Positions 1-36,695 of a stretch of 36,695 nucleotides of DNA are shown one piece after another (the stretch's first letter is position 1; each line of letters opens with the position of its first letter). The stretch is from a virus. The stretch covers positions 1 to 36,695 of IMG/VR virus record IMGVR_UViG_3300033144_006578; one strand, given 5' to 3'. Both the position numbers and the translations under genes were made by a program. The notes below the pieces were generated by a model. It worked only from the letters and a program-made list of their open reading frames with translations, had not been told where the DNA came from and made no database searches.

Positions 1-1
1 G

Positions 2-106
2 AAGCTGATAAGAGTCACCGACCAACAAGAGTGCCCCCTATCATTATTTGTAAGGAAAGTTCTCGAAGATAAACTCGATCAAATTCAGGAGGGAGAACCG
101 AATTAA
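2..106 (+). CDS. C-terminal end of an unidentified protein (partial)
   Basis: An open frame enters from the left edge in frame 2 and stops with TAA at 104-106. Only 34 residues are visible, and they end in a charged helix-like stretch (VRKVLEDKLDQ) and EGEPN. The stop shares its last base with the ATG of the next small gene (TAATG), the overlap style used throughout this phage, which supports it being a real coding end. Too little is left to name a family. Confidence 0.55.
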   Translation, partial: KLIRVTDQQECPLSLFVRKVLEDKLDQIQEGEPN

Positions 107-267
107 TGCATAAAAAAGTTCTAACGAAAGACTGCCCTTCATGTAAGTTAATGGTGATTGACGACTCTAGTCAGTTCACTTGCAACTGGGGTATTGCGAA
201 AAAAGTCAAAATATTAGACAATCCCAAATCAGCTGCCAAACCATGTAAGCTGTTAAAGGAGAAATAG
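106..267 (+). CDS. 53-aa cysteine-rich small protein
   Basis: This short frame starts at an ATG overlapping the previous stop, 12 bases after a strong GGAGGGAG ribosome site at 88-95. The product has a CPSC pair near residues 10-13 and two further single cysteines near residues 27 and 49, so a small zinc-binding knuckle is possible. The C-terminal part is Lys-rich. It ends two bases before the next gene. No family was recognised. The call rests on the ribosome site, the overlap and the tight packing. Confidence 0.55.
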   Translation: MHKKVLTKDCPSCKLMVIDDSSQFTCNWGIAKKVKILDNPKSAAKPCKLLKEK

Positions 268-269
268 TA

Positions 270-593
270 ATGGCAGGTATGTCAAACCTCCAGAAAGAAT
301 ATGTCCAAGATATATGTAAGAACTTGGGTATTGAATATGATGGAGAAAATTCTGAAAAAACTGCAGGCAAGTTCATAAGTGAATATAAAGATATCCACAA
401 ACAAATAAAACTGCATCGAAAAAAGAATTTAACACCAACAATGAAACAAAAACGATTTATAGAAGAAATAGAAGATACTCTTGATATAAAATTTAATGGA
501 GATACTCTTAGCAGTGCTTCTAACTTTATTTCCAAATATGTTGATGAATATAGGGCAGTAGAAAAAATCAGGAAAGGAAAATATAGAATATAA
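270..593 (+). CDS. Tandem-repeat small phage protein (DUF3072-like)
   Basis: The 107-residue protein is built from two copies of one roughly 40-residue helical unit, about residues 5-45 and 54-98. Each reads as (Q/K)xxxxxxI(C/E)xxLxIxxxG, then an A-containing helix ending FIS(E/K)Y. The layout recalls DUF3072/SAP-like helical modules of phage proteins, but this is by eye only. Start: ATG at 270 just after the preceding stop; AAAGGAG at 255-261 precedes it. The role is unknown; small helical repeat proteins of this sort are common in early regions of large phages. Confidence 0.7.
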   Translation: MAGMSNLQKEYVQDICKNLGIEYDGENSEKTAGKFISEYKDIHKQIKLHRKKNLTPTMKQKRFIEEIEDTLDIKFNGDTLSSASNFISKYVDEYRAVEKIRKGKYRI

Positions 594-605
594 GGAGAAG
601 AAGTA

Positions 606-1037
606 ATGCCATATGTGAAACCAAAAAGAAGACCAGATTTAGATAAAGTAATAGACGAGCTATTGAAAGTTGAATTAGATACTGGCAACGTGGAATCATT
701 TTTATATCATCTTGCACTTAATTCAAGAGGGCAGTGGCCATTTATTTTATCTAGCCCTTTAGAAAAATGCAGAAGCATTGGAGTAAAACCAAATGGAGAT
801 ATAAATTATATCTTGTTTAAATATTGTAAATATCATGTAACTGAATCTTATAATGCTTATAAAAGCTTTATGGGAGAAATTTATGCTGCAGCAAATAGAA
901 TTCCTACTGAGGCGTATGAACCCGGAAGCAGAATGAGACGATATAGAGATGAATATAGGGAAGCAGCAGAATGGATCAGAATCAAAATATTAGTACCCTA
1001 CGAGGAAGAGAAAAGAGAAGAGAACGGAGACGTGTAA
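606..1037 (+). CDS. Conserved phage protein, DUF6899-like
   Basis: A 143-aa protein beginning MPYVKPKRR. It has a central GDINYILFKYCKYHV segment and a C-terminus reading PYEEEKREENGDV. A family of phage proteins of unknown function shares this architecture: an MPYIK-type start, GxLNYxIT-type middle and PYEDKKxxxNGDV end; I recall it as DUF6899. A good ribosome site (AAGGAGAAG) precedes the ATG. It is probably an early-region protein. No catalytic motif is visible and the function is unknown. Confidence 0.7.
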   Translation: MPYVKPKRRPDLDKVIDELLKVELDTGNVESFLYHLALNSRGQWPFILSSPLEKCRSIGVKPNGDINYILFKYCKYHVTESYNAYKSFMGEIYAAANRIPTEAYEPGSRMRRYRDEYREAAEWIRIKILVPYEEEKREENGDV

Positions 1038-1048
1038 AGGAGACTAAA

Positions 1049-1453
1049 ATGGGAACTCGTGCTGATTTTTATGTTAAAGATAAAGATGGAATGCTATGGT
1101 TGGGAAGCCTTTTTAAAGATGGGCATCCATGGAATATTGATCTGGATATTTTAATTTTAATAAACCAGACGTTGTTTGAAACTTTAGTAAGAACCTTTCT
1201 AATAACGAAGGTAGATTCAGAATGGAAAGTTTGGCCTTGGCCTTGGCCGGATAGTTTAATGACTGACTATTCATATATTTTTGATACAGAAAAAGAAAAG
1301 GTGATCGCCTATTCTGCAGTTGAAAAGATGTTCTTTGATCCGGTCAAAATAGTTCAAGGAGATGACTTGAATACAGCAGAAATAGCAGGAGCACCAGACT
1401 TTCCAAAATTAGGAGTAGACCCATATGAATACGAAACCGCAGAAAGAGTTTGA
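1049..1453 (+). CDS. Conserved phage protein with MGTRADFYV start
   Basis: Start chosen at ATG 1049, after AAAGGAGA; the open frame extends upstream to 971 but that part overlaps the preceding gene. The 134-aa product begins MGTRADFYVKDKDGMLWLGS and carries a WPWPWPDSLMTDYSYIFD segment. Both features fit a recurrent phage family of unknown function (MGTRADFYV..., WLGS, WPWPWxDSxxTDYxYxF). The WP repeats come from three TTGGCC units at 1231-1248. No enzymatic motif is visible. The downstream gene starts inside its last 29 bases. Confidence 0.75.
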   Translation: MGTRADFYVKDKDGMLWLGSLFKDGHPWNIDLDILILINQTLFETLVRTFLITKVDSEWKVWPWPWPDSLMTDYSYIFDTEKEKVIAYSAVEKMFFDPVKIVQGDDLNTAEIAGAPDFPKLGVDPYEYETAERV

Positions 1454-1664
1454 TCCTTCTGGATTAATGGAATCATTATCAATATATAGCAAAGAGAGAA
1501 AAACAATTAGAAGAATTCTTTGTGGTTATTTAAGAAAAAATAGACATATTTTTAGAAATGATGGATGGATACTACGAAAAATAACTGGAGGATGGTTAGG
1601 AGATTTGACAGACGATAGGTTGATTTCTTATTGTAAAAAAGTCAGAAGATCTTTTGAGGAATAA
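1425..1664 (+). CDS. 79-aa basic hypothetical protein
   Basis: The ATG at 1425 lies inside the end of the previous gene, 9 bases after AGGAG at 1411-1415. The product is rich in Arg and Lys (KERKTIRRILCGYLRKNRHIFR), suggesting nucleic-acid contact, and has a WLGDLTDDRLISYCKKV tail. It is followed after two bases by the topoisomerase gene. No family recognised. Confidence 0.6.
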   Translation: MNTKPQKEFDPSGLMESLSIYSKERKTIRRILCGYLRKNRHIFRNDGWILRKITGGWLGDLTDDRLISYCKKVRRSFEE

Positions 1665-1666
1665 CA

Positions 1667-2971
1667 ATGCAAAATATTTTACGAAAACTATATAAAGAGT
1701 ATGGACAATATTCAAACTATAGAAACTTTCCGTTGGATCTTGATGGTTTAAAACCTGTAGAACGTAGAGTGTTACTTTCAGCATTCAAGATAGCAAAAGA
1801 TAAATTTGCTATTTCAAGACAGGTTGACTCTTATACAACTGGAAACTTTCATCCACATGGTGAGTGTTATGGATCAATAGTGCAGCTTGTGAAACAGGGA
1901 TTTTTAGATGGTCAAGGAAATTTCGGATCTTCTATTGGTGTTGAATCTGTTGGAGCTGCTGCCCCAAGGTATACTGAATGTAGGATTAATAAAAAGTCTT
2001 TAGACTTAGCATTTAAATATATAAAGTATGTTCCATGGGTTGATACTGAAATGAGAACCACAGAGCCATTATTTCTACCCACAATGTATCCTATATGCTT
2101 ACTGGGAAATGATTACACTATGGGAATCGGTTTCGGTTATAAAACATTCATTCCATGTTATGATATAAAAGATTTGTATAAAAGGCTTTCATGGTTATTG
2201 GGCGAACGAAAAACAAAGCCAACAATAGCTCCAATCACAGATTGTAACATAACATCTACACCAGCTGATCTTGAAAAATTACTTACAAAAGGAAAAGCAA
2301 AGATTCAAGTAGAGGGTGTGGTTATTGAAAATAAGAGGGCAAATACAGTGACTTTAAAATCATGGCCTCCAGGAAAAAGGTTTGAATCGTTATTAAACAA
2401 ATTTTCAAAATGGATGGATGGTGGGACAATTGGCTACACTGATTTATCTTCTGAGGCTACAGGCACAGAAATTGTTTTCAAGGTATTAAGAGAAAGAAGT
2501 AGAGATAAAATCTATACCGAATTTGTGAATGCCCTTAAAGAAGCAATTAAGGGAGTCATATCTTTTGAAACAACAGTTGTAGACACAGAGCTAAAAGTAA
2601 TGATTAAACCAATCGATAATATGTTATTAGACACATATAAAATGTTTACATCTATCAATGAAGTAATGCTCCAAAAAGAAATTGAAAAGATAGATGAAAT
2701 GATAAGTGAATACAATACTCTTGAGATGATAAGAAAACCATTAAGCTATTGCATTGGTGAAGAGTATGATATTCCAGCAACAATCACAGAAATTACGAAC
2801 GCAACAGTTGTTCAAGCTGAAGTAATAAAAGAATTAATTTCAAAATACAGGATACAAAAATTACTAACACTTGATACAGATACAACTGAATTAAATAATA
2901 AGAAAAAGGAATTGCAAGATAAACTAACAAACTTACCAAAATTTGTATTGGAACAATATAACGAATTATGA
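1667..2971 (+). CDS. Type II DNA topoisomerase, subunit A (T4 gp52-like)
   Basis: The 434-aa protein carries the DNA-cleavage core of GyrA/ParC. Visible blocks are GLKPVERRVLLS (about residues 28-39), the HPHGECYGSIV block near 62-73, DGQGNFGS near 81-88, and AAAPRYTECR, in which Arg101-Tyr102 is the predicted catalytic dyad that attacks DNA. The length matches T4 gp52 (about 440 aa) rather than full GyrA (about 840 aa): the C-terminal DNA-wrapping domain is absent. A GyrB-type ATPase partner would be needed; none lies in this window, so it is probably upstream. The ATG follows GAGGAATAACA. The role is to relieve topological stress during phage DNA replication. Confidence 0.93.
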   Translation: MQNILRKLYKEYGQYSNYRNFPLDLDGLKPVERRVLLSAFKIAKDKFAISRQVDSYTTGNFHPHGECYGSIVQLVKQGFLDGQGNFGSSIGVESVGAAAPRYTECRINKKSLDLAFKYIKYVPWVDTEMRTTEPLFLPTMYPICLLGNDYTMGIGFGYKTFIPCYDIKDLYKRLSWLLGERKTKPTIAPITDCNITSTPADLEKLLTKGKAKIQVEGVVIENKRANTVTLKSWPPGKRFESLLNKFSKWMDGGTIGYTDLSSEATGTEIVFKVLRERSRDKIYTEFVNALKEAIKGVISFETTVVDTELKVMIKPIDNMLLDTYKMFTSINEVMLQKEIEKIDEMISEYNTLEMIRKPLSYCIGEEYDIPATITEITNATVVQAEVIKELISKYRIQKLLTLDTDTTELNNKKKELQDKLTNLPKFVLEQYNEL

Positions 2972-3228
2972 AAACAGCGAAAGACCAATCATACAGTATG
3001 AAGCACACTCAAGATCGTATTCAGGAAAGATATAATTTCTCAATAAACGATACAGATTATATTAACATGTGCCAGCTAGTTAAAAGTGGAACAAATGTAA
3101 TTTTTATTTCTAAAGAGGAACAGAAAACTGACATTCAGATAATATTTGATATGTTTTTTAAAGGAAATACTATTCGGGTGGTGTGGAGTGAAGTTAATAA
3201 GTGTATAAAAACGGTTTTATCAATATAG
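2968..3228 (+). CDS. Small hypothetical protein, possibly DUF4258-like
   Basis: This 86-aa protein starts at an ATGA overlap with the topoisomerase stop, so translation is probably coupled; a second in-frame ATG is at 2998. The pattern HTQDRIQERYNF near the N-terminus and IRVVWSEVNKCIKTVLSI at the end recalls the small RelE-fold DUF4258 type (H..R..eR ... IkTvl), but the match is weak. No clear ribosome site precedes either start. Function unknown. Confidence 0.55.
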   Translation: MKTAKDQSYSMKHTQDRIQERYNFSINDTDYINMCQLVKSGTNVIFISKEEQKTDIQIIFDMFFKGNTIRVVWSEVNKCIKTVLSI

Positions 3229-3242
3229 AGTAGGAGGAAAAT

Positions 3243-3668
3243 ATGTATAAAATAAGTAGGGAATTTTCATTCCCGATGGGTCATAGGTTGAGTAAACATA
3301 AAGGAAGATGTCAGTTCTTTCATGGTCATAACTTTAAAGTAATCGTTGGACTTATGAGTGAAGATCTAAATAAGAATGACATGGTCATGGATTTTGGAGC
3401 TTTAAAAATCATAGTAGAGAGTTTTATTGATCGGAAGTGTGATCATGCGTTAGCTATAAATAAAAACGATGAAACGATAACAGAAAAAATAGCTGAAATG
3501 ATTCCTGGGTTAAGGGTAGCTGTTTACGATCAGGACCCAACTGCAGAAGTAATCGCAAAAAATATATATGACTTCGTTTATGAAACAATTGAGCGGGGCG
3601 TAATGGTTGAATATGTTACAGTTTATGAAAATGATAAATCATCGGCGACATATACGGAAATAGAATGA
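3243..3668 (+). CDS. queD: 6-pyruvoyl-tetrahydropterin synthase family (QueD-like)
   Basis: This 141-aa protein has the full PTPS/QueD signature. Zinc ligands are His14 (MGHRL), His27 and His29 (HGHNF); the catalytic Cys23 lies four residues before the HGH; Asp67-His68 (CDHAL) and Glu129 (VYEND) complete the site. QueD converts dihydroneopterin triphosphate to 6-carboxy-tetrahydropterin, the second step towards preQ0 and queuosine. In phages it often serves 7-deazaguanine DNA modification. The substrate-making enzyme, a FolE2 cyclohydrolase, is encoded at 24465-25340. No QueE or QueC is visible here. Strong ribosome site TAGGAGGAAAAT; the stop overlaps the helicase start (ATGA). Confidence 0.92.
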   Translation: MYKISREFSFPMGHRLSKHKGRCQFFHGHNFKVIVGLMSEDLNKNDMVMDFGALKIIVESFIDRKCDHALAINKNDETITEKIAEMIPGLRVAVYDQDPTAEVIAKNIYDFVYETIERGVMVEYVTVYENDKSSATYTEIE

Positions 3669-5074
3669 TTGATGTAATAAAACGCTCAGGACTTTTAATT
3701 CCCACTGAATATAAAAATCAACCTTTCTATAATCAGATAAAAGAGGATTTAGCGAGAAGAACAAAAGAGTACAATAATTCAACCTACTCATATAATATAT
3801 TTTATCTTGAGTCGGATAGTTACTTATTAATACCAAGGAACTATCCGCTCAAACAATATGGTCAATTTAGATTGACAAATGAGCAACATGAGGGAGCTGA
3901 TATTGATATTGACCATAATATAACTCCTAGAAGTGAAGCTCAGCAAAGAGCAATGTCACATATGATGTTAAACGATGATGGAATTTTACAACTAGCACCA
4001 GGGGTTGGAAAAACTGTCATAACAATCTATATGATAGCTGAAAGAAAAAAGAAGTCTTTAATCTTAGTTCATAGAGATAGTTTAGCAGAACAATGGAGAA
4101 ATAGACTTTTAGAATTTACTAACATACATCCGGAGAATATCATACGACTTGGTTCGACTTCATTTGAGTTTGATTTAGGATTAGCGCATGTTGTGATTTC
4201 AACTGCGCAAACATTTATATCTTTACTTAAACGACATCGACAAGAGTTTTTAACTTGTTTGAATCTAGCAAATATCGGAATTTTTGTTGCTGATGAAGTA
4301 CACACATCAGTTGGAGCACCAACATTTTCAGAGTGTTCAATTCATATGCCTTCTAAATATACTTATGGACTCAGTGCTACCCCATATCGTTATGATGGGA
4401 ATGGAGATGTCATTGAACACCACCTGGGAAAAATCTTTGCAGATGATGATGTTGAGGGGACAATGGACGCTAAGGTAACGGTATTGCTCCTGGATTATCA
4501 AATAGATACACCACACAGACACAAATATATATGGTGGGGCGGCGATTTTCAGCGTGCCCGATACCTGAATATGATTCGTAAGTCTAAACCCTACACGACC
4601 GCTATACGGGGTCTGTTAGCCCGTTTAAAAGAGGATCGCGATTTAATATGCATAGTAGAAAGAATAAAACAGATTGAAGACTTATACGACTGGATTGATT
4701 CAGATAGTAAATCCAAATTTTGTGGTTCGGCGAAATTAGATACATTAGACTCCAAAGTCACATTTGCTACACCAGGAAAATGTAGAGATGGCATTGATGC
4801 TCCTCATAAAGATTGTATAATCATGACTTCTCCTATTTCTAATATTGAGCAATTAACTGGGCGTGTAATAAGGACAAATGAGAATAAACAAAGCCCAATT
4901 ATTATTGACATGGTTGATTATGGATCTCGTCGTATGTCAAGCACCTTTTCCAATAGAAAGAAATTCTATGACCAAAAGGGATGGGATATTCAATATCTAC
5001 TATATGTAGAAAATAAAGGAATCAGACAGATAGATTTCAATACAGCACAAAGGATAATTACAAATGAAGCTTAA
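3665..5074 (+). CDS. SF2 DNA/RNA helicase (DEVH box, UvsW-like)
   Basis: A 469-aa superfamily 2 helicase. The first RecA-like domain has Walker A APGVGKT (residues 111-117), motif Ia LVHRDSL, the DEVH box (210-213) and motif III SATPYR. The second domain has SNIEQLTGRVIR with Arg400 and Arg403 as motif VI arginine fingers. Residues 1-100 form an N-terminal extension before a Q-motif-like PRSEAQQRAM. This resembles phage UvsW-type branch-migration helicases and the XPB/RecG-type group, which unwind recombination intermediates. Placement before SbcD/SbcC fits a recombination and replication role. The start overlaps the QueD stop. Confidence 0.9.
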   Translation: MIDVIKRSGLLIPTEYKNQPFYNQIKEDLARRTKEYNNSTYSYNIFYLESDSYLLIPRNYPLKQYGQFRLTNEQHEGADIDIDHNITPRSEAQQRAMSHMMLNDDGILQLAPGVGKTVITIYMIAERKKKSLILVHRDSLAEQWRNRLLEFTNIHPENIIRLGSTSFEFDLGLAHVVISTAQTFISLLKRHRQEFLTCLNLANIGIFVADEVHTSVGAPTFSECSIHMPSKYTYGLSATPYRYDGNGDVIEHHLGKIFADDDVEGTMDAKVTVLLLDYQIDTPHRHKYIWWGGDFQRARYLNMIRKSKPYTTAIRGLLARLKEDRDLICIVERIKQIEDLYDWIDSDSKSKFCGSAKLDTLDSKVTFATPGKCRDGIDAPHKDCIIMTSPISNIEQLTGRVIRTNENKQSPIIIDMVDYGSRRMSSTFSNRKKFYDQKGWDIQYLLYVENKGIRQIDFNTAQRIITNEA

Positions 5075-5369
5075 ACCAGATTTTATTACAAATAGTTCAT
5101 CAGCAAATTTTGTTATTAATAAAAAACATCTATCTCTTCAAGAAATAGTGTTAATTAAAAATCATTATGAAATCGCAGCTCTAATAGATGAACAAAATGG
5201 AGTTATAGATCTGATGGAATATGCTGGAAAATACGATGAATGGGATATAACCGAAACAGAAAATACAATTAGTGGGGAAACGTCTATGACTAATTTTAGT
5301 ATGCGTAGATATCTTACTGAAATATTAGGAATTCCAGAAGATGTCATAGATTATGAATATCATGGGTAA
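5064..5369 (+). CDS. Small protein with N-terminal KPDFITNSSS motif (copy 1)
   Basis: A 101-aa protein starting within the last codons of the helicase. Residues 1-18 read MKLKPDFITNSSSANFVI, nearly the same as the start of the gene at 8747 although the remainders of the two proteins do not resemble each other. From memory, a similar (K/R)xDF(V/I)TNSSSxSF(I/V) start occurs on many otherwise unrelated hypothetical proteins of Firmicutes and their phages; its function is not known to me. The rest is acidic with no recognised motif. AGGATAATTACAA precedes the ATG. Confidence 0.7.
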   Translation: MKLKPDFITNSSSANFVINKKHLSLQEIVLIKNHYEIAALIDEQNGVIDLMEYAGKYDEWDITETENTISGETSMTNFSMRRYLTEILGIPEDVIDYEYHG

Positions 5370-5541
5370 TATAAAAGATCTATTTCCAGATACATTTCCA
5401 TGTGATGTATGTATTATAAGAACCATGTGTAATAAATCTGCTGTTGATGGATCATTATGTGAGGAAGCTAAAAAATTAATTATGGATAGAGTTATAAAAG
5501 TTATTGCCGAAAGAAAAAAGAGAAATAAAAAAGGAGAATGA
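5353..5541 (+). CDS. 62-aa cysteine-containing small protein
   Basis: The frame overlaps the end of the previous gene by 17 bases; ATG 5362 is an alternative start that would shorten the overlap. The product holds CDVCIIRTMC, then a fourth Cys in GSLCEEAKK (near residue 36), a possible four-Cys zinc or Fe-S site, followed by a strongly basic tail. It ends immediately before the SbcD gene. No family recognised and no strong ribosome site seen. Confidence 0.5.
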   Translation: MNIMGNIKDLFPDTFPCDVCIIRTMCNKSAVDGSLCEEAKKLIMDRVIKVIAERKKRNKKGE

Positions 5542-5542
5542 T

Positions 5543-6556
5543 ATGAAATTTGCACTAACAGCAGATGTCCACTTAACTCGATATGGACAGGATAAAGTAG
5601 AAGATACCAGTCACCTCCCTGAAAGGCTCCATAGTATAAAAGAGACATTGTATAATATTGCAAATTACTGTCTTGAAAATAAGATCCCTATTGTTGTAAT
5701 TGCAGGAGATTTGATACACACAAAATCTCTAATTTATACAATTGCACAGGATCTAATACTTGATTATTTTGACAATTTTGGAGATTTGGACTTTGTGGTT
5801 TTAGATGGAAATCACGACTTAGCTGGAAAGGGTCAAAATTCTATTTCTTCTTTAAGGTTCTTAAAATCTGTAATGAATGTAGACTGGGTGACAAAAATTC
5901 CATCTGGAGATAGTGATGTTTTATGGGTTCCATATTCATACGATATAGTTAATCAAGTTAAAAGCAACTCAGCAAGAATATTAGTATCACATTTTGGGTT
6001 AAGTGAAGGAATGCTAAATTCAGGAATAAGCATTATATCTGATATTGGTATGAAAGATCTTGTTGGAAAATATGATCTTGTTCTTCTAGGACATTATCAC
6101 AAGCCTCAAGAAATCATAGGGGCTGACACAAAATTGGTTTATGTGGGATCTCCTATACAATTAGACTGGGGCGAAAAGGGAGATGAGAAAAGATTTCTAG
6201 TTGTCGATACAGATACTCTTGATGTTCAGAGTATTCCAACAACAGGATATAAAAAGTATATTGAATTTGAGATTGATTGTAATAACAAGTCTGAAGTCCT
6301 TGAAGCTGCTAAGGAAGCCAAAGACAAAGGACATCATATCAAAGTATTAAAAACAGATAATGTTTCAATCGAGTCAGATGAATTTCGAATCATAGACAAG
6401 ACTGAAAGAGATATTACAAATAGAGGTATTGATAGTTCAATGTCAATGCAAGATAAACACACAAAATATCTTAGCATAAAAGAGATAAATGATGCTGAAC
6501 ATAATGAATATCTAAAAGAAGCTTTGGAAATACTCGAAGAATGTGAGGTAATATGA
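5543..6556 (+). CDS. sbcD: SbcD/Mre11-type exonuclease subunit (T4 gp47-like)
   Basis: Start placed at ATG 5543 after AAAAAGGAGAATGAT; the frame opens 13 codons earlier inside the previous gene. The 337-aa protein has the calcineurin-like metallophosphatase motifs in order: ADVH (Asp8, His10), AGD (Asp56), GNHD (89-92), VSH (His150) and GHYH (183-186), which bind two Mn ions. With SbcC it forms a nuclease that processes DNA ends and branched structures for recombination-dependent replication. Its stop overlaps the SbcC start (ATGA), the usual coupling for this pair. The length fits T4 gp47 (about 340 aa). Confidence 0.94.
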   Translation: MKFALTADVHLTRYGQDKVEDTSHLPERLHSIKETLYNIANYCLENKIPIVVIAGDLIHTKSLIYTIAQDLILDYFDNFGDLDFVVLDGNHDLAGKGQNSISSLRFLKSVMNVDWVTKIPSGDSDVLWVPYSYDIVNQVKSNSARILVSHFGLSEGMLNSGISIISDIGMKDLVGKYDLVLLGHYHKPQEIIGADTKLVYVGSPIQLDWGEKGDEKRFLVVDTDTLDVQSIPTTGYKKYIEFEIDCNNKSEVLEAAKEAKDKGHHIKVLKTDNVSIESDEFRIIDKTERDITNRGIDSSMSMQDKHTKYLSIKEINDAEHNEYLKEALEILEECEVI

Positions 6557-8742
6557 GAGATATAACTTTTTTAGAAGTGGGAATGGAAAACTATGGACCA
6601 TATATTGATCCAATGGTTCTTCCATTTAACAATGATACATTAACTCTGCTTGTTGGACCAAATGGAATTGGAAAGACGATGGCTCTTGAGGCTCTAACAT
6701 TTACCTTATATGGAATGACAAGTAAAGGTCAAAAAGGTGATGATGTAGTCAACGATGTAGTTGGAAAAAACTGTCACACATGGACAACATTTAAAGCCAA
6801 TGATGATCTATATCAAGTTGACAGGTATCACAAATATACCAAATTGGGGAATACAGTTATCCTGAAACAAAATGGAGTTGACATAAAAAAGGGAAGTAAA
6901 GAGGTTATCCCTGAAATTGAAAAGTTGATTCTTCCGAGGAAATTATTCACAAATACCCTCATGTTTGGGCAAAAAGTCAAGGATTTCTTTACAGATCTAG
7001 TTGATTCTGATAAAAAAGAAATTTTTAGAATGATCTTAAATTTAAGCATTTACCAAAAACTTTATAAAATTACAGATGATAGAATCAAAAATGTTACAGA
7101 GTCCATTCAAGAGTTGGGAACAAAAACAAAAGTCAATGAAGGGTTACTTCAAGATACTAACGATCAACTTGCATTACTTGACAAACAGAGACAAACTTAT
7201 GAATATGATAAACTAAAACAAATAAAAGAATTAGAAACTAAAATTAAAGACAATGAGAGACTTAACACGAACTGGAATGAAACTCTAGAATCTCTAAACA
7301 AATTAGATGGAGATACAGAAGAAATCAAAGAGCAACTCCAAGCGGTTAGAAACTCGTTGAGCACGTTATCAGATAAAAAGAATAGGTTAACTCGAGATCT
7401 GGAAAATCAGAGAGACTTGAAAAATTCAGAAATTGAAAAACGAGCAAGTCAAGCAATGAACGGCATCAATGAAGAGTATCATTCTACAAAATCAGAAGCA
7501 TCTGAATCTCATTCTTCAGAATCTAAAAAAGTTCTTTCGGATATTGGGGAATTAGAAAAATTAAGAAGCTCAATCAAAAGTAATATTAGTGGGGTAGCTT
7601 CAACTATTCTTATGACAAACAAGCAAAAAGAGGAGTTTGAAGAAAGTTTAAACTCTGATGATGCCATTTGTCCAACTTGTCTCCAAGATATGGATGAAGA
7701 ATGTCAGAGCAATTTACAAGAGCAAATAGATGATTTAAGCGATTCAGAAACTCAATATGATGAGCAGATGAAAATACATCATAATGATTTAGAAAGGTAT
7801 GAAAAAGAAATTGCAGTTCTTAACACCAAACTTACCGATGTATTGCTTAGAGATTATAATCTGGAACTTGAACAACTGAATAAAATTAAAAAAGAAAATA
7901 CAGATAACATAAATACAAGGGTTGAAGTGGCAATTCACCAAGTTGAACTTCTAAGTCTGGAGAAAGAAAAAGGGATTGGAGAGCAAATTTCAGGAGATAA
8001 GAAGTTTCTTGAGGAAGAAGAATCCGAGTTATCACAAGAATTAGAAAAAAGAGAAAAGGTTGCCACAAGTAAAAGAGATGCTGAAGAAGCAATTAAGAGT
8101 TTAGAAAATCAACAAAATTACAATAACCAACTTCTTGAGACTGCTAAAGAATCAGAGTTTGACAAAACTCAAATAAACAATTATCTTGGTCGAATGGTAA
8201 ATTTACAAAACGAACAAGATGTTATGCTACGAGCATCTACTATGTTCAATCGAAGATTGGTCATTTTAGACTTCTGGAAAAAAGCTTATTCTTCTTCTGG
8301 AATACCTTCAATTTTAATTGATGAAGCTATACCTTTTATGAATGAAAGAATTTCTGAATACTTAGAAAAATTAACCAATGGAAGATACATTGTTTCATTT
8401 GATACTCTTGACGCTACAAAGGGTGGAGAGTTTAGAGATAAAATTTCAGTCAATGTATTGGATACTATAACACATGCCAATTCAAGAATAAAACTGTCTG
8501 GTGGGCAAACTAGGATAATAGATATAGCAACAATTCTAACTCTTAGAGATTTACAATCAAATGTTCAGGATGTAAATTTCAATATCTTAATTTTTGATGA
8601 AATATTTGACAGTCTGGATGAAGAAAATATTGGGTTTGTATCTAAAGTTTTAGCACAACTAAAACTTGGAAAATCGATATATCTCATTTCGCATCAGCAT
8701 CAAGATCAGTTAGAGGCTGATGAAACTTTAGAGTTGAGGTAA
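6553..8742 (+). CDS. sbcC: SbcC/Rad50-type ATPase subunit (T4 gp46-like)
   Basis: This 729-aa SMC-like ATPase has Walker A GPNGIGKT (residues 35-42), a long Lys/Glu-rich coiled coil on either side of a zinc hook CPTC (Cys373, Cys376), the ABC signature LSGGQ (648-652), Walker B ILIFDEIFDSLDEE (Asp682, Glu683) and the H-loop LISHQHQ. It is the ATP-driven partner of the preceding SbcD subunit. The length is typical of phage versions (T4 gp46 is about 560 aa) and below bacterial SbcC (about 1,000 aa). It starts four bases inside the sbcD stop, consistent with equal production of both subunits. Confidence 0.95.
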   Translation: MRDITFLEVGMENYGPYIDPMVLPFNNDTLTLLVGPNGIGKTMALEALTFTLYGMTSKGQKGDDVVNDVVGKNCHTWTTFKANDDLYQVDRYHKYTKLGNTVILKQNGVDIKKGSKEVIPEIEKLILPRKLFTNTLMFGQKVKDFFTDLVDSDKKEIFRMILNLSIYQKLYKITDDRIKNVTESIQELGTKTKVNEGLLQDTNDQLALLDKQRQTYEYDKLKQIKELETKIKDNERLNTNWNETLESLNKLDGDTEEIKEQLQAVRNSLSTLSDKKNRLTRDLENQRDLKNSEIEKRASQAMNGINEEYHSTKSEASESHSSESKKVLSDIGELEKLRSSIKSNISGVASTILMTNKQKEEFEESLNSDDAICPTCLQDMDEECQSNLQEQIDDLSDSETQYDEQMKIHHNDLERYEKEIAVLNTKLTDVLLRDYNLELEQLNKIKKENTDNINTRVEVAIHQVELLSLEKEKGIGEQISGDKKFLEEEESELSQELEKREKVATSKRDAEEAIKSLENQQNYNNQLLETAKESEFDKTQINNYLGRMVNLQNEQDVMLRASTMFNRRLVILDFWKKAYSSSGIPSILIDEAIPFMNERISEYLEKLTNGRYIVSFDTLDATKGGEFRDKISVNVLDTITHANSRIKLSGGQTRIIDIATILTLRDLQSNVQDVNFNILIFDEIFDSLDEENIGFVSKVLAQLKLGKSIYLISHQHQDQLEADETLELR

Positions 8743-8746
8743 TAGT

Positions 8747-9118
8747 ATGAAAGTCAAACCAGACTTTATAACCAACAGCTCATCTGTATCATTTATTATA
8801 GTTTTTCCAGAACATATGTTAAAAAAAGATTTTCCATTTTCCATGAGAAATTTTGAATCGTTTAGATGTTTTAAGAGCAAGAAAGCCCTTATCTCACACT
8901 GTCAAGATGCTCCATGTGACTGGATACATAATATAAGAGGACCTTCTGAATTTTACAATATGGCAGAAGAGAAATATAATATATTATTAGAACATCTACA
9001 AAATGGAGAGAACATAGTATATGCTGTACTTGATAGAAATGACCCATATAGGGTTGAAAAATTTCAAGATGTAGTTGTGAATGAAGGCGGTACAATAATA
9101 GAATGGGAGTCGGAATAA
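8747..9118 (+). CDS. Small protein with N-terminal KPDFITNSSS motif (copy 2)
   Basis: A 123-aa protein starting MKVKPDFITNSSSVSFIIV, the same motif as the protein at 5064; downstream the two differ. The body contains FRCFKSKKALISHCQDAPCDWIHNIRG and a C-terminal ENIVYAVLDRNDPYRV segment ending in acidic EWESE. The stop TAA overlaps the ATG of a radical SAM gene by one base, so the two are probably co-translated. Whether the radical SAM enzyme acts on this or any NSSS-motif protein is speculation from position. GAGGTAATAGT precedes the ATG. Confidence 0.72.
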   Translation: MKVKPDFITNSSSVSFIIVFPEHMLKKDFPFSMRNFESFRCFKSKKALISHCQDAPCDWIHNIRGPSEFYNMAEEKYNILLEHLQNGENIVYAVLDRNDPYRVEKFQDVVVNEGGTIIEWESE

Positions 9119-10152
9119 TGATAAGAATAGCTAATTGGTTGCTAACAAGAAAATGTAATCTCAAATGTGATTACTGTGCAATTGTAAAAAACTATGAAAA
9201 CAAACCAGCATCATATCCGGATATGAAATATTATCATTTGAACGAAATGCCAACATATAATGTGATTGAAGCTCTAGAAAAATTCAAGCTTCATAATCCG
9301 GATATGTTTCATATTTTCTATGGTGGTGAACCATTATTGCGAAAGGACTTAGCAGAGATAATCAAATTTTGCAATACAGAAAATATAGCTTATACTATTA
9401 TTTCAAACAATACCCCAGAAGTTCAGCCCATGATAATGAAATTATTAGATGACACTGGAAGGATTGATGGATTTACTGCATCAGTTGATCCGGTATTTCA
9501 AGAAACAGGAACACGTGATCGAGTCATAAAAAGCATTCATGGGTTGAACAATTTACTCATAATGAAAAAATATATAAAGGATGTTGTTGCTGAAATAACA
9601 GTTATGAAACATAATTTAAATTATCTACACCCCTTGGTTAAAAAACTAACCAGTGAGGGTATAAATAGCGATGTAACATTTATTGATATAGCCAAGACCC
9701 CATATTATGATTTCTCCAATATAACAGATAAACGATTATTGGTTGAAAGAAATGATATGTTAGCCTATCAATTTGAAAAATTAATATCTGAGGATTTGGA
9801 TATTCATATGAAGGAGATTCTTCTTCCTGAAATATGGAGAAACCTCCCATCAGATATGGATTGTGAAATAGATAAAAAATTACATAATATTTCTATAGAT
9901 GCTGATGGAACAATCAGACTTTGTCTGCGGATTCGTGGAGAGAATACTCCTAATAATGTATCTATTAAAAATCTTCTGAATGATGAGGGAGAAATAAATG
10001 ACTTTGCCCATACGATGATTAAAAGAGATAAAATAGATTTTTGTCAACATTGTAATCATACTTGTCAAATTATGAGCAAAGTGATAGAGCAAAGCGAATC
10101 AAATGCAGATGATTTAATACATATGGATAAAAGATCTAACTATGGAGGATAA
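9118..10152 (+). CDS. Radical SAM protein with SPASM/twitch-like C-terminus
   Basis: Start placed at ATG 9118, overlapping the preceding TAA by one base; a frame-extending ATG at 9103 is less likely. The 344-aa product has the CNLKCDYC motif (Cys13, Cys17, Cys20) that binds the 4Fe-4S cluster, and FYGGEPLL, the GGE SAM-binding motif. The C-terminal part has ISIDADGTIRLC followed by FCQHCNHTC, typical of auxiliary-cluster SPASM/twitch domains of peptide- or protein-modifying radical SAM enzymes. QueE, needed after QueD, is shorter and lacks this tail, so I do not call it QueE. The substrate is unknown. Confidence 0.88.
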   Translation: MIRIANWLLTRKCNLKCDYCAIVKNYENKPASYPDMKYYHLNEMPTYNVIEALEKFKLHNPDMFHIFYGGEPLLRKDLAEIIKFCNTENIAYTIISNNTPEVQPMIMKLLDDTGRIDGFTASVDPVFQETGTRDRVIKSIHGLNNLLIMKKYIKDVVAEITVMKHNLNYLHPLVKKLTSEGINSDVTFIDIAKTPYYDFSNITDKRLLVERNDMLAYQFEKLISEDLDIHMKEILLPEIWRNLPSDMDCEIDKKLHNISIDADGTIRLCLRIRGENTPNNVSIKNLLNDEGEINDFAHTMIKRDKIDFCQHCNHTCQIMSKVIEQSESNADDLIHMDKRSNYGG

Positions 10153-10157
10153 TAACA

Positions 10158-10511
10158 ATGCCAGAAAACAATGACGACTCTAACGTAATAACCAGTGCTG
10201 TAATGTTTTGGAAAACAGTTTATGATGCAAAAGAAGCAACTATCAAATTTATAAAAAAGGATAACTCTGAAAGGATCATGAGGTGTACTTTAGATTTTTC
10301 TAAAATACCCCAAAAAGATAAACCCAAAAGTGTCAACTTTCCGAAGATTTTAAAGTTAATTCAAAAAAATAAAATCATGCATGTTTATGATTTAGATAAA
10401 AAGGGATGGAGATCTGTCCCATTTGAAAGAGCTGAATATGTTGACACTCCCGATAGAAGATACTATATAAAAGGGACAAAGGGAATTCCTGGTATCAAAG
10501 CAAGGAGGTAA
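10158..10511 (+). CDS. Phage SH3-fold-like protein (DUF2693-like)
   Basis: A 117-aa protein with the sequence IKFIKKDNSERIMRCTLDFSKIP, then VYDLDKKGWRSVPFERAE. This matches a phage family that reads as vtFtKkdGteRxMxCTl...IP...vyDlekxGWRsf, often annotated DUF2693 or SH3 beta-barrel fold. The ATG follows TGGAGGATAATAACA. The C-terminus is basic (GTKGIPGIKARR). Function unknown. It sits between the radical SAM gene and the ubiquitin-like cassette, and there is no clear sign that it belongs to either. Confidence 0.65.
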   Translation: MPENNDDSNVITSAVMFWKTVYDAKEATIKFIKKDNSERIMRCTLDFSKIPQKDKPKSVNFPKILKLIQKNKIMHVYDLDKKGWRSVPFERAEYVDTPDRRYYIKGTKGIPGIKARR

Positions 10512-10520
10512 AATTAAAGT

Positions 10521-10931
10521 ATGGGAATTTTGAATACTTTGTTAGATGAAATAAAATCAAATGATCTAACACAACAAATAAGAGAGATATGTGATAAAAT
10601 TTTTGAAGAAGAAAAAGATAGAATTGAAAATATTGACTATATCATAACGGGGCCAAATGTATTTTTATGTTTAGATGTTCCTGGAAGAAATCAAAATGAA
10701 GTTGCATTTCTAAGTCTCGAAAGAGAATATGAAGAAACATATTTAGCAGTATTATGGACTTGGAGAAAAAACCAACTTGAAAACAATACTCCTGATGAAA
10801 TTGATCCACCCAAAAAGAGAGGAACTTGGGTTTTCAATGAAAACAAGGCACATAAAATATTAACCGAATATGCGAAGATCGTGAAACATCTCAAAGGAGA
10901 ATTTGATGGAACTAAAGGAAATACGAATTAA
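10521..10931 (+). CDS. 136-aa hypothetical protein ahead of the ubiquitin-like cassette
   Basis: The protein has an acidic N-terminal helical part (residues 1-35) and then a possible alternating strand region (IDYIITGPNVFLCLDVPG, VAFLSLEREYEETYLAVLW), followed by a helix. The last 26 bases overlap the start of the E2-like gene, so the two are likely translated together and this protein could be an accessory of the cassette. I recognise no family. GGAGG lies about 15 bases before the ATG. Confidence 0.65.
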   Translation: MGILNTLLDEIKSNDLTQQIREICDKIFEEEKDRIENIDYIITGPNVFLCLDVPGRNQNEVAFLSLEREYEETYLAVLWTWRKNQLENNTPDEIDPPKKRGTWVFNENKAHKILTEYAKIVKHLKGEFDGTKGNTN

Positions 10932-13458
10932 CCAACAATACACAAGTTTATTAAGTTCGGAGTACCCACTTACAGAACAAGATGAGTCAATTCCTAAAAC
11001 AAGAGAAAGAGTTTTACCTTCAGCTCTTTTCTATTCAAAGTTACTTAGCAATACTGATGAAACAAAAGCTAAAGAAAATATCTTACCTATGTATTGTCGA
11101 TTCAAAAAAGAATATAAAAACCATCATATTTATGTTTTAGAGGAACCGCCTGCTTTTCGAACAATCTCTTTAAGTCTTGATTTAACTCGAGAATTAGCAG
11201 AGATAGAAGCGGATGGGAAATTAGAAGAATATGGATATGAAAATTTACAAGTTTCACTGAATAATAGTCAAGGATATTCTGTCACTTTAGCCATGCCATT
11301 TTCTATCTTTATAGTAGGTGTTAAACTAAGCGGTTTTAATGTGGTTGGTGCCTGTTTTTTCTTTCGAACACACCCGTTGATTGGTATGGATGATTATCTT
11401 AATATTGCTCCTCTATTAAACATTGCACCTGAACAAGCTGTATGTTTTGGAAATGATGTTGGTGCTGATAATAGATCTATAGTAGCAGCTATAGAACAGG
11501 CTAGATCTTCTTGGTGGACATCAACATTCAATACAGATTATACTTATAACTATGAAGAATATCAACACACTCCAATGGTTTCAAATTATTTAGTGTGGCA
11601 ACATTGTTCTCAAGCCGATCCAATGTTTGTATATGGTGTTGAGTGGCTTAAACATAAGCATACTTTAAAACAAACAATAGATCATTTTGCTAAAGAGTAT
11701 GGGATGACTCATGTAGAAGGCAATAGCACTTCAAATATATTCAATGCTTTTCAGAAACCTTTTACATTGGGAAAAGAAGAAGTAATAAATGGAATGCCTA
11801 GTAAGCTCTATTATGATACATGTTCAGGAATCTATATAGAGGATATTCATATATCTGTAGGAGATTCATTTTCATATAAAGGGGAAACCTTATTTATCGA
11901 AGCATTTGGTAATTATGGTCATGAATGTGAAGCCAATCATATTCTATTGCGGAGAGCTGGAAAACAGTTTGCTTTTAAACTGACTAAAAAATCTAGGCAA
12001 TTTCTCAAAGAAAAAATTATAGAGCAGAGATATCTTCCAGAGGTAATAACTCCAACAGGAGTTACATTAAAAGCTAATCAAATTGTTTCTATGAATTCTC
12101 TCCTTGGTGCAAAAAAATATAGAAAAGTACACTATATTAGGCCAGCAATAGATGGAAGGCAGGAAGTATGTATGGGCTCATCATTCTATCTACTTGAAAA
12201 CTTAACAGAGCCCATGGAAATCATCAATACAGAAAACCCAACAATTTGGGGTATTCAAGTAAATAAAGACGACGAATATGTATATTGTCAGTGGGATCGA
12301 TCTCCAATGCCATTTGCTCGTACTTACGCATGTAAGTTTACAGGTATTGAACCCACTAGACGTGGAGACCTTGAGTTGATATTTAAAACTGATAATGATA
12401 ATTCATATACTATTCAGATGAATAACCAAGAACGTCAGCAACTTATATTTGAAAAACAGAAACTACAAGAAGTACCCAAAATCGTTGCTCTAGGAAGAAG
12501 GTTATTTCATAATAAAAACTACGATACTGGTGAGTTAATAAATCAATATACAAATGGAGAAACCACTTTCTTTGATCTAAATGGAGATATGCAAAATCCT
12601 GTGCATGATGATATAGTAAATGAATTTATAAATGGAGATACATTTAAAGTTTATATAAATAATGCTTATATGGAATTCAAAATTGGAGACAAGGTTGTAG
12701 TAGCAGATTGGAGTCAGCCATTAGATATTTTGAATGTAAAAACTATTACTGGGTTTGAAGATGACAAGCCTGTAAGAAAAATTAACTTTATTCTCCAAAA
12801 CAAGTATGGTGTTGAAAGTAAAGTGGAATATATAGATTCAGGAAATGGTCGTATACTTACTGGAAAGGTAAGAAAAATAACCAACGAATTTTCAGGAGTG
12901 CCGGCTGGAAGTAAAATCATTGCTCAAAATACTGGAATATCCTGCTTCCCGAAGAAAGACACTAATATTATTATAGGATTTTTAACAGATACAGGGATAG
13001 ATGAACCTCTGGTCTTATGTTCAAATGGTTGTACATTATGGTTTAATCATATGATGATGAACTTCGAAATTATTCCAAGCAATACTGATGCGTGGAATAA
13101 GAAGCAACATGCGCCCCTTGACCCTAGAAAAATAAAAATTCAACCTGGGGATATAGTTCTAGGAACTGGAAGTTATAGAAACACCTATGGCTATCTGTTG
13201 TATAGAGATAGACTATATAGGCGATTGAAATGTATGCTTCTTGAATATCCTACTCGGCTTGAATCTTATATAGTTGATTCTTATATATCTAGCTCAGTAA
13301 TGTTAGATTGTATTCCAAACCCAAGATATACTGAAAAACAAAGAAATGAACTAGGGTATATCACGGGATATCCAAATTTTAATGGAATGATTATCCCTTC
13401 TACACAAGATAATCGATGTATGTATATCGATGAACAAAGGAGTCCAACTGATGTTTAA
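10906..13458 (+). CDS. Large protein with N-terminal PRTRC-B/E2-like domain
   Basis: Start placed at ATG 10906, five bases after AAAGGAGA; a TTG at 10903 is too close. The 850-aa product's N-terminal ~220 residues follow the PRTRC system protein B pattern, grouped with Prok-E2_D (E2/UBC superfamily). It has RVLPSALFY (35-43), EEPPAFRTISLSL (79-91), a hydrophobic PFSIFIVGVKL strand (131-141), RTHPLIG (154-160) and NIAPEQAVCFGND (172-184), where Cys180 is in the place of an E2 active-site cysteine, followed by an SSWWTSTFNTDY segment. Residues ~260-850 are a beta-rich region that I cannot assign. It overlaps the JAMM gene by 8 bases. The E2 role is inferred from family and neighbours. Confidence 0.75.
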   Translation: MELKEIRINQQYTSLLSSEYPLTEQDESIPKTRERVLPSALFYSKLLSNTDETKAKENILPMYCRFKKEYKNHHIYVLEEPPAFRTISLSLDLTRELAEIEADGKLEEYGYENLQVSLNNSQGYSVTLAMPFSIFIVGVKLSGFNVVGACFFFRTHPLIGMDDYLNIAPLLNIAPEQAVCFGNDVGADNRSIVAAIEQARSSWWTSTFNTDYTYNYEEYQHTPMVSNYLVWQHCSQADPMFVYGVEWLKHKHTLKQTIDHFAKEYGMTHVEGNSTSNIFNAFQKPFTLGKEEVINGMPSKLYYDTCSGIYIEDIHISVGDSFSYKGETLFIEAFGNYGHECEANHILLRRAGKQFAFKLTKKSRQFLKEKIIEQRYLPEVITPTGVTLKANQIVSMNSLLGAKKYRKVHYIRPAIDGRQEVCMGSSFYLLENLTEPMEIINTENPTIWGIQVNKDDEYVYCQWDRSPMPFARTYACKFTGIEPTRRGDLELIFKTDNDNSYTIQMNNQERQQLIFEKQKLQEVPKIVALGRRLFHNKNYDTGELINQYTNGETTFFDLNGDMQNPVHDDIVNEFINGDTFKVYINNAYMEFKIGDKVVVADWSQPLDILNVKTITGFEDDKPVRKINFILQNKYGVESKVEYIDSGNGRILTGKVRKITNEFSGVPAGSKIIAQNTGISCFPKKDTNIIIGFLTDTGIDEPLVLCSNGCTLWFNHMMMNFEIIPSNTDAWNKKQHAPLDPRKIKIQPGDIVLGTGSYRNTYGYLLYRDRLYRRLKCMLLEYPTRLESYIVDSYISSSVMLDCIPNPRYTEKQRNELGYITGYPNFNGMIIPSTQDNRCMYIDEQRSPTDV

Positions 13459-14905
13459 TGTTTTTGTAAACGACGGCAGTCAAGAAATTCCAAAAGATGA
13501 TATATTCTTTATAGTCGCTAAAGAGGGAATCTTTCTAAAGAAAAAATTGGGAGTTATGGAAAGCATTGCACCTGTTAAAAATATTTCTACTCTTGATGGA
13601 ATAGAAAGTATGGCCAGGATGCATATAAATAAAATTCCAGCTCCCATGATTGCCAAAACTATTGAATTTTTCAGAAAAGTTAATGATGATCTAAACGGTT
13701 CTGAAGCTATTGTTCTGGATTTCTATAATATAGAAACTGGAAAACATAAAATAGATGCTCCATTTCAAAAAGTTAGTGGAGCGTCTTTAGACTATACCAA
13801 ACCAGCTTCACCTGAAGGGTGGAATATGATTGGAACTATTCATAGTCATAATACAATGTCAGCATTTCATTCATCTATGGATGATGCTGATGAAAAAAGT
13901 TTTGACGGACTCCATATTACAATTGGAAATGTTGATGAAGAATTTGTAAGCATATCAGCATCGATTGTTTCAAATGGTACGAGATTTATGGTTGATCCTG
14001 ATGAATATATTGGTGGGGTAAAATTGGTTGTAGATATAGATGACGAAGTAGAGAAATCATATGGAAACGTCTATAAATATGATCCAATCCAAAAGAAAAT
14101 GGTTACAGAGCCTTCAAAGTATACATACAAAGTTAAAATGTATGATAAACGCTATGATGTTGAAGTTACACCGGCTCAAAAAAAGTTTAATAAAAAATGG
14201 ATGAAAAGAACGAAATATGAAAGGCCAATATATAGTGGTTATTCCTATTCTGGATACTATGCACAAGCTGCTAAAAAGAGTGGATGGAGTGATGCATTTG
14301 ATTCTTCTTTATGGAATCAAGTGCACAAGAAAGATGAAAAGAAAGATGAAAAGCAGAAGAGTTTATTGCCATCTACTGAAGTTAAAAAAGAAGAGCCCAA
14401 ATTCACAGGTCACGTTGAAATTGAAAAAGTAGAAGATGATGTTAATCCGTGTGAAGAGTGCGTATTTAAAAACCATAAAATTGATTGGGTTCTAGAGCAG
14501 ATAACCGAAGAAGTAGATGAAGATGAAAGAGACCATTGGGAATGTTTACATTGTCATACGCTCTTCAATACAGAAGCTGGTGATGAAGGAATCTGCCCAA
14601 CATGTAAAAGCGATTTATATGTTATACAAGCAGAAGAAATGGATATGCAAGATGAGGAAATAGTACATTGTAAAACTTGTGGAAGTTCTACAACTATAGA
14701 TCACTTCAAAGGCGGAGAATGTCCTTTTTGTGGTACTCTTGTTATTCCAGACCAAACTATTGAATATCCATTAAGAGAAACAGATGAAGAGGTTGAGGCT
14801 AGCTGCGGAACCGAGGATTTAGAAAGAATTCCAATTCCTGGAGCAGAATCTCTTCCCCTTCCACACAAACCAGGTTTTCTAAAAGGATTATTTAAAAGGA
14901 GTTAG
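13451..14905 (+). CDS. JAMM/JAB deubiquitinase-like peptidase with zinc ribbons (PRTRC-A-like)
   Basis: Start placed at ATG 13451 after AAAGGAG; an ATG 7 codons earlier lacks a ribosome site. The 484-aa product has the complete JAMM zinc motif: Glu85, then HSHNTMSAFHSSMDD with His131, His133, Ser141 and Asp144. The surrounding text (FFIVAKEGIFL at the start, HSHxTMxAFxSxxDDADE) closely follows PRTRC system protein A. A Tyr/Ser-rich linker and a Lys/Glu stretch (about 290-330) lead to five CxxC pairs (334/337, 365/368, 382/385, 407/410, 424/427), at least two zinc ribbons. The likely role is cleaving an isopeptide bond made with the ubiquitin-like protein encoded downstream. Confidence 0.88.
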   Translation: MFNVFVNDGSQEIPKDDIFFIVAKEGIFLKKKLGVMESIAPVKNISTLDGIESMARMHINKIPAPMIAKTIEFFRKVNDDLNGSEAIVLDFYNIETGKHKIDAPFQKVSGASLDYTKPASPEGWNMIGTIHSHNTMSAFHSSMDDADEKSFDGLHITIGNVDEEFVSISASIVSNGTRFMVDPDEYIGGVKLVVDIDDEVEKSYGNVYKYDPIQKKMVTEPSKYTYKVKMYDKRYDVEVTPAQKKFNKKWMKRTKYERPIYSGYSYSGYYAQAAKKSGWSDAFDSSLWNQVHKKDEKKDEKQKSLLPSTEVKKEEPKFTGHVEIEKVEDDVNPCEECVFKNHKIDWVLEQITEEVDEDERDHWECLHCHTLFNTEAGDEGICPTCKSDLYVIQAEEMDMQDEEIVHCKTCGSSTTIDHFKGGECPFCGTLVIPDQTIEYPLRETDEEVEASCGTEDLERIPIPGAESLPLPHKPGFLKGLFKRS

Positions 14906-14907
14906 AA

Positions 14908-15588
14908 ATGGATATTGTTATAATCGGACTAGGTGGAATTGGTTCTATTCTATGTGAAAGACTAGCAAGATTTCTTACTTATTCAGATGAGTTAAGATCA
15001 TCTAATATTATGCTAGTAGACGGAGACTATTACGAAGATAAAAATTATGAAAGACAGGAATTCAAATCTATAGGGAACAAGGCTAAAATAAAACTCACAG
15101 ATCTAAGCCTACAGTTCTCAGATCTTAACATTGCTGCACTAGATGTTTTTATAAATGATGAGACAGCAAAGGGAATAATTAAAGAAGATAGCGTAGTATT
15201 ATTGTGTGTTGATAATCATAAGACCAGAATGATCGTATCCAATTACTGTAAAACACTACAAAATGTTACTCTGATTTCTGGTGGGAACGATTACGAAGAT
15301 GGGAATGTTCAAATCTATGTCAGGAAAGATGGTGAAGATTTAACACCAGACTTATGTTCATACCATCCAGAAATTGCAAATCCCGACGACAAGTTACCAG
15401 AAGAAATGTCATGTGAAGAGTTAGCAAACTCTAGTCCCCAATTATACTTTGCGAACCTGGGGGCCGCAACTTTAATGTGTTGGGCTTTTTATAACTTTGT
15501 TGTAAAAGGCGAAACGTCAAAAGCATCTGAAGTATATTTTGATATAAAAACAATGTGCTCAAATGCTCAAGAGCGTGCAGTGAAATGA
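14908..15588 (+). CDS. ThiF/E1-like adenylating enzyme (PRTRC ThiF-like)
   Basis: This 226-aa protein has a Rossmann ATP site IIGLGGIGS (residues 5-13), the acidic VDGDYYEDKNYERQEF block that E1/ThiF/MoeB enzymes use to bind ATP and the ubiquitin-like tail, and LLCVDNHKTR (conserved Asp). MSCEELANSSPQLYFANLGAA near 170-190 contains Cys172, a candidate catalytic thiol, in the same setting as PRTRC ThiF proteins. Such enzymes adenylate the C-terminal glycine of a beta-grasp partner; that partner is encoded next. AAAAGGAG precedes the ATG, three bases after the JAMM stop. Confidence 0.87.
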   Translation: MDIVIIGLGGIGSILCERLARFLTYSDELRSSNIMLVDGDYYEDKNYERQEFKSIGNKAKIKLTDLSLQFSDLNIAALDVFINDETAKGIIKEDSVVLLCVDNHKTRMIVSNYCKTLQNVTLISGGNDYEDGNVQIYVRKDGEDLTPDLCSYHPEIANPDDKLPEEMSCEELANSSPQLYFANLGAATLMCWAFYNFVVKGETSKASEVYFDIKTMCSNAQERAVK

Positions 15589-15620
15589 TTTGCAAATCAA
15601 ATTCAATCAAGGAGTAACAA

Positions 15621-16100
15621 ATGTCATACAAAAGAGAAACACTGGAACTAAAGACGGATAAAGAACTTAAAAGAATGTGTTCCCAAAGACTGGGAATTCA
15701 CGGCGTGTCAAAGAAAAGAAAGCACGAAGTGATCGACATCATCATGTCCAAATACGGAAAAGCTGGAAAGAAAAAGGCCCTCAAGGCTTCCAAAGCTCCA
15801 GTCGAAGCCCCAGCCAAGCTGGAAGGGGTAGAGGGTTCATTCCAAAGTTCCTTGACAAAACCAGGAGCTGACTTTGGTTTTAAAACCTCCACAACAGTCC
15901 AAGTTTCATGTGGCGCCAACACTGGAAAATTTCCGGTAGTGGGTCGCACCGTGGCAGAGGTTGGAGAATTTATGCGGGAAGTTCTCAATGTGGATAAACT
16001 TTCAACAGGTCTGGTCAATGGTAAGGATGTTGATGGAAACTATATCCTGAAAACAGGAGATGTTCTTGAATTCCTAAAACCCGCAGGCCGTAAGGGCTAG
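15621..16100 (+). CDS. SAP-like plus ubiquitin-like beta-grasp protein ending in Gly
   Basis: The 159-aa protein has three parts. Residues 8-45 (LKTDKELKRMCSQRLG..SKKRKHEVIDIIMSKYG) look like a SAP/Rho-N helix-extended-loop-helix module. Residues 48-85 form a Lys/Ala/Pro linker. Residues ~90-159 read as a ubiquitin-like domain: TVQVSCGANTGKFPV, a central helix, then LVNGKDVDGNYILKTGDVLEFL and the tail KPAGRKG, like PRTRC protein C, ThiS and MoaD, which end in an exposed glycine. The gene is GC-richer than its neighbours (45-55% in several lines), suggesting different codon selection, perhaps for high expression. It sits between two E1-like genes. CAAGGAGTAACAA precedes the ATG. Confidence 0.8.
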   Translation: MSYKRETLELKTDKELKRMCSQRLGIHGVSKKRKHEVIDIIMSKYGKAGKKKALKASKAPVEAPAKLEGVEGSFQSSLTKPGADFGFKTSTTVQVSCGANTGKFPVVGRTVAEVGEFMREVLNVDKLSTGLVNGKDVDGNYILKTGDVLEFLKPAGRKG

Positions 16101-16105
16101 ACTGC

Positions 16106-16139
16106 ATAGTTGTGGGACTCATTTTGAGTCCCACACTAT
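16106..16139 (+). terminator. Strong RNA hairpin after the ubiquitin-like gene
   Basis: Eleven perfect base pairs (TGTGGGACTCA at 16111-16121 with TGAGTCCCACA at 16125-16135) close a TTT loop. Four more pairs (ATAG 16106-16109 with CTAT 16136-16139) extend the stem past a single bulged T. No T-run follows, so it is not a standard intrinsic terminator; mRNA 3'-end protection, processing or partial attenuation are alternatives. It lies 6 bases after the stop of the ubiquitin-like gene and just before the next ribosome site. Confidence 0.55.
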
Positions 16140-16153
16140 TAAAGGAGAGAATC

Positions 16154-16396
16154 ATGTCATATAGTACTGACAAAGATAAATTGATAAAAGCATGGGAATA
16201 TGAATACGAAAAAGGGTCATTACTATTTGCTATTATGGAATATAATGGTGGAGGACCCAAACTCCAAATGACAAGGATGTACAAAAAGAAAGACGATGAA
16301 GTTGGTTATGCTAAAGTAGGAAGAATGAACCGCGAAGAGGTTCAATTTCTTATTGACAATAGTGAGGAAATACTTGAATATATAAAGGGAGGATAG
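16154..16396 (+). CDS. PC4/YdbC-like single-strand nucleic acid-binding protein
   Basis: Start placed at ATG 16154 after AAAGGAGAGAATC; the longer frame would run through the hairpin. The 80-aa product has SLLFAIMEYNGGGPKLQMTRMYKKK followed by KVGRMNREEVQFLIDNSEEILEYI. A strand pair with a NGGxPKxxxxR core and a C-terminal helix opening with an xLxxEE-like turn is the layout of PC4/p15 and YdbC proteins, which bind single-stranded DNA and modulate transcription. The resemblance is moderate. It could serve the phage RNA polymerase encoded downstream; this is inference. Confidence 0.6.
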   Translation: MSYSTDKDKLIKAWEYEYEKGSLLFAIMEYNGGGPKLQMTRMYKKKDDEVGYAKVGRMNREEVQFLIDNSEEILEYIKGG

Positions 16397-16399
16397 TAT

Positions 16400-17260
16400 T
16401 TGGCATATCGGAATATTGCAATAATCGGGTTAGGAACATTAGGTGGATTTGTAGCAGATGCTCTATCTACTTTGGAAAATACCGAAGAATTGATCATTAT
16501 AGATCATGATATAGTAGAAGTAGAAAACTTAAAAAATACAATCTACCGTGAAATTGATATTGGTCTTTTAAAAACAGAGGCTATTGAAGATATAATAAAA
16601 TCTAGAAATCCCTCCATCTCTATTAAAAGATTCTCTGAAAAATTTATTGAGGGGAAGACATTTATTCCTAAATGTAATTTGGTTCTTGATTGTAGAAATT
16701 ATACTTATGATAGGATGGGGGAGATTGACGCAAGACTGTATATATCATCACGATATTTAATTATGGATTGCAGGAAGAAAGCGCACTATGTAAATAAGCG
16801 TAAAGGTGAATATTTATTATATCTCACAAAAGATGATCTTCGTAGCGCCTCTTATATAGTATCTATGCTAATTAATGGGGGCACAATTGCAGAACTAATT
16901 AAAGATCAAAAAATTGAAAAGTATGAATTAGATCATTTTAAGACATTTGATAATGCTTGTTATGATATTGTTTATGAGAAGTTTCTTGGCGGGGATAAAT
17001 TTGTAAACCTACCAGAAAAGATCATTCCAATTATTAATCATAATAAGAAGTCAGCCCTTGAAGTTATAATTGGAACTAAAGAGGCTCCGGATCTAGAAAG
17101 ACTAATTCCAAAAGGTACTTTGAAAACAAGTGGTGATGTTGTAGTAAATTTAGCAGCATTAACAAATTTACATTGTGAATTTAATAACTATGTAATTGCT
17201 GTTCATGAGGATAAAAGAAAACTTATTATTGAACTGATCCCAGAAACAGGCGCAGCATAA
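16400..17260 (+). CDS. Second ThiF/E1-like protein (TTG start)
   Basis: TTG 16400 is used as start because AAAGGGAGGA lies 6 bases upstream and the Rossmann strand begins at residue 5. The 286-aa product has IAIIGLGTLGG (residues 6-16), the DHDIVEVENLKNTIYREIDIG acidic/Asn/Arg block, KTEAIEDII, and LVLDCRNYTYDR in place of the usual D-x-x-x-x-R strand end. This is an E1/ThiF fold but differs from the first copy. It has no obvious PRTRC-type transfer Cys motif, and a C-terminal ~100-residue extension is unassigned. It overlaps the E2-like gene by one base. It may pair with that E2-like protein. Confidence 0.72.
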   Translation: MAYRNIAIIGLGTLGGFVADALSTLENTEELIIIDHDIVEVENLKNTIYREIDIGLLKTEAIEDIIKSRNPSISIKRFSEKFIEGKTFIPKCNLVLDCRNYTYDRMGEIDARLYISSRYLIMDCRKKAHYVNKRKGEYLLYLTKDDLRSASYIVSMLINGGTIAELIKDQKIEKYELDHFKTFDNACYDIVYEKFLGGDKFVNLPEKIIPIINHNKKSALEVIIGTKEAPDLERLIPKGTLKTSGDVVVNLAALTNLHCEFNNYVIAVHEDKRKLIIELIPETGAA

Positions 17261-17592
17261 TGGAAGTAACAGAGAAAAAAGTCAACGATATTTTCGTTCC
17301 GAAACGAATGATATATCAGAATAAACTATATAAAATAAAGAAATTTGACACGAAATATATTATAAAAGGATATAGAGTTGACTTAATAGATGGAAAACTT
17401 TTTAACATAATCATCGACGGAGTTCATCCAAATGCAGATCCAATAACCAATGATTTTTGTCTTCCTGATTCTTTATATGATAAGGAATTCGATAAAAAAA
17501 CAAGACATGTTATCGAAAATATGTTGCGAACTTTTAATGTTGATGCGTGTTATTTCACTCCGTGGGGTGAAATTGAATTTGAAGAAGACTAG
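17260..17592 (+). CDS. Small E2/UBC-like candidate with HPN-x8-Cys
   Basis: The ATG overlaps the stop of the second E1-like gene (TAATG). In this 110-aa protein, YRVDLIDGKLFNIIIDG is followed by HPNADPITNDFCLPD: His56-Pro57-Asn58 then Cys67. Canonical E2 enzymes have HPN, seven residues, then the catalytic Cys followed by Leu; here there are eight, also with Leu after the Cys. A helix (TRHVIENMLRTF) and a C-terminal YFTPWGEIEFEED follow. The protein is shorter than a full UBC fold (about 150 aa), as are some bacterial E2-like families. The E2 call is an inference from the motif and the E1-JAMM-Ubl context. Confidence 0.6.
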   Translation: MEVTEKKVNDIFVPKRMIYQNKLYKIKKFDTKYIIKGYRVDLIDGKLFNIIIDGVHPNADPITNDFCLPDSLYDKEFDKKTRHVIENMLRTFNVDACYFTPWGEIEFEED

Positions 17593-17601
17593 GAGAACAA
17601 C

Positions 17602-17868
17602 ATGAAAAGTAAGAAACAAAAAAGAGGAAGAATAAAAAATGAAAGGTTGCAGAAAAAAATAAATGAAGGAATAGATCAATTAGATACAGTCATAAGAGAA
17701 AGCGGAAAACAAATTTTTGAAGTAGCTATTGAGGCCGCTATAGAACACTTCTCTAATGCAATGACAAAGAAAAAAAAAGAAATACAAAAAAGAATAGTGG
17801 AGGGAAAAAAGAAAGATGCCAAAAAAGACAAGTCAAAAAGTAAAAACAAATCAAGAAAAAGTAGTTAG
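17602..17868 (+). CDS. 88-aa Lys-rich protein
   Basis: The product is strongly basic. Lys/Arg-rich ends (KSKKQKRGRIKNERLQKK; KKDAKKDKSKSKNKSRKSS) flank an amphipathic helix (residues ~20-55, IDQLDTVIRESGKQIFEVAIEAAIEHFSNAM). It is probably a nucleic-acid-binding or scaffolding protein, with no family recognised. CTAGGAGAACAAC precedes the ATG. Its last 53 bases overlap the next small gene. Confidence 0.6.
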   Translation: MKSKKQKRGRIKNERLQKKINEGIDQLDTVIRESGKQIFEVAIEAAIEHFSNAMTKKKKEIQKRIVEGKKKDAKKDKSKSKNKSRKSS

Positions 17869-18055
17869 CCCTCTTGAAAAAGAAGTAATTAAAATTATAG
17901 AGAAACATGATAAAAGTCTAATTAAGAAAGATATAAAAGATATAATCGAAGCAGCAATGCCTAACCTTGATAGATTGATAGCAAATAAAGTCAAGGAACA
18001 CTTTACAGTAATAGCTGAACATATTCAAAAAAAATTCAAAATATATAAGAGCTAA
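17816..18055 (+). CDS. 79-aa basic helical protein before RNA polymerase beta'
   Basis: The ATG lies inside the 3' end of the previous gene, about 11 bases after GGAGGG at 17799-17804. The N-terminus is basic (MPKKTSQKVKTNQEK); the rest is predicted helical (VIKIIEKHDKSLIKKDIKDIIEAAMPNLDRLIANKVKEHF). It resembles the preceding protein in size and composition, so the two may be distant duplicates. It is followed 12 bases later by the RNA polymerase beta' gene. Function unknown. Confidence 0.6.
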   Translation: MPKKTSQKVKTNQEKVVSPLEKEVIKIIEKHDKSLIKKDIKDIIEAAMPNLDRLIANKVKEHFTVIAEHIQKKFKIYKS

Positions 18056-18067
18056 GGAGAGTAATGA

Positions 18068-20731
18068 ATGCCAAATATTTTAAGCTATAATTCATTTTGT
18101 GAAAACCTAGACGAAATAACGTCTCTAAAAACAGTAGGGAAGAAAAAGTTTCATCCTAAAGGCTTATTCTCTGAACAAATCTTTGGTCCGGTTAGAAACT
18201 ATACATGTCAATGTGGGGTGTATTATGGAGTTTCAAAATCTGGAGGAAAATGTAAAGAGTGCGAGGTTGATATTATTAACAGCGACTCTAGAAGAAAAAG
18301 ATTTGCAAAAATAACTTTACCAATTCCTGTTGTTAATCCATTATTTTTAGATCTTCTTATAGATCTCGGAGGAACCAGTTTAAAAAGAGCCCTTCACGAT
18401 CTTATGGAAAAAGATAAAAGTATTCTATATATAGATGGTGAAGATTTTATTGTTACACTAGATGCAACACAGGTACCAAGTGGAAGTCAAACGTGGGAAA
18501 AGGCGGAAGCTATTTATGAACTTGTTAAGAATATTGCGAATCTTATGAAAGATGAAATTCTAGAATGGAGAATTGTAACAGATAACATAGATAATTTGTT
18601 GATTGATAAAATAATTGTTCTACCCCCGGACCTCAGACCTACCTCAAAAAGATCTGGCGACAGCAAACAATTAATGGACAAAATTAATAGGTACTACATT
18701 CAAATACTGACAAAGAAAGAAGCCATGGGGGAAACAATCATAAATATTAATAGAGATAAAACTCTATACTATACTTACTTTAGACAATTACAAAAAGATA
18801 TCAATGAATTATATCACAGAATTTTAGAAAAGATGGCTAAAAAAGAAGGTTTAATAAGAGGCAATATTCTTGGAAAGAGAATCGATTTTTCAGGAAGAGC
18901 AGTAATTGTTCCTGATCCAACTTTATCTCTGAATGAGTGTAAGCTTCCATATCTAATGATTCTCGAAATATTTAAATTACCGATAGCAAAAAGAATCATT
19001 GAACTGGGTAAGTTTAAACTTCTTAATAAAGCAATAAATTTTGTTGATCAATGTATTGACTCCAATTCTCCTGTTCTATATAGAGTATGCGAAGAAATTG
19101 TAGAAGATGAAGTATGTATTTTGAATAGGCAGCCATCATTACATAAACTCGGAATGCTGGGGTTTGACATAAAATTAACCCTCGACAAAGTGATTAAAAT
19201 TCATCCGCTTTCATGTCCTCCATTTAACGCTGACTTCGATGGAGACCAAATGGCAGTTTATATTCCAATTACAAAAGAAGCAAAGGAAGAAGTAAGAAAT
19301 AAAATTTCAATCATTAAAAATTTAAGCAGCCCAGCAAACGAAAGTTTAACAACTACACCCAGTCAAGATATTATTCTGGGAATATATTTCTTAACTGCTG
19401 GAGAATTTAAAGATGTAGATGGTCAGAAAATTTTCAATGATTGTCTGCCAGAAGATTATCCTGAAATAATAGGAGTTGTTGATAACAACCACCTGTTAGA
19501 TATCTTAAATGACGTAAAAAATAATTATTCAGATGTGATAACAAGTAATGTTTTAGATAATATAAAAAGGATAGGTTTTAAATATTCTACGTTATATGGT
19601 TGTACCATATCGTTAGAAGATTGTCGAATGGATGGAGCTAAAGAATTACAGCGAGAAATATACGCAACAGATGATATAAGAGAACAACTTGTTAAGTTCT
19701 CCGACTCGAAATTAGAAGATGCCCTTAAAGAGAATTTTAATTACTCATACATGATTGAATCTGGAGCAAGAGGAAGTTGGGATCAAGTAAAACAATTAGT
19801 GCTCACACGCGGTTTCATTTCAAATTTCGATGGAGAAATTTTACCCTTACCAATTAAACACAGCTTAATTGAAGGATTAAATCAAGAAGAATTTTTCTAT
19901 TCAACATATGGTTGTAGAAAAGGTTTGCTTGATGTTGCTCTCAATACAGGGACATCGGGTTACTTATCTAGAAAATTAATATTTACTTGCGCAAACCTGC
20001 AAATTGATACTGAGTTACAAGACTGCGGAACAGAAGATTGTCTTAATGTGAAAGTTGATAGTGCGAGAAAAGCGAGAATGTTAGTTAATAGATACCATAT
20101 AGTCAAAGGATCTTTGCACAAGATTACAAAAGAAAATTGTTTAGATTTAATTGAAAAAACAATTTATCTTAGAAGCCCTATATTATGCACATCTCCAAAA
20201 ATTTGTCAGACATGTTATGGAGATTTGTATAAAACTATTAATAGTAGATTTATAGGAATTCTTGCAGCCCAAACTCTAGGAGAAAGAGGAACCCAATTAG
20301 TCCTTAGAACATTCCATACATCTGGGTCTGCCGTAATTCAAGGATCTGAAGACAACGGTTCAATGAAACAAAAAGATATTATTGGTGATCTTGCTACAGT
20401 TGCAGGATTATTACACAAGTTTAAAAACAAGACATATACAGATATAGTTAAAGAATTATTTGATGTATATGCTAAAAATATTTACCATGTCCATTTTGAA
20501 TGTGTAGTCGCACAGTTAATGTGGAAAGACTTCACAAAATGGAGATTACTCAAAGATAGAGATACTACACCACCAACTTTTCATAGTATACAATCAGTGC
20601 CAAATAAAGAAAGTTGGATTCTGGCTATGGCATTCTCCAACCCAAAGCGTTCAATTCTTCAGGGAATATTATATGAAGGAAGATATTCGGGCGTTATGGA
20701 TAAGATTTTAAAAGGAGAAAAGATAGAATGA
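18068..20731 (+). CDS. rpoC: Phage multisubunit RNA polymerase beta' subunit, single chain
   Basis: An 887-aa intact beta' homologue. The N-terminus has the HPKGLFSEQIFGP motif and a zinc ribbon CQC...CKEC (Cys47, 49, 62, 65). The double-psi barrel holds LGKRIDFSGRAVIVPDP, RQPSLHKLGMLGF and NADFDGDQMAV (387-395), where Asp389, 391 and 393 bind the catalytic Mg. The bridge-helix/trigger-loop region reads AAQTLGERGTQLVLRTFHTSG near 731-751. Bacterial beta' is about 1,150-1,400 aa, so lineage insertions are missing, but both halves are in one gene; in phiKZ-like and AR9-like phages the subunits are split. AAGGAGAGTAATGA precedes the ATG. It forms the phage polymerase core with the beta subunit at 20907. 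Confidence 0.96.
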   Translation: MPNILSYNSFCENLDEITSLKTVGKKKFHPKGLFSEQIFGPVRNYTCQCGVYYGVSKSGGKCKECEVDIINSDSRRKRFAKITLPIPVVNPLFLDLLIDLGGTSLKRALHDLMEKDKSILYIDGEDFIVTLDATQVPSGSQTWEKAEAIYELVKNIANLMKDEILEWRIVTDNIDNLLIDKIIVLPPDLRPTSKRSGDSKQLMDKINRYYIQILTKKEAMGETIININRDKTLYYTYFRQLQKDINELYHRILEKMAKKEGLIRGNILGKRIDFSGRAVIVPDPTLSLNECKLPYLMILEIFKLPIAKRIIELGKFKLLNKAINFVDQCIDSNSPVLYRVCEEIVEDEVCILNRQPSLHKLGMLGFDIKLTLDKVIKIHPLSCPPFNADFDGDQMAVYIPITKEAKEEVRNKISIIKNLSSPANESLTTTPSQDIILGIYFLTAGEFKDVDGQKIFNDCLPEDYPEIIGVVDNNHLLDILNDVKNNYSDVITSNVLDNIKRIGFKYSTLYGCTISLEDCRMDGAKELQREIYATDDIREQLVKFSDSKLEDALKENFNYSYMIESGARGSWDQVKQLVLTRGFISNFDGEILPLPIKHSLIEGLNQEEFFYSTYGCRKGLLDVALNTGTSGYLSRKLIFTCANLQIDTELQDCGTEDCLNVKVDSARKARMLVNRYHIVKGSLHKITKENCLDLIEKTIYLRSPILCTSPKICQTCYGDLYKTINSRFIGILAAQTLGERGTQLVLRTFHTSGSAVIQGSEDNGSMKQKDIIGDLATVAGLLHKFKNKTYTDIVKELFDVYAKNIYHVHFECVVAQLMWKDFTKWRLLKDRDTTPPTFHSIQSVPNKESWILAMAFSNPKRSILQGILYEGRYSGVMDKILKGEKIE

Positions 20732-20910
20732 GAGATCCAAAAAGAATATATGAAATGCTTAAATTAATAGGAGAGATTTGGGAGAAATACCCAGATCTCA
20801 GACTATTACAACTATTACTAAATGTAGCAGATAGTGATGAAACTGCCTATAATTTAGAGGATCCTGATTTAATGAAGAGACTAAAAAAATGGAGGGACAA
20901 TATAAATTGA
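20728..20910 (+). CDS. 60-aa DUF1040-like protein between RNAP genes
   Basis: It overlaps the beta' stop (ATGA) after AAAAGGAGAAAAGATAG. The sequence MRDPKRIYEMLKLIGEIWEKYPDLRLLQLLLNVA followed by a YNLEDPDL block fits a small conserved family (MRDPKRI..iL..i..iW...PdlRl.QLi.N......y..eDd.l) that I recall as DUF1040, seen in bacteria and phages. It is probably all helical. Its position between beta' and beta, with overlaps at both ends, guarantees co-expression with the polymerase, but that does not prove a role in it. Confidence 0.72.
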   Translation: MRDPKRIYEMLKLIGEIWEKYPDLRLLQLLLNVADSDETAYNLEDPDLMKRLKKWRDNIN

Positions 20911-23906
20911 ATATCATAAACCCAAATTTTAAAATTCAAGAGGATAATATATTCTCAATCAGAAGAAAAGACTACGAAAATATTTTACCAGCAGTTGAAC
21001 AGATAGTTAAACCAGTTGAAGAAATTGGCTTTGTTATCAACGAAATAAGTTTGAAGGACTCAAGATTTTCATCAGGAGAATTGTTAAAAACAATTAAACA
21101 AACACTAGTCATAAAACTACAAAAGGGATCATCAAATATTGATCTTAGTATTTTCATTCCTAAATTGACAGAGGATAATTATATTATAATCAATGGGAGA
21201 AAGAAAATTCCTTTATTTCAATTGTTTGATATCCCAGTAGTGACTAGAGGAGCAAATATTAAATTAAGAACTAATGTTGCTACCCTAATGGTTTTTAAAG
21301 ACAAAGATCCGCCGTATGTCAAATTGAGTTTTTTAGGGAAAAAAGTTTCATTAGCATTATTCCTTTTAGCATGTTACGGAATAGAGGCAGTCACTGAAAG
21401 ATTTGAACTTGAGACAGAAGAAATAAAAGAGGATAGTGATGTGTTGTATGAAAATCTTTTAGAGGATTTGAAAATTGCTTGTGATGAATCTATGGGTTAT
21501 ACACAAGACGATTTTGTTTTAGAGATTGGAAAAATTTACTCTAAGTTTGCTGCAAAATCAAAGGGCGAAGATATAATGTATGCACTTGATCTTATCCCAA
21601 AAGTAGATATAATCACATCAAAATTTTTGAATACAGATTCAATTCTCGAAGAAATTATTCTATCAATTAAAATTGATCAAGTTGATGATACTTTATTTAC
21701 AAATAAAAGAATTCGATGTTTTGAATATATGGTAACTGCAAAAGTTTCGAAAATCATTTTCGATCTCTGCTTTTCAAACCGAACAGCCAGACAACCAAAG
21801 TTTAACATCAGTTCAACTCAAATTTTATCAGAGTGTAATATTTCTGATATAGTTCAGTTTGACTTTTCAATCAATCCTATTGAAGAGCTTACTAAATTAT
21901 CAAGGCTGAGCTTATTAGGTCCAGGTGGATTCAAAAGAGAAAACATACCAAAACATCTAAGAGATATTTACCCATCAATGTTTGGAAGAGTTTGCCCGGT
22001 GGATACCCCAGATAGAGACAATTGTGGGGTTCTGCAAAATCTCCTACCAAATGTGAAGCTGGATCAAGATTTACGTTTCACAGAAGAATCATTAGATAAA
22101 TCTCCAGTTTCAATTCCAGTATCTATGACACCATTCCTGCAAAATGATGATCAAACTAGACTTCAAATGGCGGCGTCACAAATGAGGCAGGCCATTATGC
22201 TTAGAGATTTTGATTCTCCATTCATAAAATCTGGCTGTGAAGATCTATATACTGATCAGACACAATTCGTTAAACGGGCTAAACAAGATGGGGAAGTTAT
22301 ATATGTTGACAATCAGTATATTATTGTAGCATATGTGGATGGTAGTTTTGATATCTTTGATATTAACTCCAGAAAGATTTATGTTGAACACTTAGATTTT
22401 ATGAAAGTTTATATCAATCCAGGAGACAAATTTAAATCTGGTGATATATTAGCTGAAAGCAACTTCTGTAAAGATGGAAGCATTACCATTGGAAGAAATT
22501 TACTAACAGGAGTTATGGTTCATTATGGGAATAATTATGAAGATGGTATTGTTATTTCCGATCGCCTACAGAAAGAGAAGATCTTTACATCAGTACATTA
22601 TAAAGATTTGTCTTTTAATATCACTCCAGATAAAGTTCTATTATCTTTAGATAGCGAAAAATACAAGCCACTACCAGAGGAGTTTGAAAAAATTAAAATA
22701 GGTGATCCATATGCAATCATCAAAAAGTTAAATTCAGACGATTTCTATTCAGTCTTTTCGGAAGAGTTTGTATTGGAAGCAAAGAAGAATTTTCTAATAT
22801 CAGACGTTAATGTATATGCAAACAGTTGGAATACAGAAATTCCTGAGTATAAGGATTGGATTGAAACAAGAATCTCCACACAGCAAGAAAAAGAAAATAA
22901 TTTACAAAAAGTTATCAAAGACCATTTACCAAAAGAGCAAGCAATGACATTTATTCGAGAAAACAATTTAGACAAGTTTTCTTTTGTAGAAAAATACAAA
23001 GAAAAAAGAGAACGAATCAATGGAGTTAATTTTCATATAGTAGGAATTCATTTTAGACAAATTCAAGTTGGAGACAAAATTGCGAACAGGCATGGAAACA
23101 AAGGAGTTATTTCTAAAATTATTCCTCATGAGAAAATGCCAAAACTTGAAGATGGGCGGAACCTTGATATATGTATTAACCCCCTTGGTATTATTTCAAG
23201 AATGAATGTAGGACAAATATACGAGCTTCATCTATCTAAATCATTTGAAGACTTAAAACAAAACATGTTACAAATGCTAAAAGAGAAGTTACCACAAAAA
23301 CAAATAAAAGATTATCTAAAGATGTATATAGAAATTTTAGATAAAACAGAAACTGGTTGGTATTATAAACAGTTCAAAGATCAGATACCAAAAAAGATCG
23401 ATGAGCAATTTATAGATGAATTAACTTTAATTCAACCTCCATTTGAATCTTCTGGAATAAAACAAGTTACCAAAGCAATGGAATATACCGGGACGGACTA
23501 TAAGTTTAAGTTGTTCGACCCAGTTTCCAAAGTAGACTTGCTAAATAAAATTGCTGTAGGATATATCTACTTCTTTAGAATGGTTCATATTGCTGAAGAA
23601 AAATTGGCTGCAAGAGGAATCGGAGCCTACGCAAGACGAACCCTTCAACCACTGGGAGGAAGAAAAAACAAAGGTGGTCAAAGGTGTGGAGAAATGGAAA
23701 CAGCGTGTTTAATTGGGCATGATGCTCCAACAAATCTATTTGAATTTTTTACTACAAAATCAGATTGTATTGATCTAAAAAATAACTATATTCGAAATGT
23801 TATCGAAAGCGATTTTGTAGAAGATGAGAAACAATTAGATAGTGTTCCTGAATCAGTAAAACTTTTAAATGCGTATCTAACTGTTATAGGAGTAGAGCAT
23901 AAATGA
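20907..23906 (+). CDS. rpoB: Phage multisubunit RNA polymerase beta subunit, single chain
   Basis: TTG 20907 is the preferred start: GGAGGGA is 9 bases upstream and it overlaps the previous stop (TTGA). ATG 20889 is in frame but has no ribosome site. The ~999-aa product has FGRVCPVDTPDRDNCGVLQNL (about 357-377; bacterial RICPIETPEGPNIGL), YGNNYEDGIVISDRL near 542-556, GDKIANRHGNKGVISKIIP near 722-740 with both catalytic-site lysines, INPLGIISRMNVGQIYELHL, and GGQRCGEMETACLIGHDA near 922-939, which anchors the clamp. It is slightly shorter than bacterial beta (about 1,100-1,340 aa). No alpha, omega or sigma is visible in the window, as is usual for phage enzymes of this class. Confidence 0.95.
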   Translation: MNIINPNFKIQEDNIFSIRRKDYENILPAVEQIVKPVEEIGFVINEISLKDSRFSSGELLKTIKQTLVIKLQKGSSNIDLSIFIPKLTEDNYIIINGRKKIPLFQLFDIPVVTRGANIKLRTNVATLMVFKDKDPPYVKLSFLGKKVSLALFLLACYGIEAVTERFELETEEIKEDSDVLYENLLEDLKIACDESMGYTQDDFVLEIGKIYSKFAAKSKGEDIMYALDLIPKVDIITSKFLNTDSILEEIILSIKIDQVDDTLFTNKRIRCFEYMVTAKVSKIIFDLCFSNRTARQPKFNISSTQILSECNISDIVQFDFSINPIEELTKLSRLSLLGPGGFKRENIPKHLRDIYPSMFGRVCPVDTPDRDNCGVLQNLLPNVKLDQDLRFTEESLDKSPVSIPVSMTPFLQNDDQTRLQMAASQMRQAIMLRDFDSPFIKSGCEDLYTDQTQFVKRAKQDGEVIYVDNQYIIVAYVDGSFDIFDINSRKIYVEHLDFMKVYINPGDKFKSGDILAESNFCKDGSITIGRNLLTGVMVHYGNNYEDGIVISDRLQKEKIFTSVHYKDLSFNITPDKVLLSLDSEKYKPLPEEFEKIKIGDPYAIIKKLNSDDFYSVFSEEFVLEAKKNFLISDVNVYANSWNTEIPEYKDWIETRISTQQEKENNLQKVIKDHLPKEQAMTFIRENNLDKFSFVEKYKEKRERINGVNFHIVGIHFRQIQVGDKIANRHGNKGVISKIIPHEKMPKLEDGRNLDICINPLGIISRMNVGQIYELHLSKSFEDLKQNMLQMLKEKLPQKQIKDYLKMYIEILDKTETGWYYKQFKDQIPKKIDEQFIDELTLIQPPFESSGIKQVTKAMEYTGTDYKFKLFDPVSKVDLLNKIAVGYIYFFRMVHIAEEKLAARGIGAYARRTLQPLGGRKNKGGQRCGEMETACLIGHDAPTNLFEFFTTKSDCIDLKNNYIRNVIESDFVEDEKQLDSVPESVKLLNAYLTVIGVEHK

Positions 23907-24175
23907 TAGAAAAAAAAGTTTGTCCAAAGTGTGGGGCAGAGATAGCATTTAGTTATGTACGCCCTGATTATATTTTTGATATTATCAATGGAAAAATAGA
24001 GCGAGATGAAAATCATGACTTATGGACTGGCAAGGATCCATATCTTGACTTTTATTGTGGCGAGGATAGAACACACAATCTAGAACACATTGACCCGCAT
24101 AATGAAAAAGATTTTATACTATGGACCGAAACAGTTGAAAGAGAATTTTATGAAAAAATATTTCCAGACTTATAA
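23903..24175 (+). CDS. 90-aa zinc-ribbon-like protein after RNAP beta
   Basis: It overlaps the beta stop (ATGA). The N-terminus VCPKCGAEIAF is a CxxC knuckle; another Cys is in FYCGED (near residue 53), so a three- or four-ligand site is possible with His in RTHNLEH. The rest is acidic. Overlap with beta suggests co-translation, but no polymerase role can be read from it. Confidence 0.62.
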   Translation: MIEKKVCPKCGAEIAFSYVRPDYIFDIINGKIERDENHDLWTGKDPYLDFYCGEDRTHNLEHIDPHNEKDFILWTETVEREFYEKIFPDL

Positions 24176-24188
24176 GGAGAAAAAAATA

Positions 24189-24455
24189 ATGGCAACTGAT
24201 GATTTTTCTAGATATTTAAATTCCACATCAAGTTCAGAATGGTTTTCAACGGGATCTATGAACAATGCTGATAGGGCTACTTTTGATAATCCCGCCTCAG
24301 TCATTGAAGTTCTAGCTCCATCTCCACGGGACGAAGTTATGAAATGGCTTGACGAACCATTCAAATTTGAAGAAGTAAAATTTGATCCTGAGACAATTGA
24401 TGAGGAAGACAGCTCTGAAAAAGTTATGTTTGATCCTGAAAATTTAGTTCTATAG
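24189..24455 (+). CDS. 88-aa acidic protein with repeated FDPE motif
   Basis: Start placed at ATG 24189 after TAAGGAGAAAAAAATA; the longer frame from 24090 overlaps the previous gene. The N-terminal half is Ser/Asn-rich and probably disordered; the acidic C-terminal half contains VKFDPETI and VMFDPENL, two copies of the same short motif 20 residues apart. Such repeated short motifs in a small acidic protein often bind a partner. The partner is unknown, though it follows the polymerase genes closely. No family recognised. Confidence 0.62.
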   Translation: MATDDFSRYLNSTSSSEWFSTGSMNNADRATFDNPASVIEVLAPSPRDEVMKWLDEPFKFEEVKFDPETIDEEDSSEKVMFDPENLVL

Positions 24456-24464
24456 GAGAAATGA

Positions 24465-25340
24465 ATGACAGACCTACCTGATATTCAAGAAACAAAGCCT
24501 AATATTCCTATTCCCATTATGCAAGTCGGAGTCGAAAATGTAGAGGTTCCTTTTAATTTAGAATCTAAATATGGAGGCTTCCATCAAATGGTAGCCAATG
24601 TATCTATGCGAACAAGTTTGGATGCAAAGACAAAAGGAATTTCTATGTCAAGACTTCTATTAACTCTGAAACCATATCTCGAATTACCATTGAAAAGTAA
24701 GTTGATTAAAGAGATATTGGAAAAAATAATAGACAATGTTGGAATGGGTGCTGCTTTTATGAAATTTGAATTTAGACTTCCCATAAAAAGAAAATCTATT
24801 ATTTCAGAAAATGAGTTTCCAATCTATTATAAGTGCAGATTTGAAGGGCAATTATATCGAGTCCCTCCTAAAAAAGAATTGGATGAATATTGTGTCCCGC
24901 AAAATTACTTTACATTCTATCAAGGCGTGACTATTCAATATGCATCTTATTGTCCTTGTTCTGCTGAACTATGTGAAGCAACAGATGAAAAGGGGTTCCC
25001 TCATAATCAAAGGTCGTTTGCTAATATCTTAATTCAGAGAGATGATAAGCACTATATTTGGTTAGAGGATATTATTGAACAAGTAGAAACCAGATTAGCA
25101 ACTATACCCTACCCAATAATCAAAAGAGTTGACGAACAAGAAATTGGAAAACTTGCAGCAAAAAATCCAATGTTTGTTGAGGATGCAATTAGAGAAATTT
25201 CATATGTTTTAAACTCAATGCCTGGTGTAATTGATTGGATTGTAAAGTGTAGTCATGAAGAATCAATCCATACATCTGAAGCAATTGCAACTAACTATAA
25301 AGGCATAAAGGGTGGTTTTGATGCCAGGAGGTTTATATGA
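24465..25340 (+). CDS. folE2: GTP cyclohydrolase FolE2 (type IB)
   Basis: A 291-aa protein matching FolE2 throughout. It has VSMRTSLDAKTKGISMSRLL (46-65; the KGIHMSR block), TIQYASYCPCSAELCEA (156-172; CPCS contains the active-site Cys), PHNQRS (179-184; catalytic His180) and HEESIHTSEAIA (264-275). The enzyme hydrolyses GTP to dihydroneopterin triphosphate without needing the zinc used by FolE. That product is the substrate of the QueD-like enzyme at 3243, so the phage could supply two early steps towards preQ0 or pterins. TAGGAGAA precedes ATG 24465; its stop overlaps the next start. Confidence 0.93.
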   Translation: MTDLPDIQETKPNIPIPIMQVGVENVEVPFNLESKYGGFHQMVANVSMRTSLDAKTKGISMSRLLLTLKPYLELPLKSKLIKEILEKIIDNVGMGAAFMKFEFRLPIKRKSIISENEFPIYYKCRFEGQLYRVPPKKELDEYCVPQNYFTFYQGVTIQYASYCPCSAELCEATDEKGFPHNQRSFANILIQRDDKHYIWLEDIIEQVETRLATIPYPIIKRVDEQEIGKLAAKNPMFVEDAIREISYVLNSMPGVIDWIVKCSHEESIHTSEAIATNYKGIKGGFDARRFI

Positions 25341-25699
25341 ATGAAAAGAAAGTACTAGAGCTATATCAAAAAGAGCGGGACTATGAACGAAGCACGTTTG
25401 GGGATTACAAGGATATTGAAGCCTTATCATTCCCCAGTTTTATAATTCTTATAAAACAATATATAGAAAAGGTTGAAAAGGCATACGCTGACAAATGGTC
25501 AAGACAGTTACCAAGCTGGTTAATGAATTGTGCTGAATTTGAAAAAAGCGGAACAGCACCCGTTGAAGCCTACGAACAGATGATAAAATTGATGGCTCTT
25601 GCCGGAGCTGCTCTCGAAACCTATTCTGAAATCAAGATTGACAAATGGCGGGATGATCCTGAAATAGACCGCACGAAATGGATCGATGAAAAAAACTAA
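25337..25699 (+). CDS. 120-aa helical phage protein
   Basis: It overlaps the folE2 stop (ATGA) after AGGAGG. The product is predicted all-helical, with a LPSWLMNCAEFEKSG segment and MIKLMALAGAALETYSEI near the end. I have an impression of phage homologues sharing the ALAGAALETY helix but cannot name the family. The E..E/E..D metal motif of MazG-like nucleotide pyrophosphatases is not evident, so I do not call it that. Confidence 0.65.
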   Translation: MNEKKVLELYQKERDYERSTFGDYKDIEALSFPSFIILIKQYIEKVEKAYADKWSRQLPSWLMNCAEFEKSGTAPVEAYEQMIKLMALAGAALETYSEIKIDKWRDDPEIDRTKWIDEKN

Positions 25700-25713
25700 A
25701 CTAGGAGAATTGT

Positions 25714-26460
25714 ATGACAGAAATGACAGAAAAGTTAAACGAAATGGTAGAAGATAACCAAGCATTTTCACCAAAAGATTTAGTTCTTCCAGAAGAAGCT
25801 GAAGGCGAAACTTCAGCAGAAGTTGTAGAAGAAGCAAGCGGAGTTCCAACAATTAGTATTGCTTCTCTTTCTGAATGGTTTGAAGCAAACAATGAAGCCT
25901 TTGACAATATCAATGAAGTCAAAGTTGCAATTCGTGGCATCAATCCATCTAAGACCCTCATTATGGCAGTAAAAGATGGATCAGCAGACGTTGACGATGA
26001 GGGAAATGAAATACGAAGTCTAAGAACTTTTGAAAATGCGGATCTCTTTCCAGTTCTAAATATCCCAGCTTGCAAAATGGATGTTTATAATAAGGGATTT
26101 CAAATTCAATACGATTACAACGAAGACACTTCCATCAAATGTTATGGAATCAAACAGGGTCTTATTGTTGTTTTCTGTAGTAAGGTTGGAGATCAACTGA
26201 TCCCTTATAATGTTTCCAGGTTGACAAGGAAAGATACAGAGCTGGAATATGTTGCATATGAAGGTACCGATCTTCAAGAAAAGCTGGCCGAAACAGCCAA
26301 CTTAGAGGATCTTGAAATTCGATACAAACAAAGCAACAAGGCAGAGGATCTTACCACAAATCAAACAGCTGTAAACTGGTTGCTAACCAGACAAAGCGGA
26401 ATCATGGACATCAATCATCTCCTACAGATTGATAATGCCATTATCGGAATTTTAGGTTAA
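25714..26460 (+). CDS. 248-aa hypothetical protein, possibly abundant
   Basis: After an acidic, probably flexible N-terminus (residues 1-50, EEAEGETSAEVVEEASG), residues 50-180 have strand-rich segments (EVKVAIRGINPSKTLIMAVKDG, GLIVVFCSKVGDQLIPYNVSRL), and the C-terminus is helical, ending NAIIGILG. Parts of the gene have more GC-ending codons than its neighbours, as in the ubiquitin-like gene, which may mean high expression. CTAGGAGAATTGT precedes the ATG. A stable hairpin follows the stop. No family recognised. Confidence 0.68.
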   Translation: MTEMTEKLNEMVEDNQAFSPKDLVLPEEAEGETSAEVVEEASGVPTISIASLSEWFEANNEAFDNINEVKVAIRGINPSKTLIMAVKDGSADVDDEGNEIRSLRTFENADLFPVLNIPACKMDVYNKGFQIQYDYNEDTSIKCYGIKQGLIVVFCSKVGDQLIPYNVSRLTRKDTELEYVAYEGTDLQEKLAETANLEDLEIRYKQSNKAEDLTTNQTAVNWLLTRQSGIMDINHLLQIDNAIIGILG

Positions 26461-26544
26461 GGAGTTTGATGGGGGCGACGGCAGAAGTGATTGTGCAAGA
26501 TCTGCACTAGCAAGCCACTGCTTTAGCCCCCACCAAATTTAATT
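26461..26544 (+). promoter_or_regulatory. Hairpin that may bring a distant Shine-Dalgarno next to the ATG
   Basis: The gene at 26545 has no ribosome site directly upstream. TAAGGAG lies at 26458-26464. The RNA between can fold: TTTG 26465-26468 with CAAA 26534-26537, one A-C mismatch (26469/26533), then TGGGGGC 26470-26476 with GCCCCCA 26526-26532, capped by inner stems including GTGCA 26493-26497 with TGCAC 26503-26507. Folding leaves GGAG, the stem, seven bases, then ATG: ideal spacing. T4 genes 38 and 25 are known to use such folded leaders. An independent small RNA is the alternative. Confidence 0.6.
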
Positions 26545-27276
26545 ATGAAAATAAACGAAAAATTAAAGTTGGTGCTTCGAGATATATATCTTTATGATAT
26601 TGAAGCATGTCATTATACGATTATGAAAAAACTTGGCTTTGATTTATCTGAAATAGATAAGGATGATAAATTAAAAAGAAACATACAAATTGGTCAAATG
26701 ATGAGAAAAAATCCCAAGCTCACATCAGCTTTAAGAAGCACAACAAATACATTAATAGATGAATATATTTTAAGAAATAATATTCAAGATGATGATATTG
26801 TTATCAGGCAATATGATGGTATCATTATTACAAAAAGATTGCACGAAACAAACATTCAAGAAGTTCCTCTGAATATGAGAAATTATTTTGAAATCTTTAT
26901 CATATCATATGATCGTAAGATGTATATCGCATGTGATAATTATAAAAAGTTTTCTATCAAAGGTGTTCCATTTCGTTATGACAAAATGGATCAAATCTAC
27001 AAGAAAATATGTCAAATCAATTTTGCAAATAAAACATCAATATTCAAAAGTCTTCAGAGATTAAAATATGATTTTCTAAACTCGACAGATGCTTCTCTAT
27101 TTGGAATCCCAATAAAAGAAGATAAGTATAATGTCTATTTAAAAGGATATGGAGAGATTGAAATATCAAAACAAACTTTAAAGATTATGGATACTGATGA
27201 TATAGATAAACAAAGATATTTTAATTTTTATATAACTCCTTTTACAAAAAGCATAGTTATAGAGAATGTGAGGTGA
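26545..27276 (+). CDS. 243-aa protein, possibly polymerase-palm related
   Basis: The N-terminal half reads IYLYDIEACHYTIMKKLGFD (about 14-33), then RNIQIGQMMRKNPKLTSALRS and DDIVIRQYDGIIITK (about 82-96). The spacing of an acidic DIEACHY block, a basic helix and a QYDGI turn is reminiscent of motifs A, B and C of DNA polymerase palms, but the protein is far too short for a polymerase and this is only an impression. The second half (FRYDKMDQIYKKI, DIDKQRYFNFYITPF) is unassigned. Translation probably depends on the folded leader just upstream. Confidence 0.68.
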   Translation: MKINEKLKLVLRDIYLYDIEACHYTIMKKLGFDLSEIDKDDKLKRNIQIGQMMRKNPKLTSALRSTTNTLIDEYILRNNIQDDDIVIRQYDGIIITKRLHETNIQEVPLNMRNYFEIFIISYDRKMYIACDNYKKFSIKGVPFRYDKMDQIYKKICQINFANKTSIFKSLQRLKYDFLNSTDASLFGIPIKEDKYNVYLKGYGEIEISKQTLKIMDTDDIDKQRYFNFYITPFTKSIVIENVR

Positions 27277-27278
27277 AC

Positions 27279-27725
27279 ATGAATAAACTTTTTCCTGTAA
27301 TTTTAAATATAGCAGCTGGAAAACTTCAACCGTTAGATTTAGATCTTAATAGAAGATTTTTTATTATTAATTTAGATCCTATGTATTTCGATGCAGTTGG
27401 TCCAATAGATGCTGAAATAGCTCATAAAAAAAGATACGCATCTAGACAAACTACAATATATTGTAATTATGATGCATATGAATTTATGGAACGGACTAGA
27501 CTCACTTTTGATAGAGTATGTATCTATCGATTTCTAGAACATGTACCCATGGATAAAATTCTATATTTTATATATTTAGTCTCTACTATAACCGCAACAG
27601 ATTCTGAAGTTGATATTATCGTCCCAAACTATACTACTCTTGCAGGCATGATTTTACATGAAGATGTAAATAGTGTATGCTTCAATTTGGACAGTGCAAA
27701 GAGCAACATATTTTTGGGAATATGA
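27279..27725 (+). CDS. Methyltransferase-like protein, frameshifted near its end
   Basis: ATG 27279 follows AGGTGAAC and is two bases after the previous stop. The visible 148 residues have ILNIAAGKLQPL and FFIINLDPMYFD (the SAM-binding strand and acidic end of class I methyltransferase-like folds), then FDRVCIYRFLEHVPMDKILYFIYL and VDIIVPNYTTLAGMILHED. After HEDVNS the frame runs into a stop at 27723, whereas frame +1 reads a natural-looking ending (see next feature). Either one base was inserted (mutation or sequencing error) or the ribosome shifts. The catalytic role is uncertain. Confidence 0.65.
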   Translation: MNKLFPVILNIAAGKLQPLDLDLNRRFFIINLDPMYFDAVGPIDAEIAHKKRYASRQTTIYCNYDAYEFMERTRLTFDRVCIYRFLEHVPMDKILYFIYLVSTITATDSEVDIIVPNYTTLAGMILHEDVNSVCFNLDSAKSNIFLGI

Positions 27726-27813
27726 AGGACGGTTTAAAGTAAAAATTATTCAACCCATTTTTAACTTTGATGGGCGTGAAATATATCTCAGATTTAAGGC
27801 GGTAAGAATATAA
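27670..27813 (+). other. +1-frame C-terminal segment of the methyltransferase-like gene
   Basis: In the frame one base ahead of the preceding gene there is an open stretch reading YASIWTVQRATYFWEYEGRF, then KVKIIQPIFNFDGREIYLRF and a basic end. An ASIWTxxRAxYxxExEGRF and FDGRxIYLRFxAxR ending is what I would expect for this methyltransferase-like family. It has no start codon with a ribosome site of its own, and its TAA (27811-27813) overlaps the next gene's ATG. It is best read as the true C-terminus joined by a shift near 27675. Confidence 0.55.
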
Positions 27814-28097
27814 TGGTAGATGAAAGATTAAGAGACATGGGCATGATATTGAAACCAACATCAGGTGGTTTTTCGCATAATCATATGGCCACACAGAAGG
27901 CAGTAGGTAATTATATTGGAGGTCATACCCATAGCTCCAGCATGTTGATGCAACATGATGCTTCCTACATACTCTATTATTTTGAGCGTGACCTAAGAAT
28001 CCATTTGGCAAAAAACAGGCATGGTGGAACTGGAGACTTATCAATAGATCAATTCTTAGATTTTGCTCTACAATGCTCTACAAATATTCGCCAATAA
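27813..28097 (+). CDS. 94-aa hypothetical protein, His/Ser-rich centre
   Basis: The ATG overlaps the stop of the +1-frame segment above (TAATG), which supports both. The product has HNHMATQKAVGNYIGGHTHSSSM in the middle and YILYYFERDLRIHLAKN afterwards. No family recognised. It may itself be cut short: another frame continues with a plausible C-terminus after its stop (see 28081-28218). No strong ribosome site, so translation is probably coupled. Confidence 0.55.
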   Translation: MVDERLRDMGMILKPTSGGFSHNHMATQKAVGNYIGGHTHSSSMLMQHDASYILYYFERDLRIHLAKNRHGGTGDLSIDQFLDFALQCSTNIRQ

Positions 28098-28218
28098 AAC
28101 TTTTAATAATACTGCTAGAGTTTTTCAAGAGGGGTTGATAGAAGAAATGAAAGAAGCAATTAGTAAAGTTTTACAAAAAAATTTTTTAAAGGTGGTAAAT
28201 ACCGATGATACCATTTAA
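28081..28218 (+). other. Possible +1-frame extension or tiny gene
   Basis: The gap after the 94-aa gene is open in the next frame from 28060 to a TAA at 28216-28218. It reads ANKTFNNTARVFQEGLIEEM and then a Lys-rich amphipathic helix (KEAISKVLQKNFLKV). This looks protein-like and lacks a good start (ATG 28147 has a weak site). It could be the displaced C-terminus of the preceding gene or a 23-aa leader coupled to the gene at 28205, which it overlaps by 14 bases. Confidence 0.35.
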
Positions 28219-29149
28219 CGAAAGAGCAGTTGAAATGGGTCTTGATGAAATGAGAGATGGCTTTTTTAGATACCAAGACCAATATTCAGAAATAATTTAT
28301 CGTGGTATACAAACTTCTAAAGAAGTCATAGAGGAAGCAGATGGTGGTCAAGCCAATACTACCATAGAGCTCCATGATACAGATGCTATCGATATCCCAT
28401 ATTATGCAATTTTTTCAAGGCCAAGAGACCATGATGAATATATTTATGCTGGACTTGTTTCAAGGCAATATAAATTCATGGGAAACGATGTATTGAATCA
28501 GAGAGCAAGAGATTCAATTCTTGAAATTGGAATGCCTATAATCAGAGAAAATCCTATATTCTCTATAAATTATACAAGAATGAGAAATGAAATTATTATT
28601 CAAAGTAGTGTTGAGGTACCCTCAGTTGGAGACGTTTTTCCAATAATGATAATGCACAATACATATGATGGAACTGGAGCAGCAATGATCTCCTTTGGAA
28701 TTGGAACATATCATGATCGTCAGTGGGTTTCGTTTTCATTTCAATTAGGTCAGATTCGGCAAGTTCATATTGAAAGCTCAGAAACAAGTATGTCTTCTTC
28801 TATTGGAGATTATCTCCAAACTTTTAATGAAAATATTGCTGATATGATCACAAGATGTTTCGATATCCGGATAACCGAAGACGATATGCTAACAACATTG
28901 GATGCGATTGAAGAACTTGGAAAAGCAAGAAGAAAGGAAATATCTAAAATTCTTGCGGAAATGTGTCCAGATCCAGTTGAGGGTCAAGACCCTCCCCTTC
29001 CAACAGTATGGTCAGTATTTTTAGCAATTATTAGATATAGTAGCTTTGAGCCCAATCTAAACATTAAACGATTATTAGAAAACGCCGCTGAGCGTGTCTT
29101 GGTTATCCCAACAAGAGTAGAAGAAGTATTGTGGAAACTTGAGAAATAA
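28205..29149 (+). CDS. DUF932-like phage protein
   Basis: The 314-aa protein has YAGLVSRQYKFMGNDVLNQ (about 82-100), then VEVPSVGDVFPIMIMHNTYDGTGAAMISFGIG (about 139-170). The sequence V-x-D-x-hydrophobic-N-x-x-D-G-x-x-A matches the core of DUF932 (phage/plasmid-like proteins, TIGR03299), as does the earlier Y-x-F-x-x-N-D step. DUF932 function is unknown. The C-terminal third is helical. AAAGGTGG precedes the ATG, and an intrinsic terminator follows directly, so this gene ends a transcription unit. Confidence 0.7.
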   Translation: MIPFNERAVEMGLDEMRDGFFRYQDQYSEIIYRGIQTSKEVIEEADGGQANTTIELHDTDAIDIPYYAIFSRPRDHDEYIYAGLVSRQYKFMGNDVLNQRARDSILEIGMPIIRENPIFSINYTRMRNEIIIQSSVEVPSVGDVFPIMIMHNTYDGTGAAMISFGIGTYHDRQWVSFSFQLGQIRQVHIESSETSMSSSIGDYLQTFNENIADMITRCFDIRITEDDMLTTLDAIEELGKARRKEISKILAEMCPDPVEGQDPPLPTVWSVFLAIIRYSSFEPNLNIKRLLENAAERVLVIPTRVEEVLWKLEK

Positions 29150-29185
29150 AAATATGGGGGATAACATTTCCCCCATATTTTTTTT
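29150..29185 (+). terminator. Intrinsic (rho-independent) transcription terminator
   Basis: An 11-bp perfect stem (AAATATGGGGG 29150-29160 with CCCCCATATTT 29170-29180) with a 9-base loop is followed by a run of eight T (29178-29185). It begins immediately after the stop of the DUF932-like gene and separates the middle genes from the virion gene block. It is the only classical terminator I see in the window. Confidence 0.92.
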
Positions 29186-29211
29186 GGAACAAAATATAAA
29201 AGGATAGGTAT

Positions 29212-30516
29212 ATGGCAGAAAACATAAGCGAAAAACCAGGAAGAGTATATATCCCTACCAGAACATATGACTTGCAAGTAAAGATAAAAGAGCTAGATTA
29301 TACCAATGATCTTGTTTCAGCAAGAATAGCATCATCATTAACTACTGGGTATCAAATCATCGAATTAATATTAGAATTAGACCCGGATGATATTATAGTT
29401 GATAATTTATTTGGAGAAGACCCAATCATTCTATCTATGACTTTACTCAGGGAAACTCAGGAATTGGGGCCAAGAACTGACTTTAACCTAATGTATCTTA
29501 AATCAGATTTTCAATTATCAGAGCGAGATGTCATGGGTGGAGTCACTCAAAAGATTAGATCTATGTATGTAGTTACTACTGTAACAAGAGCGCCATATAA
29601 AACTTTAACCTCACTTGTAAATGATGTCTTTATTGGAATCACCCCAAAACAAGTAGTAGAATCGTTAGTTGCCAATACAGATGCAAAACTGACGTATGAT
29701 ACAGATGGAGAGAATACTACAATTATTGACCAAGTATGTATTCCCCCAACAACTTTATATTCAGTTATAAAAGAATATGATCGACAAAGTGAAGACATGT
29801 TTGATGGTTTTTTAGATCAGAGATTTGGACTTTTTCATGGCACACCAGGAGTTTTTTGTCAATATAATAATGAAATATTTGTTAAAAATCTAACTTCACG
29901 AATGTCAAAAGCTCAAGCATTTACTATGTACTTACTGGCTGATGGGCAAGATAAAGAAACAGAGGATCGAGTCTTTGCAGAAGTTAATGATGCACAAAAT
30001 GCGTACTATACATATGACGTTATAGATACCGATTATTCTGGTAATGCTCGATTTGCTGTTATTGCATCAGATTTAAACCATATAGTTAAACCAAAGAATA
30101 CCCTATTTGCTGTTATCAATCAAGATTTGAAAACAGTGGGAAAAGATTTTTCTCTAATATATAGGAGTCAAAATACAACCAGAACTAGAAATATAATTTC
30201 TACTGATGTTAATGTAGATAGGAAAAGATATATAAGCAATGATACTGGGTATGAAACAGAAAGTACTCTTTTTAATACAAGATACGGCAGGACTCTAGCA
30301 GACCTTTCAAGCATTTCATTTAATGTGGAAAGAAACCTTCCTATTCTACCACTACTACAAGTAGGAGAATGTGTTAAGTTTAGACCTTTTATTGTTGAAT
30401 ATCAGAGCTTACAAGGAAAATATATTTTATGGAGTTCTTTGATAAAATTCTCAAGAGTTGGTGATTGGGAGGCCACTTGTAGAGTTAACCTCGTAAGAAC
30501 TAATAAATTAAACTAG
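29212..30516 (+). CDS. Virion protein, tail/baseplate hub-like
   Basis: A 434-aa protein at the start of the late block after AAAAGGATAGGTAT. The N-terminal third is beta-rich (YDLQVKIKELDYTNDLVSARIASSLTTGYQIIELIL). The middle has ITPKQVVESLVANTDAKLTYDTDG and TTLYSVIKEYDRQSEDMFDGFLDQRFGLFHGTPGVF, the arrangement of gpD/gp27-type hub proteins in which a strand domain precedes an LxxVIxxYDxQ helix and a second beta domain. The C-terminus (LLQVGECVKFRP ... GKYILWSSLIKFSRVGDWEATCRVNLVR) fits the closing beta domain. The hub role is inferred; a generic structural protein is the alternative. Confidence 0.65.
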   Translation: MAENISEKPGRVYIPTRTYDLQVKIKELDYTNDLVSARIASSLTTGYQIIELILELDPDDIIVDNLFGEDPIILSMTLLRETQELGPRTDFNLMYLKSDFQLSERDVMGGVTQKIRSMYVVTTVTRAPYKTLTSLVNDVFIGITPKQVVESLVANTDAKLTYDTDGENTTIIDQVCIPPTTLYSVIKEYDRQSEDMFDGFLDQRFGLFHGTPGVFCQYNNEIFVKNLTSRMSKAQAFTMYLLADGQDKETEDRVFAEVNDAQNAYYTYDVIDTDYSGNARFAVIASDLNHIVKPKNTLFAVINQDLKTVGKDFSLIYRSQNTTRTRNIISTDVNVDRKRYISNDTGYETESTLFNTRYGRTLADLSSISFNVERNLPILPLLQVGECVKFRPFIVEYQSLQGKYILWSSLIKFSRVGDWEATCRVNLVRTNKLN

Positions 30517-30557
30517 AAGGCTTCAAAAAATTAGAACAAAAAATAAAGGAGAATTGT

Positions 30558-32210
30558 ATGCAGACGAAGGGTTTCCAAAATATAAAAGGTATCGCAAATA
30601 AGTACATTACGGAATATTTAAGATGCAAAGCGAATTTCGAATATTTTTGCCGTCATTATATTTATATTGAGGTGCCTGGGAAAGATGTATTCTTAACCCC
30701 ATATAAAAAACAACTACAACTTGTTGATTTAGTTGAAAAACGTCATTATGTTTTAGTCTTAAAAAGTAGACAAATCGGAATCTCAACTATTATTCAAGCA
30801 TATGCTGCTTGGTTAACAGTGTTTTTCGATAATGCAGTCATTGGTATTATTTCCAAAGATGGAAAGGAAGCTACAGACTTTGCTAGATCTATTAGAGGAA
30901 TGGTTGAAAAACTACCAGATTGGATGAAACCCCCAAAGGGTCTTTTGGGAAGAGGATTTGCAAAGAGAGCAGAGCAATCATTTATTCTTACTAATGGAAG
31001 TAAAGTATTTGCTTCACCGGTTAATCCAAATGCTCCTGATAAAACTCTTCGTGGTAAGGCTCTTACCTTATTAGTAATTGATGAGGCAGCTTTTGTTAGT
31101 CATATTGATTCTGCATGGACAAGTATGGTTCCTGCTTTATCAACTAATCAAATGATGGCAAAGAAAGCTGGAGTTCCATATGGTACAGTAGTATTATCAA
31201 CTCCGAATAAAACCGTGGGTATTGGTCAATGGTATTTTGAAAAATATCAAAGGGCTTTGTCTGGAGACGATATTTTTAAACCATTTATAATTCATTGGAA
31301 AATGATTCCTGAATTAGCAGATGATCCTGATTGGTATAAAACACAGTGTTTATTATTTGATAATGATCAAAGAAAAATTGCACAGGAACTTGAATTAAAA
31401 TTCTTGCCTACTGAAGGTTCGTTCTTTGAGTCAGAAATAATAGAACAAGTGCAAGAAGGAACAATACCTCCAAAATATAAACTGAAACTTTATAATGGAG
31501 AAATTTGGAAATTTGCTGATCCAGTTCCAGAAAAGTACTATATAATAGGAGTTGATACAGCTCCAGAACATGGAGAGGATAAATCAGCAATAACAGTTTG
31601 GGATTATGAAACTTTAGAGCAAGTGTGGGAATATCAAGGAAAATGTAAAGTTTTAGATTTTGTTAAAGTTGTACAAGTAGCAGCAACAGAATATCCTGGT
31701 TTAATTGTTGTTGAATCAAATTCATATGGAAATCAAGTTGTTGAATCTCTCTATCATAGTGAGTTTTCTAAGATGGTTTATCAAGAGAAGAGAGGCCAAA
31801 AAACTCTCCTTCCTGGGCTATCAACTAATGCTAAAACCAGACCTTTGATGATAGATGCTTTATATTCATATGTGACTCAATATCCAAATTCAATTAAGTC
31901 AGAGCGTCTTGCTTTGGAATTAACAGGCTTGGTAACAAAGCCTAGTGGAAAAGTTGAAGCAGAAACTGGATGTAAAGATGACTTGGCATTAGCAACAGCA
32001 CTATGTTTTTATGTTAGAAAGTATGACCCCCCATTATTAATTGGAAGTTTACAACATGATCTGGTAGCAAGTGAACTGAAAGATATTGTCAATTTCAATA
32101 CCGGATCAACTAAGATAGGATCAAATAAAGAAATCATGGATCATGTTAAAGAGAATATCGATGAAATGGGTGGCTTTGTAGACGTGCTAGGATTATATAG
32201 TCAAGAATAA
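30558..32210 (+). CDS. terL: Terminase large subunit (gp17-like)
   Basis: A 550-aa packaging motor. The ATPase has the variant Walker A KSRQIGIST (residues 69-77), Walker B LLVIDEAAF (Asp175, Glu176) and the coupling motif VVLSTPN. The RNase H-like nuclease has GVDTAPEHGEDKS (Asp333), VVESNSYG (Glu386) and GCKDDLALA (Asp474/Asp475), the acidic metal-binding triad. The size and order match T4 gp17-type terminases, suggesting headful packaging. No small terminase subunit is recognisable next to it. ATAAAGGAGAATTGT precedes the ATG. Confidence 0.95.
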   Translation: MQTKGFQNIKGIANKYITEYLRCKANFEYFCRHYIYIEVPGKDVFLTPYKKQLQLVDLVEKRHYVLVLKSRQIGISTIIQAYAAWLTVFFDNAVIGIISKDGKEATDFARSIRGMVEKLPDWMKPPKGLLGRGFAKRAEQSFILTNGSKVFASPVNPNAPDKTLRGKALTLLVIDEAAFVSHIDSAWTSMVPALSTNQMMAKKAGVPYGTVVLSTPNKTVGIGQWYFEKYQRALSGDDIFKPFIIHWKMIPELADDPDWYKTQCLLFDNDQRKIAQELELKFLPTEGSFFESEIIEQVQEGTIPPKYKLKLYNGEIWKFADPVPEKYYIIGVDTAPEHGEDKSAITVWDYETLEQVWEYQGKCKVLDFVKVVQVAATEYPGLIVVESNSYGNQVVESLYHSEFSKMVYQEKRGQKTLLPGLSTNAKTRPLMIDALYSYVTQYPNSIKSERLALELTGLVTKPSGKVEAETGCKDDLALATALCFYVRKYDPPLLIGSLQHDLVASELKDIVNFNTGSTKIGSNKEIMDHVKENIDEMGGFVDVLGLYSQE

Positions 32211-32222
32211 GGAGTTCAAATT

Positions 32223-33113
32223 ATGGTTAAAGAAAAATTGGATGAAGTATTTGTTTTACCAATTGGCTTGAAACCAGTTATGAAGCTTGATGGAAAAGCT
32301 ATTTACGGTTCTGATAGTTTAAACAATACTTTCTTAAGAGCTATAGCAAAAAGCAAAAGAACGAGCCCATATTTACAAAAATATGGAGACATGATTAAAA
32401 AAAGAGAATTAATAATATGCTTTAAAGGAAAGGGGTTTCCAGCTTTTTATAAATGGAAAGTCTTTCGGCCAAGCAACATGCCAAACTATGTTGGATTTTT
32501 TGATCCTCCTTCAAAGAAGATATTTTTGTTTATATCTTCAGCTGCAAATCCATTTGCATATGTTTCAAATAACTTTATGGGCAAGTTACTAGTTCATGAA
32601 TCAATGCATATGTTTGCAGATAAAAAACGATCTTCTTTTTTAAATTTGTTTAAAGCCGATTTAACATCATATTATAAAAATTTATGGATTAAGTATTTTA
32701 AGTTGGACGAAACAAAAGTTAAAGATTCATCAGTTCGGTCTATCTATTCTTTCTTATTTAAAAATATCGAATTGAAAAGCGTCACACATAAAAATCTTGA
32801 ACAATATTATCAACTTCTTTATGATGAATTTTTACCAATTACAACTTTAGATAAAGACACATTTAAAAAATTCTTAATGGACTATATTGTTTTTGCAAGA
32901 ATATTTGCATTAAATCAACCACAGTTCATGGCAAGTATAGGGCCATTAAAGCATGTGTATTTTGCTTGTTATCAAGCATATAAAGATGCATTTTCTCTAA
33001 CCAATACAACGACAGTGTGTGTTCAAGAACTTATATTTCCTTCTGAAATTATAGCAATAATGTCAGAAGATATAGGTAGTAGCAGAATCAAAACTGCTAT
33101 TAAAAGCCTATAA
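32223..33113 (+). CDS. HExxH metallopeptidase-like protein
   Basis: The 296-aa protein contains LLVHESMHMFADK: His125-Glu126-x-x-His129, the zinc-peptidase HExxH motif, preceded by a strand (KKIFLFISS). A third zinc ligand cannot be fixed by eye; Glu residues in QELIFPSEI near the C-terminus are candidates. No signal peptide or membrane segment was seen. It lies between the terminase and the tape-measure-like gene, so processing of a virion protein is possible, but some phage structural proteins carry such motifs without activity. TAAGGAGTTCAAATT precedes the ATG. Confidence 0.7.
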   Translation: MVKEKLDEVFVLPIGLKPVMKLDGKAIYGSDSLNNTFLRAIAKSKRTSPYLQKYGDMIKKRELIICFKGKGFPAFYKWKVFRPSNMPNYVGFFDPPSKKIFLFISSAANPFAYVSNNFMGKLLVHESMHMFADKKRSSFLNLFKADLTSYYKNLWIKYFKLDETKVKDSSVRSIYSFLFKNIELKSVTHKNLEQYYQLLYDEFLPITTLDKDTFKKFLMDYIVFARIFALNQPQFMASIGPLKHVYFACYQAYKDAFSLTNTTTVCVQELIFPSEIIAIMSEDIGSSRIKTAIKSL

Positions 33114-33126
33114 GGAGATTAAATAA

Positions 33127-35100
33127 ATGCCAGATGATAAAACGCTAACTCCGCCAGGCATTGATAAATTAACAAAGGGCGGGCTTAATGCAGAAACGGG
33201 AAGATCAAAAAAAATCAATAGTCTATCCAACACCATTAATAAAGCCGTACAAAATCAGGATAAAAATAGAGTCGATATATCAAAACAAATAGACTCTATG
33301 CGACAACAGAATTTACAAAATATGAAAGACTTTGATATAAGCAATCAAGACTTTACAACTCAAACAGCAGCAGGATATAATAGAGTCCTTAAAGGCCTCG
33401 GAGATACAATTCAAAGTTTATCAATGGGAGTTAGAAATATAACTGCCGGTACGGCAAAGGCTGGAGCTGATTTAGTTAAACAGTATGGGAAAGCTATTAG
33501 TGAAGATATAAGTGTTAATAAACAAAATACAGTAGTCATGGCATTGGCAAAAACGACTCCATTGTTTGGTTACTTTGCTGCCAAGTTTATGGAGACAGAT
33601 GTCTTTAAAAATGCAGCTTCCAGAATGAAAGAATCAATTACAAAAGGACTATCTGGGGTTGGTGAATTTCTAACGCAAGATATTAATATATTTAAAAAGA
33701 AAGAAAAAATGGCATCAGCTCAACATGGTGGTCTTGTTACCAAAGAAGGCGTGGTTAAAGTACATGCAGCAGAAATAATTGCTCCTGTTGATAAAGTTGC
33801 CGACATGGTTAAGGGTATCGCCGAGTCAAAACTTGTAAAAACTCTAGACAAAGTTGTACTAAGCCTAGATGCGACTTTGGAAAAATTCAGAGAATCAATT
33901 TCTGCAGCAGCTGGAACTGGAAAACCAGGAGCACCAAAAGGTGGTCCCTTTCAAACATTTATGACTGCATACGCTAAAAGAGATAATGAGTTCAGATTGC
34001 CATGGCAGGAACGAGTTGCTGATGAACTTACGAGAATAAGAGTGGCGTCTTCGGGACTAGTTAGCAAAATGGAGGATGCCTGGATACGAACTCTTGCTGA
34101 GCATCCTGGTCTTAGAGGGATGATGCAAGTTGGTAAGGCAATAAAGGGAGCCTTCAAACTAGCTTCAGGTCTACTTTTCTTCACCCCTTCAGGAAAATAT
34201 GCTAAGGACATTTCTAAAGCTACAAAACCTAAAAGTGCCTTTGATAAAACAGTAAATATACTTTCTTTAATATATACCAAAACACAACCAAAACTTGATC
34301 TTATGCTTCATCATCTTAGAATACTATCTAAAGCAGAGGATCCTATAAGAAAGAGAGGTATGTTTGAAGCTACTTTAGGTGGACTGTTTACAGCCGGTGG
34401 TAAAATGGCAGCAGCACCTTTTAGACTTGCCGCTATGGCTGCTGGGGGTTTAGGAAGAATGGCAGGAAGATCTCATAAAAAATTATGGCAAGATTATGGA
34501 AGTGTGGAAGAGGAAGAAAAAACGAAACCAAGTAGGGGAAGAACTGGAAAACAAAGTACCAGAGAAATAGAAATAGGGCGATTGAAAATGGAAAAAAAGA
34601 ATACAAAATATTCTGAAAAAAGAAACAAAATATTAGAAACAATTAAAAAAAATACAAGGCCAAGAAAAATTTGGGATTTTCTAAAGCTGGCATTTGGTAC
34701 TATGAGCTCCCTTTTTGGTAAGATTCCTGGTCTACTTACGGACGCGGTTTTTGCCGCTCTTGTTGGATGGGTAGCCGGAAAAGCTATAAATAAATGGCTT
34801 GTTGATCCTATTCTTAAAGCAATACTTTCAAAATCAGATGAAGAAAGAAAAAAGTCTCAAAAACAGACTATATCACAAGGTGAACTATATAGAAAACAAT
34901 TAAAAGAAGGTAATCTAACACCAGAACAAAGAGCTAAACGAATAACATTTTTTCAAGAACAAACCGGCCTAGCAGCCACAAAAGAACTGCGAACTGGTGG
35001 TGGCGGATGGAGAGGTGCATTAAAGTCAAGCTATGGTCCTATATCAGATTTCTTTGGAGACCATGAAGCAATTGAACGTGGGCAAACCGAAAAAATTTAG
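33127..35100 (+). CDS. Tape-measure-like tail protein (may continue in next frame)
   Basis: The 657-aa protein is helical and Lys/Ala/Gly-rich, with long heptad-like stretches and hydrophobic segments (LTDAVFAALVGWVAGKAI near 535-552). The stretch HGGLVTKEGVVKVHAAEIIAPVDK resembles the GGxVxxxxxxxVHAAEVIxP signature seen in tape-measure proteins, which set tail length and help DNA entry. TAAGGAGATTAAATA precedes the ATG. It ends at TAG 35098-35100, just after an A6 run, while the +1 frame stays open with a plausible C-terminus, so the true protein may extend to 35509. Confidence 0.72.
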   Translation: MPDDKTLTPPGIDKLTKGGLNAETGRSKKINSLSNTINKAVQNQDKNRVDISKQIDSMRQQNLQNMKDFDISNQDFTTQTAAGYNRVLKGLGDTIQSLSMGVRNITAGTAKAGADLVKQYGKAISEDISVNKQNTVVMALAKTTPLFGYFAAKFMETDVFKNAASRMKESITKGLSGVGEFLTQDINIFKKKEKMASAQHGGLVTKEGVVKVHAAEIIAPVDKVADMVKGIAESKLVKTLDKVVLSLDATLEKFRESISAAAGTGKPGAPKGGPFQTFMTAYAKRDNEFRLPWQERVADELTRIRVASSGLVSKMEDAWIRTLAEHPGLRGMMQVGKAIKGAFKLASGLLFFTPSGKYAKDISKATKPKSAFDKTVNILSLIYTKTQPKLDLMLHHLRILSKAEDPIRKRGMFEATLGGLFTAGGKMAAAPFRLAAMAAGGLGRMAGRSHKKLWQDYGSVEEEEKTKPSRGRTGKQSTREIEIGRLKMEKKNTKYSEKRNKILETIKKNTRPRKIWDFLKLAFGTMSSLFGKIPGLLTDAVFAALVGWVAGKAINKWLVDPILKAILSKSDEERKKSQKQTISQGELYRKQLKEGNLTPEQRAKRITFFQEQTGLAATKELRTGGGGWRGALKSSYGPISDFFGDHEAIERGQTEKI

Positions 35101-35509
35101 AAAATATGTTCCTATGGTTGATGCTTCCCCAAACTCTTATGGGTATAAAAGAGAAGGAGCATTCTTAAAATATCTACAAGACAAGGGAACAAAGCGACAT
35201 GCATTTCAAATGCCGTCCCGTCCATCGGCAACAACTGCATCGGATATTGCAACAATGGATGCTAAAACTAAAGCTAACATGACTATAGAGCAGAGAAAAG
35301 CACTTGACAATCAAACTAAAAAATTAGCTGGAGCCACAGAAGAAGGAACAGTTTCAATTGTAAATTCGAATTCCCAGCTCATCTCAACTCATAGCAATCA
35401 AGTAAATTCCACCGGTGGTGGGGGAGTTGGTGGATTAATACCATCACATACAGCATCATCAGGAAATAATTCTGTTGAGAAAGTAACATTTGTTCAAGTA
35501 GATCGGTAA
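35033..35509 (+). CDS. Probable C-terminal part of the tape-measure-like protein or overlapping gene
   Basis: This frame overlaps the end of the previous gene by 68 bases. ATG 35063 (two bases after GGAGA) is an alternative start. The protein-like part begins near 35095 (RKYVPMVDASPNSYGYKREG) and ends in a Gly/Asn/Ser-rich tail (NSTGGGGVGG ... EKVTFVQVDR), typical of the end of a long virion protein. If one A is removed from the A6 run at 35091-35096 the two frames join as TEKFRKYVP. An overlapping, translationally coupled gene is the other option. Confidence 0.6.
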   Translation: MVLYQISLETMKQLNVGKPKKFRKYVPMVDASPNSYGYKREGAFLKYLQDKGTKRHAFQMPSRPSATTASDIATMDAKTKANMTIEQRKALDNQTKKLAGATEEGTVSIVNSNSQLISTHSNQVNSTGGGGVGGLIPSHTASSGNNSVEKVTFVQVDR

Positions 35510-35518
35510 GGAGATAAA

Positions 35519-36695
35519 ATGGCTGAAAAACAAAGTAACACTATAACCTTAGATCCTTTTCTTGAAGCGTTTGGAATGCCTCCATCAACGCATCTAAGTA
35601 ATGATCTTATACAAAATAGTATGCCAGTAGCAGAAATTATTCCTGGCAAACCAAATTTTTCAAGAGGAATAACATTATTTACTGTAGAACCTGATTGGAC
35701 TTCATATAATGCGATCCTTGAAAATCATGGCTTTAAACTTAAAAATAAAAACACTCCAATAAAAGTAGCCTTCATAGCAGATAGCTTCCCAACCGACACA
35801 TTTGCAAATGAGTATGGAGAAACTTTTCTTCAAAAATTTACAGATGTTGGATCACAAGGGTTAGCTCAGTTATCTCAAATATTTGGAGGGCAGACAGTTA
35901 CAGGCGCAATTGGAAATGTAGGAGGAGGTCTGAGGACCTTAGCGGGTAACATGAAAGAAGGTGTAGGAAAAACTGTCGTAGGAGGAATAGCTAAAGGTGT
36001 TACTTCTGGGGCGGCACAGATGCAGGATTTAATGAACGCCATGGCAAAGTCAGAAAATGCAGGATCAAAAGTATTCGCAGGGGCAGCTCAAAGTCTTAAT
36101 AAGCTACTGGCAGGACATAGAGTGGACTTTCCCCAAGTATGGAAGAATAGTTCATACGCTCCATCATATACAATGACAGTTAGATTATATTGTCCAAATC
36201 CCGCTGACCCAAAATCAGTAAACAGACATATTATAGGCCCACTAGCAGTTCTTCTTACTCTCGGACTTCCAAGATCAACTGGAGGATCCACTTATAATTG
36301 GCCATTTTTTCATCAGATAAGAGCTAAAGGAATCTATAATCTAAATCCTGCAGTTATAACAAATATCACAGTTATCAAAGGTGGGGATCAACAACAAATA
36401 GCTTTTAATCAGGCTTTATCTATAGTTGATGTAAGAATTGATTTTGGCAGTGTATTTAATTCTATATTATCAGAAGAGAAAGGACATGTTTCAAATAGAC
36501 CAACTCTTCGAACTTATTTAGACGCTTTGGGAGACAGAAAAGAGAAAGTTTTTTCAAGACCAGAACTTCAAGTCAATTCTGGTGCACTATCTGGTGATCC
36601 TAATAGTATTGCAACTGCTGGTTCTGCGGCACAAACAGCGGCGCAGGTACTCATCAACACCGCGATATCTCTAAGACAGGGTGCAACAGCTTCTC
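35519..36695 (+). CDS. Baseplate/tail-tube-cap-like virion protein (partial, runs off the window)
   Basis: It starts at ATG 35519 after TAAGGAGATAAA and is open to the last base (392 residues visible). After an Ala/Gly-rich helical region (residues ~120-205), a beta domain reads YTMTVRLYCPNPADPKSVNR, then HIIGPLAVLLTLGLPRS, TYNWPFFHQIRAKGIYNLNPAVITNITVIKGG and LSIVDVRIDFGSVF. A strand, a LLaLxLPR helix, an xPFxxxxxxKG block and an xxxIxxGG block are the order I associate with T4 gp48/gp54 tube-initiation proteins. The match is by eye and moderate. Confidence 0.7.
   Translation, partial: MAEKQSNTITLDPFLEAFGMPPSTHLSNDLIQNSMPVAEIIPGKPNFSRGITLFTVEPDWTSYNAILENHGFKLKNKNTPIKVAFIADSFPTDTFANEYGETFLQKFTDVGSQGLAQLSQIFGGQTVTGAIGNVGGGLRTLAGNMKEGVGKTVVGGIAKGVTSGAAQMQDLMNAMAKSENAGSKVFAGAAQSLNKLLAGHRVDFPQVWKNSSYAPSYTMTVRLYCPNPADPKSVNRHIIGPLAVLLTLGLPRSTGGSTYNWPFFHQIRAKGIYNLNPAVITNITVIKGGDQQQIAFNQALSIVDVRIDFGSVFNSILSEEKGHVSNRPTLRTYLDALGDRKEKVFSRPELQVNSGALSGDPNSIATAGSAAQTAAQVLINTAISLRQGATAS

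Follow-up and report, generated by a model that had tools for sequence, protein, structure and literature searches.

Related conjugation systems

Ubiquitin-like conjugation in bacteria is known chiefly as a defence against phages. The closest described relatives of the locus examined here are the PRTRC (Prok-E2_D) operons of plasmids, which, going by the description in Iyer et al. 2006 (PMC1779556), probably correspond to operon type 6d. The window, that is, the whole 36,695-nucleotide stretch of IMG/VR record IMGVR_UViG_3300033144_006578, carries at 10906–17592 six plus-strand genes in the order E2D, JAB, E1a, UBL, E1b and E2x, followed by genes for RNA polymerase beta′ and beta. A first-pass annotation, made from the letters alone, had assigned the DNA to a phage, which is supported by nearby terminase and SbcCD genes, and a conjugation cassette owned by a phage and lying beside one of its RNA polymerases inverts the usual picture.

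With the plasmid operons the phage locus shares an E2-D protein, a JAB, an E1 and a small ubiquitin-like protein (Ubl) with a conserved C-terminal glycine, as well as the B-A-ThiF gene order, the AGxKG/AVGTKG tail and conserved catalytic-site residues. It differs in that E2D and JAB have large C-terminal extensions, the UBL has a SAP-like head, an E1b–E2x pair has been added, and the whole is carried by a phage beside RNA polymerase genes. Because the core proteins score far under the curated NCBI cut-offs (43.5 against 101.8, 38.2 against 144.75 and 12.1 against 131.45 bits), the first four genes are best described as a divergent sister branch of the plasmid PRTRC/E2-D system, not as PRTRC proper; the annotated resemblance to PRTRC B, A, ThiF and C therefore holds with that qualification, and the second E1/E2 pair is indeed extra.

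The CBASS proteins Cap2 and Cap3 offer a second comparison, as the adenylation domain of E1b is nearest Cap2, JAB would correspond to a deconjugase, and a C-terminal Gly/Ala logic is common to both; in the phage, however, E1 and E2 are separate genes, not fused, E2x has an HPN loop and a dedicated Ubl is present. No cGAS/CD-NTase was seen among the window proteins scanned. Bil systems (BilABCD) assemble the same toolkit of Ubl, E2, JAB and E1, a parallel that the first-pass annotation had drawn, but they are borne by the host, and the phage cassette has two E1/E2 pairs. Membership in Bil was rejected, as no component matched a profile in PADLOC v2 (2023), a library that may be thin for Bil. 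No earlier description of the phage cassette was found in the literature searched, nor any treatment of PRTRC, ubiquitin and phages together, and the jumbo-phage reviews examined do not mention a Ubl/E1/E2/JAB system.

There is reason to think that the cassette gives the phage its own system for reversible, ubiquitin-like conjugation of proteins in the course of infection, a reading to which we assign a probability of roughly 0.72. The genes, their homologies, their order, the conserved catalytic-site residues and the low dN relative to dS are shown; activity, cycle and target are inferred, without biochemistry.

Layout of the cassette

All six open reading frames proposed in the first-pass annotation were confirmed, including the starts of E2D (10906) and JAB (13451), which are favoured over the longer openings at 10903 and 13430 because each is preceded by a strong Shine-Dalgarno sequence (AAAGGAG). 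Strong Shine-Dalgarno sequences also precede 14908, 15621, 16154 and the TTG start at 16400. The E2x start (17260) has none of its own and overlaps the E1b stop as TAATG, an arrangement present in most loci, and it is likely, on sequence evidence only, that these overlapping genes are translated as a coupled pair.

Between UBL and E1b lies SML (16154–16396, plus strand), absent from the first-pass annotation, which encodes an 80-aa protein of unknown function. It has homologues in several loci, a minority of relatives, and family profile searches returned no match. Downstream, the genes for RNA polymerase beta′ (18068–20731; RNA_pol_Rpb1_2, 6e-33), the fixed downstream gene of the cassette, and beta (20889–23906; RNA_pol_Rpb2_6, 8.9e-51), both on the plus strand, directly follow as had been claimed. 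A radical SAM gene (9103) and a FolE2 gene (24465) are also near. ParB was not seen among the cassette neighbours, for which only Pfam and PHROGs were scanned for the PRTRC partners ParB, E and F.

The PRTRC-like core

Residues ∼50–220 of E2D (10906–13458) form a Prok-E2_D/PRTRC_B-like E2 domain containing N173 and C181, and the remaining ∼600 aa have no family match. The window protein itself matches Prok-E2_D weakly (0.0014), the domain is found in 7 of 15 relatives (best 3e-6), and profile–profile comparison (hhalign) with plasmid PRTRC_B/E2-D gives 94.9 per cent and 4.8e-8, with C181 aligned to the candidate catalytic cysteine of the plasmid proteins. The annotated E2-like N-terminus thus holds through relatives and profiles. 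Both C181 and N173 are kept in 35/35 proteins. Type 6d E2s have a conserved histidine C-terminal to the cysteine (PMC1779556), whereas no histidine is conserved at ≥90 per cent in residues 1–300 of the 35 phage-clade E2Ds, and E2D is remote from characterised E2s. In a second phage clade, additional hits to the E2D HMM, initially suspected to be noise, appear to be real E2D-like paralogues.

JAB (13451–14905) is a PRTRC_A-like JAB/JAMM metalloprotease (PRTRC_A 2.5e-11; Prok-JAB 4.6e-8). Numbered from 13430, its JAMM site comprises E92 and H138-S-H140-x7-S148-x2-D151, and E92, H138, H140, S148 and D151 are invariant in 41/41 proteins, so that the intact HSH-x7-S-x2-D motif reported earlier is confirmed. 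Zinc-ribbon-like motifs in the C-terminal region had not been reported.

A JAB and a Ubl in one phage might also suggest virion morphogenesis, with JAB and UBL acting in tail assembly in the manner of lambda TAPI/TAPK and the E1/E2 relatives serving as structural or maturation factors. In lambda-type phages a Ubl and a JAB do occur as a pair (PMC1779556), and virion mass spectrometry of Salmonella phage Arash lists homologues of E2D, JAB and E1a (PMC10585845). However, the lambda type has no E1 or E2 and its JAB is associated with NlpC/P60, a domain absent from the phage JAB in family profile searches, and the cassette is set among DNA and RNA metabolism genes, with terminase at a distance of ∼13 kb. 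Among the 116 proteins listed for Arash are also ribonucleotide reductase and a nucleotide kinase, so carry-over from the lysate is likely, and the listing was not taken to show virion location. We regard a role in tail assembly as very unlikely.

E1a (14908–15588) is a ThiF/E1-type adenylating enzyme (ThiF 6e-18) matched by PRTRC_ThiF over residues 2–217 (9.6e-10), general ThiF models scoring slightly higher. Its GxGGxG motif and D38, D40, N46, R49, Q50, K58, D102 and C169 are invariant in 41/41 proteins.

UBL (15621–16100) joins a SAP/Rho-N-like N-terminus, missed in the first-pass annotation, to a C-terminal beta-grasp domain ending KPAGRKG. The head is recognised as Rho_N in 27 of 40 relatives (best 8.6e-10), with TGS/ThiS at the C-terminus; in the window protein the best matches of the C-terminal domain are to ThiS/TGS/MoaD, each weak taken singly. 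A stepwise profile chain runs through shorter phage UBLs (97.8 per cent) and the repeats of phage KLEB27-3 (89 per cent) to PRTRC_C-type Ubls (88 per cent), and the annotated beta-grasp protein with a terminal glycine is thereby upheld. The AGxKG tail is common to PRTRC_C (RRAVGTKG, RAAGTKG). The window UBL is already bare, ending AGRKG with no residues past KG; elsewhere the residues past KG vary (none, C, R, YK, SL, LA, DRKGC and others), which gives KG the look of a processing site. Two plasmids have the Ubl fused to JAB just past KKG. In KLEB27-3, a Bacillus phage that also carries the four core genes, UBL consists of four units in tandem, all of which close with KAGVKG and the next methionine directly after, in effect a polyubiquitin-like gene; because the phage is named and its host strain recorded, the system is testable there.

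These matches raise the possibility of a sulfur carrier, in which a UBL resembling ThiS, MoaD or Urm1 is activated by E1a for thiolation, yielding a modified cofactor or RNA base instead of a tagged protein. In favour are the ThiS/TGS/MoaD matches, the nearby radical SAM and FolE2 genes, and the existence in sulfur metabolism of JAB, ThiS and ThiF operons without an E2 (PMC1779556). Against it, two cassette proteins have candidate E2-type catalytic cysteines, and sulfur-carrier pathways lack proteins bearing such cysteines; neither rhodanese nor cysteine desulfurase was found among the window proteins scanned; the extra residues past KG in many UBLs would require a protease; and the core is homologous to PRTRC operons that contain an E2. 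The sulfur-carrier explanation is accordingly judged unlikely.

The added E1b–E2x pair

E1b (16400–17260, ending PETGAA) is a second ThiF-fold protein (ThiF 1e-15), so that both annotated ThiF/E1-like enzymes hold, and it is Cap2-like, with Cap2 as top Foldseek match (2e-9) and a PADLOC CBASS E1-E2 match (2.8e-11). The arginine of NLxRQ is not conserved, the position being N, T, S, K or others, and there is no conserved downstream cysteine, C98 ('DCR') alone being near-invariant; with both missing, E1b may not be a complete E1 by itself. A single profile scan of genome contigs found no E1b relatives in bacterial genomes. Matches in Moraxella phages cover the N-terminal third only.

The last three residues of E1b are GAA, GGA or GSA in 64 of 72 distinct proteins. 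A predicted beta-beta-alpha-beta-beta arrangement and the Gly-x-Ala end suggested that the C-terminus might be a fused Ubl, a candidate rejected on sequence profiles: hhalign gives 0.1–0.4 per cent against UBL (0.3 per cent), short UBLs, KLEB repeats and PRTRC_C-type Ubls. A related proposal is that E1b is its own tag, its tail undergoing the adenylation and conjugation that Cap2 performs on the C-terminus of cGAS, to give the cassette a second modifier. Cap2 is the nearest relative of E1b, the ending is common, and conjugated CBASS cGAS proteins have conserved Gly or Ala ends (PMC10097602). Yet the region has no detectable UBL kinship and can be read as an ordinary ThiF-fold C-terminal helix-hairpin, the divergent copies in loci L184 and L162 lack the exact ending, and to our knowledge no E1 has served as its own tag. 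This proposal seems improbable.

E2x (17260–17592) is a minimal UBC-like E2 candidate with HPN at 56–58 and C67. The window copy has no family match, and one relative matches Pfam UQ_con (0.0059). H56, N58 and C67 are present in 42/42 aligned proteins, with HPN in 59 of 67 and HxN in 63 of 67. The AF2 model (pLDDT 95) has E2-like topology, and the only PDB profile hits are E2s, aligned at the HPN loop but weak (E 0.13 and 0.72). In structure searches E2s rank top by TM-score (0.38–0.44) at E ≥ 1.7, and no match is significant (best PDB E 0.63; best BFVD E 0.56). E2x thus shares the HPN and cysteine active-site loop of eukaryotic ubiquitin-conjugating enzymes, but at only ∼110 aa its model lacks the N-terminal helix and the C-terminal helices of the UBC fold. 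The annotated E2 stands on motif and topology, remote from characterised E2s and without significant fold likeness. Descent of E2x from a diverged E2D is unsupported (hhalign 0.1–0.4 per cent). In the sequences searched the pair was found in the large-phage clade alone, and we regard it as an addition to the PRTRC-like core.

A predicted conjugation cycle

All parts of a conjugation and deconjugation cycle are present in one run of genes, with catalytic-site residues invariant or nearly so, and protein conjugation is the probable chemistry, an inference in that neither enzyme activity nor conjugates have been demonstrated. JAB would trim UBL to its AGxKG end; E1a would adenylate the terminal glycine, hold UBL as a thioester on C169 and transfer it to E2D at C181, the long C-terminal region of E2D perhaps selecting or holding substrates; and UBL, once attached to a substrate, would be removed again by JAB. 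E1b and E2x would serve as a second arm, broadening conjugation or redirecting it, and E1b would be either an E1 or a partner half for E1a. The cassette has no E3 and no defined substrate.

The SAP-like UBL head would draw tagged proteins to nucleic acid, and for that reason the phage transcription machinery (its RNA polymerase) or other nucleoprotein components are our best guess at a target, possible but weakly supported. The first-pass annotation had raised the polymerase as a target; its adjacency is weak evidence, because in relatives radical SAM and WYL_2 genes share the same block, as do SbcC/SbcD where the sequence extends. A bolder scheme, not excluded by the evidence although very unlikely, has two linked arms with two modifiers, UBL through E1a and E2D and the E1b C-terminus through E2x, one JAB editing both, acting on phage transcription complexes.

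Conservation across large phages

Full cassettes were found at 60 distinct loci, nearly all on other IMG/VR phage contigs of up to 312 kb, with all six genes in the same order and strand without exception. When contigs were chosen by RNA polymerase beta′ alone, 62 of the 67 with sufficient upstream sequence carried the full cassette. The six genes are thus more than a chance assembly, and the carriers form a clade of very large bacterial viruses in which the cassette is nearly fixed. In every measurable comparison among five pairs, each of the six genes has a dN far lower than its dS, a sign of purifying selection, with E2D and JAB the fastest-changing.

Counter-defence or host takeover would differ from the main reading in target only, with the cassette tagging host proteins of defence, transcription or proteolysis. 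The faster change of E2D and JAB, the use of the same chemistry by host systems and the Cap2 likeness of E1b are consistent with it. Near-fixation (62/67) weighs against it, as most counter-defence genes come and go, and no host target or defence locus is linked; it remains possible. Under the preferred reading, the presence of the cassette suggests that these large phages tag proteins during infection. With one Ubl, two E1-like and two E2-like proteins and one JAB, it is a compact, testable set for studying the multiplication of E1–E2 pairs, the evolution of maturation tails and the benefit that protein tagging brings to a virus.

Because iterated E1a and E1b profiles merge, those used here were built from separate seeds. 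Two loci carry only part of the set. In L170 the core four (E2D, JAB, E1a and UBL) occur without E1b and E2x, and in L162 E1b and E2x occur without the core four within a 92-kb fragment; the two arms may thus function independently.

Gene layout and conservation

The window, an IMG/VR virus record of 36,695 bp, encodes a topoisomerase subunit, a UvsW-like helicase, SbcD, SbcC, a radical SAM protein, a terminase and RNA polymerase beta' and beta, and between positions 10906 and 17592, on the + strand throughout, it carries a ubiquitin-like system of six genes with one small ORF (16154-16396). Four core genes encode a Prok-E2_D-like protein (E2D), a JAMM peptidase (JAB), a ThiF/E1-type protein (E1a) and a ubiquitin-like protein with a SAP-like head (UBL); a second pair comprises another E1-like protein (E1b) and a small E2-like candidate (E2x). 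A Shine-Dalgarno sequence is present at the starts at 10906, 13451, 14908, 15621, 16154 and 16400, and its place at the E2x start (17260) is taken by a TAATG overlap with the E1b stop.

Loci were gathered by scans with E1a, E1b and E2x and by a separate scan with beta' alone, the latter confined to the nearest 80 of 487. The six genes and beta' are complete in 60 distinct loci, none of which shows another order or strand, and the full cassette was present in 62 of the 80 beta'-scan contigs. The other 18 include 13 that are truncated upstream and five that are not: one with E1b and E2x only (L162), one with no cassette genes (L165), one with the core four only (L170) and two with diverged versions (L181, L184). 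Because the scan returned only these nearest contigs, the linkage to beta' is valid for this clade and not for all phage RNA polymerases. Two beta' genes were found in each of six clade records tested (G001, G002, G003, G004, G010, G011), and the cassette thus adjoins one of two RNA polymerases. For all six genes dN was well below dS in every measurable comparison (five pairs). The genes, their homology, conserved sites, order and low dN/dS can be regarded as shown.

In relatives, the cassette–polymerase block is flanked by a radical SAM/SPASM-like protein (window 9103-10152) and FolE2 (window 24465-25340). In the divergent L184 (1699-9002), beta' is preceded by genes for an E1, a JAB, a protein resembling asparagine synthase, a short E1b and an E2x of 260 aa; no UBL was detected there.

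The core four and plasmid operons

We place the core four as a sister branch of the plasmid PRTRC/type 6d operons (Iyer et al. 2006, PMC1779556). They fall short on two stricter criteria of membership: they do not reach the curated cut-offs, and the phage-clade E2D, unlike type 6d E2, has no conserved His following the Cys. The Prok-E2_D match of the window E2D is weak (0.0014), with relatives reaching 3e-6, and a phage E2D profile (n=35) matches plasmid PRTRC_B/E2-D (94.9%, E 4.8e-8) in an alignment that sets C181 against the candidate catalytic Cys. JAB matches PRTRC_A (2.5e-11), its JAMM residues unchanged in 41/41, and E1a matches ThiF (6e-18), with a PRTRC_ThiF match across almost its whole length and with C169 and the nucleotide-site residues invariant.

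Taken singly, UBL gives only weak ThiS/TGS/MoaD matches, and when window-type UBL is compared directly with the plasmid Ubls the score (2.5%) falls short of significance. The connection runs through a profile chain of short phage UBLs (97.8%), repeats of Bacillus phage vB_BauM_KLEB27-3 (89%) and plasmid PRTRC_C-type Ubls (88%), and the C-terminal tails are alike, phages having AGxKG and plasmids RRAVGTKG and RAAGTKG. The UBL profile took in ~80 distinct proteins; KG is the exact C-terminus in 43 of them and is followed by a single Cys in 15, and others add tails of 1-9 residues. Such variable residues after KG fit a protease-processed end. The SAP-like head occurs in 27/40 UBLs, and it probably accounts for the profile match of separate small proteins without the KG tail upstream of E2D (L050:352-714, L055:236-676, L061:240-677).

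The KLEB27-3 gene gp199 (L027:6727-7411) is a tandem, polyubiquitin-like Ubl gene of four near-identical 57-aa units, each ending in KAGVKG before the next Met, with MPRIVVK as the final tail; E2D, JAB and E1 genes lie downstream. In plasmids of Alicyclobacillus and Rubrobacter, JAB is joined directly to a Ubl-like segment, with the junction right after KKG (L101:4982-5923, L103:4761-5771).

The E1b–E2x pair

The E1b–E2x pair and the phage setting of the cassette are new within the literature searched, which excluded subscription literature; two jumbo-phage reviews make no mention of a ubiquitin-like system of this kind. E1b is modeled as a ThiF fold (AF2 pLDDT 88) whose top structural neighbors are Cap2 (the E1-E2 protein of CBASS), PaaA, ThiF and UBA5. 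It retains GxGxxG, D35, K58 and D/N at position 100, the NLxRQ Arg position is mostly N/T/S/K, and a second Cys is not conserved. Its C-terminus is GAA, GGA or GSA in 64/72 distinct proteins. E1b forms a clade of its own, and a single bacterial-genome scan returned no bacterial relatives.

E2x (110 aa, AF2 pLDDT 95) is predicted to comprise beta strands, an HPN...C loop and a helix. The H, N and C of the loop are invariant across 42 aligned copies, and HPN is present in 59/67 of a wider set; the loop of divergent L184, HPNCDKNGYYCL, is near the eukaryotic form. Among PDB chains an E2x profile found just two, each an E2 enzyme matched at exactly this loop (E 0.13, 0.72), and one relative gave a UQ_con match (0.0059). 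In structure comparisons the highest TM-scores of the listed PDB matches belong to E2s, and that in BFVD to an E2 from Bodo saltans virus, none of them significant. E2x is likely to be a minimal E2.

Origin and possible targets

The core four are found again, as E2D-JAB-E1a-UBL, in a second clade of phages (L010-L024, reaching 268 kb); no E1b was assigned in these loci, and E2x was not found in the three of its records searched whole. The E1a tree joins the two phage clades (100/99) and places KLEB27-3 and the gut contig MT835919 with Firmicutes plasmids, a grouping suggestive of separate acquisition.

Every step of the proposed cycle, from activation through transfer and conjugation to removal, is inferred, and so are the targets. 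A first guess, which we would hold to be rather more doubtful than not, is that the targets may be nucleic-acid-bound or transcription proteins, given the SAP-like head of UBL and the RNA polymerase neighborhood; the latter argument is weak because other genes share the same conserved block.

Salmonella phage Arash (L025:1519-4539) has homologues of E2D, JAB and E1a with no evident Ubl nearby, and all three are within its published virion mass-spectrometry list, which probably includes lysate carry-over. In the second clade, an AAA+ ATPase-like gene, its Walker motif read by eye, follows UBL (L012:11095-12723, L015:11143-12747) and could conceivably encode a reader or unfoldase. Downstream of the core four, this clade also has two more E2D-like paralogues in tandem, each with a candidate Cys (L012:15633-18115, L015:15612-18403, L019:15400-17918).
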